A DNA stretch of 64,000 bases from Bacillota bacterium. GTDB lineage: Bacteria; Bacillota; UBA994; UBA5500. Positions within the stretch are counted from its first letter, which is position 1; each line of letters starts with the position of its first letter. Under the pieces are notes generated by a model. The model searched no databases. It saw nothing but the letters and a program-made list of their open reading frames with translations, and had not been told where the DNA came from. Position numbers and translations under genes: made by a program. The stretch is from NCBI GenBank assembly GCA_029781045.1, contig JAKOXL010000034.1, positions 1-64,000 on the forward strand, given 5' to 3'. Positions 1 to 64,000 of the stretch are shown piece after piece.

Positions 1-1000
1 TCCACTCAGGCATTCCCACCTTCTTGATATTCTCTTGAACCATAATTGCTAGAGTTTGGTTTCTGTAGCACTGATGGATCGCAGTATAGGGGGTAACTTC
101 CATTTTGGTATCTGTGGCAAGGGCTGCAGCCTTTGCACAGTTGAGCACCCTTTCGAAATCAGACTTAATCAGTTTATCTGTGTTTCTCACGTAATACCAG
201 GTGGTTGCTCTATCCGGAACTACATTAGGGCCTTCTCCACCTTCGGTCGTTACATAGTGTATTCTGGATGTGTAGTGTAGATGCTCACGTAGGTATTCGG
301 TACTCGTGTTCATTATTTGAACAGCATCCAGAGCTGATCTTCCACGCCATGGGGCTCCCGCAGAGTGAGCCGTTTTTCCGTGGAAGGTAACGGAGAAGGA
401 CCAATTGGTATTGCTGCTTACTCCGTAAGATGCACTAAATCCATCTCCCCCATGGTTATCAATCACAACATCTACACCATCAAATAAACCGGCATAAACC
501 ATGAAAGGACGACTAATTACCGTTTCTTCAGCAGGGCTCCCAAACATTTTGATAGTTCCGGTGAAGCCCCCTTCTTCCATAGCTCTCTTAACTGCTACAA
601 CCGTACCAGCAGCCGCGGTAGCCATAGTATTGTGAGTACAACCATGTCCGGGCCCTATAGCTCCTTTTATTTCAGTTATGGGTGTGTGAGTAGGGTTTGC
701 TGCCTCTTGGGATAGCATTGGTAATGCATCTAGCTCACCCAATACGCCGATAGTTGGCCCAGGACCGTTAGAAAAAGTAGCAACGAAGGCCGTTGGCATG
801 CCTGCGACGCCTTTTTCAACTTCGAATCCTTCCTTTTCCAAATAATTGATGAGTAGGTTGGCAGTGTTATACTCTTCTAACCCTAACTCTGCATAGGACC
901 AAATTGCATCATTGATTTCCGCTAACACTTTCCTAGTTTCACAGCTTTGCAGAAATTCAATGGCGATTTGTTGGTTTTTGTCAAATACTTCCTTGTTCAA
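1..1000 (-). CDS. M20 family amidohydrolase, AbgB-like (3' end cut by window)
   Basis: The frame is open from a TTG at 1000 to the left edge, giving the first 333 codons; the C-terminus lies outside. It resembles zinc M20 amidohydrolases of the p-aminobenzoyl-glutamate hydrolase subunit B type, which cleave N-acyl amino acids. Visible motifs are GELDALP (residues 88-94), GHGCTHN (118-124, a metal-ligand region usually GHGCGHN) and GSPAEE (154-159, catalytic/metal Glu pair). AAAGGAGGAGAAAG gives an 8 nt spacing to the TTG; a GTG at 1003 is possible but too close. Composition is more AT-rich than the rest of the window. The substrate cannot be told from this fragment. Confidence 0.85.
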   Translation of the reverse strand, partial: MNKEVFDKNQQIAIEFLQSCETRKVLAEINDAIWSYAELGLEEYNTANLLINYLEKEGFEVEKGVAGMPTAFVATFSNGPGPTIGVLGELDALPMLSQEAANPTHTPITEIKGAIGPGHGCTHNTMATAAAGTVVAVKRAMEEGGFTGTIKMFGSPAEETVISRPFMVYAGLFDGVDVVIDNHGGDGFSASYGVSSNTNWSFSVTFHGKTAHSAGAPWRGRSALDAVQIMNTSTEYLREHLHYTSRIHYVTTEGGEGPNVVPDRATTWYYVRNTDKLIKSDFERVLNCAKAAALATDTKMEVTPYTAIHQCYRNQTLAIMVQENIKKVGMPEW

Positions 1001-1312
1001 CACTTTCTCCTCCTTTATTTGGGCACAAATAGTGGCACGCGACTCCTTCCTTTACCTCCATATTTATTTTTGTACACGTAATAATCATAGCACTATAGGT
1101 TTGGAGTTTTCTACGATATGTGCCTATAATTATGAAAAAAATTAGCCAAGATTCACGGGGCTAGCCAGAGAAGCACAGCCGGAACAGTGGTTGGGCAGCT
1201 TTTGTGGCCTAGTAATATCTACATCTGTTATATAATTTTACCTAGTAATGCAACGGATCCGTTTTTTTGTTGTCTTTATAGGTGAGGGGCAAGAAAGCAA
1301 GGAGGCATAGCG
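1001..1312. other. Divergent intergenic region, AT-rich
   Basis: This separates the leftward amidohydrolase from the rightward sigma factor. It contains both ribosome sites and some AT-rich promoter-like hexamers: TATGAT preceded by TGC at 1084-1092 on the minus strand (extended -10 style) and TATAAT at 1231-1236 on the plus strand. Neither has a good -35 at 17 bp. No gene or RNA could be supported. An ECF-type autoregulated promoter might be expected but no clear AAC/CGT pair was found. Confidence 0.4.
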
Positions 1313-1873
1313 ATGGGTGACGATATGCTACTCGACTTGTATTGGGGGCGCTCCGAATCGGCCATTAGAGAAACTGAAAAGAAGTACGGTGCTTACTGCT
1401 TTAGCATAGCAATTAACATTTTGCGGAATCACGAGGATGCCAAAGAATGTGTGAATGATACTTACCGTATAGCGTGGGACACCATACCGCCCCAACGCCC
1501 GGCCAATCTTCGCGCCTACCTGGGCAGAATCGCTCGCAATCTTTCGCTCAGCAAATATAAAGAGCAAAGAAGAAAGAAGCGCGGCGGGGACCATATGGCC
1601 TTGATACACCGCGAATTGGAAGAGTGCATACCATCAACCAGTAATGTGGAAAAGGAATACGAAGCCAGCCTGGTTATCGGAGCCATCAACTCATTTCTAC
1701 TGTCATTGGATAGCGAAAGCAGAATCGTGTTCGTAAGGCGATACTGGTACGCCGATTCCATTCAAGCCATAGCGACACGTATGCAAATGAGCGAGAGCAA
1801 AGTAAAGTCGATGCTTTTCCGAACACGTAACAAGCTTAGGGCCTATCTCCACAAGGAGGGATTGAGCATATGA
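1313..1873 (+). CDS. ECF-type RNA polymerase sigma factor
   Basis: A 186-residue sigma-70 family protein of the short ECF kind. Region 2 spans about residues 8-85 (helices around LRNHEDAKECVNDTYRIAW, which resembles the core-binding and -10 recognition helix). Region 4 spans about 125-180, with the helix-turn-helix at DSIQAIATRMQMSESKVKSM for -35 recognition. Regions 1 and 3 are absent, as in ECF factors. AAGGAGG at 1299-1305 fits the ATG. Its stop overlaps the ATG of the next gene by 4 nt, so the two are translationally coupled; the partner is the likely anti-sigma factor. The regulon is unknown. Confidence 0.9.
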   Translation: MGDDMLLDLYWGRSESAIRETEKKYGAYCFSIAINILRNHEDAKECVNDTYRIAWDTIPPQRPANLRAYLGRIARNLSLSKYKEQRRKKRGGDHMALIHRELEECIPSTSNVEKEYEASLVIGAINSFLLSLDSESRIVFVRRYWYADSIQAIATRMQMSESKVKSMLFRTRNKLRAYLHKEGLSI

Positions 1874-3285
1874 CATCGGAAAGATTACTGGACTATATCG
1901 GTCAAATTGATGACAGTATCATAGTTGAGGCTGACGCTCCGCTAACCACAAGCAAACTCAGCAGACGAACTTGGATACGGTGGGCATCTCTTGGCGCTGT
2001 TGTCGCTGCCTGTCTACTCATAGTCATACCGTTGTGGCTGCAGCAGACACGGGGCAATTCCCCAATTGATCCATTCGAACCTTCAAACCCCACCGTGAAT
2101 GCCGAGCAGGAGCCCTCTGGCTCTGCGAATTCTTCAGACCATAATGCCAGTGAATTACCGGACAATGACCCAGAAAGAGAAGATAGGCCCCTTCCAGCAA
2201 CCGATCCTTCCGATTTGCCTAAACTCGCGGTGAACACCGAGCTGGGGACCTATGGCTTTGAAGGTTATTTAGCTTATGATGTCAGCGAATTGCAGAATGG
2301 CAACCCTTGGACGGAGGATAATCACCTCACAACCCTACCCGTGTTTACCAACCCCAATGAGTATGACAGAGCAGGTGCACCCGTAGGCGGTCTGTCTGCA
2401 CAAGAGATGCTGGCCGAGGTAGAGAAAGTTGCCCATCTATTGGGGCTGAAAATAGCATCATTGCATACGGAGCCCGCACTGGAGCAACACCAAGACATAT
2501 ATGTAGCAACCGGTGAATGTCACGGCGCTAAAATTGAAGTGCAAAAGGACGGGCTTGTTCTTTTGACACTAACTCCTGACAAGGCTCATCTAGCTAAGGA
2601 AATCGGAAAGCTCAGCGACTACAACAGATTTACCATCTCTTTTGAATACCTGTATAAAGCAGTGGGTGGCGCTTTGGACAGTAGAGGCCTGCCTTTACCT
2701 GGCGGATATAGCTTTACCTATGGCGCTTCCCATGAACAGGCTTTGGAAATTACCCAATATCTCTTGTCCGAGTATGGCGCTTTTATGGGCATATCCACAC
2801 CCGGTTACGACCTGGCAGCCGATTACACCTACGATGGCGTTCTCACCCGTCTCCACACCTTCGTTTTTGACAACGCCGGTAGTCTTACCGAGCGCATACT
2901 CAATTACAACTTTAACCGACTCTATTTCGCAGCAACCGAGTCGGGTGATCTAGGCGCGATTAGCTACTACAACCCCGACTTGTCGCAGAAGATCGGGGAT
3001 TATCCCATAATCACAGCCGCAGAAGCCCGCCAGCTTCTACTGGAAAACCACTATATAACAAGCGTCCCCGAAGCATTTCCCGGCGAAGAATATATCGCCC
3101 ATGTGGAATTGATGTACCGCACAGGCCGACTCGACACGATCTTCATGCCCTACTACAAGTTTCTAGTTGAGATGCCGACCATGGAACTAGAGAATGGGTT
3201 GAAAACCTTTGGTGTCTTCTACGTTCCGGCTGTGCAAAGCGAGTTTTTGGAAAACCTGCCGGTGTGGGATGGAAGTTTCAACTAG
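1870..3285 (+). CDS. Putative membrane-anchored anti-sigma factor with large extracellular domain
   Basis: A 471-residue protein coupled to the sigma gene by an ATGA overlap. About 35 N-terminal residues are cytoplasmic and include an IGQIDDSIIVEA stretch like that seen in partners of clostridial ECF factors. One membrane helix follows (about 36-56), then a Pro/Ser/Asn/Glu-rich linker (about 60-115) and a long outer domain of about 350 residues that I do not recognise. Topology (N inside, sensor outside) and operon position suggest it holds the sigma factor until an envelope signal arrives; that role is inference. No catalytic motif is visible. Confidence 0.7.
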   Translation: MTSERLLDYIGQIDDSIIVEADAPLTTSKLSRRTWIRWASLGAVVAACLLIVIPLWLQQTRGNSPIDPFEPSNPTVNAEQEPSGSANSSDHNASELPDNDPEREDRPLPATDPSDLPKLAVNTELGTYGFEGYLAYDVSELQNGNPWTEDNHLTTLPVFTNPNEYDRAGAPVGGLSAQEMLAEVEKVAHLLGLKIASLHTEPALEQHQDIYVATGECHGAKIEVQKDGLVLLTLTPDKAHLAKEIGKLSDYNRFTISFEYLYKAVGGALDSRGLPLPGGYSFTYGASHEQALEITQYLLSEYGAFMGISTPGYDLAADYTYDGVLTRLHTFVFDNAGSLTERILNYNFNRLYFAATESGDLGAISYYNPDLSQKIGDYPIITAAEARQLLLENHYITSVPEAFPGEEYIAHVELMYRTGRLDTIFMPYYKFLVEMPTMELENGLKTFGVFYVPAVQSEFLENLPVWDGSFN

Positions 3286-3309
3286 GATAAATCCCTTAGA
3301 AAAGAAAAC

Positions 3310-3340
3310 AGAGGAGACGACCCACATAGTCGTCTCCTCT
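3310..3340. terminator. Perfect 12-bp inverted repeat after the anti-sigma gene
   Basis: AGAGGAGACGAC (3310-3321) and GTCGTCTCCTCT (3329-3340) form a 12-bp perfect stem with a 7 nt loop, 24 nt after the stop. On the plus strand it is followed by ATTGCTATTGG, a poor U tract; on the minus strand it is followed by TGTTTTCTTTT. It probably works as a bidirectional terminator between the convergent sigma operon and ssrA. Confidence 0.6.
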
Positions 3341-3420
3341 ATTGCTATTGGAAATGGGTTTGACCTTTCATTATTGATATTTCTCTCTTGCAAAGCTACT
3401 AAACTGCGACCAATATGCAA

Positions 3421-3454
3421 AAGCGGTACACAGAATCCATTCTGCGTACCGCTT
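3421..3454 (-). terminator. Terminator of ssrA
   Basis: AAGCGGTAC (3421-3429) pairs with GTACCGCTT (3446-3454), continued inward by CAGAAT/ATTCTG after one mismatch. Read on the minus strand it lies 24 nt past the tmRNA CCA end and runs into TTTTGC. Confidence 0.7.
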
Positions 3455-3477
3455 GACGTAGCAAAACAATATATATT

Positions 3478-3830
3478 TGGTGGAGGCGGGGGGAGTCGAA
3501 CCCACCGTCCGAAGGCATGCCAGCCAGAGTCTCTCCGAGCGCAGTCCTTGCTTTAGATTTCGCGCAGCACGCCCCCAAGGACAGGGTCGTTACCTTGCTA
3601 GCCTATTAATTTCCCGACAGATACTAGGCGCTCTCTATCAGTAGTCTACTGTTCATGACGCCCGGGTCCAAACCCAGCAGACACAGTTTGGGTGGACGGC
3701 TGCCTTTATTTAGGCAGCGAGTGCTAATCTGTTGTTAGCGTTTATTTTGAAATTCCCTGTTTTACGGGTTCCAGGATCCCCGGCTCGCTACTCCAACCCA
3801 CACTACCCCCGTCGAAACCATGTCGCCCCC
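3478..3830 (-). ncRNA. ssrA: tmRNA (transfer-messenger RNA)
   Basis: tmRNA frees stalled ribosomes: alanine-charged, it enters with SmpB, its internal frame adds a degradation tag, and translation ends at its stop codon. The minus strand shows the 5' GGGGGCG (3830-3824), pairing in 7 bp with CGCCUCC near the 3' end, then an encoded CCA at 3480-3478. GGTTTCGACGG in the D-like region and GGTTCGACTCC in the T arm are diagnostic. The tag frame runs from resume codon GCT (3739) to TAA (3710) and encodes ANNRLALAA, so the full tag is (A)ANNRLALAA with the usual ALAA protease-recognition end. A GCTGCC/GGCAGC hairpin follows at the tag stop, as in other tmRNAs. The 353 nt length is normal. The 5' end is 12 nt after smpB. 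Confidence 0.96.
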
Positions 3831-3842
3831 AGGTTAGCGGAG

Positions 3843-4316
3843 TTAGTTTTCGCCTTTTTCACGGGCGCGCATAGCCCGGGCGATTTCACGTTTAGCATCC
3901 CGCTCAGCGGCAGCATCTCGCTTGTCGTAAAGCTTCTTACCCTTTGCCAAACCGATTTCGGCTTTGACTTTGCCGTCTCTCAGATATAGCTTGGTTGGAA
4001 TCAGGGTATAGCCTTTTGTTTGCGTTAGGCCCAACAAGCGTAGAATCTCCCGCTTGTGCATCAGCAGCACGCGCGGACGCAAGGGATCATGGTTGAAGCG
4101 ATTGCCCTGTTCATAAGGGCTTATATGCACATTATAAAGGATTAACTGGCCATCATCAACTCGCGCAAAGCCGTCTCGTAAATTGGCACGGCCGGCCCGT
4201 ATCGACTTAACCTCGGTGCCACGCAACGCCAAACCAGCCTCATAGGTTTCTTCTATGAAGTAGTCATGTCTCGCTCTGCGGTTTTCGACCAACACTTTAA
4301 TGCCTTTTTGCCTCAT
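3843..4316 (-). CDS. smpB: SsrA-binding protein SmpB
   Basis: A 157-residue oligonucleotide-binding-fold protein that binds the tRNA-like part of tmRNA and places it in the A site of stalled ribosomes. Family marks: [18 protein letters not shown] (residues 12-29), [25 protein letters not shown], and the basic tail from about 128 ([10 protein letters not shown]...) which enters the empty mRNA channel. Length is typical. GAGGGATTGAA precedes the ATG. It lies 12 nt upstream of ssrA on the same strand, so both partners may come from one transcript, or ssrA has a promoter inside smpB. Confidence 0.97.
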
Positions 4317-4329
4317 TTCAATCCCTCAG

Positions 4330-4364
4330 AAAAATCTAGCCCAACTTGCTAGCACGCAAGCGGG
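4330..4364 (-). terminator. Possible terminator after the nitronate monooxygenase-like gene
   Basis: On the minus strand, CCCGCTTGC and GCAAGTTGGG form an imperfect hairpin (4340-4364) followed by CTAGATTTTT. It lies between the oxidoreductase stop and smpB. Pairing is interrupted, so it may be weak. Confidence 0.4.
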
Positions 4365-4423
4365 CCGACGTTGAATTTTATTATACTATGAAAAGCTTGA
4401 TTCTGTCAACGTGAATCCATTTA

Positions 4424-5497
4424 TTAGAAATTAGCGCTTTCAATACCCGCCATCAAGTCCGCAATCACTTGCTTCACTGGCTCAATGCGTTCAGCGCGCC
4501 AAGCATTGACTCCGGCGAAGGCGAAACCATAATCAAACTTGCCCCGCTGAGCATTGGTGAGGGCTATTGCGATGCAATAGGGTGCCTTTTCGGGGTTGCA
4601 GGGTTGCAGACAGTTAAAAGCACAACGGATAGGTGTGGTCTCCCCTGCCTGAGCACGCTCTAGGAAGGGATTGCGAATAGCACGACCGGGTAAACCGACG
4701 GGGCTCTTAATGAGAATAATATCTTCTGGTTTGGCAGCCAGGTATGCTTCCTTGAAAGCTAAAGATGCGTCACATTCCTCAGTAGGGACAAAACGGGAGC
4801 CTAATTGGGCGGCGGTTGCCCCGGCGCGCAGCACGCCAGCTATATCTTGCCCGGTCCACAAACCTCCGCCAGCAATCACCGGAATGGGCCCGTTTTCGGT
4901 GGCAAAAGGCGCAATCGCCTCCACTAGTTCGGGGATCAGCTGCTGCAACTGGGGAGGGTTCGTCTGTAGTTCCTCTAGCGAATAGCCTAGATGACCTCCG
5001 GCTAAGGGGCCCTCTAGCACAATGGCATCGGGAACGCGATTATAGCGCTTCTGCCAACGGCGGCAAATCAGAACAGCGGCCCGCGCCGATGAGACAATAG
5101 GTGCCAGCTTCACGGATGAGCCGGCAACCAACTCAGGCAGATCAAGTGGCAATCCTGCTCCTGAGAAGATGATATCTGCTTTGCCCTGAACAGCAGCCTG
5201 CACCATTTCCGCGTAGTTGTTTAGGGCTACCATAATGTTCACGCCGATAACGCCCTGTGGGCTGAGTTGGCGAGCCTTCTCCAACTGCTCAATCATACCC
5301 AGTTCATTAGCACGAGCCTTGTTCTCTGCATAATCGGTCCGCTGGAAACCGGGCTCTACTCCCGAGATGACGCCCAAGCCACCACAATTGGCTACCGCTG
5401 CCGCCAACCCGGCTAAAGAAACACCGACGCCCATGCCTCCCTGAACTATGGGCAGCTTAATCTCCAAATCACCTATACGCCAACTAGTAGTTTTCAC
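4424..5497 (-). CDS. Nitronate monooxygenase / FabK-like FMN oxidoreductase
   Basis: A TIM-barrel flavoprotein of the NPD family (nitronate monooxygenase, formerly 2-nitropropane dioxygenase; FabK enoyl-ACP reductase is a close relative). Marks: PIVQGGMGVGVS near the N-terminus, a GLGVISG strand, PVIAGGGLWTGQDIAGVL with AAQLGSRFVPTEEC (phosphate-binding loops for FMN), and a C-terminal CxxxCxP cysteine cluster (CAFNCLQPC). The GTG at 5497 is preferred because GGTGGGG stands 8-9 nt upstream and the product begins just before the conserved LPIVQGG. A GTG at 5545 and ATG at 5533 upstream lack ribosome sites. It is not near fatty-acid genes, so FabK function is less likely than nitronate or enal turnover. 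The product is 357 residues. Confidence 0.85.
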   Translation of the reverse strand: MKTTSWRIGDLEIKLPIVQGGMGVGVSLAGLAAAVANCGGLGVISGVEPGFQRTDYAENKARANELGMIEQLEKARQLSPQGVIGVNIMVALNNYAEMVQAAVQGKADIIFSGAGLPLDLPELVAGSSVKLAPIVSSARAAVLICRRWQKRYNRVPDAIVLEGPLAGGHLGYSLEELQTNPPQLQQLIPELVEAIAPFATENGPIPVIAGGGLWTGQDIAGVLRAGATAAQLGSRFVPTEECDASLAFKEAYLAAKPEDIILIKSPVGLPGRAIRNPFLERAQAGETTPIRCAFNCLQPCNPEKAPYCIAIALTNAQRGKFDYGFAFAGVNAWRAERIEPVKQVIADLMAGIESANF

Positions 5498-5602
5498 TTT
5501 GCCTGCCCCACCTTCATCATTCACTTTGTGCATCAAACTGTGCACAAGTCTGTCTTTGATTATAGGTTATGGGAGCTGCTGACGCAATAAGTTTTGCCTA
5601 GG

Positions 5603-6400
5603 CTAAACCGTAATATCCCGCCGGTTGTATAGGAAAAAGCTTGTAGCTACAGCTATAATCGTAACTCCTAATAGTACGAAAACATTTGCAGGGTCAAATC
5701 CGTTACGTACCAGCTCCACCGCCTTGACGTAATTATAGGGGGTGAAATAGCGCAGCAGTTCAAATTTGTCGCTGAGGGTGGCCAGTACATCAACGAAGTA
5801 TAGGCCAATAACCATGCCGATGGCCGTAGAAGTGGCCGATTTTCTGCGGACGAAGAACAAGGCCAAACAGAAGGCCAGTGCGGCAAAGGTAAGGTGGGCT
5901 AGGAAGGGTGCAGTAACCAGCCTAAGTAGCGTGGCCGCTGAATACTCGCCCACATCAAAAATAGCGAAGGCCGCAAAGGTGACTATACCAATGCCCACAT
6001 TGAAGAGCAGCAATAAAGCCAGCAGTGCTAACAACTTGTCGGCCAACATGCGACCGCGGGATATGGGCCGTGCCAAAAGAAATTCAATCGTTTTATCATC
6101 CTCTTCTTTGCTTAGAATACTGGCCCCCAACATGGCAGCATACAGGCTGCCAAATAGAATCACCATGAAATAAGCCTCTGTTGCATAGAACCCGATGGGG
6201 TCCGCCATGGAGAGTTGATCCAGACCAAAGATCTTAGCAAAGGCTTCAGGGAAGAGGTTCATTACAGCCTCTAAATTGGCTGTGTCTTGTCGAAAAGAAG
6301 GATAGACCGACATCATGAGTATATTGAGGGCGGCCAGGGCAATGGTCCAAACCAACCAGCCCTTGCGATTGGCCCCTAGTTCGCGCCGAAAAACTTGCAT
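5603..6400 (-). CDS. ABC-2 type transporter permease
   Basis: A 265-residue membrane protein with about six hydrophobic segments (near residues 15-33, 75-97, 120-150, 160-185, 190-212, 240-258), the layout of ABC-2 permeases. The SKEEDDKTIEFLLARPISR stretch (about 97-115) is typical of export permeases paired with CcmA-type ATPases. Its ATG directly follows the TAA of the ATPase, and GGAGGGTG inside that gene's end is its ribosome site. The substrate is unknown; lipids, antibiotics or peptides are usual for the family. Confidence 0.87.
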   Translation of the reverse strand: MQVFRRELGANRKGWLVWTIALAALNILMMSVYPSFRQDTANLEAVMNLFPEAFAKIFGLDQLSMADPIGFYATEAYFMVILFGSLYAAMLGASILSKEEDDKTIEFLLARPISRGRMLADKLLALLALLLLFNVGIGIVTFAAFAIFDVGEYSAATLLRLVTAPFLAHLTFAALAFCLALFFVRRKSATSTAIGMVIGLYFVDVLATLSDKFELLRYFTPYNYVKAVELVRNGFDPANVFVLLGVTIIAVATSFFLYNRRDITV

Positions 6401-7285
6401 TTACACACCCTCCTTTTCATAGTAGTGCAGGAAAATCTCTTCTAAGGAAGGCTCTTCTAACCACAAGTTGGTTAGCTCATACTGGGCCAAAGCTGCCAAG
6501 AGCTGATTTATGTCACCGTTATATAGCAGGCTCAAAGTACCATTCTCCTGTTGGGAGTGCAAAACCCCTGGCAAGGCTAGCTGTGGCACCATACCCTGCT
6601 TAAACTCCACACGCACATTACGAAAATACCTATGCCTTAGGTCATCCATTGTACCCACATGCAGTATACGTCCCTCTTTAATAATACCCACCCGATGGCA
6701 AAGACGTTGTACTTCACTCAACACGTGGGACGAGAAGAAGATGGTTGTTCCTTGGGAGTTAACTTCCTCTAAGACCTCAAAGAAGCGCCTTTGCATAAGC
6801 GGGTCCAGTCCGCTGGTGGGTTCATCGAAAATGAGCAGCTTAGGTCGGTGAAAAAGAGCCAACACAATGCCGATCTTCTTTCTATTGCCAAGGGATAGGG
6901 CATGGATAGGGCGACATAGATCTAGTTCAAAGATATCGGCCAACTGGCGAGCATAAGGCAAATGATCACTGGCATAGAAGCGGGCGGAATAACGCAATAG
7001 GTCCAGCACAGTCATATCATCGTAGTAACTCACCTCTGCCGGCAAATAGCCCACCTGCCGTCTGATGCTTACGCTGTCCCGCACCACGTCCAGACCAAGA
7101 ATCTTGGCAGTACCGCTGGTAGGAAAGATGAAATTCAGCAGGGTACGGATAGTAGTGGATTTACCGGCCCCATTGGGACCGATGAAGCCGAAAATCTCCC
7201 CTTCCTCTACCTGGAGGTTAATGTCAATGATGCCCCGGGCTCTACCGTAAGACTTGGTAAGACCAACCGTTTCTATTACGGGCAT
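6401..7285 (-). CDS. ABC transporter ATP-binding protein (export type)
   Basis: A 294-residue ATPase that drives the permease encoded just after it. Motifs: Walker A GPNGAGKSTT (about residue 37), Q-loop near GYLPAEVSYYD, a signature region changed to LSLGNRKK (usually LSGGQ), Walker B LLIFDEPTSGLDP and H-loop FFSSHVLSEV. The C-terminal ~80 residues form the accessory domain common in CcmA/NatA-type proteins. The start at 7285 follows GGAGGCGAGGTT; an upstream in-frame start would add 20 residues without a ribosome site. The LSLGN change is common in this subgroup and not evidence of loss of function. Confidence 0.9.
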   Translation of the reverse strand: MPVIETVGLTKSYGRARGIIDINLQVEEGEIFGFIGPNGAGKSTTIRTLLNFIFPTSGTAKILGLDVVRDSVSIRRQVGYLPAEVSYYDDMTVLDLLRYSARFYASDHLPYARQLADIFELDLCRPIHALSLGNRKKIGIVLALFHRPKLLIFDEPTSGLDPLMQRRFFEVLEEVNSQGTTIFFSSHVLSEVQRLCHRVGIIKEGRILHVGTMDDLRHRYFRNVRVEFKQGMVPQLALPGVLHSQQENGTLSLLYNGDINQLLAALAQYELTNLWLEEPSLEEIFLHYYEKEGV

Positions 7286-7377
7286 AACCTCGCCTCCTCG
7301 TCTGAACTCATTATTACTTACGAGAAGAAATCCCAATTGTTTCAAGAAAGAAGATAGGCCGGGCTAGCCGGCCTACT

Positions 7378-9504
7378 CTATTTATCACTGGGTGCCAACT
7401 CAAAGTCGATGCGCCGCTCCTCCAAATCCACATTGACCACCTGCACCCGTACCCGGTCACCTAACCGGAAACGGCGCTTAGTCCGTTGGCCAATGAGCGA
7501 GTAGCTTTCCTCGTCGTATTGATAGTAATCGTCATCCAAACTGCTGACATGGACCAGCCCTTCCACCGTATTATCCAATTCGGCAAAGAAGCCAAAGTTG
7601 GTCACACCACTGATAATGGCATCATAGATTTCGCCCTCTTTACCCAGCATGAACTCGGTCTTCTTAATATCAACGACAGCCCGCTCGGCATCGGTGGCTA
7701 CCTGCTCGCGCGCAGAGGACTGGATAGCAGCTCGCTCCACAAAGGCGGCCAGTTCGGCCCGGCGTCTATCATCAAGGTGCTTCTTACGCAAGTTCTCCTT
7801 GATGATGCGATGAATCACCAAGTCCGGGTAGCGGCGAATGGGTGAAGTGAAATGGCAGTAGTACTTGAGCGCCAGACCAAAATGGCCCAGGCATTGCGGG
7901 CTGTAACGGGCCCGCATCATAGAACGCAACAGAACGCGGTGAATAAGACGCTGTTCGGGCCGCCCCTCCACTTGGGCCAGCACCGCCTGAAAACTCTTAG
8001 GGTGAATCTCCTCCGGCTTGGCTTTTATGCGCAAACCAAAGGCCCCCAAGAAGCTATTTAACTCACTGACCGTAGACGTCTTTGGTTCCTCATGGACACG
8101 ATAAACAAAGGGCATTTCCAGCCAGTAATAGGTTTCAGCTATCGTCTCGTTAGCCCGCACCATAAACTCTTCAATAATGCTGTCGGCCAGGGTAGGGTTG
8201 CGGGGCACAATGTCTTTCACCCGGCCCTCTTCATCCAGAATTATCTTGGCTTCCTGAATTTCAAAGTCGATGGCTCCGCGGGCAGCGCGTTTCTCTGCCA
8301 AAATACCGCGCAGTTCCTTCATCCACTGTAGTTGTTGTAACAGGTCCCTATAGCGTTCGCGCAGTTCGGGGTCTTCACCCACCAGTATCCTGTTTACTTC
8401 GTCATAGGTCATGCGGGCATGGCTGTGGATTACACTTTCCACAATCTCATGTTGCACCAGATTGCCCTCCCGATCTATTTCCATGATGACCGAAAGGGTC
8501 AAGCGATCCACTCCAGCCGTTAGGCTGCAAATGCCGTTAGAAAGATCAAAGGGCAGCATGGGCAAAACCCGATCTAATAAGTAGACGCTAGTGCCGCGGC
8601 GGAAGGCCTCCTTATCCACTTCACTGCCCGGCCGCACATAGTGGCCCACGTCAGCTATATGTACTCCCAGTTGATAGTTGCCATTCTCCAACTTGACTAA
8701 CGAGATGGCGTCGTCCAAATCCTTGGCGTCGGCGCCATCAATGGTTATAGTGGGCACATCCCGCAAATCTAGACGCCCTTCAATGTCTTCCGGGCCCACC
8801 TCCAGCTTCATCTTGGCCACTTCCTGCTTTACCTCGGGGGGAAACTCGTCGGGCAGGTCATATTGACGCATTACGGCCAACACATCTACGCCTGGGTCGC
8901 CCGTACGGCCTAGAACTTCCTCTACCACACCGGTGGCCAGCTGACGTCGTCCATCGGGGAACTGGGTGATACGGACCACAATGCGATCGCCAGTCTGAGC
9001 ACCCTTAGTCTCTCCCGGCACTATTACTATATCTTGTCCTATGCGTCGCTCATCGGGTCGACAGAAACCCACATGCTCGCCGCCTTCAAACCTACCCACA
9101 ATGCGGTGATTAGCCCGTTCCAGAATGCGGATTACCTCACCCTCATCCCGCTTACCTTCTGAGCGAGGGAGTAGGCGGGCTATGACTCGGTCGCCATGCA
9201 TGGCCCCACTCAAGTTGGAAGAGGCTATGTAGACATCCTGTTGGCGATCTGTGGAAACGAGAAAGGCATAGCCACGCTCATTCCCCTGCAGTCGACCAAC
9301 CACCAAGTTCATCTTCTCGGGCAGACCGAAACGCCCATAACGGGTGCGAATAATGACGCCTTCCCGCTCCAGTTGGCTCAGCATCTCCCGCAGATCGATA
9401 GCTTCCTCGTCGTCTAAATCTAGAGTCTGAATCAACTCGGCCTCTGTCAAGGGCTTGTACATCTTCTCCCGCATCAGAGCCAAGAGCTGTTGACGCTCCA
9501 CCAT
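7378..9504 (-). CDS. rnr: Ribonuclease R
   Basis: A 708-residue processive 3'-5' exoribonuclease that digests structured RNA and, with tmRNA-SmpB, degrades non-stop mRNA. Order: winged helix (about 1-65), cold-shock OB folds (about 70-210), RNB catalytic domain starting near DLRDVPTITIDGADAKDLDD (four acidic residues binding Mg), and a C-terminal S1 domain (EGEIYDAIISGVTNFGFF to about 700). The long Lys-rich tail of E. coli RNase R is missing, as usual in Firmicutes. AAGGAG precedes the ATG. It lies near smpB-ssrA, with an ABC system and an oxidoreductase inserted between. Confidence 0.95.
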   Translation of the reverse strand: MVERQQLLALMREKMYKPLTEAELIQTLDLDDEEAIDLREMLSQLEREGVIIRTRYGRFGLPEKMNLVVGRLQGNERGYAFLVSTDRQQDVYIASSNLSGAMHGDRVIARLLPRSEGKRDEGEVIRILERANHRIVGRFEGGEHVGFCRPDERRIGQDIVIVPGETKGAQTGDRIVVRITQFPDGRRQLATGVVEEVLGRTGDPGVDVLAVMRQYDLPDEFPPEVKQEVAKMKLEVGPEDIEGRLDLRDVPTITIDGADAKDLDDAISLVKLENGNYQLGVHIADVGHYVRPGSEVDKEAFRRGTSVYLLDRVLPMLPFDLSNGICSLTAGVDRLTLSVIMEIDREGNLVQHEIVESVIHSHARMTYDEVNRILVGEDPELRERYRDLLQQLQWMKELRGILAEKRAARGAIDFEIQEAKIILDEEGRVKDIVPRNPTLADSIIEEFMVRANETIAETYYWLEMPFVYRVHEEPKTSTVSELNSFLGAFGLRIKAKPEEIHPKSFQAVLAQVEGRPEQRLIHRVLLRSMMRARYSPQCLGHFGLALKYYCHFTSPIRRYPDLVIHRIIKENLRKKHLDDRRRAELAAFVERAAIQSSAREQVATDAERAVVDIKKTEFMLGKEGEIYDAIISGVTNFGFFAELDNTVEGLVHVSSLDDDYYQYDEESYSLIGQRTKRRFRLGDRVRVQVVNVDLEERRIDFELAPSDK

Positions 9505-9571
9505 AGCAAAACCACTCCTTCCTGTTCTGCTTCGTTATAGCTTGCCCTATGCGGGGCTTCCTCTTGCTTGC

Positions 9572-10063
9572 TTACTCAAGAGTAAGCAACATTATAAAGT
9601 AGTCCTGATGCCCGTGCGGCGTCCGAGTGGTGATACTATCTGTAATGACGAAGCCTAGGCGCTCATAAACCTTGATAGCCCGCAAATTGTCGCAGGCCAC
9701 TGTGAGACGCATGGCCAGCGGCCGCCACCTGGCGATAGCGAAATCAATGCCAGCTTGGACAAATCCCTGCCCCAAACCCTTTCCAGTCAGATCGGGACGC
9801 ATGCCCAGGCCTATGTCCAACACCCGCTTGCCACCATAGAGCCCGCGTGCCCGTCCTCCTGGCACTTGAGCACTGAGGCCATAACAGAAAAAGCCTACCA
9901 ACCCTTCCTCTTTCGCGCGCACAGCAAAATGATAGCCGTCCAACATGGACTCAATTTCGCTCTCGTCGCCGTCCAAGTTGTACAGAGTGTAAGGCGGGTC
10001 GTAATGCCAATGAATAATCTCGGCCGCTGCTCGCTCGTCCATAGGGTAAATCAGATACTGCAT
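9572..10063 (-). CDS. GNAT family N-acetyltransferase
   Basis: A 163-residue acetyl-CoA-dependent acyltransferase. The acetyl-CoA pyrophosphate-binding motif is RPDLTGKGLGQGF (about residues 90-102), followed by the helix with AGIDFA and the strand ACDNLRAIKVYERLGF (about 123-138), the usual motif B. A ribosome site GGGGGAAG precedes the ATG. The acceptor could be an amino group of a protein, antibiotic or metabolite; nothing decides it. It sits between the HD gene and rnr. Confidence 0.88.
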   Translation of the reverse strand: MQYLIYPMDERAAAEIIHWHYDPPYTLYNLDGDESEIESMLDGYHFAVRAKEEGLVGFFCYGLSAQVPGGRARGLYGGKRVLDIGLGMRPDLTGKGLGQGFVQAGIDFAIARWRPLAMRLTVACDNLRAIKVYERLGFVITDSITTRTPHGHQDYFIMLLTLE

Positions 10064-10086
10064 GGTTCTTCCCCCGTGAAGATAAT

Positions 10087-10110
10087 TGCCGCACGCAAGG
10101 GCGTGCGGCA
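10087..10110 (-). terminator. Strong hairpin between HD gene and acetyltransferase gene
   Basis: TGCCGCACGC and GCGTGCGGCA form a perfect 10-bp stem with an AAGG loop (CCTT on the minus strand). It starts 7 nt after the HD-protein stop. The run that follows on the minus strand is AATTATCTTC, so a U tract is lacking; it may be a weak terminator or an mRNA 3' stabiliser. Confidence 0.4.
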
Positions 10111-10116
10111 GAAGAT

Positions 10117-10668
10117 CTAGAGTCCAAGTTCTTTGCTGATTGCCTGCAAAGCCCGTAAAGAGAGCTCGATGAACTGCTCCAAACTCAAGCCAAGTTCGCT
10201 ACATGTGGCTATTTGTTCCCGGTTGGCACCGCGAGCAAAGCTTTTCTCATGGAAGCGGTTAACAAGAAAGGGCACATCAATGGCTGCCAGTTTGCGCTCT
10301 GGGTGGATAAGGGCAGCGGCCACGATCAACCCCGATAGGGGGTCGGCTGCGAAAAGGGCCTTGTCCATCAGGCTGTTCCGGGGCAGTCCGTGAACTTCGT
10401 TATGTACTCTGACCGCATAGACGATAGCTGGATCTAGTCCCAACTCGGCCAGCATATTGGCTCCGATCATGCTATGCTGCTCGGGACTATCGGCGGTCTT
10501 ATCATAGTCGATATCGTGCAGCAACCCGGCCAGTCCCCACTGCTCTTTATTCTGACCTAGCCGCTCCGCCAGCGCCTTCATTATGGCCTCCACAGCCAGC
10601 ATATGTTTGATCAGATTACGGTTCTTAACGTTTTTTTGTACTAGATCAAATGCGGTTTCGCGTTTCAT
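10117..10668 (-). CDS. HD-domain phosphohydrolase
   Basis: A 183-residue protein with the HD metal-binding motifs: His in NLIKHMLAVEAIM, the paired LLHDIDYD (about residues 49-56), HSMIGANML, the His of VHNEVHG, and the Asp of FAADPLSG. The pattern belongs to HDIG-type hydrolases acting on phosphate esters or nucleotides. The exact substrate is unknown. GGTGGGGAG precedes the ATG. A tight hairpin follows the gene. Confidence 0.85.
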   Translation of the reverse strand: MKRETAFDLVQKNVKNRNLIKHMLAVEAIMKALAERLGQNKEQWGLAGLLHDIDYDKTADSPEQHSMIGANMLAELGLDPAIVYAVRVHNEVHGLPRNSLMDKALFAADPLSGLIVAAALIHPERKLAAIDVPFLVNRFHEKSFARGANREQIATCSELGLSLEQFIELSLRALQAISKELGL

Positions 10669-10720
10669 CTTCTCCCCACCTTCTCTTTGACCTTACCTCA
10701 GTTTAGCAAAATCCTCCGCA

Positions 10721-10762
10721 AAAAGAAACTGTGCCCCTACCCGAAAAAGGGTTGGGGCACAG
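10721..10762 (-). terminator. Rho-independent terminator of the pyrophosphatase gene
   Basis: On the minus strand, CTGTGCCCCAACCC pairs with GGGTAGGGGCACAG (one mismatch) around a TTTTTC loop, then TTTCTTTT. It lies 18 nt past the stop at 10781. Confidence 0.85.
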
Positions 10763-10780
10763 CCAACTCACTTATGGCAT

Positions 10781-12742
10781 TTATATGAACAAGGGCGCGA
10801 ACACCAAAGCTACAATGGTCATCAACTTGATCAAGATATTGATAGACGGACCTGAAGTATCTTTGAAGGGGTCACCCACCGTGTCGCCAACCACGGCGGC
10901 TTCATGGGTAGGAGTTCCCTTACCCCCGAAGTTACCAGCTTCGATGTGTTTCTTGGCGTTATCCCAAGCACCGCCCGAGTTGGCCATCTGGATAGCTACC
11001 AGAACACCGGTCACCAAGGAGCCGGCCAGTAGACCACCCAAAGCCTCTTTGCCAAGACCAAGCCCGATTACTAGAGGAGCAACTACGGCGATCACTCCGG
11101 GAACGATCATCTGCTTGAGAGCCGCCGAAGTGCTGATGGATACACAGCGGGCATAGTCAGGACGGGCTTTGCCTTCCATAAGACCAGCAATCTCCCGGAA
11201 CTGGCGGCGCACTTCTTCGATCATATCGTGGGCCGCTTTACCCACCGCTTCCATGGTAATAGCGGAGAAGAGGTAGGGCAGCATACCACCGACAAAGAGA
11301 CCGATGATGACCGTGGGGTTCAGCAGGTTAAGGCTTTCCAGATCGACGGCGGCCGTGTAGGCCGAGAAGAGGGCCAAAGCAGTGAGAGCAGCCGAACCGA
11401 TGGCAAAACCTTTACCAACAGCAGCCGTCGTATTACCAACGGCATCGAGGGCGTCGGTAACTTTACGTACTTTCGGATCGAGCTCGGCCATTTCTGCTAT
11501 ACCGCCAGCATTGTCGGCAATAGGGCCATAGGCGTCGACTGCCACCGTCATACCAGTAGTAGCCAACATACCAACAGCGGCCACGGCAATACCGTATAGA
11601 CCAGCGAAGTTGAAGGCGATAAAGATAGCCAAGCAGATTACAAGAATAGGTAGGGCCGTACTCTTCATACCAACGGCCAGACCAGCAATTATGTTGGTCG
11701 CGGCACCGGTCTGAGAGGACTCAGCAATGCCAGCCACAGGAGCCTTATCCGAAGAGGTATAGTACTCGGTAATCTGGCCGATAACCACACCAGCCACTAA
11801 ACCGGCCACAATGGCGTAGAAAACGCCGATATTCAAACCGAGATAGTTAACTAAGAAGTAAGCAGCGGCCACTGTCAATAGACCAGCCACATAAGTCCCC
11901 ATGCTGAGAGCCTTCTGCACATTGGCACCCTCTTTAGCACTGACAAAACGGGTACCAATCAAAGAAGCAACAATGCCAGCTGCTGCCAGTAGCAGGGGCA
12001 ATACCACACCCTGGAGTCCACTGTAAGTAAAGACACCAATGGACATAGCGGCGATAATTGAGCCCACATAGGATTCAAACAAATCGGCGCCCATGCCGGC
12101 CACGTCACCCACGTTGTCGCCTACGTTATCGGCAATAACCGCCGGGTTACGGGGATCGTCTTCCGGAATACCAGCCTCTACTTTACCCACTAGGTCGGCT
12201 CCTACGTCGGCGGCCTTAGTATAAATACCGCCGCCCACACGAGCAAAGAGGGCAATAGAGCTGGCCCCTAAGGCAAAACCATTGACAATCTCAGGGTCAC
12301 GGAAAATGAGATAGAGAACACCAACACCAATAGTACCCAGACCAACAACCGACATACCCATAACGGCGCCGCCGCTGAAGGCAATGCCTAAAGCCCGGTT
12401 AGTACCATGTTGAGCTGCATTGGCCGTACGCACGTTGGCTCTGGTGGCCACCGACATGCCTATATAACCAGCCAAAACACTGGCGATGGCACCGGCCAAG
12501 AAGGATACAGCCGTTCCCATATCAATTAACCAAACCAATAATACAAAGAGTATGGCTACGAAAATTACAAGTACGGAATACTCCCGCTTGAGAAAAGCCA
12601 TTGCGCCTTCATGAATAGCATCGGCAATTTCCCGCATGCGCTTCGTACCTACATCCTGTCTGCCAATCCAAGCCCCTGTAAGAAGCGCAAATGCAAGAGC
12701 TAATGCACCTGCCGCTGGCGCTAGCCAGAGAAGGTTTTCCAT
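10781..12742 (-). CDS. hppA: Membrane-bound ion-translocating pyrophosphatase, K+-dependent type
   Basis: A 653-residue, 15-16-helix pump that hydrolyses pyrophosphate and moves H+ or Na+ across the membrane. Marks: [20 protein letters not shown] and [19 protein letters not shown] (about 165-205), the acidic substrate-binding loops, and the second set [17 protein letters not shown] (about 405) and [14 protein letters not shown] near the end. In the [16 protein letters not shown] segment the Ala/Gly pair stands where K+-independent enzymes have Lys/Thr, so K+ dependence is expected. H+ versus Na+ transport cannot be settled here. Length is somewhat short of 660-700 but complete. TTAGGAGG precedes the ATG and a strong terminator follows, so it is probably a single-gene unit. 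Confidence 0.96.
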
Positions 12743-12818
12743 AACCGTTGCCTCCTAACACGAACAATTAGTACTAAGTTAAGTAAAAAGTGCATTCTGT
12801 TGCAGCTATCACAGCAAA

Positions 12819-12845
12819 GCATACCCCGGTAGCCCCAAGGTATGC
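12819..12845 (-). terminator. Weak hairpin after secG
   Basis: GCATACC (12819-12825) and GGTATGC (12839-12845) pair around a 13 nt loop; on the minus strand TTTGCTGTG follows. It is 18 nt after the secG stop. The short U run makes termination uncertain. Confidence 0.4.
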
Positions 12846-12863
12846 CCCCAATCCCCGTATAAC

Positions 12864-13100
12864 TTAACCGGCGCGCCGATTCAAAATGGTCAAGAGCAGA
12901 GTTATAGCCATCCAGGATCCGGCCAGATACTTGGTCATTCTGGCCAACATCTCATCCTTGCTCTTCTTCTGCCCAAACTGCGGACCGCCGCCGCCACCAC
13001 CAAGGGCCCCCAGGCCACTAGCCTTACCTGATTGCATCGTAATAACCACCACGACGCCGATCGCTAGTACTGCATCTAGAATAATTAACGCTGTAATCAA
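12864..13100 (-). CDS. secG: Preprotein translocase subunit SecG
   Basis: A 78-residue two-helix subunit of the SecYEG channel that helps SecA-driven export. Hydrophobic segments lie at about 3-22 and 57-73, joined by a Gly-rich loop (GLGALGGGGGG then FGQKK) typical of SecG. The start is TTG: GGGAGG lies 8 nt upstream and no ATG fits. It has its own promoter in the gap after eno. Confidence 0.95.
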   Translation of the reverse strand: MITALIILDAVLAIGVVVVITMQSGKASGLGALGGGGGGPQFGQKKSKDEMLARMTKYLAGSWMAITLLLTILNRRAG

Positions 13101-13132
13101 AATGCCACCTCCCTACCCCAAAAGCTCATTAC

Positions 13133-13161
13133 ATTTTAGCACAGTAGTATAATGATGACAA
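13133..13161 (-). promoter_or_regulatory. Sigma-A type promoter of secG
   Basis: On the minus strand TTGTCA (13161-13156), a 17-bp spacer and TAAAAT (13138-13133), with TGC just before the -10 (extended -10). The predicted start is about 25 nt upstream of the secG start codon. Confidence 0.75.
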
Positions 13162-13173
13162 CATCGGAAGATA

Positions 13174-13199
13174 TGGGCCGCCTCAAGAAGGGCGGCCCA
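13174..13199 (-). terminator. GC-rich hairpin after eno
   Basis: TGGGCCGCC (13174-13182) and GGCGGCCCA (13191-13199) form a perfect 9-bp stem, 7 nt after the eno stop. ATATCTTCC follows on the minus strand instead of a clean U tract. The GGGCCGCC core recurs in the hairpin between uvrB and uvrA. Confidence 0.5.
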
Positions 13200-13205
13200 T
13201 ACATA

Positions 13206-14507
<1,302 letters not shown>

Positions 14508-14511
14508 TCAG

Positions 14512-16023
14512 CTAGGCTTCCTTACCACCCAACAACGACCTACCCGTCATCTCGGGCGGCTGGTTGAGCTGCAATAGCTGCAAAACCGTAGGCGCAATAT
14601 CGGCTAATACTCCCGGTCCACGCAACTCGTTGACCCCCTGGGCCATTACCAGAAATGGTACCGGATTGGCGGTATGGGCCGTATGGGGTTCTCCGGTAAC
14701 CGGGTCCAGCATTTGCTCCGCATTGCCATGATCGGCCGTCAGCACCAGCATGCCTCCCACATCCTGGATGGCTGCTACCAGACGTCCAACACAACCATCC
14801 ACCGTTTCCACGGCGCGTACCGCCGCCGACATATTGCCGGTATGCCCCACCATATCTAGGTTGGCATAGTTGACTACCACTAGATCATACCGAGAAAGAT
14901 TGGCGAGCAACTGCTCTGTTATCTCGGGAGCGCTCATCTCAGGTTGCAGGTCATAGGTAGCCACCTTGGGGGAAGGCACCAAAATGCGGTCCTCTCCCGG
15001 AAAGCAGATCTCCTGCCCACCATTAAAGAAGAAGGTTACGTGGGCGTACTTCTCCGTTTCCGCTAGGCGCAACTGCCTAAGGCCAGCCCGACTCACCACT
15101 TCCCCCAATGTAAGGCTCAAGTCCTGGGGCTCGAGTACATGGGGTACTGGGAAATCCAGCTCGTACTGGGCCATGGCTGCAAAGAAGAGAGGAAATCTGT
15201 GGCCCCGATCGAAGCCGGTAAAGTCATCATCGATTAAAGCATGCATCATCTCCCGTGCCCGGTCGGCCCGGAAGTTCCACATAAATACGGCATCCCCGTC
15301 TTTGATCCCGCCATAGTTGTTCACGACGGTGGGACGTACAAACTCGTCGGTCAGCCCCTGCTCGTAAGCATGCTCTACCGCCTGTCGGGCGCTGCTAGCC
15401 CGCTCACCTCGGCCGTGGGCTATGGCGTTGTAGGCCAACTCCACTCGCTCCCACCGTCGGTCCCTATCCATGGCATAGAAGCGACCACTAACGGTGGCGA
15501 TCCGGCCTATACCTAGCAAAGACAGGTGTTTTTCTAAAGTATCGATATATGTTAAGGCACTCTGCGGAGGCACATCTCGCCCGTCGAGGAAAACGTGTAC
15601 GTAGACCTCCTCTAGGCCTTGTTCTTTGGCCAAACGCAAGAGTTCTAGCAGATGGTCAATATGGCTGTGAACGCCTCCGTCAGACAACAGACCCATTAAG
15701 TGAAGGGCCTGGCCCCGGGCGGCCTGCCAAAGGTTTTGTAAAACAGGGTTAGCAGCAAAGCTACCATCCCTAATGGCGCGATTGATACGCACCAAGGATT
15801 GATAAACTATGCGGCCAGCACCAATGTTGGTGTGACCCACGTTGGAGTCGCCCATCTGCTCTGGTAAGAGTCCAACGGCTTCCCCAGAACAAGCCAGCTG
15901 GGTATGGGGGTACGTGGCAAAGAGATGATCTATGTTGGGCGTAGCAGCCTGCCGCACTGCATTCCCAGTGACTGCTTCACTAACACCCCAACCATCTAGT
16001 ATAGCTAAGACTACGGGCCCCAT
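14512..16023 (-). CDS. gpmI: 2,3-bisphosphoglycerate-independent phosphoglycerate mutase
   Basis: A 503-residue alkaline-phosphatase-fold, Mn-dependent enzyme interconverting 3- and 2-phosphoglycerate. The N-terminal metal site is in LAILDGWG (Asp) and the phosphorylated Ser in QMGDSNVGHTNIGAGR (about residues 56-71). C-terminal ligands are in NYANLDMVGHTG and LTADHGNAEQM. The usual MGNSEVGHLNIG reads MGDSNVGHTNIG; the Ser is kept. The ATG follows the tpiA stop directly, with GGGGTGAAG as ribosome site. Confidence 0.97.
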   Translation of the reverse strand: MGPVVLAILDGWGVSEAVTGNAVRQAATPNIDHLFATYPHTQLACSGEAVGLLPEQMGDSNVGHTNIGAGRIVYQSLVRINRAIRDGSFAANPVLQNLWQAARGQALHLMGLLSDGGVHSHIDHLLELLRLAKEQGLEEVYVHVFLDGRDVPPQSALTYIDTLEKHLSLLGIGRIATVSGRFYAMDRDRRWERVELAYNAIAHGRGERASSARQAVEHAYEQGLTDEFVRPTVVNNYGGIKDGDAVFMWNFRADRAREMMHALIDDDFTGFDRGHRFPLFFAAMAQYELDFPVPHVLEPQDLSLTLGEVVSRAGLRQLRLAETEKYAHVTFFFNGGQEICFPGEDRILVPSPKVATYDLQPEMSAPEITEQLLANLSRYDLVVVNYANLDMVGHTGNMSAAVRAVETVDGCVGRLVAAIQDVGGMLVLTADHGNAEQMLDPVTGEPHTAHTANPVPFLVMAQGVNELRGPGVLADIAPTVLQLLQLNQPPEMTGRSLLGGKEA

Positions 16024-16785
16024 TTACTTCACCCCATAGGCACGGGCGATAGCTGCAAACTTGTCGGCATTCAGACTGGCGCCACCCACTAGGACACCAT
16101 CCACACCCTCGGCGGCTGCAAATTCTTGAATGTTTTCTGGAGTTACACTACCGCCATAAAGTATACGCATAGCCTCGGTATTTCCGTTCATCAAACGTTG
16201 TAGCCGCTGCCGAGCATATTTGGCCAGTTGGGCTGCATCCTTGGCTGTAGCCGAGCGGCCACTGCCGATAGCCCATAGCGGCTCATAAGCCACCACCACT
16301 TGGGGCAGTTGCTCCGGTTGTAAGTGCTTGAGACATGTGAGCAACTGCTGACCAATCACCTTCTCCGTCATGCCCAAGCTGCGCTCGCTCATGGTTTCTC
16401 CTACACAGAGAATGGGAGTAATCCCATTCTCGATGGCTACTTTCACCTTCTCGCCAATGGTCTCGGCCGTTTCCCCAAAACGCAGACGTCGCTCCGAATG
16501 CCCTACGATGACATAGCGACAATCTAAGGCTTTCAGCATGGAGATGGAAACCTCTCCTGTGTAGGCTCCTTTCGGTGCCGGGTAAAAGTTCTGGGCCCCT
16601 ACTTGGAGGTCGCTCCCCAGAAAGGCATTCCTCACCGTTTCAATCGCCGTAAAGGGGGGACAGACAACCACCTCAGCCAGAGTAGGCGTCTCCTGCAGCA
16701 ACTCCCGCAGGCGCTGACAGTAATCTTTGGCTTCCGGTGAAGTCATATTCATCTTCCAATTGGCCACAACCAACGGCTGCCGCAT
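16024..16785 (-). CDS. tpiA: Triosephosphate isomerase
   Basis: A 253-residue TIM barrel interconverting dihydroxyacetone phosphate and glyceraldehyde 3-phosphate. Catalytic Lys in VANWKMN (about 12), His in YVIVGHSERR, Glu in VVAYEPLWAIGSG, and the phosphate loop ILYGGSVTPEN with GVDGVLVGGASL. AAAGGGGGG precedes the ATG. It follows pgk by 15 nt in the glycolytic operon. Confidence 0.98.
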   Translation of the reverse strand: MRQPLVVANWKMNMTSPEAKDYCQRLRELLQETPTLAEVVVCPPFTAIETVRNAFLGSDLQVGAQNFYPAPKGAYTGEVSISMLKALDCRYVIVGHSERRLRFGETAETIGEKVKVAIENGITPILCVGETMSERSLGMTEKVIGQQLLTCLKHLQPEQLPQVVVAYEPLWAIGSGRSATAKDAAQLAKYARQRLQRLMNGNTEAMRILYGGSVTPENIQEFAAAEGVDGVLVGGASLNADKFAAIARAYGVK

Positions 16786-16800
16786 AACAATCCCCCCTTT

Positions 16801-17988
16801 CTACTCGCGATCGCTTAAGGCTGCCACCCCTGGCAATACCCTACCTTCCAAGAATTCCAGGCTAGCTCCACCACCGGTTGACACATGGGTAATGGCTTCA
16901 GTTAACCCGGCCTGCGCAATGGCCGCAGCCGAATCACCGCCGCCCACAATGCTGGTGGCAGAAGATGCGGCCACCGCCTGCGCCAAGGCATGGGTTCCAC
17001 CTGCGAAATTCTCCCGTTCAAATACGCCCATAGGACCATTCCAAACGATTAACTTGGCATCTGACAAAACCTTAGCAAAGTGCTCACGAGTGGCCGGCCC
17101 GATATCTAGTACCATTAGCTCCTCTGGAACCTGATCTATGGGCACAACCTGACTCGTTTCGGCATCTAAACCAGTCGCTACTACAGCGTCCAAGGGCAGA
17201 TGAATCTGTACCCGGCGCTCTCTGGCTTCCGACAGTAGTTCTTCCGCTAAAGAGATAGCCTCTTTTTCCACTAGCGAGCGCCCCATTTCCTTTCCCTGAG
17301 CCGCTAAGAAGGTATTAGCCATCCCGCCGCCGATGAGCAGGCTATCTACCTTACCCAAGAGATTACGCACAACCCCGATTTTATCGGAGACCTTCGACCC
17401 ACCCAAGATGGCCACAAAAGGGCGTTCCGGGGCAGCCAGAGCTGTACCCAAGAACTTGATCTCCTTCTCCATCAGGAAGCCACAAACGGCCGGTTGCACA
17501 TACTCGGCGATACCGGCGGTAGAGGCGTGGGCACGATGGGCCGTGCCAAAAGCATCATTGACGTAGATATCACCTAAGGCCGCCAGTTGCTGGGCAAACT
17601 CGGCATCATTCTTTTCCTCGGCCTCATGGAAACGCAGGTTTTCCAAGAGCAGAACCTCACCAGTTGCCAATTGGGCCACTGCCTTTTCTGCCACTTCACC
17701 TACACAATCGGACGCAAAGGCCACCGATTGCCCAAGTAGTTGGCTTAAACGAGCGGCAACTGGCCGCAGAGAATAGGCTAAGTTTACCTTGCCTTTAGGT
17801 CGGCCCAGATGGCTCATCAAAATGACCTTAGCCCCATTCTCCACTAGGTAACGGATGGTAGGCAAAGCCGCCACAATCCGCGTATCATCACTGACTTGAC
17901 CGTCTTCGGTCAGAGGCACGTTGAAATCAACCCTAACTAATACCCGCTTGTTACTGACATTGACATCTCTTAATCCCAGCTTGTTCAT
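16801..17988 (-). CDS. pgk: Phosphoglycerate kinase
   Basis: A 395-residue two-domain kinase that makes ATP from 1,3-bisphosphoglycerate. Marks: [11 protein letters not shown] (about residue 16), SHLGRPKGK, the nucleotide-side [11 protein letters not shown] and GGGDSAAAI with [14 protein letters not shown] near the C-terminus. The ATG at 17988 is preferred over upstream in-frame codons, which would run into gap; GGTAGGGTGG precedes it. It begins 13 nt after gap. Confidence 0.98.
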
Positions 17989-18001
17989 GGCCACCCTACC
18001 A

Positions 18002-19009
<1,008 letters not shown>

Positions 19010-19093
19010 TCAGACAACCTCCTTATTATTTCAGCTGACCGCTTTATTACTGACGCCAATCCATTGGAATTAGCGTATGATATTTGCCCATTA

Positions 19094-19102
19094 ATTATAT
19101 CA
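19094..19102 (-). promoter_or_regulatory. Extended -10 promoter of the glycolytic operon
   Basis: TGATATAAT on the minus strand (19102-19094) is a perfect extended -10 (TGnTATAAT). The TGA is also the rpoN stop codon. No good -35 is seen at 16-18 bp, which is usual for extended -10 promoters. It lies about 85 nt before the gap start codon. Confidence 0.65.
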
Positions 19103-20485
19103 CATATGGAATCTTTTCCGATGGCGAGACGACAAGATTCCCATTTCTTCTCGATACTTACCTACCGTACGTCTAGATATAGTAATACCCTTCTCTTTCC
19201 GTAGTAAATCAGCTATCTGCTGGTCGCTCCAGGGGGCGGAGCCATCTTCCCTAGCCAAAAGCTCACGTATAGCTGTCTGGACCCCTTCTTTAGCCAAACC
19301 TAAGCCGCTGCTGTCAGCCACACCGCTGGTGAAAAAGAAACGCATCGGGTACATGCCCCGGGGGGTCTGCATATACTTATTGGCCACAGCACGGCTCACG
19401 GTGGATTCATGAATACTAAGGCTGGCTGCCACTTGCGACAGTGTCAGCGGACGCAGGGCCCCTAGGCCATACTCAAAGAAGTCATGCTGCCCTGCCACAA
19501 TGGCCAGTGCCACATTGTAAAGTGTTTGTCGTCTCTGTTCCAGACTGCGCACCAACCAAGCGGCCGCCCGCAGGCGCTCCCCAATATAGCTGCGTACTTC
19601 CGGATCATCGGTTTCCTGCAGTAATCGCAGATAGTAGGGACTAAGGGCTAAGCGGGGTACCGACCGCTCATTGACGATTATCTCATAGCCTTCCAGTTCC
19701 TTTATGACCATCACATCGGGAAGAATGAATTGATTATGGTGCCCCGTAGCCAACTTACCACCGGGACGGGGAGGCAGCTCTTTCAGCAGCTCCAATAGTT
19801 CCTGCATTTCAGCCACTGGGCAAGCCAAGGCCGTAGCTACCTGATTCACCCGCCCCTCTGCCAGCAGAGGCAAATAGGCTCGAATTGCTTGTTCCCAACG
19901 CGGTCTAAGCTGACCGCGGGCTCGTAGTTCGAAGCATAGGTAATCGGCCAGACCATAGCAACCAAGGCCCCGCGGTTCCAGGGACTGTAGTAGCCGTCGG
20001 GCGCCAAGGATATTCTCCACCGTAGTATCTAAGGCCTGAGCCAGTTCCTCATCGGAACAAGGCAGGAAGCCGGAACAATCCAGTTGTTCCAGCAGAGTAA
20101 CCGCCAACTCCTGCAACTGGGGGGAAACGGCCAGGGTGCGAATCTGCAGCACCAACTCTTGCATTTCTTCCTGGCCCAATCCCGACCAGCGGTCCATCGG
20201 CAAGAGATTGGTCGGTTCTTTCCTGCCAGAGACTAAAGGCGGTTCCTCGAACCAATACTCTAACCACTCCTGGCTAAAGGTGTCCAACCCCTCATAGGGA
20301 TTGTCCCCCGACGGCTCCTCCCAAGGCCGATCTACCTCCAACACTGGATTGGCAGCCATCTCTTGCTGTAAATAGTTGGCCAGGTCATAAGCCGATAGCT
20401 GCAGGATGGTCAAAGCCTGGCGCAGCTTGGGAGTGACCACTAGCCTAGGGGCATGCTCTAAGTTCAGTTTGAGCTTCTTCGGCAC
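19100..20485 (-). CDS. rpoN: RNA polymerase sigma-54 factor
   Basis: A 461-residue alternative sigma that recognises -24/-12 promoters and needs an ATP-driven activator. Region I is the Gln/Leu-rich start (TPKLRQALTILQLSAYDL, residues 18-35), then an acidic linker, the core-binding domain (about 85-290), a helix-turn-helix (LSQVAASLSIHESTVSRAVAN, about 350-370), and the RpoN box ISRRTVGKYREEM, where Gly replaces the usual Ala. Start is GTG with GGAGG 7 nt upstream. It stands where Bacillus has cggR, immediately before gap. No activator gene lies in the window. Confidence 0.95.
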   Translation of the reverse strand: MPKKLKLNLEHAPRLVVTPKLRQALTILQLSAYDLANYLQQEMAANPVLEVDRPWEEPSGDNPYEGLDTFSQEWLEYWFEEPPLVSGRKEPTNLLPMDRWSGLGQEEMQELVLQIRTLAVSPQLQELAVTLLEQLDCSGFLPCSDEELAQALDTTVENILGARRLLQSLEPRGLGCYGLADYLCFELRARGQLRPRWEQAIRAYLPLLAEGRVNQVATALACPVAEMQELLELLKELPPRPGGKLATGHHNQFILPDVMVIKELEGYEIIVNERSVPRLALSPYYLRLLQETDDPEVRSYIGERLRAAAWLVRSLEQRRQTLYNVALAIVAGQHDFFEYGLGALRPLTLSQVAASLSIHESTVSRAVANKYMQTPRGMYPMRFFFTSGVADSSGLGLAKEGVQTAIRELLAREDGSAPWSDQQIADLLRKEKGITISRRTVGKYREEMGILSSRHRKRFHM

Positions 20486-20502
20486 CCTCCCACCTCCACC
20501 AG

Positions 20503-21435
20503 CTATTCCTCTTTACCAAAGGCCAAATGCACCAACTTGCGCAAGCGGTGATTGACAGCACTCTTGCTGAGGGGAGGATCGGCCAATTGCCCCAACTCTT
20601 GCAAGCTAGCCTCTGGATGCGCCAAACGCAGTTCGGCTATCTGCCTGAGCCCCGGTGACAATTGGGCCAACTGCTGCCGGGCGGCCAAGAGGCGAATAGC
20701 CTCCGTCTGTCGCATAGCTGCATCCACCGTCTTACTGAGATTAGCCGTCTCCGCATTGACCAGGCGATTAATCTGGTTGCGCATCTGTTTGCGAATACGA
20801 GCATCTTCAAAATGTAAGAGGGCTGTGTGAGCCCCAATCACGTTCAAAAAGCGAACAATTTGCTCGCTCTCCTTTAAGTAGACCACCAAGGTGTCTTTTC
20901 TTGGCACTACTTTGGGCGATAATTGCTCCTGCTCCATCAGTTGGCAGAGCACGCGGGCCTGATCCTCATACTCGGTGGCGATCTCCAGATGATATGACAC
21001 CTTACGGGGGTCGTTGATCGCACCAGTGGCCAAGAAGGCTCCTCGCAAATAGGCACGTCTACAACACTGACTTTCTACTACCCAGGGGGCAACGCCGTGG
21101 TCCACTCCCGCATCGTCATCGACCAGTCCCACTCGGCGCAATAGCTGAGGGACATTGCCTCGGCACCAGACCATGTATACGTTGTTCTTGCGCAAACGCA
21201 CCTTGCGCCGAACATATATCTCCGCTTGCACCCCAAAGACGGCTCGAAATAGCTTGAAAATGACGCGGGCAGTAGCCGGGTTCTGCGTTGTTACACTCAG
21301 ACCCCACTGACCGGCACGGCTTATTTCTATGCTGCCATTGAGACGAATAAGGGCGGCCAGCTCGGCTCGTTGGCAACATGCATCGGCGACAGCAATACGG
21401 GCCAGTTCCCGTTTCACTTCTTCAGAAAAGGTCAC
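20503..21435 (-). CDS. whiA: WhiA family DNA-binding regulator
   Basis: A 310-residue protein made of a LAGLIDADG-homing-endonuclease-like N-terminal domain (about 1-190, including CCRRAYLRGAFLATGAI) and a C-terminal helix-turn-helix (LQELGQLADPPLSKSAVNHRL, about 275-296). WhiA controls sporulation septation in Streptomyces; in Bacillus it affects division and chromosome segregation. The GTG at 21435 is chosen for its GGGGGGAGAGG; a GTG at 21468 would add 11 residues with a poor site. The usual upstream partner yvcK is 5.8 kb away here. It reads on towards rpoN after a 17 nt gap. Confidence 0.94.
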   Translation of the reverse strand: MTFSEEVKRELARIAVADACCQRAELAALIRLNGSIEISRAGQWGLSVTTQNPATARVIFKLFRAVFGVQAEIYVRRKVRLRKNNVYMVWCRGNVPQLLRRVGLVDDDAGVDHGVAPWVVESQCCRRAYLRGAFLATGAINDPRKVSYHLEIATEYEDQARVLCQLMEQEQLSPKVVPRKDTLVVYLKESEQIVRFLNVIGAHTALLHFEDARIRKQMRNQINRLVNAETANLSKTVDAAMRQTEAIRLLAARQQLAQLSPGLRQIAELRLAHPEASLQELGQLADPPLSKSAVNHRLRKLVHLAFGKEE

Positions 21436-21510
21436 GCACCTCTCCCCCCCACCGCTTATTGCGCTCACTCACCTATAAGTTCCACTCCCACTCAGACTAA
21501 TCCTGCCGGG

Positions 21511-21544
21511 AAAAAGCAGGAGGCTGCCCTCCGACAGCCTCCTG
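21511..21544 (-). terminator. Terminator of the tandem-repeat protein gene
   Basis: CAGGAGGCTG and CAGCCTCCTG form a perfect 10-bp stem (21517-21544); on the minus strand CTTTTTCC follows. It is 15 nt past the stop. Confidence 0.88.
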
Positions 21545-21559
21545 AGAACACTCTTCTAT

Positions 21560-22516
21560 TTAGCAATCATTACCCTGCTGGCCACCATAGGGGGAGGTTC
21601 CGCTCCTTTGGCTCATACCCTGCTGATAACCTATGTTGCGGTCAGCCTGCATTACCTGCGAGAGACCGCCCATACCACTTTGCATCATCTGTTCCGTCGG
21701 GGTGGTACCAATATTCTGGTTCGTACCCCAACCGGAAGTGCCGTACTGGCTGGACTGTTGATAGCCTCCATACTGGCTGCCATAGTGGCTGGTGGTCTGA
21801 CCATACTGGGGCATGCCATAGCTGCTACCAGTAAACTGTTGCCCTCCCTGATACTGGGGCTGGCTGGGACCATAGTAACCCACATTACGGTCGGCCTGCA
21901 TTACCTGCGGGAGACCACCCATACCGCTACGCATCATCTGTTCCGTGGGCGTGGTACCGATACCCTGGTTCGTACCCCAACCGGAAGTGCCGTACTGACT
22001 GGACTGTTGATAGCCTCCATACTGGCTACCATAGTGGCTGCTGGTCTGACCATACTGGGGCATGCCGTAGCTGCTACCAGTAAACTGTTGCCCTCCCTGA
22101 TACTGGGACTGGCTGGGACCATAGTAACCCACATTGCGGTCGGCCTGCATTACCTGCGGGAGACCACCCATACCGCTACGCATCATCTGTTCCGTGGGCG
22201 TAGTACCGATATTCTGGTTGGTACCCCAGTTGGAGGTACCATAGTTGCTGGTCTGCTGGTAGTCTCCATGCTGAGTGCCAAAGTGGCCAGTGGTCTGTCC
22301 ATATTGGGGCGTAGTGAAACCGCCACCGAAGGATTGCCCACCGCCGCTGCCCCCCTGGTACTGGAACTGACCCACATTATGGTCGGCCTGCATCATCTGG
22401 GGGAGACCACCCATACCACTTAGCATCATCTGCTCACTCTGAGTGGTACCGATGTTCTGGTTTTGGCCATAAGTCCCAAATTGGTTGGGCTGCGGCCGCT
22501 GAGATGAGTACTGCAT
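21560..22516 (-). CDS. Low-complexity Q/G/Y/S-rich tandem-repeat protein, function unknown
   Basis: A 318-residue protein dominated by Gln, Gly, Ser, Tyr, Thr and Met. I see no lysine, no signal peptide, no membrane segment, and a single Cys as the last residue. A core beginning NIGTTPTEQMM and running through SGMGGLPQVMQADRNVG occurs four times (starting near residues 21, 102, 185, 268), separated by spacers full of QYGG, SSYG and QYG motifs. The composition resembles prion-like or phase-separating domains and some spore-coat or adhesive proteins. GGAGGTG lies 11 nt upstream of the ATG, and a good terminator follows, so expression is likely. It was not recognised as a named family. It sits between nrdJ and whiA. 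Confidence 0.75.
   Translation of the reverse strand: MQYSSQRPQPNQFGTYGQNQNIGTTQSEQMMLSGMGGLPQMMQADHNVGQFQYQGGSGGGQSFGGGFTTPQYGQTTGHFGTQHGDYQQTSNYGTSNWGTNQNIGTTPTEQMMRSGMGGLPQVMQADRNVGYYGPSQSQYQGGQQFTGSSYGMPQYGQTSSHYGSQYGGYQQSSQYGTSGWGTNQGIGTTPTEQMMRSGMGGLPQVMQADRNVGYYGPSQPQYQGGQQFTGSSYGMPQYGQTTSHYGSQYGGYQQSSQYGTSGWGTNQNIGTTPTEQMMQSGMGGLSQVMQADRNIGYQQGMSQRSGTSPYGGQQGNDC
21600..22455 (-). repeat. Intragenic tandem repeat, period 249 bp
   Basis: Three 243-249 bp units plus a final core, all in frame (81, 83 and 83 residues). The two downstream units are near-identical at DNA level; the first is more diverged. Such arrays expand and shrink by recombination, so copy number may vary between strains, and short-read assemblies could collapse it. 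Confidence 0.9.
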
Positions 22517-22653
22517 TCTTTTGTTGCACCTCCATGATTAGTTGCATCAGCACCGGAGGGCGCGGCCTTGGCGCACCTGCCGTTGCCCTATGCATGTCAT
22601 CATGGATAATATCCCCCAATCTCCGCGGAGCATGCATTATCCTGGCAGAGAAA

Positions 22654-24897
22654 TTAACTGCAGCGGGAGTAGCCGCAATTGGCGCAGGTAGCGCAGCCGT
22701 CTTGTGGCACCAAGACGCCGCCACATTCAGGACAAATCAGTAGGGATTGCGGGCCACGAGCCACATTGAGATCGAAACGCACCTTGCCGTTAACATACTT
22801 TTCAATGGTCTTACCTATGGCATCGGGGCAACTGAGCACCCAGGTTTCCGGATCAACAATGCAGGCAACGCAACGGATGCCTTTAATCTGATCCAAGATG
22901 GCCTCCACTTCCACTCCGCTGCGTAGAGCAAGACTAATCAGGCGGCTAACGGCAGCCGAGAGGGCAGCACAGCCTTCCTCACCCGTATTTGTAAATACTT
23001 CACAGAGCCCATGTTCATCAGAGTTGACGGTGACATAGAGCTTGCCGCAGCCACCAATTTTGTACCTCTTGGTCATGCCAGTAGTCTCATCAGGACGGAT
23101 ACGCGGCCGTATTTTCGATGTGGACGGCACCGCTGGGGCCGTACTGGTAGCCGCCACCTCCACGCTAGCAGCGCTAGTTTCCGTTCTAGCCGGCGTCGAT
23201 AGAACTTGATACTGACGGCTGCCATCCCGATAGATGGTCACTCCCTTACAACCCAACTGGTAGGCCAACTGGAAGACCTTAGCCACATCATCGGGAGTAG
23301 CATGGTTGGCGAAGTTGACCGTCTTGGATACGGCATTATCCGTATGGCGTTGGAAGGCGGCCTGAATCTGCACATGCCATTCGGGAGCAATGTCATGGGC
23401 AACAACAAACACCTGCTGCACATCTTCCGGCACCTGCTCCAGACCTTGAATCGTGCCGGCCGCCGCTATTTGCTTCAATAGCTCCTCACTATAGAAACCT
23501 CTCTCCCGTGCCACCTTTTCAAACAAAGGATGAACCTCTAACAGACGATCATTGTCTAAGATGTGGCGCTGGAAGGTGACAGCAAAGAGAGGTTCAATAC
23601 CGCTGGAAACACCGGCAATGATGCTGATGGTACCCGTGGGGGCAATAGTGGTAACCGTCGCGTTACGCAACCGAGGGCCGCCTTCGTAGTCATAGATGGA
23701 GCCAGAGAAGTTGGGGAACACACCTCTCTCTTCTGCCAGCTTCATCGATGCCGCCTTTGCCTCACGATCAATAAAACTCATCACTTCTTCCGCCATGTTA
23801 ACCGCCGCTTGCGAGTTATAGGGAATGCCAAGTTTAATGAGCAGATCGGCGAAGCCCATCACACCCAAGCCGACTTTGCGGTTACCCTTAGACATCTCCT
23901 CGATTTTAGGTAGCGGGTAGCGGTTAGCGTCGATAACGTTATCCAGGAAATGAATAGCCGAATGAACTACTCGCCGTAGCCTCGGATAATCAACTTCCGG
24001 GTTAGGCCCCGGAGTCACCATAAGGGCCAAATTTACTGAACCCAGATTGCAAGATTCATAGGGTAACAGGGGCTGTTCCCCACAAGGATTGGTGCTTTCA
24101 ATTTCACCTAAGTGGGGGGTGGGATTATCACGATTAAGACGATCAAGGAAAATGATGCCCGGCTCCCCATTCTTCCAAGCCATTTCCACAATGGTCTTAA
24201 AGACTTCGCGAGCCGCGAGGCGACCGGTGACACTGCCATTGCGAGGATTACGCAGTTCATACTCGGTATCGGCTTCCACCGCCTGCATAAACTCCTCTGT
24301 CAGGCCCACAGAAAGATTAAAGTTGGTCAGCTGGGTGGTGTCGGCTTTAGCCGTAATGAACTCCATAATATCCGGATGGTCTACACGTAGAATTCCCATA
24401 TTGGCCCCTCGCCGAGTACCCCCCTGTTTGACGGCATCGGTAGCCTCATTATAAACTCGTAAGAAGGAGAGGGGGCCGCTGGCTACACCCCCCGTGGTTT
24501 TGACCATATCATTGCGCGGGCGCAAACGGGAAAAAGAAAAACCAGTTCCGCCACCACTTTTGTGGATCATAGCCGCGTTCTTGAGAGTCTCAAAAATACT
24601 CTCCATACTATCTTCAATCGGTAACACGAAACAGGCGGCCAATTGCTGCAGTTCTCGCCCCGCATTCATAAGGGTGGGTGAATTGGGCAGAAACTCCAGA
24701 TTGGTCATCATTTCATAGAACTCCTGCGCCAGTTCTTCTGCCTCTTGTTCCGTTTTACCGTAATGAGTCACTTCGACGGCGGCAATATTATTAGCGACGC
24801 GCCGAAACATGTCTTCCGGCGTCTCGCAGACCTTACCGTCAATTTTCTTCAGATATCGTCGCTCTAAGACGGTTAATGCATTAGCTGTCAGCTCCAC
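22654..24897 (-). CDS. nrdJ: Adenosylcobalamin-dependent (class II) ribonucleotide reductase
   Basis: A 747-residue enzyme that makes deoxyribonucleotides using a B12-derived radical, independent of oxygen. The barrel holds NPCGEQPLLPYESCNLGSVN (about residues 310-330) with the active-site Cys, and MGFADLLIKLGIPYNS. An Ala/Thr/Ser/Val-rich linker (about 590-625) leads to a TSCPD-type domain (GGCGKLYVTVNSDEHG...) and a C-terminal zinc ribbon CPECGG...CANCGYSRC that regenerates the active-site disulphide. GTG at 24897 has AGGAGG 9 nt upstream; a TTG further up lies within the ribosome site. No B12 riboswitch is evident in the 200 nt before it. Confidence 0.95.
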   Translation of the reverse strand: MELTANALTVLERRYLKKIDGKVCETPEDMFRRVANNIAAVEVTHYGKTEQEAEELAQEFYEMMTNLEFLPNSPTLMNAGRELQQLAACFVLPIEDSMESIFETLKNAAMIHKSGGGTGFSFSRLRPRNDMVKTTGGVASGPLSFLRVYNEATDAVKQGGTRRGANMGILRVDHPDIMEFITAKADTTQLTNFNLSVGLTEEFMQAVEADTEYELRNPRNGSVTGRLAAREVFKTIVEMAWKNGEPGIIFLDRLNRDNPTPHLGEIESTNPCGEQPLLPYESCNLGSVNLALMVTPGPNPEVDYPRLRRVVHSAIHFLDNVIDANRYPLPKIEEMSKGNRKVGLGVMGFADLLIKLGIPYNSQAAVNMAEEVMSFIDREAKAASMKLAEERGVFPNFSGSIYDYEGGPRLRNATVTTIAPTGTISIIAGVSSGIEPLFAVTFQRHILDNDRLLEVHPLFEKVARERGFYSEELLKQIAAAGTIQGLEQVPEDVQQVFVVAHDIAPEWHVQIQAAFQRHTDNAVSKTVNFANHATPDDVAKVFQLAYQLGCKGVTIYRDGSRQYQVLSTPARTETSAASVEVAATSTAPAVPSTSKIRPRIRPDETTGMTKRYKIGGCGKLYVTVNSDEHGLCEVFTNTGEEGCAALSAAVSRLISLALRSGVEVEAILDQIKGIRCVACIVDPETWVLSCPDAIGKTIEKYVNGKVRFDLNVARGPQSLLICPECGGVLVPQDGCATCANCGYSRCS

Positions 24898-25113
24898 TTC
24901 ACAGAACCTCCTACACAAAATAATCCCGGCTGCTGCATTGAGAACCCTTGCTCTAGCGAAAGAACCAATTTATGTATGCGCAAGGCGACTACTCAGCTAG
25001 CCAACTCCAACGAGATGTGATAGCGTTCTTCCACGTGAGGCTCAGGTTTTCCTGCCGACCAGATTAGGACTCCAGGTTCATTTGGCTGAATTGAAGATGG
25101 GGGTGTGAACCAG

Positions 25114-25917
25114 ATGATTAAGGCGCTGCTCTTGGATATTGATAATACTCTACTAGGTCCTGAGGGTCAGCTCAGCCCTGCCACTAAAGATGCTATTACC
25201 TTAGCGCAGGAAACGGGGTTCAAGATTATCTTGGCCACAGCCCGCGGTTATAGATCCACCCGGCCAGTGCATAGGGAGCTGGGACTAACTTGTCCAGTGG
25301 TCTGCCACATGGGAGCTATGGTTTACGATTACCAGCAAGAGAAGCCACTAATGACCTGGCCCCTCCCTGAGCAGTTGGCCCACAGACTGGCCCGCTTGGC
25401 CGATGAACTGGGTGTGCGCATTAGCGCATATGTGGGAGAAGAAGTCTGGTTCAACCAGCACCCGGACCGGCCCCTGAGAGAAGACTGGTTGGTAAAAAGC
25501 GATTTTGTGAGGGCGCTGGAGGGCAAGTCGGTGCTGGAAATGGTGGTGGTAGGTGACAAGGCAGTGGCCAAGATGATGGAAGCCATAGAAGGGGAACCCT
25601 GGGGAGCCGAGCTTAGCCTCGGCAGACTCCAAGAAGGGGACAAAACCTGGTTGTTCATTAACCGGGCAGGTATAACCAAGGTTTCAGCCCTGGAATGGCT
25701 ATTACCCCATCTGGGGCTCGATTGGAGCCACTGTGCCGCCTGCGGCGACGGCACCGCCGATCTGGAGATGATTCAGAAGGCCCACTGGGGCCTGGCAGCA
25801 CCCTTAGCCCACCCCAGTGTGCGGGAAGCTGCTCATGCTCCCTTCACCTTAGATCCGGACGAACCCATAGCCAGCCTGGTGCAGGAAATAATCACCCGAT
25901 GTGGAAGTAATCTTTGA
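25114..25917 (+). CDS. HAD superfamily (Cof-type, IIB) phosphatase
   Basis: A 267-residue phosphatase of the Cof/YbjI type. Motif I is LLLDIDNTLLG (nucleophile and acid Asp, residues 5-15), motif II LATARG, motif III Lys near KVSALEWLL, motif IV CGDGTADLEMI. The large type IIB cap lies between. Family members hydrolyse sugar phosphates, FMN or PLP. ATG 25114 fits GGGGGTGT better than GTG 25105. It runs opposite to nrdJ and 58 nt before the M42 gene. A second Cof-type paralogue is at 32088. Confidence 0.88.
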   Translation: MIKALLLDIDNTLLGPEGQLSPATKDAITLAQETGFKIILATARGYRSTRPVHRELGLTCPVVCHMGAMVYDYQQEKPLMTWPLPEQLAHRLARLADELGVRISAYVGEEVWFNQHPDRPLREDWLVKSDFVRALEGKSVLEMVVVGDKAVAKMMEAIEGEPWGAELSLGRLQEGDKTWLFINRAGITKVSALEWLLPHLGLDWSHCAACGDGTADLEMIQKAHWGLAAPLAHPSVREAAHAPFTLDPDEPIASLVQEIITRCGSNL

Positions 25918-25975
25918 AGCCTTTGCACTCTATAATAGCAGAGGAATAACGTACTAAAACAAGGAGGAACATTCC

Positions 25976-27028
25976 ATGGGCAAAATACTAGACATGCCAT
26001 ATATTATGGAGCATTTGGTCAAACTGTGCACCACTCCGAGTCCTACCGGTGATACGCAGGCGATCATCAACTACTTGCAGGGTGAATTTGAAAGACTGGG
26101 TCTTGCCTGCCACCGGACCAACAAGGGTGGATTAATCGCCACTCTTCCCGGTAAAGATGACGAGAGACACCGGGTGCTTTCCGGACATGTGGATACGTTA
26201 GGGGCCATGGTCAGTGAAATCAAGAGCAATGGGCGCCTCAAATTCGTAACCCTGGGCGGTTTTACTATGCACTCCGTTGAGGGTGAGCATGTAACAATCA
26301 CCACCGCCAAAGGTAACACCTATACGGGTACCATCCTCTCCACCAAGGCTAGCTCCCACGTATATGGGCCCGACGCCAGCAAGTTGGAACGGATCCCGGC
26401 CAACATGGAGATCCGTATCGATGAAAAGGTCCAGTCCAAGGCGGATACGGAGCGCTTAGGCATTGCGGTGGGCGATTTCGTCAGTTTCGATCCGCGGACA
26501 GAGATTACACCCAGCGGCTTTATCAAGTCCCGTCATTTGGATGACAAGGCAAGCGTGGCCGTCATGTTGGGAGTAGCCAAGTATTATCAGGAAAACAAAC
26601 TGCAACCAGCAGCTACCACCCACTTCTTCATCACCAACTATGAGGAAGTTGGCCATGGGGCTTCCTATGGTACACCACCGAAAACCACCGAGTTTATCGC
26701 TGTTGATATGGGCTGCATCGGTGACGGTCTCAACGGTAACGAGTTTAGCGTATCCATCTGCGCTAAAGACAGTGGCGGACCCTATGATCTGGGCATTCGA
26801 CGCCGCCTAACTCGTCTAGCAGAAGAGAACAACATCCCCTACGCTGTGGATGTGTTCCCTTACTACGGTTCCGACGCAGGTCCAGCTTTGCGGGCTGGCA
26901 ACGACATTCGCTGCGGCCTCATTGGCCCCGGTGTGGACGCCTCCCACGCCTTTGAGCGAACCCACCAGGAAGCACTGCTGGCCACAGGTCGGCTCCTGAT
27001 AGCCTATCTGGATGCGCCCGAAGAGTAA
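25976..27028 (+). CDS. M42 family metallo-aminopeptidase
   Basis: A 350-residue dinuclear-metal peptidase of the glutamyl-aminopeptidase/endoglucanase-M (TET-type) family, normally a dodecamer that trims peptides. Ligands and catalytic residues: His/Asp in SGHVDTLG (about 68-75), Asp in RHLDDKAS, the Glu pair in NYEEVGHG, Asp in VDMGC, and His in DASHAFERTH near the C-terminus. The usual QEEVGLRG reads YEEVGHGA. AAGGAGG precedes the ATG. A TATAAT stands at 25932-25937 but has no clear -35. A strong terminator follows. Confidence 0.92.
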   Translation: MGKILDMPYIMEHLVKLCTTPSPTGDTQAIINYLQGEFERLGLACHRTNKGGLIATLPGKDDERHRVLSGHVDTLGAMVSEIKSNGRLKFVTLGGFTMHSVEGEHVTITTAKGNTYTGTILSTKASSHVYGPDASKLERIPANMEIRIDEKVQSKADTERLGIAVGDFVSFDPRTEITPSGFIKSRHLDDKASVAVMLGVAKYYQENKLQPAATTHFFITNYEEVGHGASYGTPPKTTEFIAVDMGCIGDGLNGNEFSVSICAKDSGGPYDLGIRRRLTRLAEENNIPYAVDVFPYYGSDAGPALRAGNDIRCGLIGPGVDASHAFERTHQEALLATGRLLIAYLDAPEE

Positions 27029-27034
27029 GCTGTT

Positions 27035-27065
27035 AAAAAGGGCTGTCATAAAGACAGCCCTTTTT
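27035..27065 (+). terminator. Terminator of the M42 peptidase gene
   Basis: GGGCTGTC (27040-27047) and GACAGCCC (27053-27060), extended by AAAAA/TTTTT, 7 nt after the stop, with a T5 run. It is the hairpin end of dispersed repeat copy C. Confidence 0.9.
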
Positions 27066-27145
27066 CTCTGCATTCTGAAGAGCCGTGGTCATACTAGAGC
27101 GCTAGTGCCCAACCTCTGCCGGAATGGGCTTAGTTCGCCAACAGC
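27036..27145 (+). repeat. Dispersed intergenic repeat, copy C (partial)
   Basis: After the GGGCTGTC hairpin the sequence follows copy A (minus strand of 37784-37993): AGCCGTGGTCATACTAGAGC, then GCCCAACCTCTGCCGGAATG, which is identical at 27107-27126 and 37924-37905. Similarity fades after about 27145, near the yvcK stop. No ORF or known RNA family was recognised. Confidence 0.75.
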
Positions 27146-27205
27146 CCCTTGGGGATATCAGCGCGACGGTCCTTCTTCTTGCTCCAAAAGATGTGTCGGC
27201 GTGTT

Positions 27206-28558
27206 CTAAGATTCTATGTCCTTCATGCGGATCAGGTAGCGCCTCTTGAAGCGACGCCTGCCTTGACGCAGAGTAGAACGCAACACCAAACGAAAGACGG
27301 CCCGTGCTAGGCGCTGGGAATCATGTCGCACCAAATCGTCCTGGTTAATCAAGTCACCGATGGCCACGCTCACTCCCAGCTTTCTCAGCGCATCAATATC
27401 GACTGCGACTGGCGCCGCCCCTTCCGCCTTATATTTAGCCAAGAGTTCGGGGTTTACAGGAGCCGTGTTTACCAGAACACAGTCAATCAGATCGGGGCGA
27501 GTATGGTCTAAGATAGCTTTCAAATGATCAGCAGCAGTATAGCCAGTGGTCTCCCCCGGTTGGGTCATCACATTGCAGACGTAAATCTTGGTGGCCTGCG
27601 AAGCAGCGATGGCCTCCACTACTCCGGGGATCAAAAGGTTAGGCATCACACTGGTGTAAAGACTGCCAGGTCCCAGCACGATGGCATCGGCATCCCTGAT
27701 GGCTTCCAAGGCCTCGGGCAAGGGTTCAGCTTTGGCGGGCAAGGTAAAAACCCGTCTGATAGGGGCTTGGGATGAACCAACGCTGCTTTCACCACAAACA
27801 ATACTGCCATCGGTTAACTCAGCACACAACACGATATTGTCCAGTGAGACCGGCAGCACCCGACCTCGCACCGCCAGAACCTTACTGGATTCTCTCACGG
27901 CAGCTTCGAAGTCACCTGTTATTTCCGACATGGCAGCGATAAAAAGATTGCCGAAAGAATGACCATCGAGGCCTGACCCGCAGTTGAACCGGTGCTGAAA
28001 AAGCGTTTCTAACATGGGCTCGGCAGTGGCCAAAGCCGTGAGACAGTTGCGAATATCACCGGGAGGAAGAATTCCCAGCTCGCCCCGCAGCCGCCCCGAA
28101 CTACCACCGTCATCGGCCACTGTGACGATGGCCGTTAGGTTGCTGGTTAATTCTTTGAGACCACGCAGCAGCACCGGCATTCCGGTTCCACCGCCGATGA
28201 CCACAAGCCGTGGTGCCCGCGACAGCAAGTTCCGCTCATACAGCAGGTCCACCAACTGTCCATCCTGCGCCGGGCGAAAGACCTTAAATGTAGCCCGCAC
28301 AGCACCACGCACCCCATAGCTAACACAGGCCAACCCCAAAACGAAGATTAACAGTCCGCTGCTTAACGCTCTACGGTACGACCCGCCCGCCAGTATGTAG
28401 AGGGCCACCAGCAGACGCCCCTCAATAAAGTTGAGCAGCTGCCAGCCCCATAATAGCCCGCCTCCCAGCATGATTAACAGAAGCCCGACAACCGCCAAGA
28501 GCAGCCAACGCTTGACACCAATACCTGGATAAAGCCACTTCAGCGCTTGCCTCAGCAT
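27206..28558 (-). CDS. yvcK: YvcK/CofD-family protein (gluconeogenesis factor type)
   Basis: A 450-residue protein whose domain (about 110-430) is a Rossmann-like CofD fold that in Bacillus binds UDP-GlcNAc and is needed for growth on gluconeogenic carbon and for cell shape. Marks: VVIGGGTGMPVLLRGLK (about 117-133), VTVADDGGSSGRLR, PPGDIRNCLTAL and VLGPGSLYTSVMPNLL. About 90 extra N-terminal residues hold two or three membrane helices, a variant found in some Clostridia. Its ATG overlaps the rapZ stop by 1 nt (TAATG). Confidence 0.93.
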   Translation of the reverse strand: MLRQALKWLYPGIGVKRWLLLAVVGLLLIMLGGGLLWGWQLLNFIEGRLLVALYILAGGSYRRALSSGLLIFVLGLACVSYGVRGAVRATFKVFRPAQDGQLVDLLYERNLLSRAPRLVVIGGGTGMPVLLRGLKELTSNLTAIVTVADDGGSSGRLRGELGILPPGDIRNCLTALATAEPMLETLFQHRFNCGSGLDGHSFGNLFIAAMSEITGDFEAAVRESSKVLAVRGRVLPVSLDNIVLCAELTDGSIVCGESSVGSSQAPIRRVFTLPAKAEPLPEALEAIRDADAIVLGPGSLYTSVMPNLLIPGVVEAIAASQATKIYVCNVMTQPGETTGYTAADHLKAILDHTRPDLIDCVLVNTAPVNPELLAKYKAEGAAPVAVDIDALRKLGVSVAIGDLINQDDLVRHDSQRLARAVFRLVLRSTLRQGRRRFKRRYLIRMKDIES

Positions 28559-29427
28559 TACTGGTTACCCCCGAGTGAAATATCTCGATGCTGCAAATAG
28601 AGCTCATATCTATCTTGCAGCACTTCCCGCAGGCGATTGGCAATAACTACTGATCGGTGTCGCCCACCGGTACACCCAATGGCGATGACTAGGCTGCTCT
28701 TACCCTCCTCCATATAATGGGGAATTAACCATTCGATCAAATCTACAACACGCGTTACAAATTCTTGGGCCAAGGGCCATTTCAACACATACTGCCGTAC
28801 CGTCTCTGCGGTTCCTGGATGATGGCGCAATTCAGGGACGTAATAGGGATTGGGGAGGAAGCGGACATCAAACACCAAATCGGCGTCTAAAGGCAGGCCG
28901 TGTTTAAAGCCAAAGGAAACTACGCGAATGCTCAGCTTCTTTTGCCAGCCGGGGCCCGCGTAATGGGCCTGCAACTCGCTGCGCAGCTGCTGGGGCGTAA
29001 GTGAAGTAGTATCAAGTACCAGATCTGCTCGTTCTCGCAGCTGTCGCAACTTCTCCCGCTCGGCGGTGATGCCTGTCAATACGCTGCCTTCACCGGCCAG
29101 GGGGTGCTGCCTCCGCGCTTCCTTATAACGCCGGATCAAAGTTTCGTCTTCAGCTTCCAAAAAAAGTATCTCGTAATGGTAGTTATTGTTCTTAAGGAAG
29201 AGCAAAGCCTCGGCCAGATTATCAAAAAACTCACCGCCCCGGATATCCATAACCACGGCTACCCGCTTGACCGAGGACTGATTGCAGAGCTCGGCAAATT
29301 TAGAAATGAGGGCCGGTGGCAGATTATCCACACAGAAGTACCCCAGATCCTCCAAGTGCCGCAGCGCCAGAGTCTTTCCGGCCCCCGACATACCAGTGAT
29401 AATAACAAAGCGCAACGCTTCGTTCAT
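28558..29427 (-). CDS. rapZ: RNase adapter protein RapZ / YvcJ nucleotide-binding protein
   Basis: A 289-residue P-loop protein. Walker A is GMSGAGKTLA (about residues 12-21); FCVDNLPPALI and VMDIRGGEF follow; the C-terminal half has FGFKHGLPLDADLVFDVRFLPNPYYVPELR and IGCTGGRHRSVV, the RapZ phosphosugar-binding part. In E. coli it guides RNase E to GlmZ; in Bacillus it binds GTP/ATP. It overlaps the PHP gene by 4 nt (ATGA) and is coupled to yvcK. Confidence 0.95.
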   Translation of the reverse strand: MNEALRFVIITGMSGAGKTLALRHLEDLGYFCVDNLPPALISKFAELCNQSSVKRVAVVMDIRGGEFFDNLAEALLFLKNNNYHYEILFLEAEDETLIRRYKEARRQHPLAGEGSVLTGITAEREKLRQLRERADLVLDTTSLTPQQLRSELQAHYAGPGWQKKLSIRVVSFGFKHGLPLDADLVFDVRFLPNPYYVPELRHHPGTAETVRQYVLKWPLAQEFVTRVVDLIEWLIPHYMEEGKSSLVIAIGCTGGRHRSVVIANRLREVLQDRYELYLQHRDISLGGNQ

Positions 29428-30185
29428 CTCTTCTCACCCCTTTGCTCTGCATTGCGTATCCTCTCCGGCGGCAGACCCAACTTCTGGGCCAGTCGCCAGC
29501 CCGCCTCCAATCGTCCCACTTGAGATGGGCTATGGGCATCGCTGTTGATAACAAAGTCTACGCCAGTAGGCATGGCCACCCGCACATAATCGGCTAAGAT
29601 ATCGGTATGCTGACAATTGATCTCCAAGGCCGTGTTCCGGCGCACGCAAGCCCGGGCCAACTCTTCCGTATCTATGTCAATCCAAAGCCCAGGATGGGCA
29701 ACGAAGCTGACGGGATGACGATATACGGCTTCCACCATGGCTTTAGTGTTGATATTACGTAGCTTCCGGCTCCTCCAGCGGGTAAAGCGCTGGATGGCGT
29801 TGGGCAACAGCATGGTGGCCCCATCTCGCCACGTTAATGGTTTGACCAGTGGATGCAAGCTGACAATCACCATATCCATCTGCTTCAGCACTTTGGCCGG
29901 TAGATCCAAATCCCCTTGGCGGCTAATGAGATTGGTTTCCACACCCAAAAGCAGTTGGGGCCCCTGCCCTTTCGCATTCCAGGCGTCAACTTCTGCCCGC
30001 ATCTGGCGGATAGTTGCCAGAGGATTCTTTATGCCCACCCGTAAACTGGCGGGCGCATGATCGGTAATAGCCACCTCTCGCAGCCCTCGGGCCTGACCAG
30101 CTAAGGCGTTGGCGCGAATGCTGCCAGTACCGTCACTAAAATGCGTATGGGTATGCCAATCGGCAAAGAGCGACCAGTCCTGCAT
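29424..30185 (-). CDS. PHP-domain phosphoesterase (first of two)
   Basis: A 253-residue metal-dependent hydrolase of the PHP type, a trinuclear-site fold. Motifs: WHTHTHFSDGTGSI, AITDHAP, GVETNLI, VSLHPL, VAHPGLW and INSDAHSPSQVG. The closest functional groups are histidinol-phosphate phosphatase and YcdX-like proteins; no histidine genes are near, so the substrate is open. ATG 30185 is preferred; a TTG at 30194 overlaps the upstream TGA and is possible. It overlaps rapZ by 4 nt. Confidence 0.88.
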   Translation of the reverse strand: MQDWSLFADWHTHTHFSDGTGSIRANALAGQARGLREVAITDHAPASLRVGIKNPLATIRQMRAEVDAWNAKGQGPQLLLGVETNLISRQGDLDLPAKVLKQMDMVIVSLHPLVKPLTWRDGATMLLPNAIQRFTRWRSRKLRNINTKAMVEAVYRHPVSFVAHPGLWIDIDTEELARACVRRNTALEINCQHTDILADYVRVAMPTGVDFVINSDAHSPSQVGRLEAGWRLAQKLGLPPERIRNAEQRGEKR

Positions 30186-30190
30186 AATCC

Positions 30191-30916
30191 TCAACCCTGC
30201 TTGCGTCGACGCCGCTGCTCAATGAAGTTCTCTAGGCGGGTCGCATCAAGATTTAGGATGTTCTCTGGCGGAATACCAGCATCAATAGCCATGTTATAGG
30301 CTTCATCCAACACCCCCACATGACCCGACCAGTGGGCATCGCTACCCAATACTACCTGAACCCCGTGTTGAGCTGCCAGACGGGCAATCTCTCGACAGCG
30401 GTCGGTACTGCCAGCCCGACTGCGCACCAGGGAGGAGTTATTAATCTCTATTAACACTCCCGCCTCAGCTGCTGCCAAAAGCACTTTGAGGAAATCTATT
30501 GGATAGGCCGGATTGCCGGGATGAACAACCGCGTCCACATAGGGGTTGCGTATTGCGGCTAAAATCGCCGCCGTATTCTCTTCTTGACTCCCAGGGGGTA
30601 TACAATCTCTATGTAAACCTACAGCCACATACTCCAACTTTCTCAGATAACGATCGGCCAAATCCAGTTCTCCATCCACATTCATGATATTAGCCTCTAC
30701 CCCCGTAAGTAATCGCACCCCATCCACTTCCCGCGGTAGAACCGACATGTTGCCAAAATAATAGCGGTGAGGCGCCTGAGGCATTGCTGGCCCATGCTCC
30801 GTTGTGGCCATAAACAAAAGGCCCCGCTCCTTAGCGGCCCGCAAGTTCTCTTGCAAAGTACTATACGCATGGCCACTGACTATGGTGTGGGTGTGCATAT
30901 CGGCGATAATAGGCAT
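30191..30916 (-). CDS. PHP-domain phosphoesterase (second of two)
   Basis: A 241-residue paralogue of the next gene, with ADMHTHTIVSGHAYSTL, TTEHGPAMP, GVEANIM, VGLHRD, VVHPGNPAY and LGSDAHWSGHVG. The YcdX-like spacing is clear. It is the first gene of the likely operon PHP-PHP-rapZ-yvcK. GGGGGATGGAG precedes the ATG. It diverges from DUF1177 across 86 nt, so the promoters nearly overlap. Confidence 0.9.
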   Translation of the reverse strand: MPIIADMHTHTIVSGHAYSTLQENLRAAKERGLLFMATTEHGPAMPQAPHRYYFGNMSVLPREVDGVRLLTGVEANIMNVDGELDLADRYLRKLEYVAVGLHRDCIPPGSQEENTAAILAAIRNPYVDAVVHPGNPAYPIDFLKVLLAAAEAGVLIEINNSSLVRSRAGSTDRCREIARLAAQHGVQVVLGSDAHWSGHVGVLDEAYNMAIDAGIPPENILNLDATRLENFIEQRRRRKQG

Positions 30917-30938
30917 AGCTCCATCCCCCTATCCTTAT

Positions 30939-30961
30939 CAGACTGTCTGGTATGATATAAT
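30939..30961 (+). promoter_or_regulatory. Extended -10 promoter with an upstream palindrome, for DUF1177
   Basis: TGATATAAT at 30953-30961 is a perfect extended -10. The palindrome CAGAC-T-GTCTG (30939-30949) lies just upstream, between the expected -35 and the -10, in a good place for an operator. No strong -35 is seen. Confidence 0.55.
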
Positions 30962-31002
30962 CGGGCAAACGCCAGCAAATAATCTACAGGAGGCTGTCTA
31001 GT

Positions 31003-31935
31003 ATGAGTTTTTCCCAAGTGTTACAAACCTACGACCTCTTAGATTCGGCCCATGTTAACGGTGAACGTGTTGCCGATTGGTTGAAGCAAAACGGCGCCAA
31101 CACCGTAGAGGTCAAAAGAATAGAAGGCGCCCGTGGCTATACGGATTTTATCCGCGTAACCATTCCCGGCAGTGAGGGACGTAGCCGTGGCGGTTCGGCC
31201 CCTACCCTAGGGGTGATTGGCCGTTTGGGGGGCATTGGGGCACGCCCCAGCCAGATTGGACTGGTTTCCGATGCCGATGGCGCTATAGTGGCGCTGGCAA
31301 CAGCCCTCAAAGCACTACATATGCAAGCTCAAGGCGACCAGCTTCCCGGCGACCTGATTGTCGCCACCCACATCTGTCCTCATGCGCCGACCATTCCCCA
31401 CGAGCCAGTACCGTTTATGGGCGCACCGATAGATATGGCCACTATGAACAAACACGAAGTGGTGCCAGAAATGGATGCCATCCTCTCGGTGGATACAACA
31501 AAAGGCAACCGCATCCTCAACCACAAGGGTGTGGCGATCAGCCCTACTGTCAAGGAAGGTTATATCCTGCCGGTAAGCAATGACTTGGTGAATGTTTTAG
31601 AAATCGTATCCGGCTGTCCAGCCCGAGTCTTGCCCCTTTCACTCTACGACATCACACCCTATGGCAATGACTTGTATCATGTGAATAGTATTCTGCAGCC
31701 GGCCACTGCCACCACTGCACCGGTGGTGGGGGTTGCCATCACTGCCGAAATCCCTGTTCCCGGCTGTGCCACCGGGGCCTCCCACGTACCCGACTTGGAT
31801 GTGGCTACTCGCTTCTGCTTGGAGGTGGCTAAAGCCTTCGGTGCCGGTCGTTTACAATTCTACGACAGGGAGCAGTTCGCCCATGCCCAAACCCTCTACG
31901 GAAGCCTAACACACTTCCAAACTATGGGTCGCTAG
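31003..31935 (+). CDS. DUF1177 family protein
   Basis: A 310-residue protein matching the uncharacterised DUF1177 family by length and segments such as TLGVIGRLGGIGARPSQIGLVSDADGA, THICPHAPTIPHEPVPFMG and DLYHVNSILQPATATTAPVVG. It has no signal peptide or membrane helix. His/Asp/Cys-rich conserved stretches suggest a metal-dependent enzyme, but that is inference. AGGAGG lies 9 nt before the ATG. It is a single gene with its own promoter. Confidence 0.82.
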   Translation: MSFSQVLQTYDLLDSAHVNGERVADWLKQNGANTVEVKRIEGARGYTDFIRVTIPGSEGRSRGGSAPTLGVIGRLGGIGARPSQIGLVSDADGAIVALATALKALHMQAQGDQLPGDLIVATHICPHAPTIPHEPVPFMGAPIDMATMNKHEVVPEMDAILSVDTTKGNRILNHKGVAISPTVKEGYILPVSNDLVNVLEIVSGCPARVLPLSLYDITPYGNDLYHVNSILQPATATTAPVVGVAITAEIPVPGCATGASHVPDLDVATRFCLEVAKAFGAGRLQFYDREQFAHAQTLYGSLTHFQTMGR

Positions 31936-31947
31936 AAGTATAGAAAA

Positions 31948-32001
31948 GAGCACTTTCCTATATGGTGCTGTATTCTGCCAACAAACCACAGGGAAGTGCT
32001 C
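31948..32001 (+). terminator. Long-loop inverted repeat after DUF1177
   Basis: GAGCACTTTCC (31948-31958) pairs with GGGAAGTGCTC (31991-32001) with one wobble and a 32 nt loop; ATATCTTTCTT follows. It begins 12 nt past the stop. The loop is long for a terminator. Confidence 0.5.
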
Positions 32002-32026
32002 ATATCTTTCTTAATTATAACACGGG

Positions 32027-32080
32027 AAAACGGGGTGTCGCACTAATTCTATGCAGGTAGCAGACTGGCGCGACAACCCC
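32027..32080 (-). terminator. Likely terminator of the second HAD gene
   Basis: On the minus strand GGGGTTGTCGC pairs with GCGACACCCC (one bulge, 28 nt loop) and then GTTTTCC. It lies 7 nt past the stop at 32088. Confidence 0.55.
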
Positions 32081-32087
32081 GTTGTCT

Positions 32088-32885
32088 TTAGTGTAGATGG
32101 AAGTATTTCTCCAACGCCAGCGCTACACCATCATCCACATTGCTGGCGGTAACAAAATCGGCGACAGCTTGAATCTCCGGCGGAGCATTGCCCATGGCCA
32201 CACCGATGCCAGCCAACTCTATCATATCTAGGTCATTCTCTCCATCACCGATGGCCAGCATGGCAGCCGGTTCAATGCCCAGCCTCTCACCTAACCAGGC
32301 CAAAGCCTGAGCTTTGGTGGCCTGCCGATGCCCAAACTCCAGAAAGTGAGGGTAGGAGCGATTGATGGCCATATGATCGCCAAAGCTCTCTTTAGCCTGT
32401 GGCAACAGCTGGCTAAGCACCTCCGGTTCCCCGATAGCCACCACCTTAGTAGCAACCTCCAACGCCAACCTGCTCAGGCGTCCCACTTCCTTCACCGCCA
32501 CCCGTGAATACTTGGCGTAGCGTTCTGCAGTGGGATTCATACGTTCCACCCATAGTTCATCGTCCACATAGAGGTTGATGTGCACCGGCTCTTCTTCCAG
32601 CCACTGTAACAACTGCAGCAACTGGCCGGCAGATAGGTGGAGATGACGCCATATGCTGCGGTCGCCGACGCTTCTCACCAAGGAACCTTGATAGGCAATG
32701 AGGGGGCCCGTAAGATCCAACTCCCGGGCGTAGGGTTCGGCCGCACAAAACATGCGGCCGGTTGCCAATACTACCTCACACCCCTGCTCCCGCACTCCTT
32801 GAATAGCCCGTTTCGCTCGGGGAGAGATGGTACGGTCGGGCAAAAGTAGGGTTTCATCTAGGTCTATCGCAACCAGTCGAATCAA
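32088..32885 (-). CDS. HAD superfamily (Cof-type, IIB) phosphatase
   Basis: A 265-residue phosphatase. Motif I LVAIDLDETLLLPD (residues 4-17), motif II VLATGRM, Lys in ATKAQALAWL, motif IV AIGDGENDLDMI (Asp pair), then GVAMGNAPPEI. It is of the YidA/Cof group. Start is TTG with AGGAGG 8 nt upstream. It follows the ABC exporter pair by 17 nt and may be in their operon. It is about 7 kb from its paralogue at 25114. Confidence 0.9.
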   Translation of the reverse strand: MIRLVAIDLDETLLLPDRTISPRAKRAIQGVREQGCEVVLATGRMFCAAEPYARELDLTGPLIAYQGSLVRSVGDRSIWRHLHLSAGQLLQLLQWLEEEPVHINLYVDDELWVERMNPTAERYAKYSRVAVKEVGRLSRLALEVATKVVAIGEPEVLSQLLPQAKESFGDHMAINRSYPHFLEFGHRQATKAQALAWLGERLGIEPAAMLAIGDGENDLDMIELAGIGVAMGNAPPEIQAVADFVTASNVDDGVALALEKYFHLH

Positions 32886-32902
32886 AGCTGTACCTCCTTG
32901 CT

Positions 32903-34702
32903 CTAGGCACTCTCCTGCTGCCTATATTGCATCTCATAGAGTGTCTTATAGAGGCTATCGGGCTGCGCCAGCAACTCCTCATGGGTTCCTTCCTCCACTA
33001 CCCGACCCTCATTGATAACCACAATCTTGTCGGCATTCCGAATAGTTGATAGCCGATGCGCTATGACAAAGGCGGTGCGCCCCTCCAGCAAACGATCCAG
33101 TGCCTTTTGGATAATAACCTCCGTATAGGCATCCACGCTGGAAGTAGCCTCATCCAGAATCAGAATGCGCGGATTACAGATCAAAGCACGGGCAAAGGAG
33201 ATAAGCTGCCGCTGGCCGATGGAAAGCCGGGCTCCCCTTTCATGAACTTCCGTATCGTAGCCATTGGGCAGGCGCATAATGAACTCATGGGCGCCCACAG
33301 CCTCTGCCGCTGCAATAACCTCAGCCTCACTGGCATCGGGTTTACCGTAGCAGATGTTGTCCCGAATGGTGCCGGAAAAGAGGAAGGTATCCTGCAGCAC
33401 AATCCCCAGCTGCCGGTGTAAGGATTTTTGCTGTACATCGCGCAGTTCATAGCCATCGATGGTGATTGAACCCTGCTGCGGGTCGTAGAAGCGGGCCAGC
33501 AAGTTAATGATGGAGCTCTTGCCCGCCCCCGTGGGTCCCACCAGCGCAATGGTCTGCCCTGGCTGAGCCTCGATGCAGATATCATGCAACACAGGTCGGT
33601 CTGGAGAATAGCCGAAGGTTACCTTATCAAAGACCACATGCCCCTTGATAGGAGGCAGCTCCAGAGCACCGGGCGCATCTTGTACCGCTGGTTCCGTTTC
33701 CAACACCTCAAAAATGCGTTCAATGGAAACGGTGGCCGATTGCCAAGTATTGTAAACCTGAGATAAGTCACGAATCGGCATATAGAACTGGGTCACATAG
33801 CTGGTGAAAGCATAAACAGTCCCCAGGGTCAGTACTCCTGCCCGCACCAAGGTGCCGCCGTACCAAAGCACCATACAGATACCGACTGCTCCCACCACTT
33901 CCACCAGGGGGCCAAAAAGGGAGTGTAGACGGGCTGCCTGCATGTTGGCTTCCATATAGTCGGCATTCTTGGCATCAAAATGAGCCCGGTTGGTGTCTTC
34001 CCGGGTGAAGGATTGCACCACCCGCACACCAGAAATGCTTTCCTGCAAATTGGCATTAACGGTGGCAATCTTACGCCGCACCTCATGGTAGGCCCTGTGC
34101 ATACGCCAACGAAACTTGGTGGCTATCAGCACTAGGAAGGGTAGGGTGGTAAAGGTCAGCAGCGATAGGCGCACATTCATGGCCAGCATAATGCCGATAA
34201 TGCCCAAAAGGCGAAAAAGGTCATTGACCACATTCAAGATGCCAGAGGAGACCAGTTCACTGAGGGCATTCACGTCGTTGGTGACTCGCGACATGATGCG
34301 GCCCACCTCTATGCGGTCATAGAAGTTGAACGATAATCTCTGCAAGTGTTCAAATAGCTGTTGCCGGATACTAAAGATGATGTTCTGGCCCGCCCAGGAG
34401 ACGAAGTAGGTCTGCCAATAGGTGCAGAGCCAGTTAACAACATATACGAACAAGTATAGGATGGATATACGCGTTAGCCCGGCCATATCCCGTTCTACTT
34501 TGATATATGTGTCAATAGCACGCCGCATCAGTAGAGGAGAAATCAGGCTGGTAGCGGAGACGATCAACATGAAAACCATGCCCGCCAGCAAATGGGGCCA
34601 GTAAGGCTTCAGGAAAGGCGCAATGCGTTTAATAACCTTGGTATCGATTTTTACATCTAAGATTTCAGCATCAAAACTACCGTGACGTCCGCCTGCCCGC
34701 AT
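32903..34702 (-). CDS. ABC exporter subunit with intact ATPase site (half-transporter)
   Basis: A 599-residue protein with six membrane helices (about 30-320) fused to an ATPase. Walker A VGPTGAGKSS, Q-loop GIVLQDTFLFSGT, signature LSIGQRQ, Walker B ILILDEATSSVD with the catalytic Glu, and H-loop VIAHRLST. Its site motifs are consensus, unlike its partner's. Its ATG overlaps the partner's TGA by 1 nt. The pair matches heterodimeric exporters such as TM287/288 and YheI/YheH. Substrate (drug, lipid or peptide) is not evident. Confidence 0.93.
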   Translation of the reverse strand: MRAGGRHGSFDAEILDVKIDTKVIKRIAPFLKPYWPHLLAGMVFMLIVSATSLISPLLMRRAIDTYIKVERDMAGLTRISILYLFVYVVNWLCTYWQTYFVSWAGQNIIFSIRQQLFEHLQRLSFNFYDRIEVGRIMSRVTNDVNALSELVSSGILNVVNDLFRLLGIIGIMLAMNVRLSLLTFTTLPFLVLIATKFRWRMHRAYHEVRRKIATVNANLQESISGVRVVQSFTREDTNRAHFDAKNADYMEANMQAARLHSLFGPLVEVVGAVGICMVLWYGGTLVRAGVLTLGTVYAFTSYVTQFYMPIRDLSQVYNTWQSATVSIERIFEVLETEPAVQDAPGALELPPIKGHVVFDKVTFGYSPDRPVLHDICIEAQPGQTIALVGPTGAGKSSIINLLARFYDPQQGSITIDGYELRDVQQKSLHRQLGIVLQDTFLFSGTIRDNICYGKPDASEAEVIAAAEAVGAHEFIMRLPNGYDTEVHERGARLSIGQRQLISFARALICNPRILILDEATSSVDAYTEVIIQKALDRLLEGRTAFVIAHRLSTIRNADKIVVINEGRVVEEGTHEELLAQPDSLYKTLYEMQYRQQESA

Positions 34703-36462
34703 CAGTTACCACTCCTTTCCGCCAAAACTTCTGCCTCTTCCTGACTACGTAACTGCAGATCATAGATTTCCCTATAAATACCGCCGGCGGCCAAAAGCGT
34801 TTCATGGGTACCCTGCTCCACAATACGACCGTTGTCCAAGATGATAATCTGGTCCGCATTCTTAACGGTGGATAGTCGCTGGGCAATGATAAAGGACGTG
34901 CGGTTCTGCATGAGTACTTCCAAAGCCTGTTGAATAAGGTACTCGGTCTCCGTATCCACGCTAGAAAGGGAGTCGTCCAAGATCAGGATGGCCGGGTCAA
35001 GCAGCAAGGCGCGGGCAATGGCGATACGCTGTTTCTGTCCACCGGAAAGCCCCACACCCCTCTCTCCCACCAGCGAGTTATAGCCGTCGGGCAAACTCAT
35101 GATGAAGTCATGAATGCGGGCCGCTTTGGCGGCGGCTACTATTTCTTCATCCCTGGCATGGGGGCGACCATAGGCAATGTTCTCCCGAATGGTGGCAGAA
35201 AACAGAAAGGTTTCTTGCAACACTATACCAATCTGCCGGCGCAATGACTCCAGCGTCACATCACGGATATCGATACCATCCACGGTAATGGCCCCTTCTA
35301 CCACATCGTAGAAGCGGGGTATGAGATTGATCAGAGTACTCTTGCCGGAGCCGGTTCCCCCTAACACCGCGATCCGTTGTCCCGGTTTGGCATCGATGTT
35401 GATGTCCCGTAATACATAGTTCATTCCATCATAAGCGAAGGAAACGTTTTCAAATCGCACATGACCCTTGATCGGCGGCAACTCAAAGGCTCCCGGTTTA
35501 TCACGCACTTCCGGATTTGTGTCTAGGATTTCAAAAACCCGCTGGGCCGCGGCCGTAGCCTGACTATACATGTTTACCAGCCAGCCCAACATACGCACCG
35601 GCCCCACTAGTCGGGCCAAAAGCGCTGTAAAAGCCAACATCTGACCGATGGATAGATGGCCCAGTATCACTTGGCGACCACCATACCAAAGAATCAAGGT
35701 ACTCCCCAAGCCGCTCATAAACTGCATCAAGGGGAAATAGAAGGCCCAGAGTCGAACTGTAGTTATGTTTTCCTCTAAGTAACGCCAGTTCTGGGCACGA
35801 AACTTGGCTATCTCTCTTTCCTCTTGGGCAAAGGCCCGCACCACTCTTACTCCTGAGATGTTCTCCTGCAGCGTGGTCGTTAACTCGGCCATTTCTTGCT
35901 GGATCAGCTGGTAGCGCGGACGCACTTTAGTGTTGAAGGCGGCCACCGAGAGAACTAAGAAGGGCATGGTCCCCAAGGAAAGGAGGGTCAGTTTCCAGTC
36001 CATCTGCAGTAAGGTTAAAAGAACAAAAACAAAAGTCACCAGGTTACTTACTAGACGCATAATACCGAAACTGACGAAACGGCGGAGCTGATCCACATCG
36101 GCAGTGGCTCGGGACATCAGTTGACCAGTCTGGGCCGTGTCATAAAAGCTGAAAGATAGACTCTGAAGATGGCCATAGATACGATTGCGCAGGTCATAGA
36201 TAGTCCGCTGTCCCACCCATTCCATCAGTAAACGCTCACCGTAGTTGACTAGGCCTTGTAATGCGGCAGCAGCTACCACTGCCAATCCCATCCAAGCCAG
36301 AAGATGCCACTGCCCAGCTTCATAGACGGAGTCAAAGGTCCATTGAATAATCTTCGGCTGGATCATCACCAAACCTGTACCGACAAACATCAGCACGATG
36401 GCTGCCACTATGCGCGGCCAATAGCGCAGAGCATATCTTAACAAACGTGACATTACCTGCAT
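34702..36462 (-). CDS. ABC exporter subunit with degenerate ATPase site (half-transporter)
   Basis: A 586-residue half-transporter, with six helices followed by an ATPase. Walker A GGTGSGKST and signature LSGGQKQ are normal, but Walker B ends LILDDSLSSVD (Asp for the catalytic Glu) and the H-loop reads IIAQRLST (Gln for His). These two changes are the standard mark of the degenerate site in heterodimeric exporters, where the other subunit hydrolyses ATP. ATG 36462 fits GGGGAG; ATG 36480 has no site. It follows the AbrB gene by about 20 nt. Confidence 0.93.
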   Translation of the reverse strand: MQVMSRLLRYALRYWPRIVAAIVLMFVGTGLVMIQPKIIQWTFDSVYEAGQWHLLAWMGLAVVAAAALQGLVNYGERLLMEWVGQRTIYDLRNRIYGHLQSLSFSFYDTAQTGQLMSRATADVDQLRRFVSFGIMRLVSNLVTFVFVLLTLLQMDWKLTLLSLGTMPFLVLSVAAFNTKVRPRYQLIQQEMAELTTTLQENISGVRVVRAFAQEEREIAKFRAQNWRYLEENITTVRLWAFYFPLMQFMSGLGSTLILWYGGRQVILGHLSIGQMLAFTALLARLVGPVRMLGWLVNMYSQATAAAQRVFEILDTNPEVRDKPGAFELPPIKGHVRFENVSFAYDGMNYVLRDINIDAKPGQRIAVLGGTGSGKSTLINLIPRFYDVVEGAITVDGIDIRDVTLESLRRQIGIVLQETFLFSATIRENIAYGRPHARDEEIVAAAKAARIHDFIMSLPDGYNSLVGERGVGLSGGQKQRIAIARALLLDPAILILDDSLSSVDTETEYLIQQALEVLMQNRTSFIIAQRLSTVKNADQIIILDNGRIVEQGTHETLLAAGGIYREIYDLQLRSQEEAEVLAERSGN

Positions 36463-36483
36463 ACCGTTTCTCCCCTTCATCGG

Positions 36484-36756
36484 TTACTCTGCATCGGGCA
36501 GGCCCTCATCCTCCGTTGAATGCACAATCTCTAACAACTTCTCTAACTGATTGGCCTTGGCCCAGGCATCGCTTACCAGTTTGTCAACAACTTCCGCCTT
36601 TATAAGCAAGAGACCATGATGGTGGTGGCTGAACACCAGCAGCTTGTCGCCACTATTAATGTTAAGAGCTTTGCGGGCTTCTGCGGGAATCACTATTTGT
36701 CCCCGCTCCCCGACCGTGGTGGCTCCTAAGAACTGGCTGCGTAACAGTTTACTCAT
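36484..36756 (-). CDS. AbrB/SpoVT-type DNA-binding protein
   Basis: A 90-residue protein with a swapped-hairpin AbrB domain: TTVGERGQIVIPAEARKALNINSGDKLLVF (about residues 13-43; key GQIVIP and A/R/L pattern), followed by HHHHG and a C-terminal helix. Dimers of this fold bind DNA as transition-state regulators or antitoxins; no toxin gene is adjacent. AAGGAGGGATAG fits the ATG at 36756; longer starts lack sites. It precedes the ABC exporter genes and may regulate them. Confidence 0.88.
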   Translation of the reverse strand: MSKLLRSQFLGATTVGERGQIVIPAEARKALNINSGDKLLVFSHHHHGLLLIKAEVVDKLVSDAWAKANQLEKLLEIVHSTEDEGLPDAE

Positions 36757-36830
36757 ACCTATCCCTCCTTCCATGAAAAGTATGAAATACATGATTCGCG
36801 TTTTAGAACATGATAGCATTGCTTGTGTGC

Positions 36831-36855
36831 AAAAAAAAGAGCCCTTACGGGCTCT
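36831..36855 (-). terminator. Terminator after the YvlD-like gene
   Basis: AGAGCCC and GGGCTCT form a perfect 7-bp stem with a 4 nt loop; on the minus strand a run of eight T follows. This is a canonical rho-independent terminator and separates the AbrB gene from the operon before it. Confidence 0.92.
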
Positions 36856-36904
36856 AAAATCTATCTTACGAAAGAGGGCGACCAACGATTAGCCCCAGGA
36901 CTAT

Positions 36905-37258
36905 CTATCTGCGTGTGCCTGCCAAAGTGTTCACTACCGCGCTGAAAAGACTCATCAGCATGGAAACCCACACCGTGGTCCAAAACCCAGGGATGGAGAA
37001 CCCGGGCACAAACCAAGAGGCAAACTTGAGCATCAGACCGTTAACCACAAAGGTAAACAGACCAAGGGTAAGTAGATTGAAGGGCAATGTCAAGATGACA
37101 AAGATGGGTCTGATAAAAGCGTTAAACACTCCTAACACCAAGGCGGCCAGAATTATGGCTAGTTCGCTCCTATACCAAACCCCCGGCACAACATAACGGG
37201 CTATCAAGTAAAGGGCCGCCGCATTCACCAGGACGTCCCAAGCAAAACTGCGTCGCAT
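36905..37258 (-). CDS. YvlD-like membrane protein (phage holin family 4)
   Basis: A 117-residue protein with four membrane helices (about 8-25, 31-48, 54-76, 90-110) and the NAFIRPIFVILTLPFNLLTLGLF signature region of the family, also called DUF360. Despite the name it is a chromosomal envelope protein, in Bacillus part of the yvlABCD operon. GGGAGG precedes the ATG. It is 19 nt after the YvlB-like gene. Confidence 0.9.
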   Translation of the reverse strand: MRRSFAWDVLVNAAALYLIARYVVPGVWYRSELAIILAALVLGVFNAFIRPIFVILTLPFNLLTLGLFTFVVNGLMLKFASWFVPGFSIPGFWTTVWVSMLMSLFSAVVNTLAGTRR

Positions 37259-37277
37259 AGCTTCCTCCCTGTGGCAA

Positions 37278-37649
37278 CTACTCCACGATTACTTCCACGC
37301 GGATACCCTCATCTTCATCTTCCACTTCCACCAACTTACCAACAGCCCCATGGCGAATAGCCGTCAACAGTTGCTGTAAATCGATGTTGCCAGCCTGCCC
37401 CATCTCCTCCTTAGGAACAAACTTCATGCCGATGTTCAAAGCCACGTCCAGCAAAGCGATGGGGAGGTTGACATTAACCTTCACCCTACCAGTGTTAAGG
37501 TCATATACCCGGACTTTTATCCACTTGGCCCCGCCACTGACCACAGAGGTCTGGGGTTCATCCAGGGCAGCCAGCAAGCGGCTAGCCTCTTCCGCCGAAA
37601 TCTTGTTATCCTGTAACATCTTCAGAATCTGAAGCCGTTCGTTTTCCAT
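37278..37649 (-). CDS. SHOCT-like / YvlB-type small protein
   Basis: A 123-residue soluble protein. The N-terminal helix pair LQILKMLQDNKISAEEASRLL (about 5-25) is of the SHOCT-like type, and the rest has the pattern KVRVYDLNTGRVKVNVNLPIALLDVALN...LVEVEDEDEGIRVEVIVE seen in YvlB-like stress proteins. ATG 37649 fits GGGGGTAAGG. An acidic C-terminus is notable. Its C-terminal half is alike to the protein at 37998. Confidence 0.72.
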   Translation of the reverse strand: MENERLQILKMLQDNKISAEEASRLLAALDEPQTSVVSGGAKWIKVRVYDLNTGRVKVNVNLPIALLDVALNIGMKFVPKEEMGQAGNIDLQQLLTAIRHGAVGKLVEVEDEDEGIRVEVIVE

Positions 37650-37997
37650 TTTCCTTACCCCCTTTTTCTGTCTCAATTATAAACCCGGTAATAACTGATG
37701 TCAAGTTTGGCTTTAATATTTTTAAGCTCCATTTTTACTAATCCAAGGCTAGCAAGAAAAGGGCGCCGTACTAGCATCTCAAACAGCGACAATAGGCCGA
37801 GCAGTCCTAGGCTGAACCATAAGAGGAGCCCGGCTTCTGTCCTCCAGACAGGTTCATCAAGGCACTCAGCGCGAGTGCCGTCGCCGCCCTTGGTGAGCTG
37901 AGCTCATTCCGGCAGAGGTTGGGCACTGGCGCTCTAATATAACCACGGCCCTTCGGAGCACAACAAAGCGAAGAGGCTGTCGTGAGACAGCCCCCAT
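37650..37997 (-). repeat. Intergenic region holding dispersed repeat copy A (core 37784-37993)
   Basis: 348 nt without a gene. The core starts at the terminator-like hairpin GGGCTGTC/GACAGCCT (37993-37974 on the minus strand), 3-5 nt after the preceding stop, and then shares about 190 nt of blockwise similarity with copy B (GGTTATAT.AGAG.GCCAG, GGAATGAGCTCAG, GACTGCTCG, TTGTCGCTG). Internal hairpins include GGCACTC-AGCGC-GAGTGCC (37861-37879) and CTGTC-CTCCA-GACAG (37837-37851). The stretch 37650-37783 is AT-rich leader of the next gene. Confidence 0.75.
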
Positions 37998-38303
37998 TTA
38001 GACCAACCTTAAGACAACTTCCGTTCCTTCCTTTGGATCATAAACCTCCACCAAGGTAAAGGGACCAGCAGTGCGCAACTCCTGCAGAAACCGGGGTAGT
38101 TCCTGCAGAACTTGCTGCATTACCTCGCCATACTCGCCCATCTGTTGCCAAGAAACCCATTTCCCCCCGAAGCGCAATAGCCGAACAACCGCCAACAGAA
38201 GATCTTCCGCCAGCGATAGCGGGATGGGGACAGTTATTGGTCGGCGGAGGGAGTCGGTCTTTACCCGGCACCAAAGAAACAGAGCTGGTCGTCGCATCGC
38301 CAT
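37998..38303 (-). CDS. YvlB-like C-terminal domain protein, no SHOCT part
   Basis: A 101-residue protein starting right after the DUF2089 stop. Its segments VPIPLSLAEDLLLAVVRLL and TLVEVYDPKEGTEVVLRLV mirror the C-terminal half of the protein encoded at 37278, so it is probably a diverged domain paralogue. The N-terminus is Arg-rich. No enzyme motif is seen. It lacks a clear ribosome site and likely relies on coupling. Confidence 0.6.
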   Translation of the reverse strand: MAMRRPALFLWCRVKTDSLRRPITVPIPLSLAEDLLLAVVRLLRFGGKWVSWQQMGEYGEVMQQVLQELPRFLQELRTAGPFTLVEVYDPKEGTEVVLRLV

Positions 38304-38684
38304 CTACCCGAGAGTCTTGAGCAGCTTTACGGCATCATCGGCGCCAATTTCTCCTCTAGACAATTGCTCCAAAATGTCGCGGCGCTGACGGGCTATTTCG
38401 CTCCGGTCCTCTTGCTCCACCCGGTATCCCATGGCTTCCAACACGTTGTCTAACCGGCCCCGCACGGTGGGGTAGGAAATACCTAGTTCTCTCTCCACTT
38501 CTTTAATATTACCTCTGCTCTTAAGAAATACTTCTACGAAATGCTTCTGTTCGGCGGTTAGACCACAGAAACGGCAGCTTTCAAAATTACCTTCGATCGT
38601 AGTTTCGCAATGATGGCAGGTCAGCTTACTGACAGCCAACTTCTGACCGCAAACAGGACATAACCCGGAAACTGGATGGGCCAT
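38304..38684 (-). CDS. DUF2089 zinc-ribbon/HTH protein
   Basis: A 126-residue protein of the DUF2089 family: two zinc-ribbon Cys pairs (CPVCGQ...CHHC and CRFCG, about 9-40), then a helix-turn-helix (SRGNIKEVERELGISYPTVRGRL, about 56-78), then a SHOCT-like helix (RRDILEQLSRGEIGADDAVKLL). A transcription regulator role is likely for its own operon. TTAGGAGG precedes the ATG; a consensus-like promoter with repeated TTGATA lies upstream. Confidence 0.85.
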   Translation of the reverse strand: MAHPVSGLCPVCGQKLAVSKLTCHHCETTIEGNFESCRFCGLTAEQKHFVEVFLKSRGNIKEVERELGISYPTVRGRLDNVLEAMGYRVEQEDRSEIARQRRDILEQLSRGEIGADDAVKLLKTLG

Positions 38685-38724
38685 AAGACAAGCCTCCTAA
38701 CTCTTATTGAAATCTTTTATCTAT

Positions 38725-38774
38725 ATTATACCTTCATTCACTGAGAATATCAATATTATCAAGGGATATATCAA
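38725..38774 (-). promoter_or_regulatory. Strong promoter with three TTGATA direct repeats
   Basis: On the minus strand TTGATA (38753-38748), 17-bp spacer, TATAAT (38730-38725): near-consensus sigma-A. Two further TTGATA copies lie upstream at 38762-38757 and 38774-38769. The -35 is thus one of three repeats, suggesting a protein-binding array, perhaps for the DUF2089 product. Confidence 0.75.
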
Positions 38775-38786
38775 TTTTATTCAACC

Positions 38787-39731
38787 TTAGCCCAAACCCA
38801 GTTTGCGTTGCTGGGCACGAATATCGGTTCCATAGAGAGTAACCGGCTGACAGGCTTCTAGTATGCGAGAGGCAATACGCGTATCATAAATACGTTCCAC
38901 GTCGGCTAGAGACAGATTAGACGATATTACCATAGGTAAGCGTTCGTTACGGCGATAGTTGATAATATCAAAAAGGCGGCTCACCGCATATTCGGTTACG
39001 TGCTCCGCACCTAGATCATCGAGAATGAGAACGGGGGCCTGCCGGGCAATGGCCAGCAAATCGGCATCACCGCTATCTTGCTGAAAACTAGCCCGCATAT
39101 CAGAAATCAGGTCGGAGAAGACAATATACAGAGGCACTATGTTACTCTCCGCCAGCGAATGGCAGATAGCACTGCAGAGGAATGTCTTACCCAAACCACT
39201 TTGCCCTGTTAGGAAGAGGCCGGTGGCGCTGCGCGGATCCTCCATAACAGCAGCCACAAAGGCTTGGCAGGCATGCAAGACCGCCACCGCTTGTTCCCGT
39301 TCAGTGTTGCCCAACGGAGTCTTCTTCACCGGTGAATACCAGTCCAGACTAAACCGGCTAAAGGTCTGCTCCTGTAAGCGACTGGGCAAATGGGCTCCCC
39401 TGAAGCGGCTCTCTAGAATTCGCTGCTGTTCGCAAGTGCACATCTTGCCCTCATAGAGCCCCGTATCCTGGCACAGATCACAATCCCACTGGGGCTCAGC
39501 AAAATCTTCGGGAATCCCCACTTGGCGCAGGTAGGCTTGGCGCTGGGCCTCCAACTTCCGAACCTGCTGCTCCCAGCGTTGAGACACAAAGCCGGGCTCA
39601 CGCATCACCTTCTGCCGATAGAGCGCTACTAGCTGCTGCTCAATCTCCCACAGTTTGGGATGCTGCTCCATGACTTGTTCATAACGTCGACGGGCTGCCA
39701 CCAACTTGGCTTGGCGCTTTGCTTCTAACAT
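38787..39731 (-). CDS. DnaI/DnaC-like helicase loader ATPase
   Basis: A 314-residue AAA+ protein that loads the replicative helicase. The N-terminal part has coiled-coil-like helices and a Cys cluster CDLCQDTGLYEGKMCTC (about 83-99), a zinc site as in DnaI. Walker A GQSGLGKTFLCSAI (about 170), Walker B VLILDDLGAEH (about 233), Arg finger region YDTRIASRI. ATG 39731 overlaps the TGA of the DnaD-like gene by 1 nt with AGGAGG 7 nt upstream. Confidence 0.93.
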   Translation of the reverse strand: MLEAKRQAKLVAARRRYEQVMEQHPKLWEIEQQLVALYRQKVMREPGFVSQRWEQQVRKLEAQRQAYLRQVGIPEDFAEPQWDCDLCQDTGLYEGKMCTCEQQRILESRFRGAHLPSRLQEQTFSRFSLDWYSPVKKTPLGNTEREQAVAVLHACQAFVAAVMEDPRSATGLFLTGQSGLGKTFLCSAICHSLAESNIVPLYIVFSDLISDMRASFQQDSGDADLLAIARQAPVLILDDLGAEHVTEYAVSRLFDIINYRRNERLPMVISSNLSLADVERIYDTRIASRILEACQPVTLYGTDIRAQQRKLGLG

Positions 39732-40528
39732 CAAGCATCCTCCTTACCCGGTCTCTTAACGGGTAATCGGTAAAGATCCAGATCATCATAGGGCCCGACA
39801 GTTGCCTTGCCGGACGCTTTTTCTTTCTTACGTCCGCTGCTCTTCAAAGCCTTCTGTCTACGATACTGCTCCGCATCGGCCCGCGCCGCCTGGGCTGTTC
39901 TGATGCCTTTAACTTGCCAGTTGAGCAGCACCTGTTCCACATAGGCAATGCTAAGAGCTTGGGCTATGACCGCCAACTCCACCGCCAGTTCCACCAGCTC
40001 ACGGGGGTGAGTTGCTTCAATGATTTGTAGCCGCTCCGTTTCCACCGAGTTCAGGGCTCGCCCGAATTGTTGTTCCACATAAGCATAGAGCGACGTCTGA
40101 GCCCGCTTACGTCGCAAAGCCCGCTGGGAGGCGTCGGCCTCAATAGCGGCCTCCAGGCTTACTCCGGGAAGTTGCTGCTGCCGAGGAGCCAAGTCGGCAA
40201 AGGCCTGCTGAAACTCTTCTTTCCTTTTGGGATTGGCTAGGCAGTAACTACCATCAGAATTGGCTATAATAAGTCCCATTTCCTGCAGGCGGGCCCAAGC
40301 CTGATGGCTGTCGGTCACACTCAGACTTAAGGGGGCACAAACATCGGCCTCCCAGGTGGGGCTACTAGGCCCCGTAAGTCCCCGCTGCAGTTGTCGTTTT
40401 AGATAACAATAAAGCAGAGTAGCTGCTGGCCCTAAGTAGGGTAGATAACAATCCCAAAGCTCGTGGTAGATAAGGCTAAAATCTTGCCGATCTTCCTCCA
40501 ATGGGTAGACCACATTTGCTTGACGCAT
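39731..40528 (-). CDS. DnaD/DnaB-type primosome protein
   Basis: A 265-residue protein with a winged-helix N-terminal half (about 15-110: LSLIYHELWDCYLPYLG...) and the DnaB_2 domain (about 145-215: LYAYVEQQFGRALN through VEQVLLNWQVKGIRT), then a Lys-rich tail. In Bacillus DnaD, DnaB and DnaI cooperate at origins and in replication restart; here one fusion-like DnaD-type gene pairs with the loader. GGGAGAGG precedes the ATG. Confidence 0.85.
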   Translation of the reverse strand: MRQANVVYPLEEDRQDFSLIYHELWDCYLPYLGPAATLLYCYLKRQLQRGLTGPSSPTWEADVCAPLSLSVTDSHQAWARLQEMGLIIANSDGSYCLANPKRKEEFQQAFADLAPRQQQLPGVSLEAAIEADASQRALRRKRAQTSLYAYVEQQFGRALNSVETERLQIIEATHPRELVELAVELAVIAQALSIAYVEQVLLNWQVKGIRTAQAARADAEQYRRQKALKSSGRKKEKASGKATVGPYDDLDLYRLPVKRPGKEDA

Positions 40529-40558
40529 CGGTTACCTCTCCCTTCTGCTCAAGAAATC

Positions 40559-42400
40559 TCACTCCGACTCCTCTTGACGTATATAGGCGTATAAAGTGGC
40601 CGCAGCTTTCTTAGTCATACCTGGCACCTGGGCCAGCTCCTCTTCACTGGCAGCCTTCAATCTACTGAGCGAACCAAAGGCTTGTAGCAAGGCCTTACGG
40701 CGCGCCGGACCGATACCAGGGCAGCTCTCCAACCAGGAAGCCACCTGCTTCTTGGCCCGCAGTTGTCGATGATAACCCACAGCCACCCGGTGGGCCTCAT
40801 CACGAATCCGCTGTACCATATATAAACTCTGCGACTGACGAGGCAGAATGATAGGATCGCTCTGCCCTGGCTGGAAAATATGCTCCTCCTTCTTGGCTAA
40901 ACCAACCACGGGAATACTGGCAAAGCCCAGCTCATGCATCACCTGTAAGGCAGCGGAAAGCTGCCCCTTACCGCCGTCGATAATAATCAAATCAGGTAGG
41001 TCGGCAAAACGCTCATCGTCTTGCTGCAGACGGCGAAAACGACGGCGCAATACCTGCTGCATCATGGCAAAATCGTTAGGGCCCGCAATGTCACGAATAC
41101 GAAAACGACGGTACTCAGAGCGAGCCGGTTCCCCGTTCAACATAACCACCATAGACCCTACCGCCTCTTGCCCGGAGATATTGGAGATATCATAGCACTC
41201 AATCCGGCGCGGCGGCCCCGGCAACCGCAAATAGCTAGCCAACTCTTGCAGTGCGCCTTGTTGCAGCTTTCCTTGGCGTAGACTACGGGCCAGTCGTTCA
41301 TCAAGGGCAAGGGCGGCGTTTTTCTCCACCATGTCTACCAGCTGCATTTTGTCACCCCGGCGGGGAACGAGCAGCTGGCACTTGCTGCCCCGTCGTTGGC
41401 TCAACCACTCACTGATTAGAGCCGCCTCATTGTCGGGCAGCTCTGCCGACAAGACTACCTCGGCGGGAATAAAGGGGTTGTTGGCGTAGTGTTGCTTAAG
41501 AAAAGCGGCCAATACTTCACCTTCCGATAAATCTTCTGTACCGCTTAAGAAATAATGCTCATGTCCGACGGCATGTCCTTCCCGCACCAGCAACATACCG
41601 ATACAGCTTTCTTCTACACCTCGGGCCAAAGCCAACACGTCCCTATCAGCCAAATCGGGTGAAATCATCTTTTGCTTCTCGGAGACTCGCTGTACAGCTT
41701 GTAGTTGGTCCCTAAGTTCCGCCGCCCTTTCAAACTGCAGGGCCTCGGCAGCTGCCTCCATTTGCTCCGTCAGCTGTTTGATCAGATTATCATAGCGTCC
41801 GGAGAGCAACATATCCACATTCTGCACCACTTCCATATACTGCTCTCGACTGACTCTGCCGGTGCAGGGTCCAAGACAACGCTTAATATGGTAGTTCAAA
41901 CAGGGGCGACCATTCGGCTGCCCATCCAATGGTTGTTTGCAGGTACGCAATGGGAAAATGCGGCGTATCAATTTCACGGTTTCCCTCATGGCTAGGCTGC
42001 TGGGATAAGGACCAAAATACTTGGACCCGTCCTTCTGAATGCGGCGAGCAACTACAAGGCGAGGATAGGTTTCAGCCAGAGTTAACTTCAGATAGGGGTA
42101 GTGTTTATCATCCTTGATGCGGATGTTAAACCAGGGCTGATGTTCTTTTATCAGGTTACTCTCGAGGATGAGGGCATCGACTTCACTGTTGGTGACGATA
42201 ATCTCCAGGTCATGAATCTTCTGCACCAGGGCTCGCACTTTGCTGGAATGGTCGGCACTGGCTTGAAAATAGGAACGCACCCGCTGGCGCAAATTGACGG
42301 CCTTGCCAATATACAGAATGTGGCCGTTGCGATCTTTATAGATATAGACCCCGGGCTTGTCCGGCAGTAGAGCCAATTTCTCTTCTAAGAGTGTCAACAC
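40559..42400 (-). CDS. uvrC: Excinuclease ABC subunit C
   Basis: A 613-residue nuclease that cuts both sides of a lesion marked by UvrAB. Order: GIY-YIG domain (KPGVYIYKDRNGHILYIGKA, about 15-34), UVR domain (about 200-232), RNase H-like endonuclease (IECYDISNISGQEAVGSMV, Asp; IIIDGGKGQL) and tandem HhH (GIGPARRKALLQAFGSL). GTG 42400 has GGGGG 9 nt upstream; a GTG at 42409 and TTG at 42397 are alternatives. All three uvr genes are in this window, but uvrC is apart by a terminator. Confidence 0.96.
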   Translation of the reverse strand: MLTLLEEKLALLPDKPGVYIYKDRNGHILYIGKAVNLRQRVRSYFQASADHSSKVRALVQKIHDLEIIVTNSEVDALILESNLIKEHQPWFNIRIKDDKHYPYLKLTLAETYPRLVVARRIQKDGSKYFGPYPSSLAMRETVKLIRRIFPLRTCKQPLDGQPNGRPCLNYHIKRCLGPCTGRVSREQYMEVVQNVDMLLSGRYDNLIKQLTEQMEAAAEALQFERAAELRDQLQAVQRVSEKQKMISPDLADRDVLALARGVEESCIGMLLVREGHAVGHEHYFLSGTEDLSEGEVLAAFLKQHYANNPFIPAEVVLSAELPDNEAALISEWLSQRRGSKCQLLVPRRGDKMQLVDMVEKNAALALDERLARSLRQGKLQQGALQELASYLRLPGPPRRIECYDISNISGQEAVGSMVVMLNGEPARSEYRRFRIRDIAGPNDFAMMQQVLRRRFRRLQQDDERFADLPDLIIIDGGKGQLSAALQVMHELGFASIPVVGLAKKEEHIFQPGQSDPIILPRQSQSLYMVQRIRDEAHRVAVGYHRQLRAKKQVASWLESCPGIGPARRKALLQAFGSLSRLKAASEEELAQVPGMTKKAAATLYAYIRQEESE

Positions 42401-42457
42401 CAGCCTCACCCCCTTATCACCATTATAACAGAGCTAACCATGTCTGATGCAGTTAGC

Positions 42458-42479
42458 AAAAACCCCGCCAGAGCGGGGT
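42458..42479 (-). terminator. Terminator of uvrA
   Basis: ACCCCGC (42462-42468) and GCGGGGT (42473-42479) pair with a 4 nt loop; on the minus strand GGGGTTTTTG follows. It lies about 75 nt past the uvrA stop. Confidence 0.88.
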
Positions 42480-42553
42480 CGTAGATCATGCATGCAGACA
42501 CACCAAGTAGCGGGCGGGTCACCAGCCGGCCCTTGCAAGGCAACTTGTATTGT

Positions 42554-45370
42554 TTATGGCAGCACCTGCCGTAGATAATAGCCGGTGTAGGACGCCGGGT
42601 TAGCGGCCACTTCTTCCGGGGTTCCAGTGGCCACTACGGTGCCGCCGCGGTCACCACCCTCAGGCCCCAGATCGATAATATAGTCGGCGGTCTTGATGAC
42701 ATCCAAGTTATGTTCTATAACCAAAACCGTATCACCCGCGTCCACCAGGCGGTGCAGCACTTCCAGTAAGCGCTCAATATCGGCCATATGCAATCCGGTG
42801 GTGGGCTCATCCAGAATATAGAAGGTGCGGCCGTTGCTCCGCCGGTTCAATTCGGTAGCCAACTTGACTCGCTGGGCCTCACCACCAGACAGGGTTGTGG
42901 CCGGCTGCCCGAGGCGCATATAGCCTAGGCCCACATCAACCAAGGTTTGCAGTTTGCGGGCAATGCGGGGCACGTTTTGGAAAAAGTCGAGGGCTTCCTC
43001 GATGGTCATGTCAAGCACATCGGCAATGGTTTTGTCTTTATACCGGATTTCTAGGGTTTCCCGATTATAACGCTTCCCATGGCACACTTCACAAGGCACA
43101 TAGACATCGGGCAGGAAATGCATTTCTATCTTGACAATACCGTCGCCTCTACATGCTTCGCAGCGTCCACCCTTGACATTGAAACTGAATCTTCCAGGAT
43201 TGTATCCCCGCATTTTTGCCAAGGGGGTTTCGGCAAACAGTTGCCGAATGGGGTCAAAGGTTCCCGTATAGGTGGCCGGATTAGAGCGGGGTGTACGCCC
43301 GATTGGAGCCTGGTCAATATTGATTACCTTCTCCAAATGCTCCAGCCCTAGGATATCATCGTGGGCCCCTGGCTTGCGGCGAGCACGATTAAGCTCCATG
43401 GCCAAACGCTTGTAGATGATCTCGTTGACTAAGGTACTCTTGCCCGATCCGGATACACCGGTGACGCAGGTGAACACGCCCAGGGGGATCTTCACATCAA
43501 TATTGCGCAAATTGTTTTCCCGCGCCCCCTTGACCAGCAAATACTTGCCGTTGGGCTGACGCCGCATAGAAGGCACTTCGATTCTCCGGGCACCGGAAAA
43601 ATACTGCCCGGTGATGGACTCAGGAACCCGGCTAATCTCTTCGAGGGTACCGGTGGCTACTACCCTGCCCCCATGTTGGCCTGCCCCCGGCCCCATATCG
43701 ATGATATGGTCAGCCGCCTCCATGGTCTCCTGGTCATGCTCCACTACTATAACAGTGTTGCCCAAGTCTCGCAGACTCTTCAACGTGGAAATAAGACGAG
43801 TGTTGTCCCGCTGGTGCAGACCGATACTGGGCTCGTCCAGAATATAGAGAACTCCCGTCAAGCTGGAACCGATTTGGGTGGCCAAACGGATGCGTTGAGC
43901 TTCCCCACCGGAGAGGGAACCGGCCTGGCGGTCCAGGGTTAAGTAGTCTAGTCCCACGTTAACCAGAAAGCCTAGACGTTCCTTTATCTCTTTCAGAATC
44001 TGGCGAGCAATCATCTGCTGTCGCTCGCTCAGTTCCAGACTGTTGAAGAACTCAAGGGCCTGTGCCACGGACAAGGCCGTTACCTGAGCGATGTTCAGCC
44101 CCCCCACCTTGACCGCCAAACTCTCGGGCTTTAACCGTTGCCCATGGCAGGCAGTGCAGGGAGTCTCAGTCATAAACTGCTCCAAACTCTCGCGGAAACC
44201 AGAGGAGGAGGTTTCTTGATACCAACGATTCAGCATGGGGATAACACCCCGATAAACCAGCTTTAACTGACGCTGCTGCCCTTTGCTATCCAGATAGGTG
44301 ATATCAAGCCGGTCGGGGCCACCCTGCAGAATAATGGCCATTTGCTCCTCTGTCAAGTCGGCCACGGGAGCATAATAATCTATCTTGTAGTTGGCACAGG
44401 CGGCCTGTAGAAGGGCGGGGTAATAATTGCTCGTCGATTCGGCCCAAGGAGCAATGGCCCCCTCGGCCAACGAAAGCTCTGGATTAGGAATGATGAGATC
44501 GGGGTCAAACTCTTGATGAGCACCCAGACCGTCGCACTGGGGACAAGCACCATAAGGGTTATTAAAGGAGAACATACGCGGGCTAATTTCCGAATAACTG
44601 AAACCGCAAATGGTACAAGCAAAGTTCAGGTTATATGTGGTCTCCTCGCCCTCCAGCGGGCTAATAATCACCAATCCATCGGTCAACTGGGTGGCGGTAG
44701 CAATAGAGTCGGCCAAGCGACTGCCAATATTGGAACGCACGATGAGTCGGTCCACCACCACTTCGATGGTGTGCTTTTGGTTCTTATTGAGACTAACCGG
44801 CTGACCCAGCTCATACATCTGACCGTCTATTCGTACCCGCACATACCCTTCCTGCTGCAGGTTTTCCAGCAGCCTCACATGCTCACCCTTCTGGCCGCGC
44901 ACCACCGGGGCTAAGACTAGAAAGCGAGTCCCTTCCGGCATGGCCAGCACCTGATCCACAATCTGTTCAATGGTCTGCAGGCTGATGGGAGTACCGCAGT
45001 GGGGGCAGTAGGGTTCACCTACCCGCGCAAACAGCAAACGCAGGTAGTCATAGATCTCAGTGACCGTTCCCACTGTGGAGCGAGGATTACGGCTAGTGGT
45101 CTTCTGATCAATGGAAATGGCCGGTGACAGACCTTCAATATAGTCCACATCGGGCTTGTCCATCTGACCTAGGAACTGGCGGGCATAGGAAGATAAGGAC
45201 TCCACGTAGCGCCGTTGTCCTTCTGCATAGATTGTATCGAAAGCTAGCGAAGACTTACCGGATCCGGAAAGGCCGGTAATCACCACCAGCTTATTACGGG
45301 GGATATCCACATCCACATTCTGCAAATTATGAGTACGTGCTCCTCGCACGATGATTTTATCTTGGGCCAC
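42554..45370 (-). CDS. uvrA: Excinuclease ABC subunit A
   Basis: A 938-residue damage sensor with two ABC ATPase modules. Walker [16 protein letters not shown] (about 32) and [14 protein letters not shown] (about 635); signatures [12 protein letters not shown] and [12 protein letters not shown]; Walker [12 protein letters not shown] and [11 protein letters not shown]. Zinc fingers [28 protein letters not shown] and [27 protein letters not shown] are intact. GTG 45370 follows GGAGGGACGAGT; upstream starts lack sites. It follows uvrB. Confidence 0.98.
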
Positions 45371-45459
45371 ACTCGTCCCTCCTGCCCATCGTACATACAT
45401 TCGCATTTTACCATTAGAGGGCCTCTGGGGCAAGGGTTCGTTGACTTAGATAGCTATAC

Positions 45460-45480
45460 GGGCCGCCCAGCGGGCGGCCC
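45460..45480 (-). terminator. GC-rich hairpin between uvrB and uvrA
   Basis: GGGCCGCCC and GGGCGGCCC form a 9-bp perfect stem with an AGC loop. CGTATAGC follows on the minus strand, so there is no U tract; attenuation or RNA protection rather than full termination is likely, keeping uvrA in the uvrB transcript. Confidence 0.45.
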
Positions 45481-45555
45481 CAACGAAATCTTCCTCTGTG
45501 GGCATTATCTGTGCAATTGCTTAGCACAACCATGCCTCCAGCCGCAGGGTACTCC

Positions 45556-64000: not shown

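Follow-up and report, generated by a model that had tools for sequence, protein, structure and literature searches.

The gamma-type SASPs are Q-rich, repetitive proteins of spore-forming bacteria. CotG-like spore proteins of different species share a modular repeat architecture but no sequence homology (PMC9765600). In PYCO1, repeated stickers with Tyr motifs lie within a prion-like chain (PMC10288592), and the termination factor Rho of Clostridium botulinum contains a prion-like domain (PMC4703818, PMC6400439). Here we describe a repeat-protein gene in a 64,000-nucleotide stretch of DNA from a Bacillota bacterium (the window) whose product shares features with each of these systems. Like CotG of Bacillus, it is a tandem-repeat, lineage-specific and apparently disordered protein of a putative spore former; however, CotG repeats are 6 to 7 residues long and strongly positive, whereas those found here are about 80 residues long, nearly neutral (protein charge −3, no Lys), and built around a 29-residue core. 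Like PYCO1 and EPYC1, it repeats short conserved motifs on low-complexity spacers, a comparison that claims no sequence relation and sets a bacterial protein beside them. It resembles the Rho prion-like domain in being polar, Q-containing, and of low complexity, but in Rho this domain is one part of the factor, whereas here the whole chain is of low complexity and carries a conserved repeated motif. From gamma-type SASPs it differs in motif, size, and composition, with no family match.

The predicted open reading frame was recovered as 318 aa at exactly 21560 to 22516 on the reverse strand, with an ATG start codon 10 nt downstream of GGAGGTG (Table 1). Its product consists of 20.8% G, 18.6% Q, 10.4% S, 9.4% T, 8.2% Y, 6.6% M, and 4.7% N. 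Together, Q, G, Y, S, and T make up 67% of residues, compared with a mean of 24.5% (standard deviation, 2.8; maximum, 29.7%) in the 41 other long open reading frames of the window, and I, L, and V make up 5%, compared with 26% in the same set. This bears out the low-complexity, disordered-type composition originally proposed. Both charge and I/L/V content are very low, net charge is near neutral, and hydropathy (0.381) falls under the Uversky boundary (0.417); no signal peptide or transmembrane stretch is apparent in the sequence. AlphaFold2 returned a mean pLDDT of 38.7 and a pTM of 0.13 with no helix or strand element, but its alignment was shallow (three sequences only), and the absence of a fold is therefore weak evidence; the model is consistent with, but does not prove, an intrinsically disordered protein. 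Searches of Pfam, NCBIfam, PHROGs, and PDB gave sub-threshold matches or none, in agreement with the earlier view that the protein belongs to no described family. The gene has the same G+C content as its neighbors (0.56), and we rejected a recent foreign origin on this basis. A hydrophobic antisense frame of 271 aa (21608 to 22423, forward strand) runs over the repeats; the longest antisense frame in the relatives has only 126 aa, and the long frame is thus probably a by-product of repeat codon usage.

Table 1. Features of the repeat-protein locus in window coordinates.
Feature	Position	Strand	Details	Basis
Repeat-protein gene	21560..22516	−	318 aa	ORF call, orthologues, purifying selection
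Core copy 1	22370..22456	−	residues 21-49, NIGTTQSEQMMLSGMGGLPQMMQADHNVG	
Core copy 2	22127..22213	−	residues 102-130, NIGTTPTEQMMRSGMGGLPQVMQADRNVG	
Core copy 3	21878..21964	−	residues 185-213	
Core copy 4	21629..21715	−	residues 268-296	
Tandem array	21639..22310	−	period 249 bp, 2.7 copies, core plus Q/G/Y/S/T spacer	Tandem Repeats Finder
Ribosome-binding site	22527..22533	−	GGAGGTG, 10 nt 5′ of ATG	kept in orthologues
Intrinsic terminator	21517..21544	−	12-bp stem, then CTTTTT	
Conserved upstream element	22608..22647	−	TGCCnnnnTAATrCATG, about 14 nt, then GGGGATATTA or near it	
Conserved leader with hairpin	22523..22617	−	5′ CCAUGAU pairs with AUCAUGG	covariance model

The 249-bp array is the only strong one that Tandem Repeats Finder detected within the window (89% match). 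A first, diverged copy makes the core four-fold; the four copies originally described are present, but the core is longer than had been quoted, spanning 29 residues and beginning with IGTT (IGTTxxEQMMxxGMGGLxQVMQADRNxG). Each complete orthologue likewise carries four copies, and a contig-truncated one carries three. Across the 14 copies that we aligned from two genera, 15 columns are invariant. The core is under strong purifying selection, with a pN/pS between genomes of 0.18 overall (range, 0.07 to 0.24) at a pS of 0.66 to 0.79, which is near saturation. Core copies from a single genome resemble each other more at synonymous sites (pS of 0.43 in the window's gene), which suggests repeat turnover or gene conversion. 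Spacers keep their Q/G/Y/S composition while varying in length among copies and genomes (periods, about 73 to 102 aa), and residue-level constraint sits in the core rather than in the spacers. The orthologues also share a C-terminal tail, YNPGDTPIEQQAKQNLGVS or near it, which holds their only Lys; the window copy lacks this tail and ends instead in GNDC, with no Lys and its single Cys as the last residue. Because the orthologues carry one Lys and no Cys, the lysine-free composition and lone Cys emphasized in the original prediction are peculiarities of this copy and not family traits.

Orthologues are present in all four genomes searched from the window's own family, spread over two genera, and in none of the rest of a 399-genome phylum sample. 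Searches of 101 relatives, the 399 phylum genomes, and 15 class genomes all agree on this family-only distribution. A contig search found two relatives (CALNBW010000289.1 and a UBA5500 contig), which match G001 and G002, and no homologue was found in viral contigs, plasmids, or phages. Weak profile matches in G006 (E = 0.03) and G005 (E = 0.8) were read as chance; by eye, they fall in ABC-permease-like and carboxylase-like open reading frames, respectively. In the window, the gene lies between nrdJ (B12-dependent ribonucleotide reductase), upstream, and whiA, downstream, followed by rpoN and glycolytic genes, all on one strand. It directly follows nrdJ wherever the junction falls on a contig (the G002 copy is split across two contig ends). 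The next gene is whiA in all members of the window's genus, whereas G003, from the second genus, has three intervening genes (L058, 2405 to 6556), the first of whose products resembles a GlmL/MutL-type ATPase by eye. In family f3 of the same class, the slot between nrdJ and whiA is occupied by a bpsA-like gene (L054, 2099 to 3136; L055, 2651 to 3670; L056, 1853 to 2866), and a distant homologue in that slot was rejected accordingly. The f3 slot gene encodes a branched-chain polyamine synthase-like protein (BpsA_C), for which the window's genome has no match. Family f2 yielded no nrdJ match, and its one whiA neighborhood (G004) is unrelated. Most simply, a single origin or insertion of the gene in the family, followed by its retention, would account for these observations. 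Elsewhere, the window carries a tmRNA gene (3478 to 3830, reverse strand; Rfam RF00023, 177.8 bits).

The gene forms a separate transcription unit. Both the ribosome-binding site and the terminator claimed in the original prediction were found, and by eye G001 and G002 show comparable inverted repeats 3′ of the gene, rich in G+C and with T-rich tracts after them. In G002 and G003, nrdJ and the repeat gene are likewise divided by a terminator-like hairpin, so that there the gene needs its own promoter. An upstream element common to all four orthologue regions, whose first block occurs once per genome at zero mismatches, is a probable promoter or operator. Attempts to link it to a sporulation sigma factor failed. 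It has no clear match in the upstream regions of SASP genes and spoIVA. A candidate forespore pattern, CATR-N15-GGnATAnT, had 44 matches in the four genomes versus 20 for the reversed control; however, of the genes that could be named by eye downstream of the 30 loci examined (groES, 3-hydroxyacyl-CoA dehydrogenase-like, D-Ala-D-Ala ligase, and similar genes), none is a forespore gene, and the forespore-promoter reading was not validated.

The conserved leader between this element and the gene may fold into a hairpin whose outer stem covers part of the ribosome-binding site, with AUCAUGG overlapping the first bases of GGAGGTG. The long hairpin folds in the three congeneric genomes and is not the minimum-energy structure in G003; z-scores against shuffled sequences are −3.8 for the window, −3.2 for G001, and +0.6 for G002, which keeps the inner helices. 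In the alignment of the four leaders, both partners differ in 7 of the 19 pairs, and pairing holds in 86.7% of cells. None of 500 shuffles attains these figures, and slid versions yield 45% at most; with only four related sequences, from which the structure was itself derived, this covariation is no more than suggestive. The same four sequences were used to build a covariance model, which matches once per family genome, only at the repeat gene, and the leader has no meaningful Rfam match. The overlap of the outer stem with the ribosome-binding site makes control of translation or mRNA stability by the leader plausible.

A fixed motif recurring four times on spacers of fixed composition and variable length is the pattern of a sticker-and-spacer protein, a likeness that would concern the manner of working, not membership in a family. 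We see about an even chance that the gene encodes a lineage-specific, cytoplasmically made, disordered protein of this kind. By analogy, we infer a binding role for the core and assembly of the product. Most economically, the four 29-residue cores would bind each other or one partner, which may be the core itself, and the Q/G/Y/S-rich spacers would join them flexibly, providing reach and weak Tyr/Gln cohesion. One chain would then cross-link a number of partners to give a network, sheet, or condensate. The setting would be the spore, in the coat or another layer. It seems unlikely that the protein is a scaffold of an undescribed bacterial condensate or lattice type, with four stickers binding a specific partner and the leader hairpin gating translation.

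Much of the same evidence bears on other readings. Tandem repeats and a long antisense frame might have pointed to a spurious open reading frame or non-functional repeat expansion, to which we give negligible probability: four orthologues, a core pN/pS of about 0.18, a conserved leader, and terminators refute it. A functional amyloid or prion-like protein, in which Q/G/Y-rich spacers drive self-templated fibers and the core is incidental, would fit the residue composition, near-neutral charge, and low complexity, and it is this composition that suggests such behavior. At the level of single residues, however, selection preserves a short recurring motif and not a Q/N tract; N is scarce and G is high. 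We consider this reading quite unlikely. The composition, the separate transcription unit, the lack of a described family, and the endospore genes of the host make the earlier suggestion of a coat, matrix, or condensate protein a sensible one, but its prion and amyloid emphasis is not borne out. A storage protein akin to gamma-type SASPs, an amino acid reserve degraded on germination, would suit a Q-rich, repetitive protein in a host with spore genes, yet we consider it very improbable: it has no SASP family match in Pfam or NCBIfam, its exact core conservation exceeds the needs of a reserve, and Met, Trp, and Tyr are present or abundant.

Somewhat unlikely, but the most credible of these alternatives, is a cytosolic hub of growing cells rather than of the spore, which would concentrate an enzyme or RNA and be governed by the structured leader. 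The constant position after nrdJ, with whiA close by in the genus, is in its favor, as are a leader hairpin that may tune translation and the absence of the gene from spore formers of neighboring families. Against it, the nrdJ-whiA neighborhood exists in f3 with another gene in the slot, so that position need not imply function, and we saw no RGG or other known nucleic acid-binding motif in the protein.

Returning to the sticker-and-spacer reading, we prefer the spore (coat or another layer) as its setting, with a probability slightly short of even. The window's genome encodes SpoIVA (above the cutoff) and SASPs, by which a spore role is possible, the host being judged an endospore former from gene content only. 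Other families of the class have spore genes and lack the repeat gene, which is thus not a general spore component. We saw no cotH- or cotB-like gene beside it, and a transglutaminase cross-linking reading was rejected, as Tgl (PF20085) is absent from all 15 class genomes. We found no papers on Q- or Y-rich spore coat repeat proteins or on prion-like spore proteins. In our view, the protein represents an orphan family that is new and lineage-restricted but general in kind, and the conserved leader RNA that accompanies it was unexpected. If it is an ordinary lineage-specific coat protein, its interest is modest. It may mark a lineage-specific spore layer. As a disordered chain that bears four near-identical motifs and has divergent natural variants, it offers a compact natural system for learning how the task of assembly is shared between repeated motifs and low-complexity spacers in bacterial proteins.
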